Of a stretch of DNA of 64,000 nt, positions 1 through 64,000 are shown piece by piece. Source of the DNA: Haloplanus sp. CK5-1 (GTDB lineage: Archaea; Halobacteriota; Halobacteria; Halobacteriales; Haloferacaceae); contig NZ_CP147505.1 in NCBI RefSeq assembly GCF_037201915.1, forward strand, positions 682,001-746,000. The letters run 5' to 3'. The position numbers and the translations under genes were made by a program. The notes beneath the pieces are model-generated. The model was not told the origin of the DNA. It made no database searches and worked only from the letters and a program-made list of their open reading frames with translations. Each line of letters opens with the position of its first letter. The first letter of the stretch is position 1.

Positions 1-594
1 GTCACCGTCGACGGCGACCGCGAGGCGGTCTCGGCGGCGTGTCGGCGGGCGGTCGAGGCCGGCGAGGGCTGGTACGCCAGCCACGCCTGGAACCCCGCCT
101 TCTTCGCCGGCACCGAAACCTTCGGCCTCGAACTCGCCGCGCAACGCGACTGGGCCGTCCCCGACGCGGTGGTGGTCCCGCTGGGGCACGGCACGCTCCT
201 GTTGGGCGCGTACCGCGGATTCCGCGCCCTCGTCGACGCGGGGTGGACGGAGCGGATGCCCCGACTGCTCGCCGTGCAGGCGGCGGGGTACGCCCCGGTC
301 GCGGCCGACCGTGGCGGCGGTGTCGATGGGAGGAACGACCTCGCGGACGGGATCCGGATCCGGGATCCGGTGCGGCGGAGCGCCATCGAGACGGCGCTCG
401 ACGCGACCGACGGCGACGCGATAGCGGTTCCGGCCGAGGCCGTCGAACGGGCGGTGGCCGACCTCGGTCGCGGCGGATTGCGGGTCGAACCCACGGCCGC
501 CGCCGCCCCCGCGGGGCTCCGCGCCTACCGTGAGCGGGGGGTCGTCGACGACGACGCGGACGTCGTCGTCCCCCTCACCGGGCGGGCGAAGTGA
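1..594 (+). CDS. PLP-dependent lyase family protein, C-terminal part (threonine synthase-like)
   Basis: The gene enters from the left edge, so its start and PLP-lysine are not visible. Frame 1 is open from base 1 to the TGA at 592-594. It contains the glycine-rich stretch VVPLGHGTLLLGAYRGF, typical of the PLP phosphate-binding loop and following helix in fold-type II enzymes such as threonine synthase and cysteine synthase. A preceding segment reads NPAFFAGTETFGLEL, matching the part of threonine synthases just before this loop. Substrate cannot be decided: threonine synthase, threonine dehydratase and related lyases share these motifs. It converges on the small gene at 597-791 with a 2-base gap. 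Confidence 0.75.
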   Translation, partial: VTVDGDREAVSAACRRAVEAGEGWYASHAWNPAFFAGTETFGLELAAQRDWAVPDAVVVPLGHGTLLLGAYRGFRALVDAGWTERMPRLLAVQAAGYAPVAADRGGGVDGRNDLADGIRIRDPVRRSAIETALDATDGDAIAVPAEAVERAVADLGRGGLRVEPTAAAAPAGLRAYRERGVVDDDADVVVPLTGRAK

Positions 595-596
595 GG

Positions 597-791
597 TTAT
601 CGGACCCCGTCGAGGGCGACGAACGCGTCGCGGTGGGCGGTGATCCACGCGCCGGTCCGACGGTCGGCCGAACGGTCCGAAGGGTAGATCGTACACCGTT
701 CGTCGTCGATGACGTGGTCCAGCCTGAACGTCGGCCACCGATCGAGGGCGGGACTGTCGGGCGTCACGTCGGGGTCGTCGGTCGAACTCAC
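597..791 (-). CDS. Small haloarchaeal protein, DUF7511-like
   Basis: A 64-residue acidic protein if the GTG at 789-791 is the start; the frame extends upstream to about 884, but the extra residues are basic and unlike halophile protein. The C-terminal half has the pattern FRLDHVIDDERCTIYP followed by TGAWITAHRDAFVALDGVR, which I recognise as a small family found only in Halobacteria (recalled as DUF7511). The function of the family is unknown. A weak TATA-like cacatatcg lies near 858-866 on the minus strand. Confidence 0.6.
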   Translation of the reverse strand: MSSTDDPDVTPDSPALDRWPTFRLDHVIDDERCTIYPSDRSADRRTGAWITAHRDAFVALDGVR

Positions 792-909
792 GGCTCGATC
801 CCCCGGTGGCGTGCGAGGCGGGTGAGCATCGTCCACACGGAGCAGCCGACCCCACTTCGATATGTGCTTCTTACCGCCGGTCAACGGGTCGTTGAACGGC
901 TCGTCGGGG

Positions 910-2178
910 TCACCGCTCGGGGTAGGTCGGCGTGTCGAAGCCTCCCCGGATCAGGGGCTTCGCAACGTGGCGACGGGCACACGGCGGCACCTCGTACCAG
1001 CCCGGGTCGAGGCGTCGGTCGAGTTCGCGCTCGACCCGACCGGGAGCGGTCGTCCCGCAGTCCCGACAGCGGTAGCCCTGGTCGCGGCCGGCGCTCTCCA
1101 TCGACCGCCCACAGTCCGGACAGGTCGGCACGGCGGATTCGGTCGTCACGGGGTCCCGGAGCGCGAACTTCTCGAGTTTGAGCGTTCCCTGGCCTACTTC
1201 GCCACACACGGTTACCCGATCCCCGGGGCGGAGGGAACGCACTCGGTCGCGGAAGCGCTTGGTGGGTTCGAACGCCACGCAGGGGAGGTGGTCGTCGCCG
1301 TCCCGGACGGTCGTGTGGACGTGGCCGCCCGCCCGCGTCTCCGGGGCGTCGTCGACGACGGCGTCGATCCGGTAGGCTCGTCCGTCCCGGACCGTCTCGA
1401 CCGTCCCCGACTGGAGGTGGGCGTCCGTCCCCTGATTGGTGCGGAAGGTCGCCGACCGATCGACGGGTTCGCTCCCGATAGCCCGCGCCACCTCCCGGAC
1501 CGTCTCGGGGTCGTCACCGCGGATACCGTAGAGGATTGGCCCCGGTGCCGAGGGGACACAGACGAGTTCGTCCTCGGCACGGTCGACGGTGTCCCACGCG
1601 TCGGGGTAGGCCGCCTCGGCCGCCGCGAAAACGCTCTCGCGGTCGACCTCGCGGGGGGTGCCACACCGCTCCAGTTCCCGGTACGCGACGTGTTCGTACG
1701 TCCAGTCGTCGAAGGCGCGGCCGGCACCGACCGCCGCGAGCGCGCCGATCCGCCCCCGGCCGCCGTCCCAACCGCGGTGCCGGTAGCCCAGGCGGTCGGC
1801 GAGGCCGAGCGCCTCGTCACGGTCGACTCGCTCGTGAACCGCCCGGCGGGCGAGTGCCGCGACCGGATCGGCGACGGTCCCCGTCGACGCGTCCGCGACG
1901 ACGACGCCCGGACTCGTCTTCGGGTCCTCGACCGCCGCCAGCGACTCGACTGCGTCGACCGCGAGGTCGAACGCGCGGTCGGGGTCGAGGTCGGTTTCGA
2001 GACAGAGAGCGGCGTTCCCGCGGGTCTTGAACTCGATCGACGGGTCGAGCCGGATCAGAAGCCGGTGATCGACCGTCCCACCGGCCGTCTCGATGGCGGC
2101 GGCCACGCGGGTCGCCACGTATGTCGTACACATCCCGCGCTCTCGGGAGTCGGTGTCGTCGAGGCCGACGAGTGTCAC
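910..2178 (-). CDS. tiaS: tRNA(Ile2) 2-agmatinylcytidine synthetase TiaS
   Basis: TiaS attaches agmatine to C34 of the CAU-anticodon tRNA-Ile so that it reads AUA; the enzyme is archaeal and normally essential. The protein begins [11 protein letters not shown] with the GTG at 2176-2178, matching the conserved N-terminus of the kinase-like domain. A TTG 9 codons upstream (2205) is less likely. The order is the DDTDS ATP-binding region, a central ferredoxin-like region, an OB-fold around [20 protein letters not shown] and a C-terminal zinc ribbon with CPDCG and CRDCG. Length (about 422 residues) fits the family. It is a single gene facing away from the regulator at 2394. Confidence 0.92.
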
Positions 2179-2221
2179 GGACGGACGGAGCGGGCCGACG
2201 ATCAAAGCCGTTTCGCGTCGG

Positions 2222-2287
2222 CGTGGGGCGACGGCCCACGGGAAAGGCGTGGGGCGACGGCCCCACGAACGGCCGTGGGAGACGGCC
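2222..2287. repeat. Three tandem GC-rich hairpins
   Basis: Three inverted repeats follow each other in the gap between divergent tiaS and the HTH gene. At 2248-2267 the stem CGTGGGGC pairs perfectly with GCCCCACG around the loop GACG. At 2222-2240 is a copy with the same loop and one base missing from the right arm. At 2271-2287 GGCCGT pairs with ACGGCC. They sit upstream of the TATA box of the 2394 gene and may insulate the two promoters or be relics of a small palindromic repeat. Confidence 0.7.
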
Positions 2288-2360
2288 GGCGATCGGACGG
2301 TTGGGGCGATCCGTCGTTCGGTCCTGCCAATCGCCAGACGTAAGTCCGATGGCTACACAA

Positions 2361-2369
2361 CTTATATAT
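2361..2369 (+). promoter_or_regulatory. TATA box of the HTH regulator gene
   Basis: The sequence cttatatat is centred about 28 bp upstream of the ATG at 2394. This is the expected spacing for a leaderless archaeal transcript starting at or next to the start codon, and it supports that ATG over longer upstream extensions of the frame. Confidence 0.65.
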
Positions 2370-2393
2370 GTCACGGAACGCTTACCTTTGGGT

Positions 2394-3365
2394 ATGTCAC
2401 GGTCAGCACTGGTCGGGAACATCACGGCGATGCTCCAAGACGCGGGGTTCGTGGTGAGCGACCGGTGTTCGATCCGCCCCAAGAGCTTCGACCTCGCCGC
2501 ACGGCGGGGCGACGACCTGCTCTTGGTGAAGATCCTCGCCAACGTCGACGGTCTCGACGCCGAGACCGGCCTCGAGATGCGTCGGCTCGGATCGTACCTG
2601 TCGGCGACGCCGCTGGTCATCGGCCTGCGAACCCGCGACGAGGAGCTCAAGCCCGAAGTCGTCTACTTCCGGCACGGCGTCCCCGCGATCAACCCCGACA
2701 CCGCCTTCGACTTGTTCGTGGAGAACGTCCCGCCGCTCATCTACGCGGCCCCCGGCGGTCTGTACGTCAACATCGACGGCGACCTGCTCTCGGACGAACG
2801 CGAGGAGCGCGGCTGGAGTCTGGGTCGGCTGGCGACCGAACTCGGCGTCTCGCGGCGCACCGTCTCGAAGTACGAGGACGGCATGAACGCCAGCATCGAG
2901 GTGGCGATCAAACTCGAGGAACTGTTCGACCAGCCGTTCAGCGACCCCGTCGAGGTGCTCGACGGTGCCGAGGCGGTCCGCGACGCCGAGCCGACGCCCG
3001 AGGACCCCGCGGTCGACCCCGACGAGGACCACGTCCTCGCCGTCCTCGCCCGTGTCGGATTCACCGTCCACCCGACGAACCGCGCCCCCTTCACCGCCGT
3101 CAGCGAGGACGGCGACCACGAGATCGAGAACCTGCTAACGGGTCACTCCGCGTTCACCCGGAGTGCCGAGAAGCGCGCCCGCATCATGTCCTCGCTGGGC
3201 GAGGTGACCCGAACGCGGTCGGTGTACGTCACGGAGGAACGCGAGAAGCGCGACGCCGTCGAGGGGACCGCCCTCGTCAGCCAGGAGGAACTCTCGGCAC
3301 TCCGGGACGCCGACGACCTCCGCGACCTCATTTTGGAGCGTGCCCGCGCACCGGCCGAGAGTTAG
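2394..3365 (+). CDS. Archaeal HTH-type transcriptional regulator (Cro/CI helix-turn-helix)
   Basis: A 323-residue protein with an N-terminal alpha/beta domain (residues about 1-125, containing [16 protein letters not shown], which recalls a nuclease-like fold) and a Cro/CI-type helix-turn-helix at about 134-165 ([20 protein letters not shown]). A C-terminal domain of unknown role follows. This architecture is the conserved archaeal family annotated as putative HTH-type transcriptional regulatory protein; its targets are not established. The ATG at 2394 is supported by the TATA box about 28 bp upstream. Downstream is a convergent glutaredoxin. Confidence 0.85.
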
Positions 3366-3416
3366 CCTCCCGCACGCGCCGAGGTTTTCGGGTCGTACGT
3401 GGTCGGCGTCGGGCCG

Positions 3417-3677
3417 TCAGTTCGCGGCGCCGGCGCCGTACGTCTCGTCGAGGTAGTCGACGATGTCGTCGCTCTCTGCCATGCCCTCGACGTCGTTGTC
3501 GGGGTCGACGAGCACCGGCACGCCGGTCTGACCGCTCACGTCTTCGACCTTCGTCCGCTCCGAGTGGGAGCGTGGCACCTCGTGGGACGTGTACTCGAGA
3601 CCGAGTTCGTCGAGTTTGGTCTTGACTTTTGCGCAGTACGGACAGCCGGGCAGTTCGTAGAGTTCCAGCGTTGCCAT
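3417..3677 (-). CDS. Glutaredoxin-like protein
   Basis: An 86-residue thioredoxin-fold protein with the dithiol active site CPYC at residues 12-15 and the cis-proline segment TGVPVLVD that lines the thiol-binding groove. These are the hallmarks of classical glutaredoxins and NrdH-like redoxins. Haloarchaea use gamma-glutamylcysteine rather than glutathione, so the physiological reductant is uncertain. Cytoplasmic; no signal peptide. It lies downstream of the NCS2 permease on the same strand, with a 78-base gap. Confidence 0.88.
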   Translation of the reverse strand: MATLELYELPGCPYCAKVKTKLDELGLEYTSHEVPRSHSERTKVEDVSGQTGVPVLVDPDNDVEGMAESDDIVDYLDETYGAGAAN

Positions 3678-3755
3678 CGTGTCCGCTTGGGTCTCGGAGA
3701 ACTTGAGGTCGGCGGGCGTGTGCGCGGGGCGCGTCCGGCGACCACGGCGGACGCC

Positions 3756-5156
3756 CTACGCCAGCGTGCGTGTGCGAACCACGTAGTACAGGACGAACGC
3801 CGCCGCGAGCGTCCAGTGGCCGAGGCGGATGTCGCTCCACTCGCCGCGGGCGGCCTTCACGATGGGGAACGTGACGATGCCGGCCGCGATGCCGGTCGCG
3901 ATGGAGTAGGTGAATGGCATGACGAGGATGGTCATCCCCGCGGGGATGGCATAAGAGAGGTCGTCCCACGCGATGTCGACGACGTTGCTCAGCATGACGA
4001 CGCCGATGACCACCAGGGCGATGTGGGAGGCGTAGAGCGGGATGGCGGCCGCGAGTGGGACGGCCGCGAGCGACGCCAGAAAGAGCAGGGCGACCACCAG
4101 CGCGGTCATTCCCGTTCGGCCACCCTCCTCGACGCCCGAGGCCGACTCGATGTACGTGGTGACCGTCGACGTGCCCAGCATGCCGCCGACGGTCGTCCCG
4201 ACGGCGTCGGCCATCAGCGGCCGGTCGATGTCGGGCAGGTTCCCGTTCTCGTCGAGGAAGCCGGCGATCTGTGAGACGCCGGTGAGCGTGCCCGCGGTGT
4301 CGAAGAAGTCGACGAAGAAGAAGGTGAACACGACCAGCGCGAAGGTGAACGCCTCGATGTCGGCGAGACCGACGACGAAGGCGCCCGCGAGCGGCGTGAT
4401 GTCGTAGGTCGCACCCGCGCCGCCGGCGACGAGTCGCCCGGCGGCGTCGCCACCCACGAGGCCGGCGGTGGCGACGCCCCACCCGAGTGCCGCCGTCGCG
4501 AGGATGCCGAGGACGATCGAGCCACGGAGACCGCGGGCGTAGAGCGCGAGCGTCAGGAAGAGGCCGACGACGGAGACGATGGCGACCGGGTCCGAGGCGA
4601 CCGGGCCCAGGGTAACGAGCGTCGCCGGATCGGCCGTGACGATGTTCATCGCCTGCAGACCGATGATGGTCAGAAAGAGGCCGATCCCGGTGCCGACCGC
4701 GAACTTGACGGGTTCGGGAAACGCTCGGATGACGTACTCGCGTGCCCCCACGGCGGTGAGGACGATGAAGACGACCCCCTCGACGACGACGGCGGCGAGG
4801 GCCGTCTGCCAGGGGATGCCGAGTGCGCCGACGACGGTGAACGCGAAGAAGGCGTTCAGGCCGAGTCCCGGTGCCTGTCCGAACGGTCGGTTCGCGTACA
4901 GCGCCATGATGAGCGTCGCCGTCGCCGCGGCGACGATGGTGACGACGGCGAGCATCGACTGCACCTCGCCGGGCCCGTACCCCGAGACGACGATGCCGGG
5001 TTTCTCGCCCGGAATCCCCGCGAGGATGCTCGGGTTCACCACGACGATGTACGACATCGTCAGGAAGGTGGTGACGCCCGCGAGCACCTCGGTACGGAGG
5101 TCGGTGCCGTGTTCCTCGAACCCGAAGTACGACGCCAGCGACTCGCGAAGTGGCAT
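3756..5156 (-). CDS. NCS2 family purine permease (AzgA/PbuG type)
   Basis: About 466 residues with 12 or more hydrophobic segments. The N-terminus reads RTEVLAGVTTFLTMSYIVVVNP and is followed by GLGLNAFFAF and TGIGLFLTIIGLQ, characteristic of the AzgA-like branch of the nucleobase-cation symporter-2 family that imports adenine, guanine or hypoxanthine. The ATG at 5154-5156 gives the usual N-terminus MPLRESLASYFGF; the open frame upstream to 5174 adds only six residues from a GTG. It is transcribed away from the UxaA operon. Substrate specificity is inferred from family only. Confidence 0.88.
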   Translation of the reverse strand: MPLRESLASYFGFEEHGTDLRTEVLAGVTTFLTMSYIVVVNPSILAGIPGEKPGIVVSGYGPGEVQSMLAVVTIVAAATATLIMALYANRPFGQAPGLGLNAFFAFTVVGALGIPWQTALAAVVVEGVVFIVLTAVGAREYVIRAFPEPVKFAVGTGIGLFLTIIGLQAMNIVTADPATLVTLGPVASDPVAIVSVVGLFLTLALYARGLRGSIVLGILATAALGWGVATAGLVGGDAAGRLVAGGAGATYDITPLAGAFVVGLADIEAFTFALVVFTFFFVDFFDTAGTLTGVSQIAGFLDENGNLPDIDRPLMADAVGTTVGGMLGTSTVTTYIESASGVEEGGRTGMTALVVALLFLASLAAVPLAAAIPLYASHIALVVIGVVMLSNVVDIAWDDLSYAIPAGMTILVMPFTYSIATGIAAGIVTFPIVKAARGEWSDIRLGHWTLAAAFVLYYVVRTRTLA

Positions 5157-5242
5157 ATACAGCCCGTATCCCACATTCGGAACTTAACGGTTGGCATGAC
5201 CGACGTGCGAACCTCTATTGTCTGGCGGGCGCGTGATCCGGT

Positions 5243-6427
5243 ATGGACGAGTTCGAGGGCTACCGTCGTCCGGACGGGGCGGTCGGCGTCAGGAACCACG
5301 TCGCGGTGATCCCGATATCGGTGACTGCGAGCGGACTGGCAAAGCGCGTGGCGAACGATGCCGGCGACGGAGTCCGCGCGACGCCACACGGGATGGGCGC
5401 CCGCCAGCCGGCCCCGGCCCGCGAGCAGACCCGGCGCGTCCTCAGTGGCGTGGGTCGCAATCCGAACGTCGGCGCAGCGCTCGTCGTCGCGCTCGGGACC
5501 GAGGAGATCGATACCGACGCCATCGCCGACGACGTCGCCGCGACGGGCAAGCCGGTCGAGACGCTCAGCATCCGCGAGGTCGGCGGCACGGCGGCCGCCG
5601 TCGAGGCGGGGATCGAGCGGGCCCGCGGGCTCCGGGCCGAGGCCGACGGCGCGCGTCGCGAGTCGGCCGACGCGTCGGAGCTGATCTTCGCCGTCGAGTG
5701 TGGCGGGAGCGACGCCACCAGCGGGATCGCCGCCAACCCCGCCGTCGGGGACGCCTGCGACCGCCTCGTCGCCGCCGGCGGCACCGTCTCGTTCAGCGAG
5801 ACGCCTGAGTTCATCGGCGCGGAACACGTCCTCGCGGAGCGCTGTGTGGACCAGACGACCCGCGACCGCCTCCTCGACCGCGTCGCGGCGCGCGAGGACA
5901 TGGCGCGGGAGATGGGTGTCGACCTCCGGGGCGCACAGCCGACCCCCGGGAACAAGGAGGGTGGGCTGACGACCATCGAGGAGAAGAGTCTCGGCGCGAT
6001 CGTCAAGGGCGGGACGACACCGATCCGCGGACTGGTCGACTACGCCGAGTCCCTCCCGACCGGCGGCGGTCTCGTCTTGATGGACACGCCGGGATTCGAC
6101 GTCGAGAGCGTCGTCGGCAAGGTCGCCGGCGGCGCACAGGTCGTCGCGTTCACGACCGGACGGGGGAGCACCACCGGCAACCCGATCGCCCCCGTGATCA
6201 AGGTGACCGGCAACCCCAACACGTGGGATCGCATGGCGAACAACATCGACGTGAACGCGAGCACGGTGATGGACGGCGAGTCGCTGCCGTCGATCGGCGA
6301 GCGGATCTACCGGACGATCCTCGACACCGCCGACGGCCGCCGGACCGAGGCCGAGCGCCGCGGCCTGACCGAGTTCGCGATCAACGAGGTCCACGCGACG
6401 GCCCCCAGAGGGGGGACGGGATCGTGA
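5243..6427 (+). CDS. UxaA-family large subunit A (keeps the ECGGSD half of the motifs)
   Basis: A 394-residue homologue of the large C-terminal domain of altronate dehydratase UxaA and galactarate dehydratase GarD. It begins GYRRPDGAVGVRNHVAVIP, as in UxaA, and carries the family segments VECGGSDATSGIAANPA, PGNKEGGLTTIEEKSLG and FTTGRGSTTGNPIAPVIKV. However, the upstream cysteine motifs of UxaA (YGCSQLG and GLGCE) are replaced by HGMGARQ and ALGTEE. It starts an operon: its TGA overlaps the GTG of the next gene by 4 bases. A dehydratase or lyase acting on a hydroxy-acid is likely; the substrate is unknown. Confidence 0.85.
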   Translation: MDEFEGYRRPDGAVGVRNHVAVIPISVTASGLAKRVANDAGDGVRATPHGMGARQPAPAREQTRRVLSGVGRNPNVGAALVVALGTEEIDTDAIADDVAATGKPVETLSIREVGGTAAAVEAGIERARGLRAEADGARRESADASELIFAVECGGSDATSGIAANPAVGDACDRLVAAGGTVSFSETPEFIGAEHVLAERCVDQTTRDRLLDRVAAREDMAREMGVDLRGAQPTPGNKEGGLTTIEEKSLGAIVKGGTTPIRGLVDYAESLPTGGGLVLMDTPGFDVESVVGKVAGGAQVVAFTTGRGSTTGNPIAPVIKVTGNPNTWDRMANNIDVNASTVMDGESLPSIGERIYRTILDTADGRRTEAERRGLTEFAINEVHATAPRGGTGS

Positions 6428-6768
6428 AGGGGACCGTCGTCGACGACGTCGCACTCGTCATGGACGCCGGCGACGTGGTCGCGACGGCGCTCGCGGACCT
6501 CGACGCAGGCGACCGACTCCCGCCCGCCGAGGGGACGCCGATCGACGAGCCGATCCGACTCGAGGAGGACGTCCCATTCGGCCACAAGGTCGCGCTCGTC
6601 CGGATCGACGCCGGCGACGAGGTGCAGAAGTACGGCGAGGTGATCGGGCGGGCGAGCGACGGCATCGCTCCCGGGGAGTGGGTCCACACGCACAACTGCG
6701 AGAGCACCCGAGGTCGCGGGGATCTGGAGGATGCGGGCGCCGACGATCCGGGCGGTGAGGCGGTGTGA
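6424..6768 (+). CDS. UxaA-family small subunit (SAF domain)
   Basis: A 114-residue protein equal to the N-terminal SAF domain of UxaA, here encoded separately. It contains DPVALVMDAGDVVATAL-like text at the start and RLEEDVPFGHKVALVRIDAGDEVQKYGEVIGRA, which closely follows the E. coli domain, ending in the VHTHNCES segment. The GTG at 6424 overlaps the stop of the upstream large subunit, and its own stop overlaps the next GTG, so the three proteins are translationally coupled and probably form one complex. Separate small and large genes are also seen in sulfolactate sulfo-lyase SuyA/SuyB. Confidence 0.87.
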   Translation: MKGTVVDDVALVMDAGDVVATALADLDAGDRLPPAEGTPIDEPIRLEEDVPFGHKVALVRIDAGDEVQKYGEVIGRASDGIAPGEWVHTHNCESTRGRGDLEDAGADDPGGEAV

Positions 6769-7883
6769 CCGCGCCGTCGACGGTCGACGAGTCGAGGGAC
6801 GGCCCCGCGACCGACGGCGACCCGTGGCCGGTCGACGCCTACGACCGCCCGGACGGCGTCGGGGTCCGCGACCGGCTGCTGGTGCTCCCGTCAGTGATCT
6901 GCTCGCACCAGGTTGCGGATCGGATCGCCGACGCCGTCGACGGCGCGGTGAGCGCGTCCCACGACCACGGCTGTTCCCAACTCGGTGCGGACGAGACACA
7001 GACCGAGCGCAGCCTCCGAGGGGTCGCGAACAATCCCAACGTCGCCGGCGCCGTCGTCGTCGGCTTGGGGTGTGAGGGCGTCCAGAGCGATGCCCTGGCG
7101 GCGACCCTCGCGGACGACGGCGTCCCGGTTCGGGAACTCTCCATCCAGGGGGTCGGCGGGTCAGCAGAGGCGGTCGAGAGGGGCGTCGACCACGCTCGCG
7201 CGCTGATCGATCGGGGGTCGCGGACGGCGACGGCCGGTCTCGGCGACCTCACCGTCGGCGTCGTGAGCGGCGACCTCCGGGACTCGACGGTCGAGCGCGC
7301 CGACCCGCTGGTGGGGTCGCTCGTCGACCGCGTCGTCGAGGCCGGCGGGCGGGTCGTCGTCGCGGGGACCGAACGGCTCCGCCCCCACGCCGACGCGGTC
7401 GAGGGCACGGACCGCCTCGGCGCGGTGCTGGGCGGCGGGGACGCGCCGCGGACGGCGGGGCCCGCCCGCCGAGCGGCCGAGCGGTCGGTCGAGGAAGTCA
7501 CGCGGGCGTGGGGTGGGCGACCGATCAGAGAACTGGTGCCGTACGGCGCGCCGGCGACCCACGACTCGGGCGTGGCGCTCGTCGACGCGCCGGCGCAGTT
7601 CGCGGAGGCCGCGACGGGGCTGGCGGCCGCCGGCGCGCACGTCGTCGTCCACGCCACGGCCGACGGCGTCCCGACCGGCCACCCCATCGTCCCCGTCTGC
7701 AAGGTGACCGGGGACGGCGAGACCTACGCCGCACTCGAAGGCGACATCGACGTCGACGCGCGGGCGGCGAGCGCCGCCGACCTCGCGTCGACGGTGGGGC
7801 GTGTCGCCGGCGGCGAGCGGACCTGTGCCGAGCGACACGGGCTGACGACCTTCGCCATCACGCGTGTCGGCCCCTCGATGTGA
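6765..7883 (+). CDS. UxaA-family large subunit B (keeps the GCSQLG / GCE half)
   Basis: A 372-residue second UxaA-like large domain. It keeps DGVGVRDRLLVLPSVICS, the motif SHDHGCSQLGADETQT and GLGCEGVQSD, which match the first cysteine region of E. coli UxaA nearly word for word. It lacks the ECGGSDxxSG segment (GVVSGDLRDSTVERAD stands in its place) and the PGNKxGGxTTxExKS segment; the later HPIVPVCKVTGD is still recognisable. Its losses are the mirror image of those in the gene at 5243, suggesting a heteromeric enzyme with divided active-site parts. GTG start overlapping the previous TGA. Confidence 0.8.
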   Translation: MTAPSTVDESRDGPATDGDPWPVDAYDRPDGVGVRDRLLVLPSVICSHQVADRIADAVDGAVSASHDHGCSQLGADETQTERSLRGVANNPNVAGAVVVGLGCEGVQSDALAATLADDGVPVRELSIQGVGGSAEAVERGVDHARALIDRGSRTATAGLGDLTVGVVSGDLRDSTVERADPLVGSLVDRVVEAGGRVVVAGTERLRPHADAVEGTDRLGAVLGGGDAPRTAGPARRAAERSVEEVTRAWGGRPIRELVPYGAPATHDSGVALVDAPAQFAEAATGLAAAGAHVVVHATADGVPTGHPIVPVCKVTGDGETYAALEGDIDVDARAASAADLASTVGRVAGGERTCAERHGLTTFAITRVGPSM

Positions 7884-7884
7884 G

Positions 7885-8409
7885 TCACTCGTCGGCCAGG
7901 AGTTCGGTCGCCGTGAGCAACGACTCCAGTTCGATCCCGTGATCGGCGAGCAACTCGCTCGCGCCCTCCTCGCGGTCGACGACGACGAGCACCCGGTCGA
8001 CTGTCGCGCCGGCCTCGCGGAGCGCTTCGACGGCGTCGAGTGCGCTCCGCCCGGTGGTGGCGATGTCCTCGAGGACGACCACGCGGTCGCCGTCGTCGAG
8101 GCGTCCCTCGATTCGGTTGCCCGTGCCGTACTCCTTGGCCTGCTTGCGGGCGATCACGTAGGGACGGCCGGTCTCGGCGCTCGTCACCGCCACGAGGGGA
8201 ACCGCACCGAGGGCGATGCCGGCGAGTGTCGTGTCGTCGCCGACGCGGTCGGCGAAGGCCGACGCGATCAGACGGAGACACTGCGGGTCGGTCTCGAAGA
8301 GGTACTTGTCGACGTAGTAGTCGCTCGTTCCGCCGTGCGAGAGTTCGAACTCGCCGAACTTCACGGCCTCGGCCGCCCGGAGCGCGTCGATGAGGTCCTG
8401 GTCCGTCAT
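7885..8409 (-). CDS. pyrE: Orotate phosphoribosyltransferase
   Basis: PyrE makes orotidine 5'-phosphate from orotate and PRPP in pyrimidine synthesis. The 174-residue protein has the family core [22 protein letters not shown], a catalytic-loop region [11 protein letters not shown] and the PRPP-binding loop [21 protein letters not shown]. Length fits haloarchaeal PyrE. It converges on the UxaA operon with one base between the stops. The enzyme is cytoplasmic. Confidence 0.95.
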
Positions 8410-8455
8410 TAGGGTGTTCGGGGCCGCGAACCGACATAAACCGGACGATCCGGTC

Positions 8456-8998
8456 TCACCACGGCTCCGATTTCAGGCCGAGGAGATACGCCCCGGCGTT
8501 CGTCGTGACGTGGAGCAGGGGCGTGGCGACGAGGACGACCCCCAGTCGGGGGAGCGAGAAGGTCGACGGCGTCCACGCCGGCGCGAGCAGCGCCGCGAGC
8601 GCGAGTGCGCCGACGACGAAGTCGAGTTGGTCGAGCCCCGGGACGGCCGCGCCGCGCTCTCGACCCAGGCGACGCTTCACTAGGGACGCACCGATGTCAC
8701 CGAGCATCGCGCCGAGCGCCAACCCGAGGGCGGCCCGGAGCGGGAAGGCCGGGAGCGTCGTCCCCAGGGCGTCGCCGACGGCGGTCCGGACGGCGTTCAG
8801 CCCGACTGCGAGTGCGACGCCCGCGAGCGTCCCCGCGGCGGTGCCGCGCCAGGTCTTGCCGTCGCCGAGGAGGCGGCGGTCGCCGAGGGTTCGTCCGCCG
8901 TCGATCGGCCGACCCCCGCCGGCGAGGACCGCGACGTTGTTCGGCACGTACGCCGGCAGCATCGCCCAGAGCGCACCGGCGACCAGCGAGACGATCAT
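8456..8998 (-). CDS. carS: CDP-archaeol synthase
   Basis: CarS activates digeranylgeranylglyceryl phosphate with CTP to give CDP-archaeol, the branch point to archaeal phospholipids. The 180-residue protein is a multi-pass membrane protein with [17 protein letters not shown] near the N-terminus, DGKTWRG, and [17 protein letters not shown], the family signature carrying the conserved acidic and lysine residues. The ATG at 8996-8998 gives [17 protein letters not shown]; the upstream open extension to 9091 overlaps the divergent gene and is not family-like. It shares a roughly 90-base divergent promoter region with the DUF502 gene. Confidence 0.92.
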
Positions 8999-9090
8999 GC
9001 GGACGTGTGGTGTCCGCGGGGTGTTAATCCCCGGCGGTTCGTCCCGTTCGTGTGAACACGCTGAAGACCCCGGCTGCCCATCACTCCCCA

Positions 9091-9723
9091 ATGTCCTCGT
9101 GGAGACGCGACATCGCCAGCGGGCTGGTGGTGCTCGTGCCGATCCTCGTCATCGTGTTCGTCCTCAACTGGCTGTACTCCCGGGTGGCGGATCTGCCGAT
9201 CATCGACACGCTCCCGCCGTACTACGGCGTGCCAGTCGCCCTCGTCGTGTTCGCCATGCTGGTGCTGTCGGTCGGCTACCTGATGCGGACGACCGCTGGA
9301 CGCCTGTTCGAGGGTGTCCTCGACAGCGCGATGAACCGCGTGCCGCTCGTCCGCATCCTCTACAACGCCTCGAAACTGGCCGTCGAGACGGCTCTCACCG
9401 GCACCGAGGACCTCCAGAAGCCGGTTCGACTGGAGACGTGGCCGGGGATCAACATGACCGCGTTCAAGACGGGGAAGACCACGCCGGACGGCGAGGTGGT
9501 GTTGTTCATGCCCACCGCACCGAACATCACCACCGGCTTCGTCATCGAGGTCGACCCCGACCGGATCGAGGAGACGGGCGAGAGCGTCGAGGAGGCGCTG
9601 ACGCGCATCCTCAGCGCGGGGTTCGCGGAGGAAGACACCGCTCACGGCGTCGACATCGCCGTCGACCCCGTCGACGGCGCGGATGCGGACGTGGACGCCG
9701 CCGACGAAGACGACGGCCGGTAG
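9091..9723 (+). CDS. DUF502 family membrane protein
   Basis: A 210-residue protein with two N-terminal membrane helices (residues about 8-28 and 50-70) and a soluble domain. The motifs [16 protein letters not shown] and [18 protein letters not shown] are typical of DUF502, a family in bacteria, archaea and plants (where relatives are linked to vesicle coating). Its prokaryotic role is unknown. The C-terminus is a poly-acidic tail, common in halophiles. The ATG at 9091 is chosen because the 13 residues upstream are not conserved. Confidence 0.85.
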
Positions 9724-9727
9724 ACAC

Positions 9728-10681
9728 CTACGCGTCCGTCTCGACGAACTCGAACCAGTCGGCGTGGTCGTCGGTCCGGCGCTCGATCAGGTCGAAAAAG
9801 GCCTCCTGAACGTCGGTCGTCACCGGACCACGGGTCCCCTCGCCGATGACGACGTTGTCGATCTTCCGGATCGGCGTCACCTCGGCTGCAGTGCCGGAGA
9901 AGAACAGTTCGTCCGCGGTGTTGAGTTCGCCGCGGCTGATCGTGGCGTCGTCGTGGACGGTGTATCCCAGTTCGCGCGCGAGGGTGATGACCGTGTTTCG
10001 GGTGATCCCGTCGAGGATCCCCTCGGCGAGTCCGGGGGTGTAGATCTCGCCGTCACGGACGAGAAAGAGGTTCTCGCCCGGCCCCTCGGCGACGTTGCCC
10101 TCCTGGTTGAGCAGGATGGCCTCGGCGTAGCCCTCGCGTTTGGCCTCCAGACTCGCGAGGACGCTGTTGACGTACGGTCCGGTCGTCTTGGCGTTCGTCG
10201 GAATCTGCGAGGAGGCGTACTTGCGCCACGAGGAGACCGTGACCTCGACACCCTCTTCGAGGGCGTCCTCGCCCAGATAGGCCCCCCACGGCCAGACGGC
10301 GATGGCGACCCGTTCCGGGCAGTCCTCGGGACCCAGCCCCAGCATGTCGTAGCCGTAGAACGCGACGGGTCGGATGTAACAGGAGTGCAACTCCTGTCGG
10401 CGGATGAGTTCCTTCGTCGCCGCGGTCAGTTCCTCCCGATCGAAGGGAATCTCGAGGTTGTACGGCTGTCCCGACTGGTAGAAGCGGTCGAGGTGTTCGT
10501 CCCACCGGAAGATGGCCGGTCCCTCCTCGGTGTCGTAACACCGGACCCCCTCGAAGACGCCAGTACCGTAGTGGAGGCCGTGTGTGAGCACGTGGATCTG
10601 GGCGTCCTCCCAGTCGACGAACTCGCCGTCCATCCAGATGGTGTCGACGTCGCCTGCCTCGAGCATCTCGTCGAATCCCAT
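9728..10681 (-). CDS. ilvE: Branched-chain amino acid aminotransferase
   Basis: A PLP fold-type IV transaminase that makes valine, leucine and isoleucine from the 2-oxo acids. The 317-residue protein shows HVLTHGLHYGTGVFEGVR at the N-terminus, the Schiff-base lysine at about residue 165 in TNAKTTGPYVNS, and the phosphate-binding region EGPGENLFLV and TRNTVITLARELG. The ATG at 10679-10681 gives MGFDEM; a start ten codons earlier is possible but less family-like. It is a single gene, convergent with the DUF502 gene (4-base gap). Confidence 0.94.
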   Translation of the reverse strand: MGFDEMLEAGDVDTIWMDGEFVDWEDAQIHVLTHGLHYGTGVFEGVRCYDTEEGPAIFRWDEHLDRFYQSGQPYNLEIPFDREELTAATKELIRRQELHSCYIRPVAFYGYDMLGLGPEDCPERVAIAVWPWGAYLGEDALEEGVEVTVSSWRKYASSQIPTNAKTTGPYVNSVLASLEAKREGYAEAILLNQEGNVAEGPGENLFLVRDGEIYTPGLAEGILDGITRNTVITLARELGYTVHDDATISRGELNTADELFFSGTAAEVTPIRKIDNVVIGEGTRGPVTTDVQEAFFDLIERRTDDHADWFEFVETDA

Positions 10682-10890
10682 CTCACGCCCCTCCTGTGTC
10701 GGGGCGTGCACTTCCCGTCCAGGTCGCGTCGGCAGAAGCCATCGTATCGAGCGACATCGGTTACCACGTCCTTAGCCCAATCCGCTCTTAACAGTTTCCG
10801 TGCGCGTTACGATCGCCCCCCCCGGGAGTTCGGGACTATCGACGGTCGACGGGGACCGTGCACCGAACACGGCCGCCGTGTCGTGGCGGG

Positions 10891-11847
10891 TCAACTGCGC
10901 TCCCCTCGGCGGCCGCCGGGGTGATCGAAGGAGCGTTCGGCCACGCTCCCGTCGGGGCGTCGACGGAGGGCAGAGAGGCCGTCGACCGTCTCGACGAGGA
11001 CGGCCTCACCCCCTGCAGTCCGTCGGTTACGCCGGATGACGTTCTCACAGACGACGTTGCCGGTGCGCGTGGGCCGGTCGTGGCGCGTGTGGCCGACCAC
11101 CTGTGGCGGCGCGTCCGGGGGGAGGCGGGAGAAGTCCAGCCACGCGAGACCGGCCCCCTCGCCCCGTCCCCCGCGGCCGCCGAGACCGAGGACGAGGGGG
11201 TACTCCTCGATGGCGCGGCGCTGAGTGGTCTCGTCGCTGGGTGTCCCGACCGCCGCCGCGACGTCCTCGGCGGCCGCGGCGAGGGCGTCGTTGGCGGCCG
11301 CCACGTCGTAGGGGTCGGGGCGACCCGCGTGGGCGTAGGTAACGCCGTATCCCTCGTAGGCCGCGACGACGTGGCCGTCACGGATCGCGCGACAGAACGC
11401 TCGCCGACCGTCGTCGCCGATCCGCCCGGAGTACCAGTCCCGCCAGCCGAAGCTGTCGGGGGTGAGCACGCCCATCTCGTGGTTGCCGAGCGTGACGCGG
11501 ACGCGACCCGGCGGGGCTTCGGCGAGCAGTCGTGAGACCAGTCGGACGACCGCTTCGTTGTCGGGGCCGCGGTCGATCAGGTCGCCGTTGAACACCAGGA
11601 CGTACCCCCCGTCGGCCCAGTGGAGGCGGCCGTCGTCGTCCGGGACGACGACCGGATCGTACTCCGGGTGGTCCGCGAGTGTCAGGAGCGCACGCCGCGC
11701 GTCGTCGAGGTAGCCGTGGATGTCGCTGATGCTCACGATCGGCGTGTGGTCGGTGGGATCGACGCCATCGCGGAGCCGCTTCGACAGGGTGGCGATCCCG
11801 TCTCGATCGGCGATGTCGGGGAACGGTTCGGTCGGTCGTGGGTCCAT
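10891..11847 (-). CDS. Calcineurin-like metallophosphoesterase
   Basis: A 318-residue phosphoesterase with the full metal-binding motif series: SDIHGYLDD, GDLIDRGPDN, LGNHEMG, YAHAGR and VGHTRHD. This order is shared by PPP-type phosphatases and diadenosine tetraphosphatase (ApaH)-like enzymes. The spacing and the GDLIDRG form fit a bis(5'-nucleosyl)-tetraphosphatase or protein phosphatase better than a nuclease, but the substrate is not determined. No membrane segments. It lies just downstream of the photolyase on the same strand (42-base gap). Confidence 0.87.
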   Translation of the reverse strand: MDPRPTEPFPDIADRDGIATLSKRLRDGVDPTDHTPIVSISDIHGYLDDARRALLTLADHPEYDPVVVPDDDGRLHWADGGYVLVFNGDLIDRGPDNEAVVRLVSRLLAEAPPGRVRVTLGNHEMGVLTPDSFGWRDWYSGRIGDDGRRAFCRAIRDGHVVAAYEGYGVTYAHAGRPDPYDVAAANDALAAAAEDVAAAVGTPSDETTQRRAIEEYPLVLGLGGRGGRGEGAGLAWLDFSRLPPDAPPQVVGHTRHDRPTRTGNVVCENVIRRNRRTAGGEAVLVETVDGLSALRRRPDGSVAERSFDHPGGRRGERS

Positions 11848-11889
11848 ACCGCAACGACGTGCCCCGGCCGACCTGAGGATGTCGGTGGC

Positions 11890-13350
11890 TCAGTCGTCGT
11901 CGGCCTCGCCGCGCGCCCGTTCGAACATGGCGAGGGCTCGTTCTCGTCGGTCGCCGTGGTCGACGATCGGCGCCGGGTAGTCGGGAGCGGTCCGCCGTCG
12001 CTGGGTCGGCGAGAGGTCGGTCCAGTCGTGGATCAGGTCGGGGTCGACGCCGCGGAGTTCCGGAACGTACTCGCGGATGTACTCGGCGTCGGGGTCGTGG
12101 CGTTCGCCCTGTGTCGTCGGGTTGAAGATCCGGAAGTAGGGCTGGGCGTCGGTGCCGGTCGAAGCGGCCCACTGCCAGCCGCCGTTGTCGTTCGCTGGGT
12201 TGTGGTCGGCGAGTTTCCGGCGGAACCAGTCGTACCCCTCCCGCCAGTCGATCAGCAGGTCCTTCGTCAGGAAGGAGGCGACGATCATCCGCACGCGGTT
12301 GTGCATGTACGCCTCCTCGCGGAGTTGCCGCATCCCGGCGTCGACGATGGGGTACCCCGTCTCGCCGTTCCTCCATGCGCGGAGTTCGCCGGCGTCGTCG
12401 CGCCACTCGATGTCGTTCTCGTAGTCACGGTAGTTCTCCGTCACCACCTCGGGGTTGAAATAGAGGACGTGGTGGTAGAACTCCCGCCACGCGAGTTCGC
12501 CACGGAACGTCTCGACGGCCTCGCGAGCGTCGGCGTCGGGAGCGTCCTCGCGGGCGCGCACCACCCGGTCGTGGACCGTCCGGACGCCGACGGTGCCGTG
12601 GGTGAGGTGTGGCGAGAGCCGGGAGGTGGCGTCGGCCGCCGGCCGGTCGCGCGCCCGCTCGTATCGGTAGATCGGCCCCGAGCAGAACTCGTTGAGTCGG
12701 TGACGAGCTTCCTCGTAGCCGCCGGTCGGAACCGTCGCTTCGGGTTCCTCGAAGCCCAGGTCGTCGAGGGTGGGAATGGGTGTGTCGCGGTCCGGCGCGG
12801 CGAGGCGGTCCGCTCCCGGTGCCGGCACCGACTCGCGTTTCTCCCGGTCGCGCCACTTCTTCCAGAAGTAACTGTACACCGAGTACGGCTCCCCCTCGTT
12901 CGTCGTGATCGATCCCGGTTCGTGGTGGAGGTGGTCGTGGAGGGTGTGGCTCTCGACGCCGTCGGCGTCGAGGCGCTCCCGGACGCGCTGGTCGCGTCGC
13001 CGGCCGAGTCCGGAGTATGCCTGCGCCCAGGAGACGGCGTCCGCGTCGTACGCGTCGGCGAGGCGAGCGAGTTCCTCGGGTGCGGATCCCCGGACCACGA
13101 GAAGGTCGCTCTCGCGGGTGCGGTACCACTCGCGGAGCCGTTCGAGGCTGTCGATGACGAACGCGATCCGTGGGGGAGCGGCGTGGTCCAGGATCCGTGG
13201 GTCGAACACGTACACTGGGAGGATCGGCTCGTCACCGGCGCGCGGAGCGCGCCGGTTTCCCGAGGAGCGTGGCTCCTCGTCCGAATCGACCGTCGAAAGG
13301 GGTAGATTGTCGGACGGTCGCAGATCGGTCCGGTGCCAGTGGAGGCGCAT
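11890..13350 (-). CDS. phr: Deoxyribodipyrimidine photolyase (class I CPD photolyase)
   Basis: A 486-residue flavoprotein that splits cyclobutane pyrimidine dimers with blue light. The N-terminal alpha/beta antenna domain (about 1-150) is followed by the FAD domain with YRYERARDRPAAD-type text, RLSPHLTHGTVGVR, WREFYHHVL, ETGYPIVDAGMRQL, MHNRVRMIVASFL and NPANDNGGWQWAASTGTDAQPYFR, all hallmarks of class I photolyases. Odd: between DNLPLSTVDSD and PILPVYVFDP are about 16 extra residues encoded by two perfect DNA hairpins (13234-13279), absent from the usual family layout. Expected in a sun-exposed halophile. Confidence 0.95.
   Translation of the reverse strand: MRLHWHRTDLRPSDNLPLSTVDSDEEPRSSGNRRAPRAGDEPILPVYVFDPRILDHAAPPRIAFVIDSLERLREWYRTRESDLLVVRGSAPEELARLADAYDADAVSWAQAYSGLGRRRDQRVRERLDADGVESHTLHDHLHHEPGSITTNEGEPYSVYSYFWKKWRDREKRESVPAPGADRLAAPDRDTPIPTLDDLGFEEPEATVPTGGYEEARHRLNEFCSGPIYRYERARDRPAADATSRLSPHLTHGTVGVRTVHDRVVRAREDAPDADAREAVETFRGELAWREFYHHVLYFNPEVVTENYRDYENDIEWRDDAGELRAWRNGETGYPIVDAGMRQLREEAYMHNRVRMIVASFLTKDLLIDWREGYDWFRRKLADHNPANDNGGWQWAASTGTDAQPYFRIFNPTTQGERHDPDAEYIREYVPELRGVDPDLIHDWTDLSPTQRRRTAPDYPAPIVDHGDRRERALAMFERARGEADDD
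13234..13279. repeat. Two hairpins inserted in frame in the photolyase gene
   Basis: The arms ACCGGCGCGC and GCGCGCCGGT (13234-13256) form a perfect 10-bp stem around the loop GGA. They are followed at 13261-13279 by CGAGGAGC and GCTCCTCG around the loop GTG. The DNA lies inside the coding region and adds about 16 residues without breaking the frame. The same stem length and three-base loop style recurs at 47791-48091. Confidence 0.75.
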
Positions 13351-13392
13351 GCCGGGCGATAGGGGCGGGTCGAAATAAACCCTCGATCCGGA

Positions 13393-13662
13393 CTACCGGC
13401 GCGAGTCGACCTCGCGAGCCATCGCCCGACAGTGCTCGATGGCCGTGGGCGGATCGGTGTCGACCGCCGCCAGCGCCCGGTCACAGCCCTGGAGCAGGCG
13501 GGAGCGGAACTCGCACTCGGGGAGTTTGTTCGTCGCCACCGTCTCGGCGCTCGTGAGGCACTGTCGAGCGGTGTCCGGGTCGCCGTCGTCGAGCGCCGTC
13601 ACCGCCGACTCGAACAACTGGCCGAGGACGTCCATCACGTCGCCGGAGAACTCGCTGGACAC
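13393..13662 (-). CDS. Small conserved-looking haloarchaeal protein, unknown function
   Basis: An 89-residue acidic helical protein with the GTG at 13660-13662 as start. The open frame continues upstream, but the extra residues are arginine-rich and unlike native protein here. It contains LFESAVTALDDGDPDTARQCLTSAETVATNKLPECEFRSRLLQGCDRALAAV, an alpha-alpha repeat-like (TPR-like) pattern with regular leucines, and no catalytic motif. I do not recognise a named family. It lies upstream of photolyase on the same strand, 42 bases away. Confidence 0.6.
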   Translation of the reverse strand: MSSEFSGDVMDVLGQLFESAVTALDDGDPDTARQCLTSAETVATNKLPECEFRSRLLQGCDRALAAVDTDPPTAIEHCRAMAREVDSRR

Positions 13663-13748
13663 GGCGGGCGTAGGATCCCGACCCCCAAGACGGCGTCGAC
13701 GGGAGCGAATCGGTCGAGTGACGTGGTCGCTCGGTGGACCACCGACCA

Positions 13749-13910
13749 ATGCAGGACCGACCGCTCGCCGGAGGGGGTACCGCCCCCGACCCGATCGACC
13801 TCGACGACTACGCCGCCTACGAGGACGGCACGTCGATGGTGATCTGCGACCGGACGAACCCCACCGCGTGGATACGGGCGGCGACGGCGACGACGACGCT
13901 CGACCCCTAG
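13749..13910 (+). CDS. Small haloarchaeal protein, DUF7331-like
   Basis: A 53-residue protein starting at the ATG at 13749. Its core is IDLDDYAAYEDGTSMVICDRTNPTAWIR, which matches a very small family of Halobacteria (recalled as DUF7331) with the pattern DYxxYxDGxxxVIYDRxNPxAWI. Function unknown. Its TAG sits in the palindrome CTAG, which is also the stop of the convergent 65-residue gene at 13907-14104, so the two genes overlap by 3-4 bases at their ends. Confidence 0.65.
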   Translation: MQDRPLAGGGTAPDPIDLDDYAAYEDGTSMVICDRTNPTAWIRAATATTTLDP

Positions 13911-14104
13911 TCGACCGGGCAGACGTCTGACCGGACCTCGGCGCGGCCGTCGTCCATCGCCGTGACCGTCCCCTCGATGGGGACGTGGTGGGCGTTGCTG
14001 ACCCCGTCGCCGGGCGTGGCGACCATCTCGCCCGCGGCCACCTCGTCGCCGGGCGAGACGACCGGCTTCCCGGCCCCGACGACGCCGATGCCGCCGTTGG
14101 TCAT
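13907..14104 (-). CDS. 65-residue barrel-sandwich (lipoyl/RnfC-like) domain protein
   Basis: The protein starts MTNGGIGVVGAGKPVV and has SPGDEVAAGEMVATPGDGVS and HHVPIEGTVTAMDDG. These resemble half-motifs of a barrel-sandwich hybrid domain (biotinyl/lipoyl type, or the N-terminal domain of RnfC/PduS). No modifiable lysine in the usual turn is present. It is either a stand-alone domain or the tail of a larger gene: its ATG overlaps the TGA of a start-less coding frame immediately upstream (14101-14370). Function unknown. Confidence 0.5.
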   Translation of the reverse strand: MTNGGIGVVGAGKPVVSPGDEVAAGEMVATPGDGVSNAHHVPIEGTVTAMDDGRAEVRSDVCPVD

Positions 14105-14370
14105 GAGGGGACGCCGACTGCGTCGGGGACCAGTCGCGTCGGGTCGGTCTCGTGATCGCCCGCCGTCCAGCCGCGGGTGTCGAGGACGTCGATCCGACCC
14201 TCGCCGTACGTGTTGGCGGCTACGGTATCCGTGTCGAGGACGAGGAGGCCGTTGGTCCGCTTGGACGCCCGGAACGTCGCGGGCGCGCCGTCGGTCCGGA
14301 AACACCACCCCGGGCCCCCATGCAGGAGGACTTCGGTATCCGAGAGGGAGCCGATCGGTCCGCCCGCCGC
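14101..14370 (-). pseudogene. Start-less coding frame, probable gene remnant
   Basis: Between an in-frame TAA (14371-14373) and the TGA at 14101-14103 the minus strand reads a frame with native-looking codon use (GC-ending codons, acidic). It includes EVLLHGGPGWCFRTDGA, FRASKRTNGLLVLDTD and YGEGRIDVLDTRGW. No ATG, GTG or TTG exists in it. Upstream of the TAA the same frame continues as LVDGNVPEHRSLDVPVGTPAADLL back to the stop of the ferritin-like gene, again without a proper start. This suggests a gene broken by a nonsense or small indel change. I do not recognise the parent family. Confidence 0.4.
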
Positions 14371-14481
14371 TTAGAGGAGGTCGGCGGCGGGCGTCCCCAC
14401 GGGCACGTCGAGAGAGCGATGCTCGGGGACGTTGCCGTCGACGAGACGACGGGCGCGGAGTGACCCCGACTCCCCGGTCGC

Positions 14482-15120
14482 TCAACACACCGGTTTCGGA
14501 TCGATCCCGAGGCCGTCGAGTCGGCGCTCGTACTCCTCGTAGGCGACGTCGACCGTCCGCTCTGCGGCCGTCGCCGCGCGCTCCCAGTCCGCCTCGCCCG
14601 CACAGCAGTCCTCGAGGAGGGCACCCCCCTCGTCGACGAGTGCCTCCGTCTCCGCGCGGAGGTCCCGGATCGTGTCGGCCGCAGTCTCGTCGGCCTCGTT
14701 GACGAAGAAGTTCACCACCTGGAGCAGCGATCGGGCACTCACGAGTGGGCGCGCGACGAGTCCCGCGGCGACTCGCTCCGGCGTCGTCTCCAGCCCCCGG
14801 AGGTAGTCGTGGATCGGATCCGGATCGGGCTCGGCGTCGTCGACCGCCGTCTCCGACAGCGCGGCCGCCCGCTCCGCGTGTTCTCGCTCCAAGGCCGCGA
14901 CGCGTTCGAAGGCGGCCCGCGCCTCGGGGTCGGTCTCGGCGTCGGCCCACCGCTCGAACGTCGCCGCGGCGCGGCGCTCGGCGTCGACGGTCGCCGACAC
15001 CACGTGCGTGCGGTCGAGGCGCGCCTCCGTCGTCGCGACCAGTGCCTTCTCCGAGCCGAGGCGGTCGAGTTCCGTGGTCGTGCGGTCGGTCACCGTCTCG
15101 ACCAGGCTGTCGCCGTCCAT
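14482..15120 (-). CDS. Rubrerythrin/ferritin-like haloarchaeal protein
   Basis: A 212-residue, mainly helical, acidic protein starting MDGDSLVETVTDRTTTELDRLGSEKALVATT. The N-terminal half has the layout of haloarchaeal proteins annotated as rubrerythrin family, with helices carrying ERWADAETDPEARAAFERVAALEREHAERAAAL, where the ExxH-like EREH could bind metal. The C-terminal half (HDYLRGLETTPERVAAGLVARPLVSARSLLQVVNFFVNEAD) is consistent with a second helical bundle. It ends with a CC pair and a terminal Cys. The metal site is incomplete by eye, so the assignment is tentative. Confidence 0.55.
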   Translation of the reverse strand: MDGDSLVETVTDRTTTELDRLGSEKALVATTEARLDRTHVVSATVDAERRAAATFERWADAETDPEARAAFERVAALEREHAERAAALSETAVDDAEPDPDPIHDYLRGLETTPERVAAGLVARPLVSARSLLQVVNFFVNEADETAADTIRDLRAETEALVDEGGALLEDCCAGEADWERAATAAERTVDVAYEEYERRLDGLGIDPKPVC

Positions 15121-15199
15121 ACCCTCCGCTTGGGTGGCGATACGCCTCACTCTGTCGGCGACTCCAACGCTTAACGCCCTCGGGAGCGTAGGGACGCCG

Positions 15200-16342
15200 A
15201 TGACCGACACCGCCGGCAGCGTCACCGCGGCCGCGCTCCGGGATCGACTGGCCGCGGGCGACCCGGTGACGCTGCTCGACGTCCGAAACCGCGACGATGT
15301 AGACCGCTGGCGGATCGAGGGGCCGTCGGTCGACCGCCACCACGTCCCCTATATGAAGTTCGTCGCCGCCGGTGCCACGGGTGGGGCCGCGGACCTTGTG
15401 CCGGCGAACGCCCGCGAACCGATCGTCGTCGTCTGCCCGCGGGGCGAGGCGAGCGCGGAGGTGGCCGCGGGACTCGCGGCGGCGGGGGTCGACGCCGAGA
15501 ACCTCGCGGGTGGCATGGACGCGTGGGCGCGACTGCTCGGTCGCTCGCCGGTGCCCGCCGAGGGGGGTGACGCCACGGTCTACCAGTACCACCGCCCCGC
15601 GAGTGGGTGTCTCGGCTACGCCGTCGTCGCGGGCGGCGAGATGGCCGTGATCGACCCGCTGCGTGCCTTCGTCGACCGGTACCGCGCGGACGCCGCCGAT
15701 CTGGGCGCGACGATCACGTACGCCGTCGACACGCACGTCCACGCCGACCACGTCAGCGGGGTGCGGGCGCTTTCGGCGGCGACCGACGCGACGCCCGTGC
15801 TGTCGGCGTCGGCGGTCGGGCGCGGCGTCGTCGGCACGTTCGACATGGTCCGCGACGGCGACGTCCTCGACGTGGGTGGCGCGAGCGTCGCGGCCGTCGC
15901 ACTCCCCGGCCACACGACGGGAATGACCGGGTTCCGGATCGGCGGGACCCTCCTGACGGGTGATAGCCTCTTCCTCGACGCCGTCGCCCGACCCGACCTA
16001 CAGGAGGACGCCGACCCCGCTGTGCAGGCCCGAGAGCTGTACGCGACGCTCACCGAGCGACTGGGCGCGTTCGGCGACGACGTCCTCGTCGCGCCCGGTC
16101 ACACCGACGCGGGCGTTGGCGACGACACGCCGGCAGTCGCCCGACTCGGCGACCTCCGGGGCCGACTCCCCCTCTTCGGCACGGACGAGTCGACGTTCGT
16201 CGACCGGGTCACCCGCGCCGGGGCGGAACCGGCCAACGCCGCTCGGATCGCCGCCGTCAACCGAGGCGTGGAGACCGTCGACGACGAGACCGCGTTCGAA
16301 CTCGAACTGGGGCCGAACAACTGCGCCGCGGGCGGGGTGTGA
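15200..16342 (+). CDS. Rhodanese - metallo-beta-lactamase fusion (persulfide dioxygenase-like)
   Basis: A 380-residue two-domain protein. Residues about 1-115 are a rhodanese with the active-site loop VVVCPRGEAS and a GGMDAW exit motif. Residues about 125-300 are an MBL-fold hydrolase with THVHADHVSG (metal ligands), LPGHTTGMTGF, LLTGDSLFLD and APGHTD. Such MBL domains in ETHE1-like enzymes oxidise glutathione or CoA persulfide to sulfite, and the rhodanese passes sulfane sulfur. Most described fusions place the MBL domain first; here rhodanese is first. Likely cytoplasmic sulfide or persulfide detoxification. The ATG at 15200 is preferred over the longer, basic upstream extension. Confidence 0.87.
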   Translation: MTDTAGSVTAAALRDRLAAGDPVTLLDVRNRDDVDRWRIEGPSVDRHHVPYMKFVAAGATGGAADLVPANAREPIVVVCPRGEASAEVAAGLAAAGVDAENLAGGMDAWARLLGRSPVPAEGGDATVYQYHRPASGCLGYAVVAGGEMAVIDPLRAFVDRYRADAADLGATITYAVDTHVHADHVSGVRALSAATDATPVLSASAVGRGVVGTFDMVRDGDVLDVGGASVAAVALPGHTTGMTGFRIGGTLLTGDSLFLDAVARPDLQEDADPAVQARELYATLTERLGAFGDDVLVAPGHTDAGVGDDTPAVARLGDLRGRLPLFGTDESTFVDRVTRAGAEPANAARIAAVNRGVETVDDETAFELELGPNNCAAGGV

Positions 16343-16393
16343 CTGCCGCCCCGTCCCCGGACCATTTATCAGGACGCCCGGCGACGCACGCCC

Positions 16394-17455
16394 ATGTCCT
16401 ACGATATCGCAGTGATTCCGGGCGACGGGATCGGCAACGAAGTCGTCGACGCCGTCGAACCGCTGTTGGTCGACGCGGCGGCCGCCCACGGCGTCGACGT
16501 GGCGACGACCTGGTTCGACTGGGGGAGCCAGCGCTACCTCGACGAGGGGTCGATGATGCCCGAGGACGGCCTGGACCGGTTGGAGTCGTTCGACGCCATC
16601 CTCCTGGGTGCGGTGGGCCACCCCGACGTGCCCGACCACGTCACGCTCCGTGGCCTCCGCCTCCCGATCACGAAGGGGTTCAACCAGCACGTCTGTAAGC
16701 GCCCCTCGCACCTGTTCGAGGGCGTCCGGAGTCCCCTCCGGGGCTACGAGGGCGGCGACATCGACTTCGTCGTCTACCGACAGAACACGGAGGGGGAGTA
16801 CGCCGACGTGGGCGGGCGCGAACACCGTGGCTTCGGGAACGAGGTGGCGGTGCAGGCGTCGGTGTTCACCCGCGAAGCGACCGAGGCGGTCGTCCGCCCC
16901 GCCTTCGAGGCGGCGAGCGAGCGCGACGGCAAGTTGACGAACGTCACGAAGTCCAACGCGCAGGCCCACGGCATGGTCTTCTGGGACGACATCGTCGCCG
17001 AAGTGAGCGAGGAGTACCCCGACGTGGAGGTCGAACGCCTCCTCGTCGACGCCGCGAGCATGGACTTCGTCCGCCGCCCCGACGAGTTCGACGTCGTCGT
17101 CGCCTCCAACCTCTTCGGCGACATCCTCACCGACCTCGGCGGGGGGATCATGGGGAGTCTCGGCCTCGCGCCGTCGACGAACATCGACCCCAGCCGCGAG
17201 TTCCCCTCGATGTTCGAACCGGTCCACGGGAGCGCCTTCGACATCATGGGTCAGGGGATCGCCAACCCCCTCGGCACGGTGCTCTCCGGATCGCTCATGT
17301 TCGAGCACCTCGGCGAGGACGCGGTGGCCGAGGCGCTCTGGGGGGCCGTCGCCGACCAGTTGGCCGACCCCGACGCGCCACGCACCGCCGACATCGGCGG
17401 CGACGCGAAGACCGTCGCCGTCACCGACGACCTGTGCGACCACCTCACGGAGTGA
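16394..17455 (+). CDS. Isocitrate/isopropylmalate/tartrate dehydrogenase family (decarboxylating)
   Basis: A 353-residue beta-decarboxylating dehydrogenase with IAVIPGDGIGNEVVDA at the N-terminus, DFVVYRQNTEGEYADVGG, KSNAQAHGMVFWDD (catalytic lysine region), SNLFGDILTDLGGGIMGSLGLAPS and FEPVHGSAFDI. The substrate loop GLRLPITKGFNQHVCKRPSHLFEGV resembles tartrate/D-malate dehydrogenase more than LeuB. The product could be a tartrate or D-malate dehydrogenase, or a 3-isopropylmalate-type enzyme. No leucine-biosynthesis genes lie beside it, which favours a catabolic role. It follows the rhodanese-MBL gene with a 51-base gap. Confidence 0.85.
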   Translation: MSYDIAVIPGDGIGNEVVDAVEPLLVDAAAAHGVDVATTWFDWGSQRYLDEGSMMPEDGLDRLESFDAILLGAVGHPDVPDHVTLRGLRLPITKGFNQHVCKRPSHLFEGVRSPLRGYEGGDIDFVVYRQNTEGEYADVGGREHRGFGNEVAVQASVFTREATEAVVRPAFEAASERDGKLTNVTKSNAQAHGMVFWDDIVAEVSEEYPDVEVERLLVDAASMDFVRRPDEFDVVVASNLFGDILTDLGGGIMGSLGLAPSTNIDPSREFPSMFEPVHGSAFDIMGQGIANPLGTVLSGSLMFEHLGEDAVAEALWGAVADQLADPDAPRTADIGGDAKTVAVTDDLCDHLTE

Positions 17456-17480
17456 GCGACCGCGGCGAGCGCACATCGAC

Positions 17481-17490
17481 CGTATAAATA
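17481..17490 (+). promoter_or_regulatory. TATA box of the potassium channel gene
   Basis: The sequence cgtataaata is centred about 28 bp before the ATG at 17513, fitting a leaderless archaeal transcript. It supports independent transcription of the channel gene from the upstream dehydrogenase. Confidence 0.7.
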
Positions 17491-17512
17491 CCCCCGAGCT
17501 GTTGGCTCCGGT

Positions 17513-19150
17513 ATGCCGTTTCGGACCCGCCGGACCGTCTACTATCTCGCCTTGGTCGCCGCGGCGACCGGCCTGTTCACCGTCACCTACAACGTCGGGA
17601 TGGCGACGTGGGAAGGGCGGCCACAGCCGCTGTATCGCTCGCTCGAGGTCGTGATCCAGAGCTTCACGACCACCGGGTACGGCGAGGACGCACCGTGGCG
17701 GACGCCACAGATGAACCTGCTGGCGATCACGATGCAGCTCGTCGGTATCGGGCTCATCCTCACTGCCGTGGACGTGTTCGCCGTGCCGTGGCTCCGGGAG
17801 GCGCTCGCGCCGACCGCTCCCGAAGCGATTCCGGACCTCGACGACCACGTCGTTATCTGTAAACACACCTCACGAACCGACGCCTTCGTCACGGAACTGG
17901 AGGCCAGAGAGCGGGCGTACGTCCTCGTCGAGCCCGACGAGGCGACGGCGAGCGACCTCCACGAGTCGGGCTACCGGGTCGTCCACGGTGACCCCGAGTC
18001 GACGGCGTCGCTCGCGAACGCGGGGATCGACTCGGCTATCGCCGTCGTCGCCGACGCGGCCGACGACACGAACGCGAGCATCGCGCTGTCGATCCGGGAC
18101 CGTCGCCCGGACGTCCCCGTGATCACGCTCGTCGAGGACGCGGAGCTCGCCCGCTACCACCGCGCGGCCGGCGTCGACGAGGTGCTCTCGCCGCGGCAGT
18201 TGCTCGGGTCGAGCCTCGCGAGGCGCGTCCCGACCGTCGTCGCGGGAGACGCCGAAACCGTCGCGCTGGGCGAGGAGTTCGAACTCGTCGAACTCACGGT
18301 CGCACCCGAGAGCGACCTGTGCGGGCGGACGTTCGCCGACGCGGGGCTCCGCGAACGGTTCGGCGTGAACGTGATCGGGACGTGGGTCGACGGCGACTTC
18401 CGGACGCCAGTCGACCCGTACGAACGGCTCGCGGGGGGGATGCGGCTCCTGGCGGTCGGCGAGGCCGAGGCCGTCGACCGCCTGCGACGGGCGACGGGCG
18501 CGACGGTCCACGAGTTCGCCGCCTCGGGACGCATCGTCCTCGCGGGCCACGGCGACTCGGGGGCGGCGGCCCACGAGGCGCTGGTGCGATCCGGCGCGCG
18601 GCCGACCGTCATCGACGCCGAGGACGGTGACGACATCGACGTCGTGGGGGACACGCGCGACCCGGCCGTGCTCCGGGAGGCGGGGATCGAGAACAGTTCG
18701 GCACTGATCCTGACCGTCGGCGACGACACGACGGCGATCCTCACGACGCTCATCGCCCGCGAACTGAACCCGGAGCTCCACATCTTCGTCCGGGCGAACG
18801 AGGAGGCGAACGTCGAGAAGTTGTATCGGGCCGGCGGGGAGTACGTCCAGTCGCTGGCGACGGTCAGCGGTCGGATGCTGGCCTCGACGGTGTTCGAGGA
18901 CGAGGAGGTGCTCGCGTACGACCAGCGCGTCAACGTCGTCCGCTTCCCGGCGGGGGAGCTGGCGGGCCACACGGTCGCCGAACGAGCGGTTCGGGCGGAG
19001 ACCGGCTGTACCGTCGTCGCGGTCGAACGCGACGGGGAAACGATCACGGGGTTCGACCCCGAGACGTTCACGATCGAATCCGGAGACGGGGTCGTCGTCG
19101 TCGGCACCGACGAGGCCACCACGCGCTTCGAACGCGCGTTCGGTCCGTGA
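17513..19150 (+). CDS. Two-pore-helix K+ channel with two RCK (TrkA) modules
   Basis: A 545-residue membrane protein. The N-terminus has two membrane helices (about 8-28 and 70-90) around a pore loop with the selectivity filter TTTGYGEDAP, diagnostic of K+ channels. Two tandem TrkA-N/TrkA-C (RCK) units follow, at about 115-330 (DHVVICKHTSRTDAFV) and 340-545 (GRIVLAGHGDSGAAAHE), ending in TrkA-C domains such as TIESGDGVVVVGTDEA. RCK rings gate such channels in response to Ca2+ or nucleotides. The Rossmann GxGxxG is altered in both units. The role is K+ homeostasis in a salt-in strategist. Confidence 0.9.
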   Translation: MPFRTRRTVYYLALVAAATGLFTVTYNVGMATWEGRPQPLYRSLEVVIQSFTTTGYGEDAPWRTPQMNLLAITMQLVGIGLILTAVDVFAVPWLREALAPTAPEAIPDLDDHVVICKHTSRTDAFVTELEARERAYVLVEPDEATASDLHESGYRVVHGDPESTASLANAGIDSAIAVVADAADDTNASIALSIRDRRPDVPVITLVEDAELARYHRAAGVDEVLSPRQLLGSSLARRVPTVVAGDAETVALGEEFELVELTVAPESDLCGRTFADAGLRERFGVNVIGTWVDGDFRTPVDPYERLAGGMRLLAVGEAEAVDRLRRATGATVHEFAASGRIVLAGHGDSGAAAHEALVRSGARPTVIDAEDGDDIDVVGDTRDPAVLREAGIENSSALILTVGDDTTAILTTLIARELNPELHIFVRANEEANVEKLYRAGGEYVQSLATVSGRMLASTVFEDEEVLAYDQRVNVVRFPAGELAGHTVAERAVRAETGCTVVAVERDGETITGFDPETFTIESGDGVVVVGTDEATTRFERAFGP

Positions 19151-19171
19151 GCGATCGAGTCCGACCGCGGG

Positions 19172-19720
19172 TTAGACGTCGGGCGTCCGCTCGCCCGCCG
19201 GAACCGTCGTCTCCAGCCAGTTCTCCTCGGGCGGGAGCGGACAGGAGAAGGCGTCGCTGAACGCACAGAACGGCGTGTACGCGAGGTTGAAGTCGATGGG
19301 AACCTCGTCGCCATCGGAGAGGTCGCCGTCGGGGGCGAGCTCCATGTACCGGCCGCCGTGGTACGTCGCCTGCCCGGTCGTCTTGTCGCGGAAGGGGACG
19401 AACAGCTCCCCGTCCCCACCGTCCTGGCGGTAGCCGTGGAGGGTGTGGCTCTCGCCGTCGAGGTCGAAGTCGAGGGAGACGACACGCAGGTACCGGACCG
19501 TCCGGCCGTCGCTCGTCTCCATCTCGATGGGTTCGGGGTCGTCGTGGGCGGTGACGGTCGCCGTGACCCGGTAGTCGGCGTCGGGAGCGAAGTAGTCGAG
19601 GCCGTCGAAGCCCTCGCGCTTCTCGGGCGGGATCGGTGAACTCCGCTCCTCGGCGAAGACGCGGTCCTTCTCCGCCCGGTTCGCGCGCAGGCGGTCGGCG
19701 TAGTCGTCCGTGTCGGTCAT
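19172..19720 (-). CDS. DUF1684 family protein
   Basis: A 182-residue soluble protein starting MTDTDDYADRLRANRAEKDRVFAEERSSPIP. It contains the family segments FDGLDYFAPDADYRV, LFVPFRDKTTGQATYHGGRYMEL, and DFNLAYTPFCAFSDAFSCPLPPEEN, which are classic DUF1684. The family is widespread in bacteria and haloarchaea; the biochemical role is not established. The longer frame upstream (to 20077) is not credible because it would cover the convergent small gene at 19808. Confidence 0.9.
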   Translation of the reverse strand: MTDTDDYADRLRANRAEKDRVFAEERSSPIPPEKREGFDGLDYFAPDADYRVTATVTAHDDPEPIEMETSDGRTVRYLRVVSLDFDLDGESHTLHGYRQDGGDGELFVPFRDKTTGQATYHGGRYMELAPDGDLSDGDEVPIDFNLAYTPFCAFSDAFSCPLPPEENWLETTVPAGERTPDV

Positions 19721-19807
19721 ACGTCCACTACCGGCGCGACGGGTTTCAGTCCGACGACTACCGTTTCCACCCCGGGTTTCTTGTTGCGCTCCGCCGAACG
19801 GTGAGCC

Positions 19808-19996
19808 ATGCCGAACGCACGATTCGAACTGTTCGTCGACGCGGCCGACGAGTGGCGGTGGCGGCTCGTCGCCTCGAACGGCAACATCATCGCCGACAGC
19901 GGCGAGGGGTACAGCTCGAAACAGGGGGCGAAACGCGGCATCGAGAGCGTCAAGCGGGTCGCCGCGGACGCGGCGGTCAGCGAACTGGAGGAGTGA
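19808..19996 (+). CDS. HVO_2922/YegP-like small protein (DUF1508)
   Basis: A 62-residue protein, ARFELFVDAADEWRWRLVASNGNIIADSGEGYSSKQGAKRGIESVK, matching the YegP/DUF1508 fold: one beta-beta-beta-alpha unit with the signature FYxDxxxxWRWRLxAxNGxIIAxSxEGYxxK. Haloferax HVO_2922 is a structurally known member. Function unknown. Single gene with its own ATG at 19808, divergent from DUF1684. Confidence 0.9.
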   Translation: MPNARFELFVDAADEWRWRLVASNGNIIADSGEGYSSKQGAKRGIESVKRVAADAAVSELEE

Positions 19997-20045
19997 GGCG
20001 CGCTGCCCGGCGGCCGACGCGGTCAAGCGCGGCCACGGCGAGCAC

Positions 20046-20633
20046 CTACCCGGGTAACACGTCGCCGAGGGAGGCACCGACGGCCATCACCGTCGACGTG
20101 ACGAGACACTGTCCGGCGGCGATCAGGGGGGTCCCCCAGTCGACCCGCCCCCAGGCGGTCATCAGTCCGAAGCCCATGGCGGTCGCGAGCAGGGGGATGG
20201 TCACCAGACGGACCGAGACGACGCCGAACAGCATGTCCTCCCGAATCCGCTCGAACTCCACGGCGTGGAGGATGCCGTAGACGAGCGTCGCGCCGAAGGC
20301 GAGTGTCACCCCAAGCAAGAGCGGATGGGTGGCGATGTGTGCGCCGACTTCGAGCGTTCCCTCCTCGACGACCATGGGGATGCCGAAGACGAAACTCCCC
20401 ACGAGCGCCTCGCCGACGTCGCGGCTGTCGAACGTGTCCCGCAGGTGACCGACCAGTCGGCCGGACCGCGACCGGCGGAGCGTCTGCATGGTTTCCATGA
20501 CTTGCTTTCGTTCGTCCGGCGAGTCGACCAACTCCGCCAACTCCTCGAGTTCTTCGAACACGTCGTCGATGTCGGGTGGGTCGTCGGCCGTGGTGGGACT
20601 GCCTGCCGGTCGGTCGCCGTCCGTCCGCTTCAT
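20046..20633 (-). CDS. DUF2391 family membrane protein
   Basis: A 195-residue protein with an acidic N-terminal region, a coiled helix (DIDDVFEELEELAELVDSPDERKQVMETMQTL) and about five hydrophobic segments, the first being GEALVGSFVFGIPMVVEEGTLEVG, then LLLGVTLAFGATLVYGILHAVEFERI. These match DUF2391, an integral membrane family of haloarchaea and some bacteria with no assigned function. An alternative GTG nine codons upstream (20660) is possible. Confidence 0.82.
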   Translation of the reverse strand: MKRTDGDRPAGSPTTADDPPDIDDVFEELEELAELVDSPDERKQVMETMQTLRRSRSGRLVGHLRDTFDSRDVGEALVGSFVFGIPMVVEEGTLEVGAHIATHPLLLGVTLAFGATLVYGILHAVEFERIREDMLFGVVSVRLVTIPLLATAMGFGLMTAWGRVDWGTPLIAAGQCLVTSTVMAVGASLGDVLPG

Positions 20634-20735
20634 GTCGGACTCCTTCTCCGGCACCGACAAAAAACCGTCCCGGAGCGCGGTCCAAACGGGAGGCTGCGGC
20701 CAAGTCCCGGTGTCTGACTATCGGCGTGTGACTTT

Positions 20736-21317
20736 ATGTCCGATCCGAGTGAACAGCCGAATATCACAGCCACCGAAATCAACATCCGAAGCACCATCGG
20801 CGGGATCACGGCCGAGGGGAGGATCCACACGCTGAGCGTCTGGTTCATCCTCGCGCTCAGGCTCATGATGGGCATCGCCTTCTTCCAGAGTGGAATCGAG
20901 AAGGTACTTTCGGGGAGTTTCGACGCGGCGGGGTACCTGCAGAACGCGCCGCCGTCGAACGGCAGTCCGGCCGCGGATCTGTTCGTCACTATGGGACAGA
21001 CACCGTGGTTCGTCGAGTTCGTCAACGTGGCCGTCCCGTGGGGTGAGGTGCTGATCGGTCTGGGCCTGATAGTCGGGCTTCTGACACGCCTCGCCGCCTT
21101 CTGGGGGGCGTTCCTGATGTTGCTGTTCTATCTCGGCAACTGGGAGATCGCCCACGGCTACATCAACGGTGACTTCGCGTACATGCTCGTCTTCCTCTCC
21201 GTCGCCGCGTTCGGCGCGGGGCGAATCCTCGGGCTGGACGCGTACGTCGAGGGGTACGACGTCGGGGGCCGGCCGCTGATCGAGCGTTACCCCTGGCTTC
21301 GGTACCTGCTCGGGTGA
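20736..21317 (+). CDS. DoxX family membrane protein
   Basis: A 193-residue four-helix membrane protein. The DoxX core is visible as ALRLMMGIAFFQSGIEKV at residues about 40-57, followed by a loop, VPWGEVLIGLGLIVGLLTRLAAFWGAFLMLLFYLGNWE and a last helix. DoxX proteins include the small subunit of thiosulfate:quinone oxidoreductase and many uncharacterised relatives; the function here is not determined. The ATG at 20736 lies about 100 bases from the divergent DUF2391 gene. Confidence 0.88.
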   Translation: MSDPSEQPNITATEINIRSTIGGITAEGRIHTLSVWFILALRLMMGIAFFQSGIEKVLSGSFDAAGYLQNAPPSNGSPAADLFVTMGQTPWFVEFVNVAVPWGEVLIGLGLIVGLLTRLAAFWGAFLMLLFYLGNWEIAHGYINGDFAYMLVFLSVAAFGAGRILGLDAYVEGYDVGGRPLIERYPWLRYLLG

Positions 21318-21326
21318 GGGCGGCGA

Positions 21327-22217
21327 TCAGTCGGCCCGAACGGAGAGGACGACGCTCCGGGCGTTGTCCCGGACGGTCCGGTTCGTCGACCCGGCGATGA
21401 ACTGCCGGAGGCGTCCCTTGGTCGGCGCGCCGACGACCGCGAGCCCGTAGTACGCCGACTGGGTGATGATGGCTTCGGCGGCGCTCTCGGCCTCGACGAT
21501 CCGCGTCGACGTCGCGTCCGGGCGGGCGATCCGGCGGGCCGCCGCCTCGACGTGTGCCTCCGCTCGGCTACGCCGCTCGGACGACGCGTCCTCGTCGACG
21601 ACGTGAAACACGTCGACCCACGCATCGGCGTCGGCGGCGATGTGTCCCGCCACGTCCGCCGCCAGACCGGAGTGGGGTCCCCCGGCGACGGCGAGGAGGA
21701 TCGAGGGAACCCGTTCGTAGCCACACTCCCCGCTCACGGTGACGACGTCACAGCCAGCGTGGAGCGCCAGCCGTTCGGCGAGTCCCCGGCGGAGCAGTCC
21801 CGACCCGGTCCGACCGGGCAGGACGAGGGTGTCGACGTCGTGTCGATCGATCGATCGCAACAGCCCGTTCGCGAGGCGGTGTGTGTACCGGAGCCCCGTG
21901 TCGGCGTGCGACGCCGAGGGCGTGTCGTCCTCGACCGCCCGGTCCAACAGGTCGGGTTCGTCGCCGACGGTTAGGTCTGCGCCGTGGACCGTCGTCGATC
22001 GGTCGGCCGCCGTAGTCGGATCGGTGACGTGGAGAACCGACTCCGACGCGCGCGCCAGCGACGCCGCGACACGGACCTGGTCGGACGCCGCGGGCACCCC
22101 GGACGACAGCAGGGGAACGAGGATGCGATCGCCGTCGACGCGGCCAGCGACCCGGGGTGTGTTCCCGGGCGAGCCGCCGGCTTCGACCAGCATCGCTGAC
22201 GCGGATGCGAGACGCAT
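21327..22217 (-). CDS. Tandem universal stress protein (two UspA domains)
   Basis: A 296-residue protein built from two UspA-like halves: about 30-150 (DRILVPLLSSGVPAASDQVRVAASLA, VDTLVLPGRTGSGLLRRGLAERL) and 160-296 (ERVPSILLAVAGGPHSGLAADVAGHIA ending GAPTKGRLRQFIAGSTNRTV). The G-x2-G-x9-G(S/T) nucleotide loop is partly kept in the second half. Tandem Usp proteins are common in halophiles and are linked to stress or transport regulation. It converges on DoxX with a 9-base gap. Confidence 0.85.
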   Translation of the reverse strand: MRLASASAMLVEAGGSPGNTPRVAGRVDGDRILVPLLSSGVPAASDQVRVAASLARASESVLHVTDPTTAADRSTTVHGADLTVGDEPDLLDRAVEDDTPSASHADTGLRYTHRLANGLLRSIDRHDVDTLVLPGRTGSGLLRRGLAERLALHAGCDVVTVSGECGYERVPSILLAVAGGPHSGLAADVAGHIAADADAWVDVFHVVDEDASSERRSRAEAHVEAAARRIARPDATSTRIVEAESAAEAIITQSAYYGLAVVGAPTKGRLRQFIAGSTNRTVRDNARSVVLSVRAD

Positions 22218-22329
22218 GTCGGCCGACTACGACGCCCGACGGAAAAGGTGGTTCGATAGTTCAATACCGGTTCGTTCGGAGCGACGAGGTCTCTGCGGGG
22301 CGGAGCGGTCGTCGGCGGCGCGTTCCGGC

Positions 22330-24240
22330 TCAGTCGTCGAGGGCGTTGGTTCCCACCGGACGCTCGTCGGCTTGGGCGTGCCAGAGGTCGGCGTAGTCGC
22401 CGCCGCCGGCGAGCAACTCGTCGTGGCTCCCTTGCTCGACGACCCTCCCGTCGTCCATCACGACGATCCGGTCGGCGTCCTTGATCGTCGAGAGACGGTG
22501 GGCGATGACGAACGCGGTGCGGTCCGCGACGAGTCGTTCGATGCTCTCCTGGATGCGCTCCTCGGTCTCCGTGTCGACGTCGCTGGTCGCCTCGTCGAAG
22601 ATGATGATCTCGGGGTCGTTCAGGAGCGCGCGCGCGATGGCGATCCGCTGGCGCTGGCCGCCCGAGAGCTTGATGCCGCGCTCCCCGATCCGCGTGTCGT
22701 AGCCGTCCGGGAGGTCGGCGACGAACTCGTGGGCTTCGGCGGCTACCGTGGCCGCACGGACCCGCTCGCGTGCGTCGGGATCACCCGATTCCTCGCCGTC
22801 CAACACCTCGCGGTCGCCGTAGGCGACGTTCTCGGCGACGGTCCCCGAGAAGAGGTACGGCTGCTGTTCGACGACCGCGACGGCGTCCCGGAGCGCTCGC
22901 AGGCGGTACTCCCGGACGTCGACGCCGTCGACCCGAACCGAGCCGGCGTCCACGTCGTAGAACCGGGGGAGAAGCTTCAGGAGCGTGGACTTGCCCGCAC
23001 CGGTCCGTCCGGCGAGGCCGACCGTCGCGCCGGCGGGGACGTCGAGGTCGACGCCCCGAACCACGGGTGGTTCGTCGCCGTAGGCGAAGGTGACGTCGTC
23101 GAACGTGACGGCCCCGTCGACGGCCTCGGGGTTGTAGGGGTCCTCCGGGTCGGTGATCGTCGGTTCGCGCCCCAGCAGGCCGAAGACGCGTTCGGCACTC
23201 GACTTGGCGAGTTGGTACTTGTTCGCCGACTTACCGACGCGGCGCATCGGCGAGTAGAGGCGGCGAAGGTAGAGGAAAAAGAGCGCGAACGTCCCGGTCT
23301 GGAGGGCGGCCTCGCCGTCGGCGCTGGTGATGAAGTCCATCCCCGCGACGTAGAGGATGCCGACGAAGACGACGCCGGTCAGCAGGCGGAGGCCGGCGAA
23401 GAAGGCCCGTCTGATTCGGAGGGCGGCCACCTTCTCGTCGTGGTAGCGCTGGCTCTGGTCGGTGACGCGCCGGCGCTCGAAGTCGTAGCGGTCGAACGCC
23501 TTGATCACCGGAGCGCCGCTGAGGTTGTTGTCGAGGCGCGTGTTGAGCCGCGAGACGGTCTGTCGGATCGACCGATACCGTGGCTCGATCCACGTCAGGA
23601 AGTAGCCGCTGGCGACGCCGATGATCGGGACCGGTGCGAGCGCGATCAGCGCCAGCGTCGGCGAGTGCCAGTACAGCACGGCCGCGATGCCGCCGACGGT
23701 CGCCACCACGCGGATCAGCTGTCGAAACTCCGTGTTCAGGAACGACTCCAGTCGGTTGATGTCGCTGTTGAGGATGGACATCATCCCGCCGGTCTGGTGG
23801 TCGGTGAAGAAGTCGAGCGAGAGGTGTTGGAGGTGGTCGTACGTGTCGTTTCGGAGGTCGCGCTGGATCTTCTGGGCGGTCGACTGGAGGAGATACCGCG
23901 AGGTAAAGCGGGTGACCGACCGGACGAGGTAGGCGATGGCGGCGATGACGACGAGTCGCTGGAGGAAGTCGATCTTCGCGGCCTCGCCGGTGATCCGTCC
24001 CGGCGGCAGGAGGCCGACCGTCGTCAGCAGGCCGGGTTCGCCACTGGAGAGGACGACCCGATCGATGGCGGCGGCGACGATGATCGGCGGGACGAGGCGG
24101 GCAAAGCGCGTCACGAACGCCGACAGGATGCCGACGAACAGGCGTGGCCAGTAGGCCGTTGCGTAGGCCAGCAGGTTCACCATCGGATGGCCGTCGACGT
24201 TCTCGCGGACGCCCTCGAACCCGCCGTGGTCGTCGGCCAT
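22330..24240 (-). CDS. ABC exporter, fused membrane and ATPase domains
   Basis: A 636-residue half-transporter of the ABCB/MsbA type. The N-terminal 350 residues have six membrane helices (ABC_membrane). The ATPase has Walker A GRTGAGKSTLLK, Q-loop VVEQQPYLFSG, signature LSGGQRQRIAIARALLND, Walker B IIIFDEATSDVD and the H-loop IAHRLST. It acts as a homodimer exporting lipids, drugs or peptides; the substrate is unknown. It starts at the ATG at 24238-24240, about 144 bases from the divergent phosphoesterase. Confidence 0.93.
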   Translation of the reverse strand: MADDHGGFEGVRENVDGHPMVNLLAYATAYWPRLFVGILSAFVTRFARLVPPIIVAAAIDRVVLSSGEPGLLTTVGLLPPGRITGEAAKIDFLQRLVVIAAIAYLVRSVTRFTSRYLLQSTAQKIQRDLRNDTYDHLQHLSLDFFTDHQTGGMMSILNSDINRLESFLNTEFRQLIRVVATVGGIAAVLYWHSPTLALIALAPVPIIGVASGYFLTWIEPRYRSIRQTVSRLNTRLDNNLSGAPVIKAFDRYDFERRRVTDQSQRYHDEKVAALRIRRAFFAGLRLLTGVVFVGILYVAGMDFITSADGEAALQTGTFALFFLYLRRLYSPMRRVGKSANKYQLAKSSAERVFGLLGREPTITDPEDPYNPEAVDGAVTFDDVTFAYGDEPPVVRGVDLDVPAGATVGLAGRTGAGKSTLLKLLPRFYDVDAGSVRVDGVDVREYRLRALRDAVAVVEQQPYLFSGTVAENVAYGDREVLDGEESGDPDARERVRAATVAAEAHEFVADLPDGYDTRIGERGIKLSGGQRQRIAIARALLNDPEIIIFDEATSDVDTETEERIQESIERLVADRTAFVIAHRLSTIKDADRIVVMDDGRVVEQGSHDELLAGGGDYADLWHAQADERPVGTNALDD

Positions 24241-24302
24241 ACCTCACCCGCAGGGACGCGGCGTGAAATATGCCGGGCTTTCGGGGAGACGGCAGATCTT
24301 CC

Positions 24303-24316
24303 AGGGGTTCGAACCC
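24303..24316. repeat. 14-bp palindrome resembling a tRNA T-arm
   Basis: GGGGTTCGAACCCC at about 24304-24317 is self-complementary, extended by CTTC on the left and GAAG on the right. It looks like a tRNA T-stem and loop, but no acceptor, D or anticodon arms can be drawn on either strand. It lies in the divergent gap between the ABC exporter and the phosphoesterase. It may be a tRNA relic or a regulator site. Confidence 0.4.
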
Positions 24317-24384
24317 CCGCGAAGCACCGGACGACGCGGACCCTCCACCCGAACGGTTAATCCACGGGGCGACCACGCGGACGT

Positions 24385-24960
24385 ATGGCCCGGTACGTCA
24401 TCTCCGATCACCACTTCGGCCACGACAACATCATCGGGTACTGTGATCGGCCGTTCGGCAGCGCCGGCGAGATGGACACGGCGCTCTTGGACCGCCACTA
24501 CGAGACGGTCGGGGCCGACGACCTGCTGATCCACCTCGGCGACGTGGCGATGGACATGCAGGACGGCCGGGAGACGATCGAGTACTTCGAGCGACTCGAC
24601 GGCGACGTCCTCGTCCGGGGCAACCACGACGTCGGCCTCGACGCTGCGGCGGCCCCGTTTCCCGTGCTCGACTCCTGTATCCTCTCACACGGCGACTACC
24701 AGTTCTACTGCACCCACCGCCCCGAAGACGTCCCCGAGACGTGGGACGGGTGGGTCCTCCACGGTCACATCCACAACAACGACACCGAGACGTACCCCTT
24801 CGTGGCGTACGACGAGCGCCGGGTGAACGTGAGCAGCGAACTGCTGGGGTTCCGGCCGCTCACGCTCGAGACGGTGACGAGCGTGCTGGACGCGTGTCCA
24901 CCGGGGAGTCGCCTCCGGGACGTCGAGGTGGCGCGGGAGCGACTCGCGACGGAGTCGTAG
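24385..24960 (+). CDS. Small metallophosphoesterase (YfcE/cyclic-phosphodiesterase-like)
   Basis: A 191-residue enzyme with SDHHFGHDNIIGYCDRPF, HLGDVAMD, LVRGNHDVG, THRPEDVPETWDGWVLHGHIHNND, the metal-binding series of short calcineurin-fold phosphoesterases. The layout is the haloarchaeal/phage-type family with a typical start MARYVISDHHFGH. A paralogue is at 41373-41927. Substrate unknown. Single gene with ATG at 24385; the stop is followed by short tandem repeats (tagcg and cccgt units, 24957-24998). Confidence 0.88.
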   Translation: MARYVISDHHFGHDNIIGYCDRPFGSAGEMDTALLDRHYETVGADDLLIHLGDVAMDMQDGRETIEYFERLDGDVLVRGNHDVGLDAAAAPFPVLDSCILSHGDYQFYCTHRPEDVPETWDGWVLHGHIHNNDTETYPFVAYDERRVNVSSELLGFRPLTLETVTSVLDACPPGSRLRDVEVARERLATES

Positions 24961-25012
24961 CGTAGCGTAGCGTCCCGTCCCCGTCCCCGTCCCACGGTCG
25001 ACGGTCCCCGCC

Positions 25013-25204
25013 TCAGGCCGTCGCGCGGAACTCGCCGTGTTTGACGCCGATGCCGAACGCGACCAGGCCGAAGACGAGCATCGAGGGCGCGACCATCATC
25101 ATGATCGTCCCGACGGCCATCACGCCGCTTGCGGCGAGGCCGCCGACGCCGACGGCGACGATCACGAGCAGTACTCCGAGAGCGACTGGCAGAGTGAACT
25201 CCAT
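25013..25204 (-). CDS. Small two-helix membrane protein (DUF7333-like)
   Basis: A 63-residue protein starting MEFTLPVALGVLLVIVAVGVGGLAA and followed by a second helix IMMMVAPSMLVFGLVAFGIGVKHGEFRA. The end VKHGEFRA and the MMMVAPSM segment match a small halophile-only membrane family (recalled as DUF7333). Function unknown. It lies between the phosphoesterase and the pilin-like operon on the minus strand, about 95 bases downstream of the operon's last stop. Confidence 0.65.
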   Translation of the reverse strand: MEFTLPVALGVLLVIVAVGVGGLAASGVMAVGTIMMMVAPSMLVFGLVAFGIGVKHGEFRATA

Positions 25205-25299
25205 ACGCCGGAGGAAGGGATCGGACCCTCATAAGCGGGTCGCCCCGAGCGGGTCGCGTCCCGACGGCGACGCGGCGTCGATGCTACGGCGCGGTCCAG

Positions 25300-25857
25300 T
25301 CACTCCGGCGTCGACCGCGCACTGACCCCGACCGTGCCCCGGACGCCCCGGATCACGAGCGTCGTCTCGGCGGTCCCGTCGGGGCCGCGGACGCGCACGT
25401 CGACGGCGACGGCGACGAGGGCGGTCGTGTCGGCCCGCGTCTGCGTGACGACGCCGTCGGTGACGACACAGTCGCCGAACTCGCGGGCCTCGCCGCGGGG
25501 ACACGCTCGCTCGGCCCACCGCGTCGCGGCGGTAGTGTTGCGGACGACGGCGACGGCGTGGCCGCGGTCCGTGCCGGACGACTCGATCCGTTCCCGTGCG
25601 GGGGCGAGGCGGTCGACGACCAGATCGGCGAGCAACGCGTGTCTGCCGCCGTCGGTCCGGTTGGAGAGCGCCGTCGTCGCGTCGCCGACCGACCGTTCGA
25701 GGGATCGCTCGGCGTCGGTGAGCGTCGTCCGCGCGTCGGGCGTGGAGGCCGCGTCGCCGGCGTAGCCGAGTTGGGCGTACGCCAGCAACATCGGCACCAG
25801 GGCGGTGACGACGACGGCGGCAGCCAGGAGAACGAGTTGTCCCCGTCGGCGCGTCAT
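25300..25857 (-). CDS. Pilin-operon membrane protein 5 (DUF7261-like)
   Basis: The last gene of the PilC operon, 185 residues from the ATG at 25855-25857, overlapping the upstream stop. It starts TRRRGQLVLLAAAVVVTALVPMLLAYAQLGY: a short basic N-terminus, RGQ, then one long hydrophobic helix, the class-III-signal-like layout of archaeal pilin-like proteins. The ectodomain has paired Cys (RACPRGEAREFGDCVV) that could form a disulfide outside. No adhesion motif is visible. Probably an export-system or pilus minor subunit. Confidence 0.7.
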   Translation of the reverse strand: MTRRRGQLVLLAAAVVVTALVPMLLAYAQLGYAGDAASTPDARTTLTDAERSLERSVGDATTALSNRTDGGRHALLADLVVDRLAPARERIESSGTDRGHAVAVVRNTTAATRWAERACPRGEAREFGDCVVTDGVVTQTRADTTALVAVAVDVRVRGPDGTAETTLVIRGVRGTVGVSARSTPE

Positions 25858-26264
25858 CCGTACCACACCCTGACGGTGACCGAACCGTGTCGCGTCGGAG
25901 CCGTCGCCGATCCGACGACTCGCCCGGGCGGCCGGGGGTGGCCGAATGCGCCGTGTGGCGTGACGACTCGGAAGGCGGTATCGGCCGGAAGCAGGCGCTC
26001 GATCCGGTCACGGGTCGGGCCGCGGACCTCCTCGAACGAGGACTGGGTTCGTGCGAGCGCCACCAGTCGCGCGCCATCACTCTCGGCCGCCGGCTCCGAA
26101 CCGAGAACGGTCACGGTGTCGTGTGCGAGGGCGTCGAGTCGTGGCTCCGCCGAGGGTGTCGGCGTCACACCGACGGTGAACCCCGCAGCCACGCCGACGA
26201 CGAGGAGGACCCCGACGGCCGCCTCGACGACCGACAGCGAGAGCTGTCCCCGACCCCTACGCAT
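25854..26264 (-). CDS. Pilin-operon membrane protein 4 (DUF7262-like)
   Basis: A 136-residue protein starting RRGRGQLSLSVVEAAVGVLLVVGVAAGFTVGV: basic N-terminus and a glycine-gln (RGQ) followed by a single hydrophobic helix with a glutamate near position 5 of the helix (VVEAAVG), typical of type IV pilins. The rest is a short extracellular domain. Its ATG overlaps the upstream gene by 8 bases and its stop overlaps the next ATG. Function inferred from the operon only. Confidence 0.7.
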   Translation of the reverse strand: MRRGRGQLSLSVVEAAVGVLLVVGVAAGFTVGVTPTPSAEPRLDALAHDTVTVLGSEPAAESDGARLVALARTQSSFEEVRGPTRDRIERLLPADTAFRVVTPHGAFGHPRPPGRVVGSATAPTRHGSVTVRVWYG

Positions 26265-26928
26265 CGACGGTCACCGTCAGCGTCCGTGCCTCGACGGTCA
26301 CCGGCCGATACGTCACTGCGACGCGCCCGGTCGCGTTCGCGCCGGCGTCGACCCGGAGCGTCGTCGGTTCGTACCGCGAGAGTCGGGTGGTCGCACTCAT
26401 GTCGAGGCCGCCGTCGTCGTGGAGGACGACCCGGTCGTTCGCCCGGACGGTCCGAATCGTGGTGTTCGGCCCGGGGTCGATGTCGACGGTCACCCGATCG
26501 ACGCGTCGGGGGACGCGAATCGTCGATCCGTTGTCGAGGCCGTCGACTCGTCGCGTCTCCTCGGACCGGGAGACGACCACGACGCTCCGCCGGACGGTCG
26601 TCCCGCCGCCGGGCGCGCCACGGACGACGACCGGGTCGCCGTCGATGGCGACCCGGACGTCGGCTCCGGCGACCGGGGGTGAGAGGTCGTCGAGGTGCGT
26701 CGCGTTCAGGCCGCCGACCGCGTCGGCGTCGAGGGCGTTCGCCCGGACGGTCGTCGGGGCGTCGGCGGCGACCAGTCGGTCCGCGGTCGCTCGGGCGGCG
26801 TGGCGTTCGCCCGGGTCGCGGTCGGCCTCGGCGAGGGCGGCGTCGGCGAACGTGACCCCGAGGACCGTCGCGCCGGTCAGGAGGACGAGCGCGACGGCGA
26901 GAGAGAGCAGGTTGGTCTGTCCCCTCAC
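26257..26928 (-). CDS. Pilin-operon membrane protein 3 (DUF7263-like)
   Basis: A 223-residue protein from the GTG at 26926-26928, giving MRGQTNLLSLAVALVLLTGATVLGVTFAD, a short N-terminus and one membrane helix. The ectodomain is rich in valine and threonine with NxT sequons (NATHL, NTTIR, NATGR) that could be N-glycosylated in haloarchaea. The start is chosen because it overlaps the previous stop by 4 bases (GTGA) and fits the RGQ pattern of its neighbours; a longer upstream frame is basic and unlikely. Confidence 0.7.
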   Translation of the reverse strand: MRGQTNLLSLAVALVLLTGATVLGVTFADAALAEADRDPGERHAARATADRLVAADAPTTVRANALDADAVGGLNATHLDDLSPPVAGADVRVAIDGDPVVVRGAPGGGTTVRRSVVVVSRSEETRRVDGLDNGSTIRVPRRVDRVTVDIDPGPNTTIRTVRANDRVVLHDDGGLDMSATTRLSRYEPTTLRVDAGANATGRVAVTYRPVTVEARTLTVTVDA

Positions 26929-27371
26929 GAGAGGATCACCCGGATACGGTCGTTCCCACCCCGAACGCGGATCCGGGCGGGGTCGTCGCTCTCCCACGAC
27001 CCCTCGACCGAGATAACTCGGTCGGGGAGCGCAAGGCGGACGCGCCCGCCGAGGTCGGCGTCGGGATGGTCGAGGACGAGCGTCCGGTTCACCGCGCGGA
27101 TCCGGTAGGTGGACCGCCCGATCGTGTCGGGGAGAGAGACGGTCCGGGTCACGTCGACGGCAGTCGACGGCGGTGGGACGGACGATTCGACTCCCTCGGC
27201 GGCCGACGCGAGGGTTCGGTCGCCCACCTCCGTGGCGGCCGCGGTCCGGTAGTCGGGGAGGACGCCGCCGTGGAGGGTGGTCACCAGCGAGGCGACGTAC
27301 AGGAGGACGATCGCGGCCTCCAGTCCCTTCCCGACGACGGGCGTGACCCCCCGGTCGCGGTCACGACTCAT
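26925..27371 (-). CDS. Pilin-operon membrane protein 2 (DUF7266-like)
   Basis: A 148-residue protein starting SRDRDRGVTPVVGKGLEAAIVLLYVASLVTTLHGGVLPDYR: charged N-terminus, RGVTPVVGKGLE (a pilin-like processing motif with G before the hydrophobic run and E inside it), and one membrane helix. The ectodomain contains ESSVPPPSTAVDVTRTVSLPDTIGRSTYRI. Overlaps its neighbours by 4 bases on both sides. Likely a minor pilin or anchoring subunit of the PilC system. Confidence 0.7.
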   Translation of the reverse strand: MSRDRDRGVTPVVGKGLEAAIVLLYVASLVTTLHGGVLPDYRTAAATEVGDRTLASAAEGVESSVPPPSTAVDVTRTVSLPDTIGRSTYRIRAVNRTLVLDHPDADLGGRVRLALPDRVISVEGSWESDDPARIRVRGGNDRIRVILS

Positions 27372-28063
27372 CCACCCACCTCCACGTTCAGGTCGTGGAC
27401 GAACAGGTAGACCTCCTCGACGTCCGGGAACCGCGCGACGACGCTCGGGACACCGTCGTCGTCGAACGACCGACGAGTGGTCGTCGCACCAACGGCGTCG
27501 AACCGCCGCTCCCAGACCCCGGGTGTGCGGGTTTCGACCGCGAGTCCGAAGCCCCTGCCCGAGAGCCGCCGACGCTCGTGGGTCACGTTCGTCCGCAGGA
27601 CCGCGTCGCCGTCGACGGCAACTGCGTCGGCATCGAGGACGGGCAGGCCGACGAACAGCGCCCGGTTTCGTGTCGAGACGGGTGGCGGGGTGTGGAGGCG
27701 GGCACCGCTCCCGGTGTCGCGGACGGTCCCCCCGGCGACGTAGCGGACCCGGTGGTCGCCGGCGGCGTAGACGAGGCCACCGACCGACCGTTCGACGACC
27801 GGTTCGGTGCCGTCGAGGAGCCTGACCGTCCGCTCGACGGTTCGGAGTCGTCCCTCGGCCACGGGGAGGCGACGCTCGTGGGGGCCGCTGCGCTCGGTGT
27901 CGAGGGCGTCGCCCATCGCCGACGCGACGCTTCGGCTCTCGGCGGCGGTGGCGCTCTCGTCGACGACGGAGCCGACGGCGACGGTGAGTGCCGTGATGCT
28001 CACGACGGTCACAGCGAGCAACACGGCGACGCCGATGATCGCCGACTGGCCACGATCGGTCAT
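27368..28063 (-). CDS. Pilin-operon membrane protein 1 (DUF7289-like)
   Basis: A 231-residue protein starting MTDRGQSAIIGVAVLLAVTVVSITALTVAVG, the RGQSAIIGVAVLLAVTV N-terminus common to haloarchaeal archaellin- and pilin-like proteins (DUF1628/DUF7289 style). A long extracellular beta-rich domain follows, with VVDESATAAESRSVASAMGDALDT and NxT sequons. The ATG at 28061-28063 overlaps the stop of pilC by 4 bases, so it is co-translated. It is the most pilin-like of the set. Confidence 0.78.
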   Translation of the reverse strand: MTDRGQSAIIGVAVLLAVTVVSITALTVAVGSVVDESATAAESRSVASAMGDALDTERSGPHERRLPVAEGRLRTVERTVRLLDGTEPVVERSVGGLVYAAGDHRVRYVAGGTVRDTGSGARLHTPPPVSTRNRALFVGLPVLDADAVAVDGDAVLRTNVTHERRRLSGRGFGLAVETRTPGVWERRFDAVGATTTRRSFDDDGVPSVVARFPDVEEVYLFVHDLNVEVGG

Positions 28064-29997
28064 ATCATTCCCACCCCCGCGAAGACGGCGTGACAGACCA
28101 CGACGAGCGCACCGGAGTGCAACAGCGCCTCGTAGCGTCCCCGGCTGGCGGTGCCGGCGAACCACCCCGACGCCAGCATCGTCGCCTGGGTGACGACGTA
28201 GAGCCGGTAGCGTTCGCGGGCGATGTCGATGGCCGACCCTTCGATCACGTAGCCGCCCGCGCCACGCACGCTCGCGAGCTGTTCGAACCCGTCGAAGACG
28301 TGGAGGCCGACGGCGACGGCGATGCCGACGACCAACAACGCGGTCGTCCACCCGACGGCGACGTACGCGAGCAGGTTGGCCCGGAGTTCGCGCTTCTCGT
28401 GGTAGAGGCGTCCGATCTCCGTCTGGAGCGTGTCGAAGACCGTGCCGGCGTCGCTCCCGGCGTCGAGCGCCCCCGTCACCAGCCCGACCGTCTGCTCGGC
28501 GAGTGGCGTGCCGACTCCTTCGACGAACCGGTCGAGCGCCGCAGCGCGGGCGTTCTCGTCGGTGCTCGTCTCGGGCGTAGTGAACCCCAGATTTAGTGCG
28601 AGGTCGGCCACGTCGGGGTCGAGCGGCCCGAAGTCAACGTCGCTGGCGACGAGTTCGACCGCGCGCGGGAACGGGCGACCGAGGTTGACGTGGCCGGATA
28701 CGGCGTGGACGAAGTCCTTGATCTCGCGGTCCTTCGCGTCGTCGAGGCGGGCGCGTCGGACGCCGACGACACCGACTGGGAGGGCGTAGGCGGCGTAGCC
28801 GAGGAGGGAGACGTCGACCGGTCCGAGCCCTACTGCGTGGAGTGCGACGCCGACGGCGACGGCGGGGGCGACGGCGACGGCGGCGGCGCTGGCTGGGTTT
28901 CGGGTCGCGGTCAGGAGCGTCGCGGTGACGCCGGGTGGCCGATCGTAGCCGACGGTCTGTCCGGGTGGTCGGAGTCCGGCGACGACGATGCTCGCGCCGA
29001 GACCGAGGCCGAGGACGAAGCAGGCGCTGGTGTAGACGACGAGCGCTCGGGGGGTGGTCGTCCCGAGTGGCGTCGCGACCGGCGTCGAGAGGCCGGGGGA
29101 GATGATCGCGAGGACGGTCAGCACGATCACCAGCAGCGTCGGCAACACCAGCAGGACCATGAACACCTCCGAGAGGAGTTCGAGCAATCCGGTCGCTCGC
29201 TGTCGGGCGCGGTCCTGCCGGTGGGCGAGCATCCGGCTCTCCATTCGGAGGTAGTTGGCGAGTTCCGCCTCACCCTGCTGGGCGTGTTCGCTGAACTTCA
29301 GGAGGAAGGGTGCGAGTAGGTCTCGAGAGGGGGTGTCGCGGGCGACGCGCCGCAGGCCCTCGTGGAGGCTCCCCGTGAGCGAGGCGGTGTTCAACACCGC
29401 CCGGATCGACACCGCGGTCTCCCCGTACGGGTCGGTGTCGGCGACTTTCCGGAGCATCGCGCGGTGGCCGTCACCCCCCGAGGAGAGGACGTGTAGATAC
29501 CGGACCGCGCCGGGGAGTGTGCGCTCGATGTCGGACCGACGAGCGCTCGCCACCCAGCGCAGATACTGGCCGCCGACTCGGACGATCGCGGCCTTGACTC
29601 CCCCACCGGCGACCAGCGCGGCCGTCACCGCGACGAGCGTCGGCGAGGGGGTCGGAAGCCCGAACCGGGCGAGTGGGAGAACGGCATCGAGGGCTCCCAC
29701 GGCCGATTCGGGGAGCGCGTCCGCGAGCGTCACGGCGGCGACGACGGCGGGACCGGTCACGGCGAGCGCGACGACCCACGAGAGCCCGTAGACGCGAGCG
29801 AGATACACGTCGAAACTGAGACGGAGGTCGGTGCCGCGGTACCGTTTTCGGTCACGAACGTGGCGTCGGTCGTCGGCGTGGCGGGCGAAGAGGGCGTACA
29901 GGAGGCGGTCGATCGGGGTGGTGTACCCGGTCGGCCCCACCGACTCCGGGGACGACACCCGGTCCGTCGTCGACGTCGTCCCCACGTCGTCCGACAT
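28060..29997 (-). CDS. pilC: Type IV pilus/Tad-like membrane assembly protein PilC
   Basis: A 645-residue polytopic protein with two T2SSF domains, at about 165-300 (ARRSDIERTLPGAVRYLHVLSSGGDGHRAM) and 430-580 (RLDDAKDREIKDFVHAVSGHVNLGRPFPRAVELV), each followed by pairs of membrane helices, the layout of archaeal PilC/FlaJ. It recruits the PilB ATPase and inserts pilins. It leads an operon of five pilin-like genes, but the PilB gene that usually precedes it is about 18 kb away at 48287-50509. Promoter: a TATA-like ttaaac about 28 bp upstream. Confidence 0.88.
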   Translation of the reverse strand: MSDDVGTTSTTDRVSSPESVGPTGYTTPIDRLLYALFARHADDRRHVRDRKRYRGTDLRLSFDVYLARVYGLSWVVALAVTGPAVVAAVTLADALPESAVGALDAVLPLARFGLPTPSPTLVAVTAALVAGGGVKAAIVRVGGQYLRWVASARRSDIERTLPGAVRYLHVLSSGGDGHRAMLRKVADTDPYGETAVSIRAVLNTASLTGSLHEGLRRVARDTPSRDLLAPFLLKFSEHAQQGEAELANYLRMESRMLAHRQDRARQRATGLLELLSEVFMVLLVLPTLLVIVLTVLAIISPGLSTPVATPLGTTTPRALVVYTSACFVLGLGLGASIVVAGLRPPGQTVGYDRPPGVTATLLTATRNPASAAAVAVAPAVAVGVALHAVGLGPVDVSLLGYAAYALPVGVVGVRRARLDDAKDREIKDFVHAVSGHVNLGRPFPRAVELVASDVDFGPLDPDVADLALNLGFTTPETSTDENARAAALDRFVEGVGTPLAEQTVGLVTGALDAGSDAGTVFDTLQTEIGRLYHEKRELRANLLAYVAVGWTTALLVVGIAVAVGLHVFDGFEQLASVRGAGGYVIEGSAIDIARERYRLYVVTQATMLASGWFAGTASRGRYEALLHSGALVVVCHAVFAGVGMI

Positions 29998-30020
29998 GCG
30001 GCGACCTGTCGCCCGATCAC

Positions 30021-30029
30021 ACTTAAACG
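30021..30029 (-). promoter_or_regulatory. TATA box of the pilC operon
   Basis: On the minus strand cgtttaagt is centred about 28 bp upstream of the pilC ATG at 29997, consistent with a leaderless transcript. It shows that pilC has its own promoter now that it is separated from pilB. Confidence 0.55.
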
Positions 30030-30215
30030 TTGGACGCAGTTCTCAGAATTGAAGTCGCGTTGCCTCGGCCGTCGCGAGGGGTCGTCCATCCCGGCATCCG
30101 TGATCCGGAAGCGCGGCGGGCTTCGTCCCGTCGGACGCGGTCGACCGGGTCGCGGTCCGGTGTGCGCCGCGTGTGGCGGTAGTCGCCGAGTCGAGTACGG
30201 CTCTGTGGGCCGATC
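30030..30215. other. Intergenic tract, no gene seen
   Basis: Part of the 380-base gap upstream of pilC. Open frames here are arginine- and threonine-rich without native codon use, and I see no RNA gene. The remaining part of the gap is the palindromic element at 30216-30304 and a short spacer before the DICT gene's stop. Confidence 0.5.
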
Positions 30216-30304
30216 CTACTATAGTAGCGTTTGTAACTGTCCGCACACCTGATCGAACGCTGTCATGCGATCAGGTGTGTGATGACTTACAAAGGCTACT
30301 ATAG
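30216..30304. repeat. Palindromic element with about 37-bp inverted arms
   Basis: The arms begin CTATAGTAGC at 30219 and end GCTACTATAG at 30304 and pair inward through TTTGTAA (left) and TTACAAA (right) to CACACCTGATCG and CGATCAGGTGTG, leaving a central loop of about 12 bases. Mismatches are few (GTTTGTAACTG against CAAATTCAGT-type positions). The outer CTACTATAGTAG is itself palindromic. The whole resembles a MITE or a long operator and lies between pilC and the DICT gene. Confidence 0.7.
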
Positions 30305-30377
30305 CGTTCGAACGAATCGTCGAGGTGGTCACGGTCGTCCCATCCGAACCGTCACCGATGCCCGACGTACTCGTGAC

Positions 30378-31169
30378 TCACAACTCCCGCGCGACGTACG
30401 CGTCCAGATCGGCCACGAGCGACTGATCGAACGTCCAGAACCCCTCCCACACGTGTGGCTCGGTCTCGATCGCCAGCAGTGCGACTGGGTCGTGGTCCGT
30501 CGACGGCGAGTCGGGCGCGTTCGCGTCCGGGGTCGGTGGCCTCGGCCTGAACAGGACGACCCACGAATCCCGGAAGTCGGCGTCGTGGCCGACGTGGGTC
30601 GTCACGTCGAAGCGCTCCGACGGCACCCAGTCGGGACGACCGTAGACGTGGACGTCGACGTCCGTCTCGGCGAGGCGCTCGTAGACCCGGCGCGTCCCGC
30701 GTTCGTCCTTGATCCGGGAGAGGTACTGGAACGACGCCCGGTGGCGACCGTGCCCGGCCTGCCAGGCGATCCCTTCGATGTACCGGGAGACGACGACGAG
30801 GAGGAGTTTTTCGGTGTTCGACTTCGGATAGCCACGGAGCGTGAACCGGACGTCGTCGAGCCGTTCGAGCACCGCGGGCATGTCTAGGTCGTCGATGCCC
30901 ATGGCGCCGGTGCGGTAGAGGTCGGAGTTGACGGTGACGATGGTGTCACGGAGCGCCGACAGGGGCGACGTCGCAAGCACCTCGCCGTCCTCGACGAGGA
31001 GGACGGTGTCCGTTTCGACGTCCGGGACGGCTCGTTCGCTGACCCGTACCGGCTGATCGTCGAACGTGGCTTCGAGGACGTTCAGGATGGGGTCGGGGCT
31101 CGACCGGTTCGCGACGAGGAGGGAGCGCCGGGACTCGTCGGCTCGGTCGAGAAAGCGCTTCAGCGACAT
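30378..31169 (-). CDS. DICT-domain sensory protein
   Basis: A 263-residue soluble protein with the haloarchaeal DICT-domain layout: KRFLDRADESRRSLLVANRSSPDPILNVLEATFDD at the start, DTVLLVEDGEVLATSPLSALRDTI in the middle, and a C-terminal part with RDSWVVLFRPRP and TEPHVWEGFWTFD. DICT domains accompany GGDEF, two-component and HTH proteins and are thought to sense light or a small ligand. Directly upstream on the same strand (63-base gap) is a LOV histidine kinase, so the pair probably works in one light pathway. Confidence 0.8.
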   Translation of the reverse strand: MSLKRFLDRADESRRSLLVANRSSPDPILNVLEATFDDQPVRVSERAVPDVETDTVLLVEDGEVLATSPLSALRDTIVTVNSDLYRTGAMGIDDLDMPAVLERLDDVRFTLRGYPKSNTEKLLLVVVSRYIEGIAWQAGHGRHRASFQYLSRIKDERGTRRVYERLAETDVDVHVYGRPDWVPSERFDVTTHVGHDADFRDSWVVLFRPRPPTPDANAPDSPSTDHDPVALLAIETEPHVWEGFWTFDQSLVADLDAYVAREL

Positions 31170-31232
31170 GCGTCCCTCCCGGGGGACGTCGCGTCGGTCG
31201 CGGTCGAACGTGTGGGGCGTGTCGTCGGCATC

Positions 31233-32639
31233 TCAGGCTCGCTGGAGTTCGACGGTGACCACTGTTCCGCGTGGCTCGTTGTCCGCGAGTCGGACGCCGC
31301 CACCGAACCGTTCGAGCAACTGGTCGACCAGGTAGAGGCCGAGGCCACTCCCCGAGCTTCGCAACCCCTGTTCGCCCTGATCGAACACCTCCTCCTTCCG
31401 GTCGTCGGAGATGCCGGGGCCGTTGTCGGCGATGTGGACGCGGACCGTCTCGCCGACGTCGACCGAGACGGTGATCCTGATCTCGTCGGCGTCGTTGTGG
31501 AAGACGGCGTTGTCGAGCAGGTTGGTGAACACCGACGACAGGAGCGGCGTCGCCAACACCTCGACGTCGGGGAGCGCCCCGTCGACCTGCAGCGAGAGCG
31601 AGTCGGCCTGGTACGCGAAGTTCGATCGGACGCGCTGGAACTCCGTGCCGAGGATGTCGGCGAGGGCAACGGGTTCGAGCGTCGGGTCCTCGGTGCTGAC
31701 GATGGTGGCGAGGTCCCGAACCGCTTCGGTCAACTCCAGCGTGTGTGTCGCCGCGTCCATGATGCGGTCGAGGGCCTCGGCGTTCTCGCCCGACACGTCG
31801 TCGCGGAGCTGTGATCCCCAGCCCCGGATAACCGTCGCGTCGTTGCGGATGTCGTGACGGACGATCTGGTTCAGGAGTGCGTACTGATCGCGTTCGGTAC
31901 TGAGCGCTCGTTCGGCCTCCGTGCGGGCGGTGACGTCCTGCTGGAAGCCGACCCAGTTCGTCACGGTGCCGGTACGGTCCCGGAGCGGTGCGAGCGTGAC
32001 GGCGTTCCAAAACCGGTCGCCGTCTTTGTGCTCGTTGAGGAGTTCGACGGTCGTCGACTCGTTGTCGTCGATGGCCTCGCGAAACCGGGCGACGGATTCG
32101 GGGTCGGTCGTCTCGCCCTGGAGGAACCGACAGTTCCGCCCGAGAACTGCCGTCACGTCGTAGCCGGTGATCCGCTCGAAGGCGGCGTTGGCGTAGATGA
32201 GCGGGTTGTCCGGGACGGTGTAGTCCGAGATGGTGATCCCGACGGGCGCCTCGTCCATCGCTCGCTCCTTGAGTTGGCTCCGGGACCATCCGGGCGACTC
32301 CCGGTCGGCGACGCTCAGACTCGCGTACCAGTCGCCGTCGTGGACGAAGGGTTCGATGCGCAGCCGGTGCGTTCGGTCGTCGTCGCTCGCGTGGTAGGGG
32401 AGCGTCAGCGTGATGGCGAGTGCGTCGCTCGCGTCGGGATCGGTCGGCGGTTCGTGGTGACTGGTGGCGAGTGTCCCGAGGTAGTTCGTCACCGTCCGCT
32501 CGACCGACGGGTCGACGCCGGTGGTGTCGAGGAACTCCTCCCACGCGGCGTTCGACGTGATCCGCGTCCGATCCTCGTCGACGATGGCCGCACCGATCGG
32601 CAGTGATTCGAGCGTCCGGGCGGTGAATTCGTCTGACAT
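31233..32639 (-). CDS. LOV-domain histidine kinase (PAS-LOV-HisKA-HATPase)
   Basis: A 468-residue soluble sensor kinase. Residues 1-125 are a PAS-like region. Residues about 126-240 are a LOV domain with the flavin-binding signature GRNCRFLQG, where Cys170 would form the photo-adduct, and FWNAVTLAPLRD and NWVGFQQDVT. The H-box has His262 in IVRHDIRND; the ATPase shows NLLDNAVFHN, DNGPGI and GSGLGLYLV. This is a blue-light sensor. No response regulator is nearby, which is common in haloarchaea. Start chosen at the ATG 32637-32639. Confidence 0.9.
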   Translation of the reverse strand: MSDEFTARTLESLPIGAAIVDEDRTRITSNAAWEEFLDTTGVDPSVERTVTNYLGTLATSHHEPPTDPDASDALAITLTLPYHASDDDRTHRLRIEPFVHDGDWYASLSVADRESPGWSRSQLKERAMDEAPVGITISDYTVPDNPLIYANAAFERITGYDVTAVLGRNCRFLQGETTDPESVARFREAIDDNESTTVELLNEHKDGDRFWNAVTLAPLRDRTGTVTNWVGFQQDVTARTEAERALSTERDQYALLNQIVRHDIRNDATVIRGWGSQLRDDVSGENAEALDRIMDAATHTLELTEAVRDLATIVSTEDPTLEPVALADILGTEFQRVRSNFAYQADSLSLQVDGALPDVEVLATPLLSSVFTNLLDNAVFHNDADEIRITVSVDVGETVRVHIADNGPGISDDRKEEVFDQGEQGLRSSGSGLGLYLVDQLLERFGGGVRLADNEPRGTVVTVELQRA

Positions 32640-32833
32640 GCGTGTTCGGTTGAGTTCGGGCCGCCGTCCGGTGTGGACCGTGCCCACGGTAGTGGCCCGT
32701 GTGCGTTCGTCCCCACCTGACGATGCGTCGCGTATAACGCTGTCCCGCGAACTATCAGCGCTGAAAACTGACGATCGCGGTCGGGTCGGCGACGGCGGCT
32801 CCGCCCCTCACGGACGCACGTCGGTGCCCCCGA

Positions 32834-33088
32834 TCAGTCGCCGTCGACGACGAACCGGCGGAGCAGGGTGGCCACCGTGACGCCGTAGACGGCGGCGGGA
32901 CCGAACCCGACGACGGCGGCGACGAGCGACGGATCGGTACCGGGTACCAGCGAGTACACCGCGGGCAGGAGGAGGCGAATCGAGGCGACGAAGACGCCGA
33001 AACCGACGGCGACGACGACCACGACGCCGAGGGCGGCGAGCGCCATCGTCGGGCCGTCGCGCCGGATCTTGGCGAGTACGTCGGTCAT
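32834..33088 (-). CDS. Small two-helix membrane protein, unknown
   Basis: An 84-residue protein from the ATG at 33086-33088, MTDVLAKIRRDGPTMALAALGVVVVVAVGFGVFVASI, followed by a second helix GTDPSLVAAVVGFGPAAVYGVTVATLLRRFV. The cytoplasmic ends are basic. I do not recognise a family beyond haloarchaeal small membrane proteins. It is divergent from the histidine kinase at 33299. Confidence 0.6.
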   Translation of the reverse strand: MTDVLAKIRRDGPTMALAALGVVVVVAVGFGVFVASIRLLLPAVYSLVPGTDPSLVAAVVGFGPAAVYGVTVATLLRRFVVDGD

Positions 33089-33263
33089 CGGTCCGTCCCC
33101 GCGGGGTCGTGAGCGGTCGGAACGACGACGCGGGCCGTCGCGTGTCGCAACCTTGCGGTCCGTGCTCTCGAAGCCGGCATGCTCGACCGTGGGCGTCGAT
33201 GCGGTTAGCTCTACCGCCGACAGTCCGACCCCGCGATTCTCACGAATGATTCTGTCAGGGGGC

Positions 33264-33272
33264 ACATATATA
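33264..33272 (+). promoter_or_regulatory. TATA box of the 33299 histidine kinase gene
   Basis: The sequence acatatata is centred about 31 bp upstream of the ATG at 33299, near the usual spacing for a leaderless transcript. Confidence 0.6.
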
Positions 33273-33298
33273 TTCGGCTAGCGAACCGTATCGTAGAG

Positions 33299-34918
33299 AT
33301 GGCGCGACTGTCGGCTCGGACGTACGGATCACTCCTCACCGCCGTGGGCGTTCTCCTCGCCGGGATTCACGTCCGCACGGCGCTCGATCTGTGGTCGAAG
33401 CCGACGGTGATGGTCGTCGAGGCGTTCGTGCCGCTGGAGCTCTCGCTGATCGTGGCGCTCGTCGGGGTGTTGGCGGTCGAAGAGCGGCTGTGCTTGGATC
33501 GATTCGCGGACCGGATGCTAGTGTGGGCTGGGATCGGGACGGTGGTACTCGGTGCCGTCGCGGGATGGGTGTTCGTCGACGCCGCCGTTCGGGGACGGCC
33601 GGTGCCGGAGACGAGGCGGATGGTCGTCAGCGCGGCCACGCTCGGTACGGTCGTCGGGGTCGTCGTCGGAATCTACGACGGCCGGGGGCGGCGCGAACAG
33701 CGGCGCGGGGACCGACTGACGGGGGTCAACGACACGCTCCGCACCGCGACCCGGGAGGTGGTGAACGCCACCACTCGCGAGGGGCTCGAACAGGGTGTCT
33801 GTGACCGGTTGACTCGGTCGGCGCTCTACGACGCCGCGTGGATCGGCCGTTACAGCCCCGGGGCGACTACCGTCGCCCCCATCGCGTGGGCGGGCCACGA
33901 CGAGGCGTACATCGAGTCGCTCGAGGTCAGCGTCGACCCGGACGAATCGATCGGGCAGGGGCCTGGCGGGGAGGCCATCCAAACCGGCGAGCTCCAAGCC
34001 GTTCAGGACGTGGCCGCGGAGCCGACGCTGGAGCCGTGGCGGGACATGTTGGCCGAACGGGACGTGGCGTCGCTGGCGGTCGTTCCCCTCGTCGGCGACG
34101 ACGCCGTTCACGGCATTCTCAGCGTGTACGCCGATCGTACGTTCGTGTTCGACGCCCCGGAACGGGAGGCACTCACCGAACTCGGCGAGAGCATCGGCAA
34201 CGCCATCGACTCGATCCGCGCCCGGGACCGACTCTCCCGACGCGAGCGAGAACTCGCCCGACAGAACGAGCGACTCGACGAGTTCGCCAGCGTCGTCAGT
34301 CACGACCTTCGGAGCCCGCTGAACGTCGCGACGGGGAACATCGAACTCGCCAGAACGGGGGAGGACGACCGCTTGGATCGGGCGGCGAACGCGCTCGACC
34401 GCATGAACGAGTTGATCGACGACGTACTCACGCTGGCGCGGGAGGGGCGGACGGTGAGCGAGTTCGAGTCGCTCGACCTCCGGGGTGTCGCCGAAGCGGC
34501 GTGGGCGACCACCGACACGCCGGACGCGACCCTCGGATTCGAGGGTGACCTCGGTACCGTCCGCGGCGACGAGAAGCGGGTCGTCCAGGTGTTCGAGAAC
34601 CTGTTTCGGAATAGTGTGGAGCACGGTTCGACCGAAACCGGCACGGAGGAAAGCGCGGGCACGGGCGGGGCGACAGTCACCGTCGGTCGAACCGACGACG
34701 GGTTCTACGTCGCCGACGGCGGGCCGGGCATCCCCGAGAGCGAGCGCGACGAGGTGTTCGAGGCGGGGTTCTCGACCGACCCCGAGGGGACGGGCCTCGG
34801 CCTCAACATCGTCCGGACCATCGGGGAGGCCCACGGCTGGGAGGTCCGTGCGACCGAGAGCGCGGCGGGCGGGGCACGCTTCGAGTTCGACGGCGTCGAA
34901 CCGGGCGACTCCGACTGA
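33299..34918 (+). CDS. Membrane GAF-domain histidine kinase
   Basis: A 539-residue sensor kinase with four N-terminal membrane helices (about 8-128, including VGVLLAGIHVRTALDLW, VEAFVPLELSLIVALVGVLAV), a GAF domain (about 150-310, including IGQGPGGEAIQTGELQAV), a HisKA domain with the phosphorylated His in VVSHDLRSPLNVATGN, and an HATPase domain with NLFRNSVEHGS, DGGPGIPESERDEVFEAGF and GTGLGLNIV. This architecture is common in haloarchaea. The signal is unknown. Start supported by the TATA box at 33264-33272. Confidence 0.9.
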   Translation: MARLSARTYGSLLTAVGVLLAGIHVRTALDLWSKPTVMVVEAFVPLELSLIVALVGVLAVEERLCLDRFADRMLVWAGIGTVVLGAVAGWVFVDAAVRGRPVPETRRMVVSAATLGTVVGVVVGIYDGRGRREQRRGDRLTGVNDTLRTATREVVNATTREGLEQGVCDRLTRSALYDAAWIGRYSPGATTVAPIAWAGHDEAYIESLEVSVDPDESIGQGPGGEAIQTGELQAVQDVAAEPTLEPWRDMLAERDVASLAVVPLVGDDAVHGILSVYADRTFVFDAPEREALTELGESIGNAIDSIRARDRLSRRERELARQNERLDEFASVVSHDLRSPLNVATGNIELARTGEDDRLDRAANALDRMNELIDDVLTLAREGRTVSEFESLDLRGVAEAAWATTDTPDATLGFEGDLGTVRGDEKRVVQVFENLFRNSVEHGSTETGTEESAGTGGATVTVGRTDDGFYVADGGPGIPESERDEVFEAGFSTDPEGTGLGLNIVRTIGEAHGWEVRATESAAGGARFEFDGVEPGDSD

Positions 34919-34972
34919 TCGGGTCGACCGAGACACGAACCTTCATGTCCAGTCGAGTAGCCACACGAGACG

Positions 34973-35647
34973 ATGCGCTACGAGCGTCCGGACGCCGACC
35001 ACGGTCGGGTCGTGACCGTGGACATCGAGACGACGGCCACCGACCCCAGCGAGGGTGAACTCGTCGCCGTCGGCGTCGGCGTCCACGACCGCGCGCGGCC
35101 GCTGTCCGACGCGACGTACGAACTCTGCCACCGACGGGGCGACGACGAGGGCCGGGTGATCCGCCGGGCGATGTCGTGGCTGGACGACGCCGACCCGGAC
35201 GCCCTCGTCACGTACAACGGCGTCGGCTTCGACCTCCCGTTCGTCCGCGGGCGACTCGACCGACTTGGCGTCGACCTCGACCTGCCCTCGGTGACGGAGC
35301 CACCGGCACACGTCGACCTGTTTCGCGACCGGAAACGGCGGGCCGAGGCGTCGGGAGAGCCGTGGCCGAGTCTGGAGGCGTGCCTCGAAGCCTACGGCTA
35401 CACACCACCGCGGACGGTCTGGCGGGGGGAACGGGTCACCAACGAGCGGTTCGGCGAGGAGATCGGTCCGGCGTACCTCCGGACGTTGGGGACCGACACG
35501 GGGGCGCGGCTCCGAGCGACGCTCTCGGAGGTGATCGACCACTACCTGCGGACGGACCTGGAGGCGACGCTGGCGCTGTTCGCGGCCGACGTGGGGGCGT
35601 CGGTCGACGCGGCGTATCTGGGGACCGAGCGACGGTTCGAGGGGTGA
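34973..35647 (+). CDS. Ribonuclease H-like 3'-5' exonuclease domain protein
   Basis: A 224-residue protein of the DnaQ/RNase H-like fold, near the family-B polymerase proofreading type (YprB-like). It shows TVDIETTATDPSEGELVAVGVG (exo I, D-x-E), YNGVGFDLPFVRGRL (exo II) and HYLRTDLEATLALF (exo III, aspartate). These carry the three acidic residues that bind two metals. Likely a DNA or RNA 3'-exonuclease; substrate unknown. ATG at 34973, 54 bases after the histidine kinase. Confidence 0.82.
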   Translation: MRYERPDADHGRVVTVDIETTATDPSEGELVAVGVGVHDRARPLSDATYELCHRRGDDEGRVIRRAMSWLDDADPDALVTYNGVGFDLPFVRGRLDRLGVDLDLPSVTEPPAHVDLFRDRKRRAEASGEPWPSLEACLEAYGYTPPRTVWRGERVTNERFGEEIGPAYLRTLGTDTGARLRATLSEVIDHYLRTDLEATLALFAADVGASVDAAYLGTERRFEG

Positions 35648-35705
35648 ACGGAATCCGAACGGTCCGAGCCCACACAGTTAGGTGCGCGAAGCGCCACCAC
35701 GACCC

Positions 35706-35965
35706 ATGGAACTGACCGTCTACGGGCCGCTCCGCTCGGCGACCGGTGGGAAGCGAGTCAGCGTCGATCCGACCGAGCGAACGGTCGAGGCAGTCGTGCG
35801 GGCGTTCGTCGACGCCTACCCGCGTGCGGCGTCGCACCTGGTCGACGAGTCGGGCGACCTCCGGCCGAGCGTCCGCGTCAGGGTCGACGGCGAGCGAGCC
35901 CCCTCGACGCCGACTGCCCGCCAGACGCCGAGGTTGCGCTGTTTCCGGCGATGCGTGGGGGTTAG
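35706..35965 (+). pseudogene. Ubiquitin-like SAMP/MoaD-family gene with a one-base frameshift
   Basis: The start MELTVYGPLRSATGGKRVSVDPTERTVEAVVRAFVDAYP and VRVRVDGERAP are a MoaD/SAMP ubiquitin fold. After codon CCC at about 35909-35911 the frame leaves the family; continuing in the -1 frame gives LDADCPPDAEVALFPAMRGG and a stop at 35963-35965, the expected C-terminus with the diglycine needed for conjugation or sulfur transfer. The switch lies in a run of five C's; one more C would restore the gene. It could be a sequencing error, a real deletion or -1 slippage. Confidence 0.75.
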
Positions 35966-36208
35966 TGGCCGTACTGGTCGCGGACGGTGTCGGCCAGTCC
36001 AACCGCTTCGACGTTCTCGACCCGGATCGGTCGGGTGACCTCGTGTCCGCCGCGGAACTCGGGGGTGACCATCGGCCCCCAACACGCCGGCGGCGTGTGT
36101 GCGGATCGTCCCGCCGTCGGCGACCGTTCCGGCCCACTTCCGGTCCGGTCCGACGAGGCCGAGCGTGAACTGGTCGACGTCGAGTTCCTGTCGAATCTGC
36201 TCCGACAT
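35962..36208 (-). pseudogene. Decayed acetamidase/formamidase gene
   Basis: The N-terminus MSEQIRQELDVDQFTLGLVGPDRKWAGTVADGGTIRTH is that of haloarchaeal acetamidase/formamidase-family proteins. After ACACAC the family frame shifts: the other frame reads TPPACWGPMVTPEFRGGHEVTRPIRVENVE, then joins AVGLADTVRDQYGH and a stop, the normal C-terminal end. So the gene has a frameshift near 36095 and a large internal deletion (about 230 residues lost). Its stop overlaps the SAMP stop. It is certainly not a working amidase. Confidence 0.7.
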
Positions 36209-36340
36209 ACGGTCGAAGGTGGGGGTGTGCAGTATTAACCGTTAGCGCGGCCACGCGGTCACTCGGACGCGGCGTCACACGGCACGAAGCGAGGTGGCCG
36301 GAACCGAGAGCCCTACGCCGCTCCGGCCCATCACGCCGCC

Positions 36341-36937
36341 ATGGACCGCGATGCGATCCGACGGGCGTGGGACGACATCGCCGAGACGTACGCCTGGCGG
36401 CGCGACCCGACCGGCTCGGACGCCGACCTGCTCGACGACCTGACGGCCGACCTGCCGCCCGACCCGACGGTACTCGACGCCGGGTGTGGCGACGGGGCGC
36501 GGACGCTCGCGAACCTGTCCGGCGAGCGTATCGGCCTCGATATCTCGCGGCGGGGGCTGGAACTCGCCGGCGACACCGTCCCCGATGCCCACCTCGTGCA
36601 GGCCGACATGGGGGCCCTCCCACTCGCCGACGGGAGCGTCGACGCCGTCACCGCGTACCACGCCGTCTTCCACGTGCCCCGCGACGGACAGCCCGAGGTG
36701 TACCGGGAGTTCCACCGCGTCCTCCGGCCGGGCGGCACGCTCCTGATGACGCTCCCGAGCGGCCGGTTCGAGACGGTGCGCGAGGGGTGGATGGGCGGGC
36801 GGATGGTCTTCTCGTCACCGGGGCGCGACCGGACGCTGGATCACCTGCGTGCGGCGGGGTTCGAGGGCCTGCGGACGGAGACGGTGACCGACCCGCTCGG
36901 GAGTCGCTCGGCGTTCGTCTTCGCCCGGCGGGGTTAG
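36341..36937 (+). CDS. Class I SAM-dependent methyltransferase (UbiE/BioC-like)
   Basis: A 198-residue methyltransferase with motif I VLDAGCGDGARTLANL, motif II acidic LDISRRGLE, motif post-I/III LPLADGSVDAVTAYHAVFHVP and VLRPGGTLLMTLP. This is the Methyltransf_11 fold. The substrate cannot be read from the sequence; it may modify a small molecule or RNA. Single gene; its stop overlaps the convergent zinc-ribbon gene by 4 bases. Confidence 0.85.
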   Translation: MDRDAIRRAWDDIAETYAWRRDPTGSDADLLDDLTADLPPDPTVLDAGCGDGARTLANLSGERIGLDISRRGLELAGDTVPDAHLVQADMGALPLADGSVDAVTAYHAVFHVPRDGQPEVYREFHRVLRPGGTLLMTLPSGRFETVREGWMGGRMVFSSPGRDRTLDHLRAAGFEGLRTETVTDPLGSRSAFVFARRG

Positions 36938-37704
36938 TCGCGCTCCATCGGGGCCGAACACCGCAGACAGAGGACGTGGTCGGCGATCCAGTTCACGTCG
37001 GTCGAGCCACAGGCCGGACAGCGGTGGTTGTCGTCGCCGTAGGCGGTGGTCCCGCGGGGTGCGGCCAGCCGTCCGTCGTCGACGACGCGGTCGACGAGCG
37101 AGGGGAAGCGCTGGCGTTTGTACGTCGCTCGCCGGGCGAGAAACGCGCCGGCGTCGGCGGGGTCGCTCCCGTGCAGGTCGGCCCACTCGACGGCGATTTC
37201 GCCGTTCGCCGGGCCGCGGGCCACCTGCTTTATCGGGGCGGCGGCGGCCTCGAACAGCGGACTGGTCGCGACCCGTCGTGGGTCGTCGACGCCGTCGGCG
37301 TCGCGGTAGGCGTCGGCGGCGTCCGCGTACGCGTCGTCGACGCCGTCCATCGCCGCGACGGTTCGGAAGTCGGCGACGAACTCGGCGAGACAGCCCCGCT
37401 GTGCCGGGGCGTCGAGCGTGGTCAGCAGGTCGCGCGCGACGGCGATGCCTTCGGCCCCTCGGCGGGTTGCGCGGGCGTCCCGCCCCGCGACGCGGTAGGC
37501 GACGGCCGAGACGACCAGCCACCGGAGCCCCGCGCCGACCCACCCTCGTTCGTCGGCGTCGAACGGGCTCAGTTCCTCCGGGGGGCGCGGGTCAGCGAGG
37601 GACAGCCACGCCGCTCGCGTGAACTCGTCGCCCGCGCGTTCCGTGGCTCGGTCCGACAGGGCGGCGACGGCGGCGGCGACCCGGTCGTCGGTGTCGGTCT
37701 CCAT
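36934..37704 (-). CDS. Haloarchaeal protein with C-terminal zinc ribbon, unknown
   Basis: A 256-residue protein. Residues 1-200 are mostly helical and acidic, with EFTRAAWLSLADPRPPEELSPFD and WVGAGLRWLVVSAVAYRVAGRDA; no enzymatic motif is visible. The C-terminus is a zinc ribbon with CPACGSTDVN and LCLRCSAP. I do not recognise a named family. It could be a nucleic-acid or protein-binding factor. ATG at 37702-37704. Confidence 0.65.
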   Translation of the reverse strand: METDTDDRVAAAVAALSDRATERAGDEFTRAAWLSLADPRPPEELSPFDADERGWVGAGLRWLVVSAVAYRVAGRDARATRRGAEGIAVARDLLTTLDAPAQRGCLAEFVADFRTVAAMDGVDDAYADAADAYRDADGVDDPRRVATSPLFEAAAAPIKQVARGPANGEIAVEWADLHGSDPADAGAFLARRATYKRQRFPSLVDRVVDDGRLAAPRGTTAYGDDNHRCPACGSTDVNWIADHVLCLRCSAPMERD

Positions 37705-37761
37705 GCCGGTCGTGGGGCCCGGACCGTGACAAGGGCGTCGCCCGCCGTTCCGTGTCGTGAC

Positions 37762-38415
37762 TCACACGTCCGCCGGCGCGTGTCGCGCCACGACGGCGTA
37801 GAACGGGTCGTCCCCCGGTCGCTCGCGAACGACGGTCTCGACGTCGAGGCCCGCGTTCCGGCAGTATCCCGCGACCAGGTCGGCCCGGCCGTCCATCGGC
37901 GCGTCGCGCCACGCCCGGACCGCTTTCGTCGGGAACATCCGGTCGGTGAAACTCACGACGAGAACGCCGTCGGGGGCGAGGACGCGGGCGAACGCGGCGA
38001 AGACGTCGCCGGGGTACTGGAGATACTGCACCGACAGCGCACAGCACACGGCGTCGAACGACCCGTCGTCGAACGGGAGCGAGGGATCGGCGTTGAAATC
38101 GCGGACGAACCACTCGTCGAGGGCGTCGTTCTCGGCGAGTTCGGCCTCGTTGAGTCCGTGCCCGACCACCCGGTCGTAGTCGGTGTCCGGGAGATGCGAC
38201 ACCCAGCTACCCATCGCGTCGAAGACCCGGTCGCCGGGTGCGGTCACCGAGTCGTACAGGGCCGTGAGCCGAGTGAGGAAGGCGTCGTCGGCGTGCGTGA
38301 CGAACCGCGGCGCGTCGTAGAACGCCCCGTCGTCGCTCGGGTCGAGTTTGGCCCGGTCGCGGTCGGAGAGCACGACCGGCGGTTGTGACTCGACCGTGAA
38401 GAGCGCTCGGACCAC
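37762..38415 (-). CDS. SAM-dependent methyltransferase-like protein (DUF-type, haloarchaeal)
   Basis: A 217-residue protein if the GTG at 38413-38415 is the start. It has a degenerate SAM fold: DRVFDAMGSWVSHLPD (motif I lacks the GxGxG), GHGLNEAELAEND, LPFDDGSFDAVCCALSVQYLQYPGDVF and VLAPDGVLVVSFTDRMFPTKAVRAW. This is the halophile/cyanobacterial group of methyltransferase-like proteins of unknown substrate. A GTG about 14 codons later is an alternative start. It diverges from the ABC gene at 38456; a single AT-rich box at 38426-38435 may serve both. Confidence 0.75.
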   Translation of the reverse strand: MVRALFTVESQPPVVLSDRDRAKLDPSDDGAFYDAPRFVTHADDAFLTRLTALYDSVTAPGDRVFDAMGSWVSHLPDTDYDRVVGHGLNEAELAENDALDEWFVRDFNADPSLPFDDGSFDAVCCALSVQYLQYPGDVFAAFARVLAPDGVLVVSFTDRMFPTKAVRAWRDAPMDGRADLVAGYCRNAGLDVETVVRERPGDDPFYAVVARHAPADV

Positions 38416-38425
38416 CCCACCTCGC

Positions 38426-38435
38426 GCATTTATTC
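38426..38435. promoter_or_regulatory. Shared bidirectional TATA box
   Basis: The sequence catttattcg reads as a TATA-like element on both strands. It lies 26 bp before the GTG of the ABC ATPase (38456) and about 15 bp before the first possible start of the divergent methyltransferase-like gene. Confidence 0.45.
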
Positions 38436-38455
38436 GTCCACGACGTAGGGGGGCC

Positions 38456-39475
38456 GTGCCCACGGGACATCGAGGCCGCGACGCCGACGAGGACGAGTGG
38501 GCGACCGGGACCGCGCCGCCCGCCGTCGCCGTCGATGGCCTCCGCAAGCGGTTCGGGAGCGGGTCCGACGCGGTGACGGCCGTCGACGGCGTCACCCTCG
38601 ACGTCGAGCGGGGATCGGTCGTCGGCCTCCTCGGCCCGAACGGGGCCGGGAAGACGACGCTCATCAAGTCGATCCTCGGCATGGTGTTGCCCGACGAGGG
38701 CGACGTGCGGATCATGGGGATAGACGTTCGGGACGCGCCCCGCGAGGCGTACGCACACGTCGACGCGATGCTCGAAGGCGCACGAAACGACTACTGGCGA
38801 CTGACGGTCCGGGAGAACCTACGCTACTTCGCGACCGTCGGCGGCGTCGACCCGGATTCGGTCGCGACACGTCACGAACGCCTCCTCGACCGGCTGAACC
38901 TGGCCGACAAGGCCGACGAATCGGTCCGGAACCTCTCACGCGGAATGAAACAGAAGGTGTCGCTGGCGAGCGTCCTCGCGGGCGGCGCGGACGTGGTCTT
39001 CCTCGACGAACCGACGCTCGGCCTCGACGTGGCGAGCGCCCGCACGCTCCGGACGGAGTTACGCCGACTGGCCGTCGAGACGGGGCTGACGGTGATCCTC
39101 AGCAGCCACGACATGGGCGTCGTCGAAACCGTCTGTGACCGGGTCGTCGTCGTCGCCGACGGCCGGGTCGTCGCCGACGACACCGTCGCCGCGTTGCTCC
39201 GGGACGAGGGCCACACGCTCCGGCTGACGAGTCCGGCGTTCGACGCCGACCTGCTCGCGGGGCTCCGCGACCGGGTCGACGTGACGGGCGTCGAACGGCT
39301 GCCCCACGGCACGCGGGTCGGCGTGGCCACGGACACCGAGGGGCTGTACGCGCTCATGGCGTACCTCCGCCGCCACGACGTGACGCTGGCCGACATCGAG
39401 AGCGTCGACCCCGGACTCGACGACGTGTTGCTCGACCTCACGGACGGCGTGGAGTCAGGGGGGCCGGAGGCGTGA
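38456..39475 (+). CDS. ABC-2 type transporter ATP-binding protein
   Basis: A 339-residue ATPase starting at a GTG placed 26 bp after a TATA box. Walker A is GPNGAGKTTLIKSIL, signature LSRGMKQKVSLASVLAGG, Walker B VVFLDEPTLGLD, H-loop LSSHDMG. The C-terminal DUF4162-like region ends the protein. It pairs with the permease at 39472, whose GTG overlaps its stop by 4 bases. Together they form an ABC-2 exporter for drugs, polysaccharide or lipid; substrate unknown. Confidence 0.9.
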   Translation: MPTGHRGRDADEDEWATGTAPPAVAVDGLRKRFGSGSDAVTAVDGVTLDVERGSVVGLLGPNGAGKTTLIKSILGMVLPDEGDVRIMGIDVRDAPREAYAHVDAMLEGARNDYWRLTVRENLRYFATVGGVDPDSVATRHERLLDRLNLADKADESVRNLSRGMKQKVSLASVLAGGADVVFLDEPTLGLDVASARTLRTELRRLAVETGLTVILSSHDMGVVETVCDRVVVVADGRVVADDTVAALLRDEGHTLRLTSPAFDADLLAGLRDRVDVTGVERLPHGTRVGVATDTEGLYALMAYLRRHDVTLADIESVDPGLDDVLLDLTDGVESGGPEA

Positions 39476-40284
39476 CGGCCGAAGACCCGTCGACGGACCC
39501 GCCGGCACGGCGGGCGGGCTACCTCGCCCTCGCGCGGGCCGTCCTCTACCGGGAACTGCTCGTGTTCGTCCGGTATCCCGCAAACGCCGTCGGCGTCGTC
39601 GTCGTCGCGCTCTTCTTCTTCGGCGTCCTGTTCTACGGGGGGCGGATGGTGGCCGGGCGCGCACTCACCGACTCCATCGAGGGGATCGTCGTGGGCTACT
39701 TCCTCTGGACGCTCTCGGTCGGGGCCTACTCGTCGATGTCGAACGACATCGGGAGCGAAGTACAGTGGGGGACACTGGAGCGACACGTCATGACGCCGTT
39801 CGGATTCGCGCCCGTCGCGCTGTTGAAGGGGGTGGCGAAACTCGTCCGAACCTTCCTCACCTCCGCCGTCATCCTGGGCGTGATGCTCGTCGTGACGGGG
39901 ACGAGCCTCAGCCTCCACGTCCCGACCGTGACCGTCGTCGCCGCGCTCAGCGTCGCCTCGGTGCTCGGCTGTGGCCTCGCGGCGGGCGGCATCACCGTCC
40001 TGTACAAGCGGATCGGGAACTGGTTGAACCTGCTCCAGTTCGGGTTCATCGTCCTCATCTCCGCGCCGGCGTTCGACCTCGGGTGGACGCGAGCGTTGCC
40101 GCTCGCTCACGGGAGCGCACTCCTCCAGCGGGCGATGGTCGACGGCGTCCGACTCTGGGAGTTCCCGGTGGCCGACCTCGCGGTCCTCGTCGGCGTCGCC
40201 GTCGTCTATCTCGGCCTCGGTTACCTCGTCTTCCAGCGTGCGACGCGGCGGGCACGCCGTCTCGGGGTCCTCGGCGACTACTGA
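39472..40284 (+). CDS. ABC-2 type transporter permease
   Basis: A 270-residue membrane protein with about six helices: VGVVVVALFFFGVLFYGG, GIVVGYFLWTLSVGAYSSMSNDI, TFLTSAVILGVMLVVTGTSL and a final long helix before FQRATRRARRLG. The segment EVQWGTLERHVMTPFGFAPVALLKG is the usual amphipathic coupling region of ABC-2 permeases. GTG start overlapping the ATPase stop (translational coupling). Substrate not determined. Confidence 0.88.
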   Translation: MTAEDPSTDPPARRAGYLALARAVLYRELLVFVRYPANAVGVVVVALFFFGVLFYGGRMVAGRALTDSIEGIVVGYFLWTLSVGAYSSMSNDIGSEVQWGTLERHVMTPFGFAPVALLKGVAKLVRTFLTSAVILGVMLVVTGTSLSLHVPTVTVVAALSVASVLGCGLAAGGITVLYKRIGNWLNLLQFGFIVLISAPAFDLGWTRALPLAHGSALLQRAMVDGVRLWEFPVADLAVLVGVAVVYLGLGYLVFQRATRRARRLGVLGDY

Positions 40285-40332
40285 CGACCACCGTGAGCGA
40301 AACGTATACCCCCCGGGACCCCGCCCGTCGAC

Positions 40333-40983
40333 ATGGAACGGACCGGGCGGTTTCGGGTGTACCGCGGCGTCGAATCGGTGCCCCACATCAACGTCCAGGC
40401 CGTCGACGACCCGACGCTGTACTCCGTCTACCGGTCCGGCTACGCCGACGGCCAGTCGACCGTCGACGCCCTCGAAACCGGGGACCTGATCGAGGCGACG
40501 ATCGCCGGCGACCCGGCGGACGAGGCCGACCCGTGGCGGCTGACCGCCGTCGAGCGAGTGGGCGGGGTCCGGACCGCCTTCGCCGTCGGCGTCGACCCGC
40601 CCGAGGTGGCCCGGGACTGCTGGACGCCCGGTTCCCGGACGCCGTCGTACACCGTCCTGACCGAGGACGGCGACCCGGTCGGCGTCTGTGGCGTCCAACC
40701 CCGCGACCCACTGCCGAACGGCGGTGCCTTCGTCCCCAGCGTTCTGACCGGTCTCCTCCCCCTCGAAGCCGAGTTCGAGTCCGTCCCGACGGTCGGCGAC
40801 CCGGCCGTCGAGGCCGTGTTTCTCGACCCCGACCCCCCGGACGCGTCGTCACACGCGTGGCCGTACGGCGTCGTCTTCCTGTTCACCCGGCCGTCGACGG
40901 GCGTCGCGGAGGGGATCAGGGACGCCTACGACTGTCCGCTGGACGCCGATACGCGGCCATCGTTCGATCCGTACGGACTCTGA
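40333..40983 (+). CDS. Haloarchaeal protein, DUF6663-like
   Basis: A 216-residue acidic protein starting MERTGRFRVYRGVESVPHINVQAVDDPTLYSVYRSGYADG, with a beta-rich N-terminal domain and a Pro-rich middle (DPDPPDASSHAWPYGVVFLFTRPSTGVAEGIRDAYDCPLD). The shape matches a halophile-only family I recall as DUF6663. No catalytic motif is visible and the function is unknown. ATG at 40333, about 50 bases after the permease; possibly in the same operon. Confidence 0.7.
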   Translation: MERTGRFRVYRGVESVPHINVQAVDDPTLYSVYRSGYADGQSTVDALETGDLIEATIAGDPADEADPWRLTAVERVGGVRTAFAVGVDPPEVARDCWTPGSRTPSYTVLTEDGDPVGVCGVQPRDPLPNGGAFVPSVLTGLLPLEAEFESVPTVGDPAVEAVFLDPDPPDASSHAWPYGVVFLFTRPSTGVAEGIRDAYDCPLDADTRPSFDPYGL

Positions 40984-41031
40984 CCGCTCACCAAAGAATG
41001 GCAGACCTGGCGGCTACGACCCGGGGTGGGG

Positions 41032-41193
41032 CTACGCCTCGTCGCCGCCGTCGGTCAGGAGGCTGACCTCCGTCTCGCGTTCCTCCTCGAACTCGTCGGG
41101 CACCCAGTCGTCGTCCTCGGCGTCGACGTCCGCCGTCGGTTCGTCCTCGACCCGTTCGTCGGTCCACGACTCGCGTTCGTAGTGGTGGCACAT
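41032..41193 (-). CDS. Small acidic haloarchaeal protein
   Basis: A 53-residue protein starting MCHHYERESWTDERVEDEPTA and continuing through acidic clusters to DEFEEERETEVSLLTDGGDEA. The MCHHYE start is shared by many very small haloarchaeal proteins of unknown function; the Cys-His-His could bind metal. ATG at 41191-41193. A plausible TATA (gttttacg) lies near 41233 on the minus strand. Confidence 0.65.
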   Translation of the reverse strand: MCHHYERESWTDERVEDEPTADVDAEDDDWVPDEFEEERETEVSLLTDGGDEA

Positions 41194-41372
41194 GGTCACG
41201 TCACCCACGAACGACTGAGGACTGGACGCGTAAAACTGTTAACACAAACGCGACGGGCGGCGGGTCCAGCGAGATCGCCTGCACGGTCGTCTCGGGGACC
41301 ACGGGGAGTGGTCGGGTCACCCCCGTCCGACTCGCGCCTCGCCCCCGCCGACGGTCGTGGACGCGCCCGGGG

Positions 41373-41927
41373 TCACGCCGACCCGCCGTCCCCGGAGGGA
41401 CGGGTGGCCAGCCACTCGAACTGCCTGATGTGGTCGAGGAGTTCCGGGACGCCGACCGGCGCGTATCCGATCACCTCCACCGACACGTTGACCGACCGCC
41501 GGTCCGGATCGAGGTACGGGAACCGGTCGGGCCAGTTGTTGTGGTGGTGGCCGTGGACCGTCCACCCCTTCCACTTTCGGGGGGCGTCGGCCGGGTCGTG
41601 GACGCAGTAGAACGGGACGTCGCGGTGCGTGAAGCGGAACTGCTCGTGAATGCGGACCGAATCGAGCGTCGGCATCACCGTCTCGTCGTGGTCCCCGAGG
41701 ACGAAGTCGATCGTTCCGTTGAGGCGGTCGAGACGGTCGGCGAACGTCGCGAAATCGTCCGTCACCGTGAGATCGCCCAGAAACACCACGTCGTCGTCGG
41801 GGGCGACGGCGTCGTTCCAGTTGGCGACGAGTGCCTCGTTCATCCCCTCGACCGAGTCGTACGGCCGGTCGCAGTAGTCGATGATGTTCCGGTGGTCGAA
41901 GTGCGTGTCCCCGACGAGAAAACGCAT
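41373..41927 (-). CDS. Small metallophosphoesterase, paralogue of 24385
   Basis: A 184-residue enzyme with GDTHFDHRNIIDYCDRPYDS, VFLGDLTVTDDFAT, FVLGDHDETVMP and the later THRDVPFYCVHDPADAPRKWKGWTVHGHHHNN, the same metal-binding series as the gene at 24385-24960 but with GDHD in place of GNHD. ATG at 41925-41927. It is the last gene before the accessory island at 42.0 kb. Confidence 0.87.
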   Translation of the reverse strand: MRFLVGDTHFDHRNIIDYCDRPYDSVEGMNEALVANWNDAVAPDDDVVFLGDLTVTDDFATFADRLDRLNGTIDFVLGDHDETVMPTLDSVRIHEQFRFTHRDVPFYCVHDPADAPRKWKGWTVHGHHHNNWPDRFPYLDPDRRSVNVSVEVIGYAPVGVPELLDHIRQFEWLATRPSGDGGSA

Positions 41928-42007
41928 TGCGTTCTTGTGACACCCCTGTCCCGGGTCCGCCTCTCACCCCTGTAAACGTTCCCCAGCGGGCGGGACTCCC
42001 GTCGGTG

Positions 42008-42172
42008 CTACTCGCCCGACTCCGCGGGCCCCGACGCCGACGCCGATCCGGTCTCGCTCCGTGCGCGTTCGACCGTCGCCGCCTCGTCGGTCCGCAGGTC
42101 GGAAACGAAGCCGAAAAGATCGTCGACGTCGGCGACGCCCTCCTTGACCAGATAGCGGACCGAACGTGTCAT
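42008..42172 (-). pseudogene. Displaced 3' end of a pilB gene (54-codon frame with its own ATG)
   Basis: From the ATG at 42170-42172 the frame reads MTRSVRYLVKEGVADVDDLFGFVSDLRTDEAATVERARSE and ends TGSASASGPAESGE. The middle is the C-terminus of PilB as in the intact gene at 48287 (VRYLVKEGIADVDDLF), with a different tail. The DNA from 42052 to 42160 matches 48310 to 48418 at 105 of 109 positions by eye. So this is a truncated pilB 3' end left by an insertion or recombination; MTRS gives it a start of its own, so a short peptide could still be made. Confidence 0.8.
42052..42160. repeat. 109-bp direct repeat, left copy (pilB 3' end)
   Basis: This segment matches 48310-48418 in the same orientation with about 4 differences, at positions that are mostly silent or conservative in PilB. 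It marks the left border of the 6.3-kb island, in the way attL or homologous-recombination scars do. Confidence 0.75.
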
Positions 42173-42236
42173 CGAACTCTTCACATACCACAGTCAATTT
42201 TATTACTATTATAGCGGATTACTCGCTTAAAATTGC

Positions 42237-42251
42237 GTGCACTAGGTGCAC
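42237..42251. promoter_or_regulatory. Operator-like palindrome, copy 1
   Basis: GTGCACTAGGTGCAC: two palindromic GTGCAC hexamers separated by TAG. An almost identical copy is at 42491-42505, on the other side of the ribbon-helix-helix gene. This copy lies upstream of the displaced pilB frame, next to AT-rich promoter-like sequence. Confidence 0.6.
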
Positions 42252-42266
42252 AATGTTTGAAGCTGG

Positions 42267-42467
42267 TTAGAGAGTACCCTTTCGTTTCCGAATAATGATT
42301 TCTCGCACTCGTTCAACGTGGTTCGCCTCAGATTGAACGAATGCTATGAGGATGGCTTCGACGATCTCGGAGCGGCTAACTCCGAGATCGCCACACTCAG
42401 CGACCAGTTCATCCACTTCTCGCACGATTTCCTCGTCAACAGCGACCCCGAACTTCTCTTTCGCCAT
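42267..42467 (-). CDS. Ribbon-helix-helix (CopG/Arc-like) DNA-binding protein
   Basis: A 66-residue protein starting MAKEKFGVAVDEEIVREVDELVAECGDLGVSRSEIVEAIL. This is the RHH layout: an N-terminal beta strand (KFGVAVDEE) and two helices with a turn at GVSRSEIV, ending in a basic tail RKRKGTL. Its DNA is markedly AT-richer than its neighbours, a sign of transfer. Two operator-like GTGCAC-TAR-GTGCAC palindromes flank it; the copy at 42491-42505 is 24-38 bp upstream of its ATG, which would give autoregulation. Confidence 0.8.
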   Translation of the reverse strand: MAKEKFGVAVDEEIVREVDELVAECGDLGVSRSEIVEAILIAFVQSEANHVERVREIIIRKRKGTL

Positions 42468-42490
42468 AGCTACAACAAGCTAAGAACAGC

Positions 42491-42505
42491 GTGCACTAAG
42501 TGCAC
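42491..42505. promoter_or_regulatory. Operator-like palindrome, copy 2
   Basis: GTGCACTAAGTGCAC, differing from the copy at 42237-42251 by one base in the spacer. It lies 24-38 bp upstream of the ribbon-helix-helix start codon, where a TATA or BRE element would be, as expected of a repressor binding site. Confidence 0.6.
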
Positions 42506-42617
42506 GGTGCTTTCAGTCCGTTAGAGTTAGTTCAGTAAACCAGGAAACGCTTCCATGACACGCTCTAGAAAGGCTATTCCGGACACGGCCACGATGACGA
42601 AGGAGCCGACAGCAATG

Positions 42618-43200
42618 AGCGACGGATCGATCGAACGGATTCGAAATCGTCTCCAGTTCGGCAACAAGCCAAATCGAACTGTCATGACGGGTCTCGACGA
42701 TCCCCCAGTCCTGCCGGCCGGTGTCGAGGTACGGGCGGCCGAGGCGATCGATAGACGCGAGATCGAATCGCTCTGTGAGTCCCGGACTGGGTTCAGCATC
42801 TCCCAGGTGCTGGACGCCGTTTTTCACGACGAGAAGTTGGCCTACGGGTTCGCCGCGACAGAAGTCGAGAGGGTGATCGGTTTCGGCGTCGTGATCTGTC
42901 TGCCCAGCGACGACGCCGACGACCGATTCAGCGTCCGCTGACCGAGTATCCACTGGGTGAGGAGGCCGCTATCTTCTAATGAACGCGAGACCCCACTCGC
43001 CCGGGAAGTCGGCGTCGGCTCGGCCGTCGGGACGGCGTGGCTCCGGCCGCACACCGTCGATTCGTCAGCCCTCTTCGAGGAGATGGGGTTCGAGCGGATG
43101 GACACCGTCGAGGACTTCTACCGCTCGCTCGACGGCGAACGCGACTGCCCCGATTGCGGGGCCCCTGCGAGTGCTCCGCGGGGATCTACGTCCGGAGACC
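42618..43200 (+). pseudogene. Broken GNAT-like acetyltransferase gene
   Basis: The frame from the ATG at 42618 reads VEVRAAEAIDRREIESLCESRTGFSISQVLDAVFHDEKLAYGFAATEVERVIGFGVV, GNAT-like, and stops at 42939-42941. In the same frame after the stop is AREVGVGSAVGTAWL, FEEMGFERMDTVEDFYRS and GERDCPDCGAP, the normal C-terminus, and a one-base shift then gives CECSAGIYVRRP, the zinc-ribbon tail of such haloarchaeal GNATs. A missing middle, a stop and a frameshift make it a pseudogene. Confidence 0.6.
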
Positions 43201-43387
43201 GCCGGACACCGCTGACTTACACACCGCAGTTCTCCGCGGAGGAGTCCCGTTCGAATCGAGGCAGCTCTACCGGCTCCGGCGAACAGCGAGCGATCAGGGC
43301 GGGCTTCGGAGACCACCCCCGGAAGAGTGACTGCGAACCAGCGGCGGTCCGCCGTTCGAAGCTCGGGCCACGTCGAAATCGGGTCTG
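43201..43387. other. Short tract after the GNAT remnant, no gene seen
   Basis: I see only low-quality open frames here. It separates the broken GNAT gene from the convergent VWA gene and is part of the island. Confidence 0.45.
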
Positions 43388-46300
43388 TCAGTGCCGCTGG
43401 GTCCGGAGGACTTGGTCGCGGTATACGTCTAGCAGGCGGTCCGCGAACGCCCGGTCGTTCACTTCGACGTAGGCGTCGTCGCCGAAGATGTCCGACATCC
43501 CGTACCCCGTATCGACGCCGATCCCGATAACCCCGATCCCGTCCCGGCGGCTCCGCTCGATCTGCGATCGGGCGTCCGACTCCGGGTCCGACCCGTCCGT
43601 CAGACCGACGTTCGGCGCGCCGTCCGTGACGACCAGCAGTATCCGTTCGTTCGCGTTCGCGGCCCGCAGTAGCCGACGGCCCTCCCGGATCCCGTCCGCG
43701 AGCGGGGTCCTCCCGCCGGTTCCGACCGAGGAGAGGTGCGAGGGTTCGAACGGCTCGTTCGGGCCGGTCACGAGCGTGACCGAGCGGTCGCGCCCGTGGA
43801 ACCCGGCCGCGACGAACTCGTCGCCGAGGAGGTCGGCCGCGCCCGCGAGCGACGCGAGTGCGACTTTCGCCTCGAACCCGTCCATGCTGCCGCTGAGGTC
43901 GATCGCCACGCCGAGACACCGCGACCCGGTCCCCGTGTGACGGCGGCGCGTGAACAGGCCGTCGTTCGGGAGGCGTCCGCCCGCCGACCGCGCGACCGCC
44001 GGCAGGTCGAGCCGGTGGCCGGTGTGTGCGCGCACCTCGCGCCGTTCCTCGGGCGGGAACTGCGCGAGCAGCTCCCGGATCGTCTCGTCGAGCCCCCGTT
44101 CGCTCATCGCGTCCAGGATCTCCTGGGGGTCGCCGTGCCGGCCGATCCGGTCGTCGCGGTCGGCCCTGAGTCCCTGCAGTTCGCTGCTCGTCCGCCGGTC
44201 CAGACTCGCGAGGTCGCCCAGCGCGTCGTCGATAACCGTCCCGTCGCCCTCCTCGTATTCGACGTCCACAATGCTCACCTCCCCCGGCGACGATGCCGAC
44301 CGGCGCCCCGCGTCGACAAGGAGCTGTTCGGTGAACTCGGCCTCACCTGTCCCCGCTGGGGCCGTTTCCACGGGGGTGTCGGAGGCGACCGACGCGTCGT
44401 CCGCCCGTTCGTCCGGCTCGGCCGGCTCGGCGACCAGGTCCTCCTCGCCGGTTTCGGCCCCGTCGGTCGTCGTGTCCTCGAGCGCCGACTCCGTTCCCGC
44501 GTCCCGCTCACCGCTTCTCGGGTCCCCCTCATCATCACGCTCGCCGTCGCGGCTCCCGCCTTTCCCGTCGGAGCCGGCGCTCTCCCCCGGGTCCGTTTCG
44601 GTCTCTGTGTCTTCCCGGTCCGGAGTCGACTCGGGAGGGGCGTCCCGTGGTTGCGCACTCTCGGCCTGCCTCGACTCGGCGACTGCGTCCGTGTCGTCCC
44701 CGATCTGAGCCGAGAGACGCTCTTCGTCGAGGCGTTCGGGAAGGGAGCGCTCCCAGTGGTCACCCTGGGCACGTGCGAGTCCGCGTCGAGCGGCGTAGAC
44801 GAGCCCGTTCCACCACCGGCGCAGTAGTTCGGCCGCTCGATACAGGGCGGATCCGATCAGCACGGGAATGCGGCGCAGTCCCTCCCGGAGCGCGTTCCCG
44901 AACCGACGGACCGCCCCCACGGCGGCGCCCCACAGCGCCACAACGCGAGCGACGAACGGCTCCCAGACGCCGGCGGCGAGCGCCGGCAGTCGAACGAGCA
45001 GCCAGACCAGGAACACCGGGAACAGAGCGCCTACCAAGGCCACCAGGAAGAGCATATACGGGACGCGTGCGATGCCATCGGATGGCACCCGGTCCGCGAA
45101 CGGTTCGAGGAACGGGTCGACGTGCTCCTCACCGACGACGTACTCGGCGAGTACGTACGGGAGCATGAACAGCATGTAGTACCCAAACAGTAGCGAATCC
45201 AGGTCGACCTCCCGATCGCCGGGGAGACGGGCGTTTACGGCGCTCGCGACCTTGCCGGCGGACGAGGCGACGGCGCTCCGAGCCCGCTGGACGCCCCCGC
45301 TGAGGCCCCCTCGAATCCGGGCGGTCATGTCCGTGATACCGTCCCACGCCCCGGAGGCGCGGTCGACTATCGGCTCCCAGTAGCCGAAGCGGCTCGTGAC
45401 GGACCGACACGCTCCCCAGACGAGGAAGACCGGGAGCAAGAGCGGATAGAGGACGAAGAGCAGGTTGAACGGCCCCTGGGGGAGCGGCCTGTAGAACGCT
45501 TCCAGCGTGTCCTCGTACCCGAGATGCGACGCCGCGAAGATGACCGGGAAGAGCGGGACCGTCCCGATCCACTCGAAGACGTCGCTCGCCGTGGTCGGCT
45601 CGTCGGACTCCTCCGATCCGCTTCCCCGCGGTTCGGTGTCCGTCTCCGGAGCCAGCGTCGAGGTGTGTTGGAACGGGAGGTCCAAATCCTCCCGGAGGTG
45701 GCGCTCGGCGGTCCGGGGATGGTACAGCCGGTCGACCACCGTCTCCAGTATCCGGTCGGCGACCTCGTCGCGGAGCTCGGCGGAGGCCCCGGGGTCGCGA
45801 ACCCGGTCGAGTTCCGTCCCGACGTACGAGAGCGTCCCGCGGACGTCCTCCGAGGTCGACTCCAGTCCCGCGACTCGCCCGGTGTAGGCTAACTCGCGGA
45901 CCCCCTCTACGAGCGCGGCGTCCTCACGGAGCCCGTCTACGCGGGGCTGCTCGTCGAACGTCGCCTCCATCCGCCGGGCGTACGGCCCCGCGAGCCCCCG
46001 GTACTCCGAGAGGCGGGCCGCGGTGACGTGGGCGTGCTCGACCATACGGTGGACGAACGTCGCGACTGGCTCAGGGTGGGCGGCCCCCGCCGCGAACGAC
46101 TCGGTCCGGTCCCAGCTGTCCACCCGCCGACAGTACGACAGGTGGTTGACCGTGTCGAGCAGCAGTTCGTACTCCCGGTCGCGCGAGAGGTCGGCGTCCA
46201 GGTACTCGCCGACGCTGGCCGGGAGTACGAACTCGTGGGACGGCCCGTCCGCCCACGAACGGCTCTCCTCGACCCTGAGTTCGTCGCCGAAGCCGATGTC

Positions 46301-46393
46301 GACCTCCTCGTCGCCGTACACCGACCCGAGGCTCTCCAGCACGCGCCGAAGTTGCGCCCGCCCGGCGTCGGAACCGCCCTCGTCGGTGGCCAT
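43388..46393 (-). CDS. Membrane-anchored VWA protein (CobT/NorD-like)
   Basis: A 1001-residue protein. The N-terminal region (1-250) is helical and acidic with no clear motif. Then come about four to five membrane helices (TVPLFPVIFAASHLG, FNLLFVLYPLLLPVFLVWG, FGYYMLFMLPYVLAEYVV, YMLFLVALVGALFPVFLVWLLV), an acidic, low-complexity linker of about 200 residues, and a C-terminal VWA domain with a complete MIDAS: DLSGSMDG (near residue 830), TGGRTPLADGI and VVTDGAPN. CobT/NorD/CoxE-type VWA proteins work with MoxR-class ATPases as metallochelatase or protein-remodelling machines; membrane anchoring of this kind is unusual. Its ATPase partner is directly upstream (3-base gap). Role unknown. Confidence 0.85.
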   Translation of the reverse strand: MATDEGGSDAGRAQLRRVLESLGSVYGDEEVDIGFGDELRVEESRSWADGPSHEFVLPASVGEYLDADLSRDREYELLLDTVNHLSYCRRVDSWDRTESFAAGAAHPEPVATFVHRMVEHAHVTAARLSEYRGLAGPYARRMEATFDEQPRVDGLREDAALVEGVRELAYTGRVAGLESTSEDVRGTLSYVGTELDRVRDPGASAELRDEVADRILETVVDRLYHPRTAERHLREDLDLPFQHTSTLAPETDTEPRGSGSEESDEPTTASDVFEWIGTVPLFPVIFAASHLGYEDTLEAFYRPLPQGPFNLLFVLYPLLLPVFLVWGACRSVTSRFGYWEPIVDRASGAWDGITDMTARIRGGLSGGVQRARSAVASSAGKVASAVNARLPGDREVDLDSLLFGYYMLFMLPYVLAEYVVGEEHVDPFLEPFADRVPSDGIARVPYMLFLVALVGALFPVFLVWLLVRLPALAAGVWEPFVARVVALWGAAVGAVRRFGNALREGLRRIPVLIGSALYRAAELLRRWWNGLVYAARRGLARAQGDHWERSLPERLDEERLSAQIGDDTDAVAESRQAESAQPRDAPPESTPDREDTETETDPGESAGSDGKGGSRDGERDDEGDPRSGERDAGTESALEDTTTDGAETGEEDLVAEPAEPDERADDASVASDTPVETAPAGTGEAEFTEQLLVDAGRRSASSPGEVSIVDVEYEEGDGTVIDDALGDLASLDRRTSSELQGLRADRDDRIGRHGDPQEILDAMSERGLDETIRELLAQFPPEERREVRAHTGHRLDLPAVARSAGGRLPNDGLFTRRRHTGTGSRCLGVAIDLSGSMDGFEAKVALASLAGAADLLGDEFVAAGFHGRDRSVTLVTGPNEPFEPSHLSSVGTGGRTPLADGIREGRRLLRAANANERILLVVTDGAPNVGLTDGSDPESDARSQIERSRRDGIGVIGIGVDTGYGMSDIFGDDAYVEVNDRAFADRLLDVYRDQVLRTQRH

Positions 46394-46396
46394 CGG

Positions 46397-47449
46397 TCAG
46401 ATGTCGTCCTCGTCGATCGCGCTCCCCGCGAGCACGTTCTCGACGAGGGTCGAGCGCTCGTCGCCCGAGACGCGGCCGGCGAGGTCGGACGCCACCCACT
46501 CCCGGGCGGCGTCCTCGCCGAGCGGGGCGCCTTGGACGTACGACTTGACCGTCGAGGCGACCGTGGAGACGGCGTCCGGTTCGTCGTAGAACGGTCGGAG
46601 CAAGGCGTCCCGGAACGCGGTCATCATCGGTTCCTCGATCCCCTCGTCGTCGTAGACGCGTGCGGTCTTCAGCCACTCGAGCACCAGCGCCGTCGGGACC
46701 CCCCGTTCGACCGACGACCCCGAGCGCGCCGCGGTGTCGCGCACTTCGTTGACCGTAGTGAGGACGACCCGCACTAGCGGGCCGGGCGCCTCGGTCCGGT
46801 TCGTGACCAGTTCGACCGCGGCCTCGAAGTCCGACTGCGCGAGGTAGCTCATCTCGAACTTGCTACCGTAGCGACGCTGCTCCGCGAGGTCGAGCTGTTC
46901 GACGAAGTAATCGGGCCCCTCGTTCGTTGTGACGACGACGACCAGGTTGTAGGGGTCGGCCTCGACGATCTCGTTGCCCCGTCCAGTGTGAACTCTGGCG
47001 CGACCGTCGAGGATCGGGAACAAGATGCCCTTCGCCTCCGGCCGGGCGCGGTTGACCTCGTCGAACAGAAGGACCGTTCGGCGCTGTTGGCTCGACCTGA
47101 GCGCCCTAGTCACCGGCCCGTCCTGCCAGTAGACGGTCCCGTCGAGCATCGTCGGACTGCCCAGCAGGTCGGTCTCGCGGATGTCGTACAGCCCCTGCAC
47201 CGTGAACAGCGGCGCGTCCAGGTCCTCGGCGAGCCGGCGGACCGCAGTCGTCTTCCCGCACCCCGTCGGCCCGGTGAACCAGAACCGCGGCAGTTTCTCG
47301 GCCCCGCGGGCGTTCCGGACGACGGCCTTCACCCGCTCCAGTTGCCCCGTGTCGTGGAACGGCGGCACGTCCGCCGGCACCGCGTAGTCGAAGTCCTCGC
47401 GTCTCCTGTGTGGGATCAGCTCCTCTCCCTGACGTTCCTGTTGAGACAT
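46397..47449 (-). CDS. MoxR/NorQ-like AAA+ ATPase, partner of the VWA protein
   Basis: A 350-residue AAA+ protein with Walker A GPTGCGKTTAVRRLAED, a pore-loop region IRETDLLGSPTMLDGTVYWQDG, Walker B TVLLFDEVNRARPEAKG, and sensor 1 VVVTTNEGPDYF (asparagine). The order and the DLLG segment are of the MoxR/CbbQ/NorQ group. It is the first gene of a two-gene operon with the VWA protein. Start ATG at 47447-47449, preceded by an AT-rich tract (tatttgtaaac) that could be a TATA region. Distinct from the DUF58-linked MoxR at 59896. Confidence 0.88.
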   Translation of the reverse strand: MSQQERQGEELIPHRRREDFDYAVPADVPPFHDTGQLERVKAVVRNARGAEKLPRFWFTGPTGCGKTTAVRRLAEDLDAPLFTVQGLYDIRETDLLGSPTMLDGTVYWQDGPVTRALRSSQQRRTVLLFDEVNRARPEAKGILFPILDGRARVHTGRGNEIVEADPYNLVVVVTTNEGPDYFVEQLDLAEQRRYGSKFEMSYLAQSDFEAAVELVTNRTEAPGPLVRVVLTTVNEVRDTAARSGSSVERGVPTALVLEWLKTARVYDDEGIEEPMMTAFRDALLRPFYDEPDAVSTVASTVKSYVQGAPLGEDAAREWVASDLAGRVSGDERSTLVENVLAGSAIDEDDI

Positions 47450-47790
47450 CTATAGATCCTGAGATTCGACGCTACGGTTGGCGTTATCTTCCGTTTACAA
47501 ATACCCTGTGATGTACCCGGTGGAGCGACAGCGAGTCGAGGGTCGAAGCGCGACGACAGCGCGAACAAATCCATCGACTACCGGAGCCCGTGGCGCGGCG
47601 GCACGTGAGTGGAGTGAGAATCTGCTCGCGACGACCTGGGGCCGCCCGTCGGTGTGCTCGCCGAGGAGATCGTCGACGACGGCGACGCCGAGGAACGACG
47701 GCCGTCGAATACACCGAGCAGGCCCTCGACCACGATACTGTTCAGATGAGCGCGATCGGAGTGAGGATACCTCGAAAGCCCCTGGCGTCA
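47450..47790. other. Island tract, one coding-like fragment only
   Basis: Upstream of the MoxR operon. On the plus strand a frame from a TGA near 47616 to the TGA at 47747-47749 reads ESARDDLGPPVGVLAEEIVDDGDAEE, native-looking and acidic, but it has only a late GTG and no matching neighbour, so it is probably a gene remnant. Nothing else was recognised. Confidence 0.45.
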
Positions 47791-48117
47791 TCAGAACGCA
47801 ACGCGTTCTGATTGGCTCACAAGGGCTCCGGTCTTGTGACCGTCTCGGCTCCCGGGACTCGTTACGCTCCTCACTGCGTTGCGGTGCTTGCGTCGTCCGG
47901 GTTCGCCGAGACGCCAGCCCCTTTCAGTCCCGCCCGCATCGGCTGGCCGGCCGCCGCCGGGCGGGACTGAAAGGGGCGACTCGCTGGAGGACGGCGGCCG
48001 GCGTAAGCACCACAGGCCGAAGGCCGAGGAGCGCAGCGAGGTTCGCGCACGGCTCTGCCGTGCGCGTGTCCGAGGCGGCTGTGCCGCCTCGCTACCCCCG
48101 AGTTCAGCGAGTCGGGG
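47791..48117. repeat. Hairpin-rich non-coding tract
   Basis: At least five perfect short hairpins are packed in about 330 bp. TCAGAACGC/GCGTTCTGA with loop AAC (47791-47811). CGCGCACGGC/GCCGTGCGCG with loop TCT (48044-48066). CGAGGCGGC/GCCGCCTCG with loop TGT (48071-48091). GGCC/GGCC with loop GAA (48015-48025). CCCCGA/TCGGGG (48096-48117). Larger still is CCCCTTTCAGTCCCGCCCG (47918-47936) pairing over its full 19 bp with 47958-47976. No frame has native codon use. Confidence 0.75.
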
Positions 48118-48286
48118 CTTTCGAGGTAGTCCCAGTTTCGCCTGCTTATTTGAACGCTACCCCTCGACCACCTGGCGGACTTAGAACTATCCGAATCTAC
48201 GGGAGGGGTGTAACACGACCGACCGAGTCACGAGCGGAACCACCCCATCGATCCCGAAATCGGTGCCGAATGGGGCCGGGGGCGGG
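48118..48286. other. Spacer before pilB, no gene seen
   Basis: The remaining part of the 837-base gap contains no recognised gene. A few T-rich bases near 48147-48156 could act as a terminator for pilB transcription from the minus strand. Confidence 0.4.
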
Positions 48287-50509
48287 TCAGTCGCCTTCGC
48301 TCCCGGCCGTCTCGCTCCGTGCGCGTTCGACCGTCGCCGCCTCGTCGGTCCGCAGGTCGGAAACGAAGCCGAAGAGGTCGTCGACGTCGGCGATGCCCTC
48401 CTTGACCAGGTAGCGGACGTAGCGGTGTTTGCGGTGGAACTCCTCCTCGACGGCCTCGACCTCGCGGTCGCTCGCCTCGGCCAAGCGGTGGAAGAGGCGG
48501 ACGCCGAGCGAGCGGCGGCCGTCGTCGAGGTGCGGGTGGGTGTAGTCGAGGTCGAACCGCCCGTCGGTGTCCCGGCGCGCGACGACGTTCCAGTGGAGCG
48601 TGCGGTCACCCTTCTCGACGACGCCCGAGGGGAGTCGGCCGCCGTCGAGGGCCTCGTACTCGCGTTCGCTCAGGAGTTCGACCGCCTCGGCGACGTAGCG
48701 GTCGTCGTCGACGTGGTGCGGGAAGACGACGAGGTCGATCTCCCGGAGGAGGTAGGGGGCAAGTCCCTGTTCGATCACGCGGTTGATCAGCGTCTCGACG
48801 TCCTCGGCGTGGGTGGTGCCGATGACGCCGTGACCCGTATTCAGGGTCTCGCCGAACGTCTCGAAGGAGGCGGGCGTGTTGATCTCCGCGATCACCTCCA
48901 CGTCCGGATTCAGGTAGTTGGTCTCGGTCATGAGTCGGGCCATCGACACCCGCTTGTACTCGTTCTCGTGGTCCCGGGTGGTGAGCGAGACGCCCGTCTC
49001 GTGGGGGAGACGGACCTCTCGACTCCCCTCGTCGATGGAGACCGGCCGGTCGTCGTAGGGGACGAACGGCATGTGGGCGTTCATCAGCGTCGTCTTGCCG
49101 ACGCCCGTCGGTCCAGAAAAGAGGACAACCCCCTGGTGTTCGTACAGCATCCAGAGCAGGGTCACGAGTTCCGTCGAGATGGCGTCGCGTTCGATCAGGT
49201 CGACGGGCGTCATGGGGTCGCCGGCCTGCTTGCGGATGGAGACGTGGGGACCCCCCTCCGAGATGACGGGCAGGGCGACCGCACACCGGATCGTCTCCGC
49301 GACGCCCCGGAGGTCGAGGTTCACCTTCGCGCTCGGGCGACTCGCGTTGAGTTCCGTCCCGTCGCTCGCGGCCAGTTGCGTGACGACGTTGACGAAGGCC
49401 GTCTCGTCGTCGAAGGCGAGGTTCGTCGGGATCCGTCCGACGGGGAGGTCGTCGGCACGGGGGATCACCTTCACCCGTTCGTCGACGCGGTTCGCCTCCA
49501 CGTCCTCCAGATGCGGGTCGCGGATCGGTACGGTGAGGACGCCGTGGCCAACGTAATCGCGGAGGACGTAGTAGACCAGGTCGTCGAGGCGGTCGGTGGC
49601 GTAGCGGCTGTCGACCGGCGGGACCGCGAGGCCGTACTCGGCGAGTGCCGTCGTCACGCGGTACTTCGTCGCGGCGACCCACGCCCGCGTGTTGCGGGCG
49701 GTGAGTCGCCGGGAGAGGAACCCGCGGGCGCGCTCCCGGACGAACGCGTGGCGGTCCTCGACCACGTCCTCGACGTTCGCCTCCCAAATCCGCTCTTTGC
49801 ACTCCTCGATGAGTCGCTCGTCGCCGGGCAACAGGTCGGGTTCGAGCACCGCGTACTTCGTCGAGAAGTGGTCGCTCCCGAGCAAGTGGTCGCGGTAGAC
49901 GACCACGTCGACGTCGAACCCCGCGAAGTCGACGGTGTAGCGCCGGAGTCGCTCGCCGGCGACCCGGTCGACGAAGTCCGCGTCGGCGTCGAAGTCGGTC
50001 CGGGCGGGCGCGTAGTTCTCCGTGTGGACGACCACCCGGTCGTCGGCCCGCCCCACGTCGACCACCTCGATCCGGTCGTCGAGGGCGAGCGGCGTCGACG
50101 GGCCGAGTAACCGGAGTTCACACAGCGCGTGGTAGGTGAGGCGTCGCCACGCGGCGGGCGAGGCGTCGATCAGGCGGTCCAGCGCCCGGCGATACTTGGG
50201 TTCGAAGCCCGCCGCCGCGCGCTCGGCGGTCCCCTCCCGCGTCAGCGGCCGCCGGCGGTTGACGACCGTGAAGTGCTCGCGGATGCGTTCCATCGCGGCG
50301 CGGTCCTCGGGGCCGAGTCCGGGTTCGCGGACCGCGTACTCGAACCCCGCATCGCCCGGCACCTCGCGGACCGTCGCCACGACGCCCGGCGACACCTCGT
50401 ACTGTGCGACCACGTCGGGGGCGTACCACGCCTCGGCGTCCCCGGGCGGGACGGGCGCTGGCACGACCCGATCCGAGCCGTCGGGTCCAGCAGTCGATCC
50501 GTCGGTCAT
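48287..50509 (-). CDS. pilB: Type IV pilus/secretion ATPase PilB (GspE-like)
   Basis: A 740-residue hexameric secretion ATPase. The central region has Walker A FSGPTGVGKTTLMNAHMP, the Asp box and Walker B MTETNYLNPDVEVIAEIN and the His box GTTHAEDVETLINRVIE. The N-terminal 250 residues are the haloarchaeal PilB extension. The C-terminus VKEGIADVDDLFGFVSDLRTDEAATVERARSE overlaps the repeat at 48310-48418. It should pair with PilC, which is at 28060-29997, about 18 kb downstream, so the usual pilB-pilC operon has been split. Its 3' end may be the incoming end of the island. Confidence 0.9.
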   Translation of the reverse strand: MTDGSTAGPDGSDRVVPAPVPPGDAEAWYAPDVVAQYEVSPGVVATVREVPGDAGFEYAVREPGLGPEDRAAMERIREHFTVVNRRRPLTREGTAERAAAGFEPKYRRALDRLIDASPAAWRRLTYHALCELRLLGPSTPLALDDRIEVVDVGRADDRVVVHTENYAPARTDFDADADFVDRVAGERLRRYTVDFAGFDVDVVVYRDHLLGSDHFSTKYAVLEPDLLPGDERLIEECKERIWEANVEDVVEDRHAFVRERARGFLSRRLTARNTRAWVAATKYRVTTALAEYGLAVPPVDSRYATDRLDDLVYYVLRDYVGHGVLTVPIRDPHLEDVEANRVDERVKVIPRADDLPVGRIPTNLAFDDETAFVNVVTQLAASDGTELNASRPSAKVNLDLRGVAETIRCAVALPVISEGGPHVSIRKQAGDPMTPVDLIERDAISTELVTLLWMLYEHQGVVLFSGPTGVGKTTLMNAHMPFVPYDDRPVSIDEGSREVRLPHETGVSLTTRDHENEYKRVSMARLMTETNYLNPDVEVIAEINTPASFETFGETLNTGHGVIGTTHAEDVETLINRVIEQGLAPYLLREIDLVVFPHHVDDDRYVAEAVELLSEREYEALDGGRLPSGVVEKGDRTLHWNVVARRDTDGRFDLDYTHPHLDDGRRSLGVRLFHRLAEASDREVEAVEEEFHRKHRYVRYLVKEGIADVDDLFGFVSDLRTDEAATVERARSETAGSEGD
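48310..48418. repeat. 109-bp direct repeat, right copy (pilB 3' end)
   Basis: Right border of the island. It is the coding end of intact pilB and matches 42052-42160 in the same orientation with about 4 base differences. Confidence 0.75.
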
Positions 50510-50583
50510 CGGTCACCACACCCCGGTCTCGGAACCGACATATCGGTTGTCACCTCGCTATCAGTGATAATACTCGGGGTGGC

Positions 50584-51225
50584 TCACTCCGGGAGCAGTT
50601 CGTCCAGCAACGCCCCCTGTGCGGCCGTGAGGTGTTCGGTGAACGTCGACAGGCCGATGTCGAGTTCGTCGGCGACGGCGGTGGCGTTCGCGCGACGGGG
50701 ATACTCGAAGTAGCCCATCTCGTGGGCGGTCCGGAGGACTTCCCGCTGGCGGTCGGTGAGGTGGCTCCAGTCGACGACCGACCGGTCGGCGTCGTCGCCG
50801 TCGCCCGTGTGGACCAGATACCGGAGTTCGACGGTGTCGGCGGCGTCGTTGAGCGCCGCGACGACGGTGCGCAGTCGCTCGACGCTCTTGGGGTGGAGCG
50901 TGAGACGGAGCGTCCCGTCGCGGAGGCGAACGTCGGCCAGCGGGGAGCCGAGCGACTCGACGACGTCGCAGGGACAGGTCGCCTCGGCGTCGCGGTCGAA
51001 GCGATAGACACGCTCCTCGCCGATATCGACGACGGCGTCGGCGTCGGCGTCGGCGAGGACGTCGATGTCGGCGTCGCTCGGGATCCGAAACTCCTCGGCG
51101 ACGCCGTCCCCGGCCTCGGCCCAGGTGACGTCGGTCACGGACGCGCCGGTTCGCTCCGAGAGCGTCGCCAGCGGACAGTTCTCCGGGCCGTGAATCGCCA
51201 GTTCGGCGCGGACGCCTCCGGGCAT
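50584..51225 (-). CDS. Bat-like HTH_10 transcriptional regulator
   Basis: A 213-residue protein from the ATG at 51223-51225, MPGGVRAELAIHGPENCPLA. The C-terminus is an HTH_10 domain (bacterio-opsin activator type): LTDRQREVLRTAHEMGYFEYPRRANATAVADELDIGLSTFTEHLTAAQ. The N-terminal part has the conserved CPCDVVESLG. HTH_10 proteins regulate opsin, carotenoid and other genes in haloarchaea. It is divergent from the Brp/Blh gene (106 bases), which it may control. Confidence 0.87.
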   Translation of the reverse strand: MPGGVRAELAIHGPENCPLATLSERTGASVTDVTWAEAGDGVAEEFRIPSDADIDVLADADADAVVDIGEERVYRFDRDAEATCPCDVVESLGSPLADVRLRDGTLRLTLHPKSVERLRTVVAALNDAADTVELRYLVHTGDGDDADRSVVDWSHLTDRQREVLRTAHEMGYFEYPRRANATAVADELDIGLSTFTEHLTAAQGALLDELLPE

Positions 51226-51331
51226 CGCTCGTTCTGAGCGCCGGTCGGCAATAAGGGCCGCGGCCGCGACGGAAAAAGGCCCGAAACTATGCGGGGGTGT
51301 CGCCAACCCGGTCGCATCCCAAGTGGGACCG

Positions 51332-52384
51332 ATGCGCTCCGTACGTACTCGGTTCTCGACGGACGCCGGACCGACGGCCGTGACGCTCTCGCGGGCGTCA
51401 CTGGCCGGACTGCTCGTCGTGTTCGGCGCGGCTCGTCTCCTCGGCGAGACGGTGTCGCTCCGGACACAGGCGGCCGTCTACCTCGTCGGGATGGTGGCGC
51501 TGAACCTGCCCCACGGCGGGTACGAACACTTCGCCAACTTACGGCGGCGGGCCCAGCGCTTCCGCGGCCGCTACGTCGCCGGCTACCTCTGTCTCGCGGC
51601 GGCGTTTCTCGGCCTCTTCCTCGTCGCGCCGGTGGTCGGACTGGCGCTCGCCGTCGGCGTCGCCGTCCTGAAAGGCGGGGGTGGCGACCTGTACGTCCTC
51701 GAGGCGACGACCGGAACCGGCCACCTCCGCACCCGGGGCCAGCGCCTACTCGCCGTCGTCGCACGCGGCGGCGCGGTGATGGCAGTCCCCATCGTCGCCT
51801 TCCCCGCGACGTTCCACACGTTCAGTTCGCTGATGGTGGGGATGGTCGACCCCGGCGGGCTGGCGGGCGTGGCGGCCCAGTTCGACGTGACGCGGCCGCT
51901 GATCGCCGGCGTCTACGGCGCGGCGGTACTCACTCACGTCGGCGTGGGCTACCGCCGCCGGCCCGGGACCGGGGCGTGGGCCGCCGACGCCGCCGAGACG
52001 GCGCTGCTCGTGGCGTACTTCGCAGTCGTCCCCGTCGTGGTCGCCGTGGGGCTGTACTTCCCGCTCTGGTACTCGGCGCGGCAGGTCGCGCGGGAACTCG
52101 CCGTCGACGACCCGGTCGAGGAGGGGCCGGACCTGCTCGGTGGCGACGGGGTGTCGACGGGGGCCGTCGCGCTCCGGGCGTGGGGCGTCCTCGTCGCCGG
52201 TGCGCTGGCGACGGCGGCCGTCGCCGTCGCCTTCTGGCTACTCGTCCCGAACCCGCTCCCCGGCGGGTCGCTCCGATTCGGCGGGGTCGCCTTCTGGAGC
52301 GTCTTCATCAGCGTGATCGCACTCCCGCACGTCGTCGTCGGGAGCGTCCTCGACCGAGGACGTGGTATCTGGCACGTCCCCTGA
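51332..52384 (+). CDS. Brp/Blh family beta-carotene 15,15'-dioxygenase
   Basis: A 350-residue integral membrane protein with eight or so helices. The family's conserved histidines lie in NLPHGGYEHFANL, FHTFSSLMVGM and VIALPHVVVGSVLD, in the usual places. Such enzymes cleave beta-carotene into two retinal molecules for opsins. Directly downstream (convergent, stops 1 base apart) is the CrtI-like desaturase. ATG at 51332. No opsin gene is in this window. Confidence 0.87.
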   Translation: MRSVRTRFSTDAGPTAVTLSRASLAGLLVVFGAARLLGETVSLRTQAAVYLVGMVALNLPHGGYEHFANLRRRAQRFRGRYVAGYLCLAAAFLGLFLVAPVVGLALAVGVAVLKGGGGDLYVLEATTGTGHLRTRGQRLLAVVARGGAVMAVPIVAFPATFHTFSSLMVGMVDPGGLAGVAAQFDVTRPLIAGVYGAAVLTHVGVGYRRRPGTGAWAADAAETALLVAYFAVVPVVVAVGLYFPLWYSARQVARELAVDDPVEEGPDLLGGDGVSTGAVALRAWGVLVAGALATAAVAVAFWLLVPNPLPGGSLRFGGVAFWSVFISVIALPHVVVGSVLDRGRGIWHVP

Positions 52385-53914
52385 TCAGTCCGCGCGGAAC
52401 CGTTTGACGAGCGAGCGTGACCCTGCCCCCTCCGTCGCGTCCTCCCGAACCGCCGCGGCGGTCTGTTCGCCGCCGACGAGACACATCGGGACGCCGATGC
52501 CCGGATCGGTGAACGAGCCGGTGTAGTAGAGCCCGGGGACGGCCTCGGACCGACGATTCGGCCGGAACGGCCCGGTCTGGGTGAGCGTGTGTGCGAGGCC
52601 GAGCGCAGTCCCCCTCGGGTAGCCCATCTCGGTGAACTCGGAGAGGCAGGCCGACTCCTCGACGACGATCCGGTCGCGGAGGTCGACGCCGGTGTGTGCC
52701 GACAGGTCGTCGAGAATCGTCTCGCGGTAGCGGGCGCGTCGCTCCGGGCCGTCGTCCAGTCCGGGGGCGACCGGGACGAGGACGACGACCGTCGAGTGGC
52801 CGTCGGGGGCGACGGTGTCGTCCGTGCGTGAGGGGACGTTCACGTAGTAGGAGGGGTCGTCGGGCCAGGCGGGGTCGTCGAAGATGGCCTCGAAGTGGGT
52901 GCGCCAGTCCGTCGGGAGGACGAGCGTGTGGTGTTCCAGCGTATCGAGGTCGCCCTCGACGCCGAGATACAGGAGGAACGCGGCGGGGGCGTAGGTCCGG
53001 TCGTCCCAGTAACCGGGGTCGTGATCCGCCGTTCCCGCCGGGAGCAACTCCCGGTCGACGTGGGCCGGTGGCGCGTCGCTGACGACGCGGTCGAAGGTTC
53101 GTCTCTCACCCTCGGCCGTGACGGCCACCCCGTCGGTGGCGCGTTCGATCCGGGTGACGAGGGTGTCCGTCTCGAACGTGACGCCCAGGTCGCGGGCCAG
53201 TCGGGCGATTCCGTCGACGACGCTCGCCATCCCACCCTGTGGGTAGTAGACGCCGAGGTCGAAGTCGACGTGGCTCATCAGCGAGTAGAGTGCGGGCGTG
53301 TTGTACGGCGACCCGCCGAGGAAGACCAGCGTGTACTCGACGAGCTGTCTCAACTTCTGGTGGCCGAAGTACGTGCCGACGTGGTCGTCCATCGACCCGA
53401 GAAGGGTGACCCCGCGGGCCGCCCGCAACAGGCCGGGATCGATCCAGTCGCGGAGTCGCGGCCGGCGCTGGTAGACGAACTCCTCCATGCCGACCTCGTA
53501 GGCCTCGGCAGCGTCGGCAAGGTAGCGGTCGAGCGCGTCCCCGGCTCCCGATTCGTAGGATTCGAAGAGTGCGCGCTGACCGGGTCGATCCGCCGGGACC
53601 GCGGCGCTGTCTCCGTCCTTCCAGAACACGCGGTAGTTCGGATCGAGTCGGGTCAGCGAGTAGTACGACTCGGGGTCGAGACCGAACCGGCCGAAGAAGC
53701 GCTCGAAGACTTCGGGCATCAGGTACCACGACGGGCCGGTGTCGAACTGGAACCCGTCGCGCTCGATGCGGCCGGCCACGCCGCCGAGGCCGTCGCGCCG
53801 TTCGACGACCGTCACGTCGGCCCCGGCGTCGGCGAGGTGGCAGGCCGCCGAGAGGCCGCCGATGCCGGCACCGACGACTGCGACCGATTCGGAGTCGAGG
53901 TGTGTCGTGACCAT
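52385..53914 (-). CDS. Phytoene desaturase/carotenoid oxidoreductase (CrtI-like)
   Basis: A 509-residue FAD enzyme. The dinucleotide-binding motif is VAVVGAGIGGLSAACHLADAG followed by VVERRDGLGGVAGRIERDGFQFDTGPSWYLMPEVFE, and the C-terminal signature is GLYYTGSFTDPGIGVPMCLVGGEQTAAAV. These are hallmarks of phytoene desaturase and its carotenoid relatives. It may desaturate phytoene/lycopene or act in bacterioruberin synthesis. ATG at 53912-53914; a TATA (ttataata) lies near 54001-54008, so the message may have about 60 untranslated bases. Confidence 0.9.
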   Translation of the reverse strand: MVTTHLDSESVAVVGAGIGGLSAACHLADAGADVTVVERRDGLGGVAGRIERDGFQFDTGPSWYLMPEVFERFFGRFGLDPESYYSLTRLDPNYRVFWKDGDSAAVPADRPGQRALFESYESGAGDALDRYLADAAEAYEVGMEEFVYQRRPRLRDWIDPGLLRAARGVTLLGSMDDHVGTYFGHQKLRQLVEYTLVFLGGSPYNTPALYSLMSHVDFDLGVYYPQGGMASVVDGIARLARDLGVTFETDTLVTRIERATDGVAVTAEGERRTFDRVVSDAPPAHVDRELLPAGTADHDPGYWDDRTYAPAAFLLYLGVEGDLDTLEHHTLVLPTDWRTHFEAIFDDPAWPDDPSYYVNVPSRTDDTVAPDGHSTVVVLVPVAPGLDDGPERRARYRETILDDLSAHTGVDLRDRIVVEESACLSEFTEMGYPRGTALGLAHTLTQTGPFRPNRRSEAVPGLYYTGSFTDPGIGVPMCLVGGEQTAAAVREDATEGAGSRSLVKRFRAD

Positions 53915-53997
53915 GGTGTGGCGACGGAGCTGTCTCGCCGTCGTCTGCCGGTCGTAGGGACGCGACGGGGGTGACGGCTCTCCCCCAACAGTGGGGG

Positions 53998-54008
53998 GTA
54001 TTATAACC
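53998..54008 (-). promoter_or_regulatory. TATA-like element of the carotenoid desaturase gene
   Basis: The plus strand reads ggtattataacc; on the minus strand ggttataatacc is a strong TATA match with flanking C's. If used, transcription starts near 53977, leaving about 60 nt before the ATG at 53914. Confidence 0.45.
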
Positions 54009-54127
54009 GCCGGGCGGCGTCGACCGGAAGCAGGCTTTCGTCGCTTCGGTCGCAACCCCGGTCGACGTTCCCGAAGAAAGACACGAACCACGCACGCAAG
54101 GGCGCCGCCGGGGTCGGGGAGCGACCG

Positions 54128-55789
54128 CTACGTTACCGACACCGACTCGGTCCGGGTCGTGGCCTCGGCGTCGGTAGAGAGGTCGAACGTCTCGAGCAGT
54201 TCTTGCAGGGCCTCGGCCTGTTCCGACAGGTCGTCGATGCGCGTCGACACGTCCGCGAGGGCGTCGGCCTGTGCCTCGGCGGCGGCGGCGACGTTCGTCG
54301 CTTCCGTCGCGGTTTCGGCGCTCGTCTCCTCGATCTGCTCGATCATCGAGACGGTCTCCTCGGTCGAGGCGGCCTGCTGGTCGGTCGCGTCCGTGATCTC
54401 CTGCATCCCCTCGTCGGTCTCGGTCGCGTGTTCGGCGATGCGTTCCAGCGAGTCGATGGCGTCCTCGACGGTCTCGACCGCACCGTCGACCTCCTCGGTC
54501 GTGCGCTGCATCCCCTCGACGGTAGCCGTCGTCTGTGCCTGGACTCCCTCGATGATCTCCTGAATCCGGGTCGCCTCGGACTGGGCCTCCTCGGCGAGGG
54601 ACTTCACCTCGTCGGCGACGACGGCGAACCCCTCGGTGCCTTCCTCGGAGTGAGCGGCCTCGATCGAAGCGTTGAGTGCGAGCAGATTCGTCCGCTCGGC
54701 GATGTCGGAGATGGTGGCGACGATGTCGCCCATCCGCGTCATCCGCTCGTCGAGTTCGCTGAGTTGCGACATCGTCTCGGTCGTCCGGTTCTCGATGGCG
54801 TCCATTTTCTCGAGGACGTCGGTCGCGGATTCGCGCCCCGACTCGCCAATTTCGGCGGTTCGGGTCGACACCTCGGCGACGCTGTCGGCGGAGGCCGCGA
54901 TCTCCTCGACGGCCGCCGACAGGTCGCTCATCTCCGAGACGATCCGCTGGAGTTGGTCGCGCTGTTCGTCCGCGTCGGCCTCTATCTCGGCCGTCGCCGC
55001 GCTGATATCCTCGCTCGCCCCCACCACCTCGTCGACGTCGCTCGACGTCTCGACGGTCCGCTCGGAGACGGTGTCCGCGAACGCGTACACCTCCGCGATG
55101 GTCCCCTCGAGGTCGTCCAGCATCCGGTTGAACGAGCGTGCGATCGACGCCATGGCGGCGCTCTCGTCGTCGGGGTCCATCCGGACCGAGAGGTCCTTGT
55201 CTGCGGCGGCGGCCATCACGTCGCCGTACTCGTCGGCGGTGCGTTCGAGGTGGTCGGTCAGTTCCTCCAGTTCGCGCGTGTTGGTGCGGAGGTTGTCCGT
55301 CATCCGGTCGAGGTCGTCGCCGAACGACCCCGGCACCGGCGCGTCGAGGACGTCGGCGTCGAAGTCGGCCCGAGCGAGGGCGTCCGCTTTCGCCGAAATC
55401 GTCTCCAGCGACGCCCGCATCTCGTCGAACGCGCGGACGAGGCTCCCGATCTCGTCGATCTGATCGGTTTCCGAAACTTCGGCCGCGTCGAGTTCGCCCT
55501 CGGCGATGGTCGTCGCCGCCGCTTCGAGTTCCGCGATCGGCGTGATGAAGTCTCGGCGGGTGATCAACAGGGTGTTGCCGAAGGCGACGGCCGCCCCTCC
55601 GAGGAGGACGGCGGTCGCGAGCGATCGGACGCCACCGGACAGCACGAACGGGAGGCCCGCGAGCACGACCGCGACGCCGAACTGGATGGTGACGGCAGCG
55701 ACGATCTTGCGTTCGACCGACTCGGTGACGCCGAGTCGATCCATCGACCCCCAGAGGGCCCGTCGGTACAGCGCGGAAATCTCGTCCAT
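54128..55789 (-). CDS. Haloarchaeal methyl-accepting transducer (Htr)
   Basis: A 553-residue protein. Two membrane helices near residues 28-50 and 55-76, then a HAMP region (ITRRDFITPIAELEAAATTIAEGEL), a second HAMP-like segment (about 160-225), and a long coiled-coil signalling domain with the hairpin tip ISDIAERTNLLALNASIEAAHSEEGTEGFAVVADEVKSLAEEAQ. No large extracellular domain, so it may sense through an adjacent membrane partner, as HtrI/HtrII do with sensory rhodopsin. Its neighbours are retinal and carotenoid genes. ATG at 55787-55789. Confidence 0.9.
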   Translation of the reverse strand: MDEISALYRRALWGSMDRLGVTESVERKIVAAVTIQFGVAVVLAGLPFVLSGGVRSLATAVLLGGAAVAFGNTLLITRRDFITPIAELEAAATTIAEGELDAAEVSETDQIDEIGSLVRAFDEMRASLETISAKADALARADFDADVLDAPVPGSFGDDLDRMTDNLRTNTRELEELTDHLERTADEYGDVMAAAADKDLSVRMDPDDESAAMASIARSFNRMLDDLEGTIAEVYAFADTVSERTVETSSDVDEVVGASEDISAATAEIEADADEQRDQLQRIVSEMSDLSAAVEEIAASADSVAEVSTRTAEIGESGRESATDVLEKMDAIENRTTETMSQLSELDERMTRMGDIVATISDIAERTNLLALNASIEAAHSEEGTEGFAVVADEVKSLAEEAQSEATRIQEIIEGVQAQTTATVEGMQRTTEEVDGAVETVEDAIDSLERIAEHATETDEGMQEITDATDQQAASTEETVSMIEQIEETSAETATEATNVAAAAEAQADALADVSTRIDDLSEQAEALQELLETFDLSTDAEATTRTESVSVT

Positions 55790-55965
55790 GCGTGACCCGA
55801 GTGATCGGGAACGTGACAAACTTGCGGTCGATTATCAAAAGCTGAAAACGGAGCATCCGATCCGGTCGAACGGCGCGAACGACCCCCGCGGGCGGTGCTC
55901 CGGACCGGGACGGAGCCACCGGGGACATCGGGGGGCTTATTCCCGGGACGCCCCACGGGGGAGGT

Positions 55966-56319
55966 ATGGACGACGAGATCAACCCGGAGGAGGTCGAATC
56001 GTTGCTGGACGCGGAGGACCGACCGCGGATCGTCGACATCCGTTCGCCGGCCGAGTTCGCCCGCGGCCACATCCCCTGGAGCGAGAACGTCCCGTTCAAC
56101 GAGTTGCCCGACCGGATCGACGAGTTCGCCGACGCGGACCACATCGTCACCGTCTGTCCCCACGGCAAGGCGAGCGTCCAGGCCGCCCGTCTCATCGGCT
56201 CCTACGAGGGGACGACCGCGGAGCGGATCGAGAGCATGGCCGGGGGGCTGGAGGCCTGGAGCGGCGACCTCGACGCCGACGAGGCGGACGACCGCGAGAC
56301 GCCGGACTCGCCGTTCTAA
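55966..56319 (+). CDS. Single-domain rhodanese
   Basis: A 117-residue rhodanese with RIVDIRSPAEFARGHIPWSENVPFNELPDRIDE and the active-site loop VTVCPHGKASVQAARL (catalytic Cys). It ends in an acidic tail. It would transfer sulfane sulfur to cyanide or an acceptor such as a thiol or ThiI-like protein. ATG at 55966. Confidence 0.88.
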   Translation: MDDEINPEEVESLLDAEDRPRIVDIRSPAEFARGHIPWSENVPFNELPDRIDEFADADHIVTVCPHGKASVQAARLIGSYEGTTAERIESMAGGLEAWSGDLDADEADDRETPDSPF

Positions 56320-56357
56320 CGAAAAACCGCTCGCTCGACTGCGGGCCTAGAGTCCGA

Positions 56358-58898
<2,541 letters not shown>

Positions 58899-58902
<4 letters not shown>

Positions 58903-59894
58903 GCCATTACCTCCTCCCGGGACGTGCGGACGCGCCGCCCGGGATCGAACGGCGAGCGCTCGCCGTCGACGCGGATCGTCACCCCCTCGGCCGTCGCGTC
59001 GACGACCACGTCCGCCGCCTCGTCGTCCGGGTGGCCGGCGTCGACCCGCGCGAGGTGAGCGAGCAGTCCGTCGGCCTCCCCCGGCGTCGCCGTCAGTCTG
59101 CCGTCGGGGGATACGAGCGCCACGCCGACGCCCGAGTCGAGGAGGGCAATCCCGACGCTCGCGGTCGCCTCGGCCATCGCGTCCGCGTGGCCGGACGCGC
59201 CGCTCGCCGCGACGGTCACCGTCCCGCAGTCGCCCTCGTCGTCGGCGAACTCCTGGACGACGAGGTCGTCGCGTTTGGCGCTCGCCTTCCAGTGGATGTC
59301 CCGTAGCGAGTCGCCGCGGGCGTACTCGCGGAGGTGGTCGAACGCGCCGCGTTCGGCGCTGGCGACCGACGTCGACAGCGCACGCAACCGCTCGGCGACC
59401 GCGGGCGACGGCCGGTAGACCCGCGGATACACCAGCACCGGGTCCTCGCCCGCGCCGACGAACGTCCGCTCCGCCAGCCCGAGGAGGTCACGGATCCGGA
59501 CGGTCGCCGGACCGACGGCGTGTTCGCCGCGCTCGCGGTACGTGATCTCGTACCGGAGCGGGTCGGCTCCGTCGCCGACGAGGCCGGCGGCGCGTGCAGT
59601 CCCGCCGACTCCCGCCGGGAGCCGATCGGTGACGACGGCGGTGGCCGGGGTGTCGGTCGCGACAGCGAGACCGACGACGCCGGTCGTCCCCGGGACGCTG
59701 GGTGGCGGGGTGGTGCGATCGACCTCGGGAGCGTCGACGGCGGCGAGTTGGACGACGGCGGCGACGAGGGCGACGGTCGCCGCGACGACGACGGCGTCGA
59801 GCGATCGGGGGCCGAACCGGACGGCCATCGCGACGCCCGCGGCGGCGGCGAGGGCGACCGCGAGTCCGCGTCGAGTGGGGCGGATCGGGAGCAT
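58899..59894 (-). CDS. DUF58 family protein
   Basis: A 331-residue protein with two N-terminal membrane helices (about 8-50), an extracellular-like beta domain and the DUF58 core LREYARGDSLRDIHWKASAKRDDLVVQEFADDEG, where HWKASAKRDDLVV is diagnostic. DUF58, MoxR and transglutaminase genes occur together in a large class of prokaryotic operons; their combined role is unclear but membrane or envelope protein maturation is often proposed. Stop overlaps the next start. Confidence 0.9.
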
Positions 59895-59895
59895 C

Positions 59896-60882
59896 TCAGT
59901 CGACGCGAACGGTCGTCAGGGCGGCGTCGACGACGGCCCGTCCCGGGCGGTCGGCGTCGATGCGGTGGCTCCAGACGCTCGGCGCTTCGGCCTGGACGTC
60001 GTCCGGGACGACGTAGTCGCGGCCGTCGAGGGCGGCCCGTGCCTGGGCGGCGCGGACGAGGGCGATCGCGCCCCGCGGACTCACGCCGAGCGTGGCGTGT
60101 TCCCGCGTGTGCGAGGCCAACTGCGAGACGTACCGGCGGACCGGTTCGCTCAGCGTGACGGTCGTGACCGTCCGCCGGGCGTCCCGCAGGTCGTCCAGCG
60201 AGGCGACGGGGTCGAGCGACTCGATCGGGTGTTCGCCGGCGACGCGTTGCAACAGCGCCGTCTCCTCGTCCTCGTCGGGGTAGCCCAGGCGGAGTTTCTT
60301 CATGAAGCGGTCCACCTCCGCCATCGGCAGGTCGTACGTGCGGCCGGGTTCGACGTCGTTCTGGGTGGCGATCACGGTGAAGGGGTCGGGAAGGGCGCGT
60401 GTCTCGCCGTCGACGGTCACCTGCTCTTCGGCCATCGCCTCCAGCAACGCGGCCTGTGTCTTCGGCGGTGCGCGGTTGATCTCGTCGCCGAGGACGACGT
60501 TCGCGAACACGGGACCGGGCTGGAACTCGAACTCCCGGGTCTTCTGGTTGAACACGTTGACGCCGGTCACGTCCGAGGGGAGGAGGTCGGGCGTGAACTG
60601 AACCCGCTTGAACGAGCAGTCGACGGAGGTGGCGACCGCCCGCCCGAGGACCGTCTTGCCGACGCCGGGGACGTCCTCCAACAGGAGGTGGCCCCGCGCG
60701 AGGACCGCGACGAGGATGTGCTCGATGGCGTCGTGGTGGCCCACGATGACGTCCTCGACGTTGTCGACGATGCGGTCCGTGAGCGCGGCGACCGCCGACA
60801 CCGACGACGGCGGGGTGTCGTTGCCATCCACCGCTACGCCGTCCGCATCCGTTCCCGGTCCCGGGGTGCCTGCGTCCGTCAT
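59896..60882 (-). CDS. MoxR-family AAA+ ATPase (DUF58-linked)
   Basis: A 328-residue AAA+ chaperone-like ATPase starting MTDAGTPGPGT (ATG 60880-60882). Walker A LEDVPGVGKTVLGRAVA, GVNVFNQKTREFEFQPGPVFAN, Walker B VVLGDEINRAPPKTQAALLEAM and sensor TVIATQNDVEPG, classic MoxR. It heads the MoxR-DUF58-transglutaminase operon. The longer upstream frame is not supported. A TATA-like ggtatagg lies near 60957-60964 on the minus strand. Confidence 0.9.
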   Translation of the reverse strand: MTDAGTPGPGTDADGVAVDGNDTPPSSVSAVAALTDRIVDNVEDVIVGHHDAIEHILVAVLARGHLLLEDVPGVGKTVLGRAVATSVDCSFKRVQFTPDLLPSDVTGVNVFNQKTREFEFQPGPVFANVVLGDEINRAPPKTQAALLEAMAEEQVTVDGETRALPDPFTVIATQNDVEPGRTYDLPMAEVDRFMKKLRLGYPDEDEETALLQRVAGEHPIESLDPVASLDDLRDARRTVTTVTLSEPVRRYVSQLASHTREHATLGVSPRGAIALVRAAQARAALDGRDYVVPDDVQAEAPSVWSHRIDADRPGRAVVDAALTTVRVD

Positions 60883-61053
60883 GATAGGGGAGCCGACGGC
60901 GGCCAGCGAGCCGGGAGGCCGACCGGCGGCGAGTGGGAGTGTGTTACGCGTCGACGTACCTATACCTTCGGCCGACGACCACCCCGCCCGTTTTATTTCG
61001 AGGGGAGACGTACGTCCGTGCGTGCCGAGCCCACACGAGCGGAGTGAGCGTAC

Positions 61054-61581
61054 GTGACCGACGACGAGGGTGAGAGCGAGGACGGTGGCGAGCGTTCGTC
61101 CGAAGCCGGCCTCGGCCACGGCGACCGGTCGACGCCTTTCTCGTCGAGTCGGTTCGCCGAAGTGACGGGGCAGTTCGTCCACGCGACCGAACTGGTCGCC
61201 GCGGCGGTGTTCGCCCTGCTGTTCGCCATCGGCGTCGTCGACCTCATGCTCCAGATCGTCCAAGCCATTCGGGCCGGACAGATCACCGACCCGTTGGTCG
61301 TCATCGGCTTCATCGACACCGGCCTCCTCCTCCTCATCATCGTCGAGGTGTACGAGACGGTGATCGCCTACACCGAGGAGAGCGAGACCCGCCGGATCGT
61401 CCGTCTCGTGATCTACACCGGCGTCATCGCGATGGTTCGAAAGACGATCATCTTCCGGACCGGCGAGTACGCCACCGCACAGGACGCGCTGTTCGCCGCC
61501 GTCAGCTACACCATACTGATCTTGGGGCTCGTCGGCCTGCTGCTCGTCGAGCGAGCGTACGGCGACCGACTCGGTACCTGA
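61054..61581 (+). CDS. PsiE family membrane protein
   Basis: A 175-residue protein with a hydrophilic N-terminus and four membrane helices, VAAAVFALLFAIGVVDLMLQIVQAI and FIDTGLLLLIIVEVYETVIAYTEE and two later ones, matching the phosphate-starvation-inducible PsiE family. A GTG at 61054 is used. Role unknown; in E. coli psiE is regulated by phosphate and cAMP. Divergent from the MoxR operon; a possible TATA (gttttatttc) is near 60989-60998. Confidence 0.82.
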   Translation: MTDDEGESEDGGERSSEAGLGHGDRSTPFSSSRFAEVTGQFVHATELVAAAVFALLFAIGVVDLMLQIVQAIRAGQITDPLVVIGFIDTGLLLLIIVEVYETVIAYTEESETRRIVRLVIYTGVIAMVRKTIIFRTGEYATAQDALFAAVSYTILILGLVGLLLVERAYGDRLGT

Positions 61582-61622
61582 CCGGGGCGCGCGCTTTTGT
61601 GGCTGTACCCCTACGCCGAAAC

Positions 61623-62531
61623 ATGTCGCCGGACCTCGCCCGTCCCCGCCCGTCCGAGGGGGAGTCGACCGTCGTCGAGACCAACGGCGTCCGCCTGCAC
61701 GTCGTCCGGGTCGGTCCCGACGACGGCCCGCCGGTCGTCCTGTTGCACGGCTTCCCGGAGTTCTGGTACGGCTGGCACGAGGTGGCCGACCGCCTCGCAG
61801 ACGCCGGCTACCGCGTGTACGTCCCGGACGGCCGGGGGTACAACGACAGCGAGAAGCCGAGCGGCGTCGCCGCCTACCGCCTCCCGACGCTCGCGGCCGA
61901 CGTCGCGGGACTGATCGACACCGTTGGGAGCGACGACGCCGGCGAGGCCCACGTCGTCGGCCACGACTGGGGGGCTGCGGTGGCGTGGTGGCTGGCGCTC
62001 GACCACCCCGACCGGGTCGCGACCCTGTCGGCGGTGAACGTCCCCCACCCCACGGTGATGGCGCGGACGCTCCGGCGGTCGTGGGACCAGCGCCTGCGGA
62101 GCTGGTACTTCGGCTTCTTCCAACTGCCCCGCCTGCCGGAACTGGTCGCCCGCGCCGGGGACTGGCGGCTCTTCGAGACGACGATGCGGGCTTCGAGTCG
62201 GCCGGGGACCTTCGACGACGCCGACTTCGAACGCTACCGGGCGGCGTGGTCGAAACCCGGCGCGATCACCGGGATGGTGAACTGGTACCGGGCCATCGCA
62301 CGCCACGCGCCGCCGGAGCGGACCGACCCGGTCGACCCGCCGACGCTCGTCCTCTGGGGGACGGGCGACGAGTATCTCCGGACGGAGATGGCTCGGGAGA
62401 GCGTCGCGTACTGTCGGGACGGGCGGGCGATTCTGGTCGACGACGCGACCCACTGGATCCACCACGAGGTCCCGGACCGCGTGACTGACCACCTCCGCGA
62501 GGGGTTCCGACGGGCGGGACCGACGCCCTGA
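61623..62531 (+). CDS. Alpha/beta hydrolase, epoxide hydrolase-like
   Basis: A 302-residue hydrolase. The oxyanion-hole motif is HGFPEFWYGW, the nucleophile elbow VVGHDWGAAVAWWLA (Asp nucleophile, as in epoxide hydrolases and haloalkane dehalogenases), and the catalytic His in DATHWIHHEVPDRV. HGFPEFWYxW and a catalytic Asp favour an epoxide hydrolase. ATG at 61623, 41 bases after psiE. Confidence 0.88.
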   Translation: MSPDLARPRPSEGESTVVETNGVRLHVVRVGPDDGPPVVLLHGFPEFWYGWHEVADRLADAGYRVYVPDGRGYNDSEKPSGVAAYRLPTLAADVAGLIDTVGSDDAGEAHVVGHDWGAAVAWWLALDHPDRVATLSAVNVPHPTVMARTLRRSWDQRLRSWYFGFFQLPRLPELVARAGDWRLFETTMRASSRPGTFDDADFERYRAAWSKPGAITGMVNWYRAIARHAPPERTDPVDPPTLVLWGTGDEYLRTEMARESVAYCRDGRAILVDDATHWIHHEVPDRVTDHLREGFRRAGPTP

Positions 62532-62570
62532 AACGGGAAGGTTCAACCCCCGTTACCGACGACTGCCGGC

Positions 62571-63806
62571 GTGGGACTCGCCGCCCGGTTCGTCGGCGAC
62601 GACGCCGACGTCGTCTCCGACCCACGGTTCAGAGTGCTGTTGCTGGGGAGCGTCGTCTCCCCCATGGGGGCCGCGCTGGTCTCGCCGCTGCTGGACACGC
62701 TGACCGGCGTCTACGGCGTGGGCGAGGCCCGGATCGGCCTCGTGATGGCGGCCTTCACCGCCCCCGCCATCGTCGCCATCCCGCTCGTGGGGCTGGCGTC
62801 GGATCGCTACGGCCGGAAACCGATCCTCACGTCGGGGTTGGCGCTGTTCGGCGCGGCGGGCGTCGGCCTCGCGTTCACCGCCGACTTCCGGACGACCGTC
62901 GCCCTCCGCCTCCTGCAGGGCGTCGGTTACACCGGCATCGCACCGATCCTCATCGCCGCCACGGGCGACCTCTTCGCCGGCGACCGCGAGGCGACCGCAC
63001 AGGGGCTGCGCTTCACCACGGTCGGCCTCTCGCTCGCCGTCTTTCCCGTTCTGGCGGGACTGCTCGTCTCCCTCGCGTGGCAGTACCCCTTCTACCTGTT
63101 CGCGCTGGGACTGCCGGCGGCGGCGGTCGTCCACGTCCACTTCGAGGAGTCGGCGGCCGACGCCGGCGACGACGAACGCGCCACCGGCCTCGACCTGCGG
63201 GGACTCGCCGGCGTCGTCCGCGACCCGCGGATCGGACTGGTGCTCGTCGGGCGGACCGTCCCGTCGGTTCTCTGGTTCGGCTTCCTGACGTACAACTCGA
63301 TCGTGGTCGTCCGACTGCTCGGCGGGACGCCCGGGGCCGCGGGAACGCTGGTCGGCCTCACGAGCGTCGCGAGTTCCGTCGGCGGGACACAGGTGGGGCG
63401 ACTCACCGCCGCCTTCGACACCCGGCGCACGCCGTTGCTCGTCGGAACCGCCGTCTCGGGGGTCGGACTCGCCGCCGTCGCCCTCGCCCCGTCGCTCCCC
63501 GTCGCTGGCGTCGGCTCGCTCGTCGTCGGCGCGGGGTTCGGCGTCGTGCTGACGCTCTACCGGAGCACTATCTCGACGCTCGCGCCCCCCCGACACCGGG
63601 GATCGCTCGTCAGCGTCGGCGAGTCCGCCGGCCGGACCGGAAGCACCCTCGCGCCGGTCGTCATGGGTGGTCTGGTCGCCTTCGCCACGCCGCGATACGG
63701 CTTCGGTGTCGCCGTCCGCGGGACGCTCCTAGCCGTCGCCGTCGGGAGCGTCGTCGTCGGGACGGCCTGCGTTCTGCTCGCCGATCCGGGCGACGGCGAC
63801 CACTAA
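62571..63806 (+). CDS. MFS transporter
   Basis: A 411-residue, 12-helix major facilitator. The cytoplasmic loop 2-3 signature GLASDRYGRKPIL, the first-half motifs LLQGVGYTGIAPILIAATGD and the second half with FGFLTYNSIVVVRLL and RHRGSLVSVGESAGRTGS are typical of drug:H+ antiporter-like members. Substrate unknown. A GTG at 62571 is the best start. Confidence 0.88.
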   Translation: MGLAARFVGDDADVVSDPRFRVLLLGSVVSPMGAALVSPLLDTLTGVYGVGEARIGLVMAAFTAPAIVAIPLVGLASDRYGRKPILTSGLALFGAAGVGLAFTADFRTTVALRLLQGVGYTGIAPILIAATGDLFAGDREATAQGLRFTTVGLSLAVFPVLAGLLVSLAWQYPFYLFALGLPAAAVVHVHFEESAADAGDDERATGLDLRGLAGVVRDPRIGLVLVGRTVPSVLWFGFLTYNSIVVVRLLGGTPGAAGTLVGLTSVASSVGGTQVGRLTAAFDTRRTPLLVGTAVSGVGLAAVALAPSLPVAGVGSLVVGAGFGVVLTLYRSTISTLAPPRHRGSLVSVGESAGRTGSTLAPVVMGGLVAFATPRYGFGVAVRGTLLAVAVGSVVVGTACVLLADPGDGDH

Positions 63807-63851
63807 CTTCGCAAACCGGTCTTTGGCGCGGCCTGCCGTGGACCGTGACGC

Positions 63852-64000
63852 ATGGTAGTCGACGACCGGGACCAACTCGTGGCGACACTCCGGACGGAGG
63901 CGGGCGACGCTCTCGGGGTCGTCGCCACGTACGGCGCCGACGGCTACGAGGCGTTCTACGTGCGCTCGGACGTCTCGCGGCTATCGCGGATGACCTCCAC
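63852..64000 (+). CDS. Haloarchaeal small protein, N-terminal part (DUF7522-like)
   Basis: The gene runs off the right edge. The visible 49 residues start MVVDDRDQLVATLRTEAGDALGVVATYGADGYEAFYVRSDVSR, matching the N-terminus of a halophile-only family recalled as DUF7522 (a dispensable small cytosolic protein, function unknown). ATG at 63852, 46 bases after the MFS stop. Confidence 0.6.
   Translation, partial: MVVDDRDQLVATLRTEAGDALGVVATYGADGYEAFYVRSDVSRLSRMTS

What the first reader, a model, noticed from the sequence alone, without database searches (positions are those of the whole stretch)
42008..48418. About 6.3-kb accessory island bounded by direct repeats of the pilB 3' end
A 109-bp segment at 42052-42160 and 48310-48418 is repeated in the same orientation with about four differences; both are the coding end of pilB. 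The left copy ends a truncated 54-codon frame with a different tail (TGSASASGPAESGE against TAGSEGD), the right copy is the end of the intact gene. Between them are an AT-rich RHH gene, a broken GNAT, the VWA-MoxR pair and a hairpin tract. This looks like an insertion that supplied a replacement pilB end, with pilB as the target instead of a tRNA. No integrase is seen.
Basis: partly seen in the sequence, partly recalled or inferred. Interest (0 to 1): 0.7.

Follow-up and report, generated by a model that had tools for sequence, protein, structure and literature searches.

The report
pilB-flanked mosaic island with MITE border
A salt-loving archaeon (a Haloplanus) carries about 6 kb of foreign DNA beside a pilus-motor gene, between two copies of that gene's end; one copy is cut exactly by a small jumping element, so the layout looks like an ordinary recombination and transposon scar rather than a new kind of self-integrating island.

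Summary
A 110-bp direct repeat of the pilB 3' end (4 differences) lies at 42051-42160 and 48309-48418; the right copy ends the intact gene. Three Haloplanus relatives have one pilB end next to the window's left-flank genes, so the 6.2 kb between the copies is an insertion. No repeat-flanked pilB end was seen in about 40 other pilB loci.

The integrase-type reading is weakly supported. The "AT-rich RHH gene" is a complete 404-bp MITE (42162-42565) of a family seen in at least eight genera; length and target duplications match MITEHsal2. Its likely parent IS has about 25 copies in this genome. The left pilB fragment begins exactly at the MITE terminus, and this copy, unlike 15 of 17 others, has no target duplication. 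The cargo (GNAT remnant, VWA, MoxR) is mostly 88-90% identical in DNA to part of a larger cluster in another haloarchaeal family, so it was acquired horizontally. No tyrosine recombinase lies in the window.

Best reading: a homologous-recombination/MITE mosaic, in which incoming DNA supplied an intact pilB end plus accessory genes and the old end survives cut at a MITE.

Side finding: true integrase elements do target pilB in haloarchaea, but inside the gene.

The parts
48287..50509 (-). pilB, intact (740 aa), right copy of the end at 48309-48418
   Evidence: the ORF listing; Pfam T2SSE 6e-20; 89-91% aa to seven intact Haloplanus pilB genes
48309..48418 (-). right copy of the 110-bp repeat
42051..42160 (-). 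left copy of the 110-bp repeat: remnant of a pilB 3' end, cut at the MITE terminus
42008..42172 (-). 54-codon chimeric frame: ATG from the MITE end, the rest from the pilB end with the tail TGSASASGPAESGE
   Evidence: sequence; MITE edge
42162..42565 (.). MITE, 404 bp, terminal inverted repeats GAACGTGTCATCGAA / TTCCATGACACGCTC (consensus GAGCGTGTCATAGAA), no target duplication in this copy
42267..42467 (-). 66-aa ribbon-helix-helix protein encoded inside the MITE
   Evidence: PF01402 1.7e-4; closely similar protein in the other MITE copies although the DNA differs by 8-22% between most copy types
42684..43240 (+). GNAT acetyltransferase remnant (frame broken near 42941); an intact 196-aa orthologue exists in G385
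   Evidence: blastn 78% to L103; intact frame
43388..46393 (-). VWA-domain protein with apparent membrane segments, 1001 aa
   Evidence: PF00092 weak (0.0025); cobaltochelatase-type VWA 1e-8; 88-90% DNA identity to G385
46397..47449 (-). MoxR-type AAA ATPase, 350 aa
   Evidence: AAA_5 3e-22; 92% aa to G385, absent (E<=1e-60) from 387 of 392 genomes of the order
47771..48130 (.). palindromic dispersed repeat (hairpin tract), bounded by inverted ACCTCGAAAGCCCC / GGGGCTTTCGAGGTA
   Evidence: matches in 52 of 60 relatives to 47450-48309, mostly to this part; fold z -11.8
41373..41927 (-). phosphoesterase-like gene between the left pilB fragment and the conserved neighbour; not beside pilB in relatives
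   Evidence: function by inspection only (no Pfam or NCBIfam hit)
41032..41193 (-). small acidic MCHH protein, the conserved left-hand neighbour of pilB in relatives
   Evidence: sequence; synteny

Best explanation
This is a recombination-built mosaic island and not a site-specific integrative element. Inferred history: a MITE, moved by the resident IS, lay in the 3' part of a pilB copy. Incoming DNA from a close relative, carrying an intact pilB end followed by accessory genes (MoxR, VWA, GNAT) and its own MITE, recombined in by homology: one crossover in pilB, the other in the MITE or, less specifically, an illegitimate join at the MITE end. That would restore an intact pilB (right copy), place the accessory block next to it, and leave the old 3' end (left copy) stranded on the far side of the MITE without a matching target duplication. 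Shown: the insertion, the horizontal origin of the cargo, the MITE identity and its exact abutment on the pilB fragment, the missing duplication, the close relatedness of the two pilB ends, and the absence of a tyrosine recombinase. Inferred: the order of events, which copy is native, and the two crossovers.
For: Single pilB end next to the left-flank genes in G004, G006 and G010. The left pilB fragment starts at the MITE terminus, and this MITE copy has no target duplication, whereas 15 of 17 other intact copies have one of 5-10 bp. The likely parent IS (1069 bp, terminal repeat GAGGGTGTCATAGAA, DDE transposase) has about 25 copies in this genome, and 3 of 7 sampled also lack a target duplication, so IS-linked rearrangement is common here. 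Both pilB ends share changes absent from G004 and each differs from it at 8 of 110 positions, so they are sibling alleles; 3 of their 4 differences are silent. The cargo is mostly 88-90% identical in DNA to a segment of a larger cluster in another family, cut at the MoxR start and near the GNAT start. No tyrosine recombinase in the window.
Against: No strain with the presumed donor arrangement (pilB, MoxR-VWA, MITE) was found. A test for a recombinant MITE was inconclusive: the window copy looks mosaic, but so do many other copies. The left tail is seen in no relative, so which copy is native stays open. A simple adjacent deletion from the MITE end would leave the same scar.
Confidence: 0.55

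Rival explanations
1. MITE-adjacent deletion after a duplication: pilB (or at least its 3' half) was duplicated around the accessory block, for example by single-crossover integration of a plasmid carrying pilB, and a later transposase-driven deletion starting at the MITE end removed all but the last 110 bp of the left copy.
For: The fragment begins at the MITE end with no target duplication; adjacent deletions are a usual by-product of DDE transposition (general knowledge); the parent IS is abundant in the genome.
Against: It needs a larger pilB duplication for which there is no trace; no relative has two pilB copies side by side.
Confidence: 0.25
2. Site-specific integration into the pilB 3' end by a recombinase, with a replacement 3' end carried by the element (as e14 and phage 21 do at icd in E. 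coli); the integrase gene has since been lost and a MITE inserted at the edge.
For: Direct repeat of a gene 3' end with an intact gene on one side; foreign cargo. pilB is a target of tyrosine-recombinase elements elsewhere in haloarchaea (PMC10264941).
Against: No tyrosine recombinase in the 64 kb; the pilB-targeting elements found use sites inside the gene with 8-bp repeats, not the 3' end; about 40 other pilB loci show no duplicated end; the repeat edge coincides with a transposon terminus; the cargo in G385 has no pilB end nearby.
Confidence: 0.12
3. The left fragment and the phosphoesterase came in together from another strain, joined illegitimately to the MITE of an older island that already lay downstream of pilB; the right copy and tail are native.
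For: The left tail is atypical for the genus, while the right tail aligns with that of G004; the phosphoesterase is not beside pilB in relatives.
Against: It needs two independent acquisitions at one spot.
Confidence: 0.08

Closest known systems
Deletion-coupled insertions and MGE-associated rearrangements of haloarchaeal genomes (Haloquadratum, Halobacterium; PMC3119063, PMC10264941)
   Same: Unrelated blocks at one chromosomal position between conserved flanks, with mobile elements at junctions and some elements lacking target duplications
   Different: Here one junction also leaves a 110-bp repeat of the neighbouring gene's end
MITEHsal2 of Halobacterium salinarum 91-R6 (PMC10264941, Table A2: 411-413 bp, target duplications 6 and 8 bp)
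   Same: 404-406 bp element with 5-10 bp target duplications; a family copy lies on plasmid pHSAL2 of the same strain
   Different: The window copy is 83% identical to that copy and has no target duplication; the published MITEHsal2 sequence was not compared directly
pilB2 integrative element of Halobacterium NRC-1 / 63-R2 (about 10 kb, 8-bp direct repeat; PMC10264941)
   Same: pilB as the place of insertion
   Different: It sits within the gene with an 8-bp repeat; the window island lies after the gene with a 110-bp repeat and no integrase
e14 / phage 21 at icd in E. coli (from general knowledge)
   Same: A direct repeat of a gene's 3' end with the intact gene on one side
   Different: No integrase, no recurrent site, and one repeat edge is a transposon terminus
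MoxR-vWA systems, including the NTP-dependent conflict systems of Kaur et al. (PMC7159879)
   Same: MoxR ATPase next to a VWA protein; in G385 the cluster also has a second MoxR-VWA pair, a HEAT-repeat protein and a 1066-aa tubulin-like protein
   Different: The window holds only one MoxR-VWA pair plus a dead GNAT; no PADLOC defence model is met convincingly

Membership tests
Site-specific integrative element with gene-end replacement | recombinase gene in the element | tested here: not met
   PF00589 scan of the genome: 21 matches, none in the window. Serine recombinases were not searched with a profile; no such gene was recognised among the island ORFs
Site-specific integrative element with gene-end replacement | empty attB in relatives, with the gene ending once | tested here: met
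   G004, G006 and G010 have one pilB end next to the left-flank genes, but none with the left-type tail
Site-specific integrative element with gene-end replacement | the same site used by related elements | tested here: not met
   no duplicated pilB end in about 40 other pilB loci
Site-specific integrative element with gene-end replacement | repeat limits set by att core and element end, not by another transposon | tested here: not met
   left limit is a MITE terminus
Site-specific integrative element with gene-end replacement | circular form or excision | not testable with these tools
   no reads available
MITEHsal2-type MITE | length and terminal inverted repeats | tested here: met
   404 bp in the window; TIRs with 2 and 1 mismatches to the family consensus; published length 411-413 bp with 6-8 bp duplications
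MITEHsal2-type MITE | target duplication | tested here: not met
   none in the window copy; 5-10 bp in 15 of 17 other intact copies. Read as loss after insertion
MITEHsal2-type MITE | sequence identity to the named element | tested here: inconclusive
   83% to a copy on pHSAL2 of strain 91-R6, in which MITEHsal2 is described; the reference sequence itself was not available
vWA-MoxR ternary conflict system | MoxR and VWA genes adjacent | tested here: met
vWA-MoxR ternary conflict system | third component or effector next to them | tested here: not met
   only a broken GNAT is beside them in the window; PADLOC hits are weak AAA cross-matches

The most novel reading that the evidence does not exclude
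An archaeal integrative element that uses the 3' end of pilB as its attachment site, restoring the gene with a replacement end, and that has since lost its integrase: a protein-gene analogue of tRNA-targeting islands, and a third pilB integration site besides the P-loop and TGHG sites used by tyrosine-recombinase elements.
Probability: 0.1. Interest if true: 0.5.

Novelty: new member of a known kind. Interest (0 to 1): 0.3.

Why it matters
The case shows how a gene-end repeat that looks like an integration footprint can come from a MITE cutting a gene fragment, which matters for automatic calling of genomic islands from direct repeats. It documents a cross-family transfer of a MoxR-VWA block. 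The comparison also showed that haloarchaeal pilB is a repeated target of genuine tyrosine-recombinase elements, which may bear on how pilus genes are switched off and restored.

Tried and rejected
tRNA at the borders: none in the window. RNA families in the island: none. Viral carriers of the MoxR gene: none. Plasmid or phage carriers of the MITE, MoxR or pilB end: the MITE is on many haloarchaeal plasmids, MoxR only at about 45% or less, the pilB end nowhere relevant, and no phage carries the MITE. Composite transposon using the left MITE end and another terminal repeat at the right border: no such repeat near 48.3 kb. Recombinant-MITE test (MaxChi): 7 of 36 triples significant for the window copy, but 49 of 360 overall, so inconclusive. 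Mosaic scan of pilB against ten relatives: no clear breakpoint.

Full report
Observation. The two pilB ends are real: 42051-42160 and 48309-48418, same orientation, 110 nt, 4 differences. pilB lies on the minus strand, 48287-50509, and is intact. The left copy ends in TGSASASGPAESGE*, the right in TAGSEGD*.

Organism and empty site. In G004, G006 and G010 pilB ends once, about 25-450 bp before the homologue of window 41.24-40.33 kb, which includes the small MCHH gene. The two G004 contigs overlap by 149 identical bases, so its pilB is one gene. The 6.2 kb between the repeats is therefore an insertion in the window's lineage. About 40 other pilB loci from Haloplanus, Haloferax, Halorubrum, Halobellus and others show no second pilB end.

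The left border is a transposable element. Window 42162-42565 is repeated at about 405 bp with sharp edges in this genome and in other haloarchaea. Copies share terminal inverted repeats (GAGCGTGTCATAGAA), and 15 of 17 other intact copies have target duplications of 5-10 bp. Copies within one genome are mostly identical, so the family has moved recently. It occurs on plasmids of Halobacterium, Halorhabdus, Halorientalis, Natrinema, Haloarcula, Halalkaliarchaeum and others. A family copy lies on pHSAL2 of H. salinarum 91-R6, the strain in which MITEHsal2 is listed at 411-413 bp with 6- and 8-bp duplications (PMC10264941); 405 bp plus the duplication gives exactly those lengths. Nearly the same terminal repeat bounds about 25 copies of a 1069-bp IS with a DDE transposase (PF01609) in this genome, the likely source of transposase. 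The RHH gene of the finding is the 66-aa frame inside this MITE, well conserved in sequence between copies whose DNA mostly differs by 8-22%.

What that means for the repeat. The left pilB fragment starts at the MITE terminus, and the ATG of the 54-codon frame belongs to the MITE. The window copy has no target duplication: pilB codons on one side, unrelated DNA on the other. Something happened at the MITE end after it inserted. The 5' limit of the repeat is thus set by the MITE, and the 3' limit by the naturally variable pilB tail (tails differ in nearly every relative). No att core needs to be invoked.

Relation of the two ends. Each differs from G004 at 8 of 110 positions; they share six of these differences and have two private ones each. 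Three of the four differences between them are silent. They look like two sibling alleles that were both under selection until recently, not like an old pseudogene copy. Which is native cannot be told: the right tail aligns better with G004, but the left one adjoins the conserved left flank.

Cargo. MoxR is absent at E <= 1e-60 from 387 of 392 genomes of the order; G385 of another family has it at 92% protein identity. The block 42690-47441 is 78% (GNAT) and 88-90% (VWA, MoxR) identical in DNA to G385, where it is part of a longer cluster with a second MoxR-VWA pair, a HEAT-repeat protein and a 1066-aa tubulin-like protein (the last named by inspection). The window has only the GNAT-VWA-MoxR end of that cluster, and its GNAT is broken. 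The function of the pair is unknown; a role in defence or protein remodelling is inference from MoxR-VWA systems in general (PMC7159879).

Mechanism. The simplest account is homologous recombination with DNA from a close relative: crossover in pilB on the right, and in a shared MITE (or an illegitimate join at its end) on the left. It explains the intact pilB, the stranded 3' end cut at the MITE, the missing duplication and the sibling-level divergence. A MITE-adjacent deletion after a larger pilB duplication explains the scar equally well but needs an extra duplication. Integration by a recombinase at the pilB 3' end is the weakest: no tyrosine recombinase, no recurrence.

Side result. True integrative elements do use pilB in haloarchaea, inside the gene. 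In Halorubrum halophilum pilB is split just after the P-loop (CTCAACGC|T) by a 7.5-kb element with an 8-bp repeat TCAACGCT, CTACTAGTAG-like motifs near both ends and a tyrosine recombinase. The same site is broken in Hrr. vacuolatum, Haloplanus G011 and G001 and in G047 of another family. G003 has a recombinase of the same family in a 22-kb insert at a second pilB motif with the 8-bp repeat ATACGGGC. This agrees with the published pilB2 element of Halobacterium NRC-1 (8-bp duplication, PMC10264941).

Noticed in passing
L144:3960-11540 (Halorubrum halophilum); L143:11374; L036:~7125; L033:11812; L158:1317; L031:7260 to L032:9380: pilB is a recurrent integration target inside the gene: a P-loop site (AACGCC|CACATG) in five genomes of several genera and a second site (ATACGGGC) in G003; where an element could be read it carries one tyrosine-recombinase family, 8-bp direct repeats and, in several cases, subterminal CTACTAGTAG-like motifs
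   Followed up: partly
window 42162-42565 and copies L072-L083, L106-L110: A MITE that encodes a conserved 66-aa ribbon-helix-helix protein flanked by TGCACTAGGTGCAC-like palindromes; a coding MITE with a protein conserved across genera is unusual
   Followed up: partly
G000:C1, about 25 places (e.g. 9053-10121, L184): 1069-bp IS with DDE transposase, copies nearly identical (0-1 differences among 7 sampled), 3 of 7 sampled without a target duplication: a recent expansion with rearrangements
   Followed up: partly
L033:4133-4298 and 11647-11812 (Haloplanus G001): 166-bp direct repeat (96.4%) of an internal pilB segment, both copies ending at the P-loop integration site, 7.5 kb apart
   Followed up: partly
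window 47771-48130: Long palindromic dispersed repeat with the core GGGCGGGACTGAAAGGGGC, found across most haloarchaeal relatives; nature unknown
   Followed up: partly
L102:8576-19273 with L103:91-4082 (G385): Cluster of two MoxR-VWA pairs with a HEAT-repeat protein and a 1066-aa protein with a tubulin-like N-terminus; possible conflict system without a PADLOC model
   Followed up: no
G000:C1:42603-44919 (L189): 2.3-kb element bounded by terminal repeats like those of the IS and MITE, with two non-transposase genes (195 and 350 aa): a possible passenger-carrying cassette
   Followed up: no
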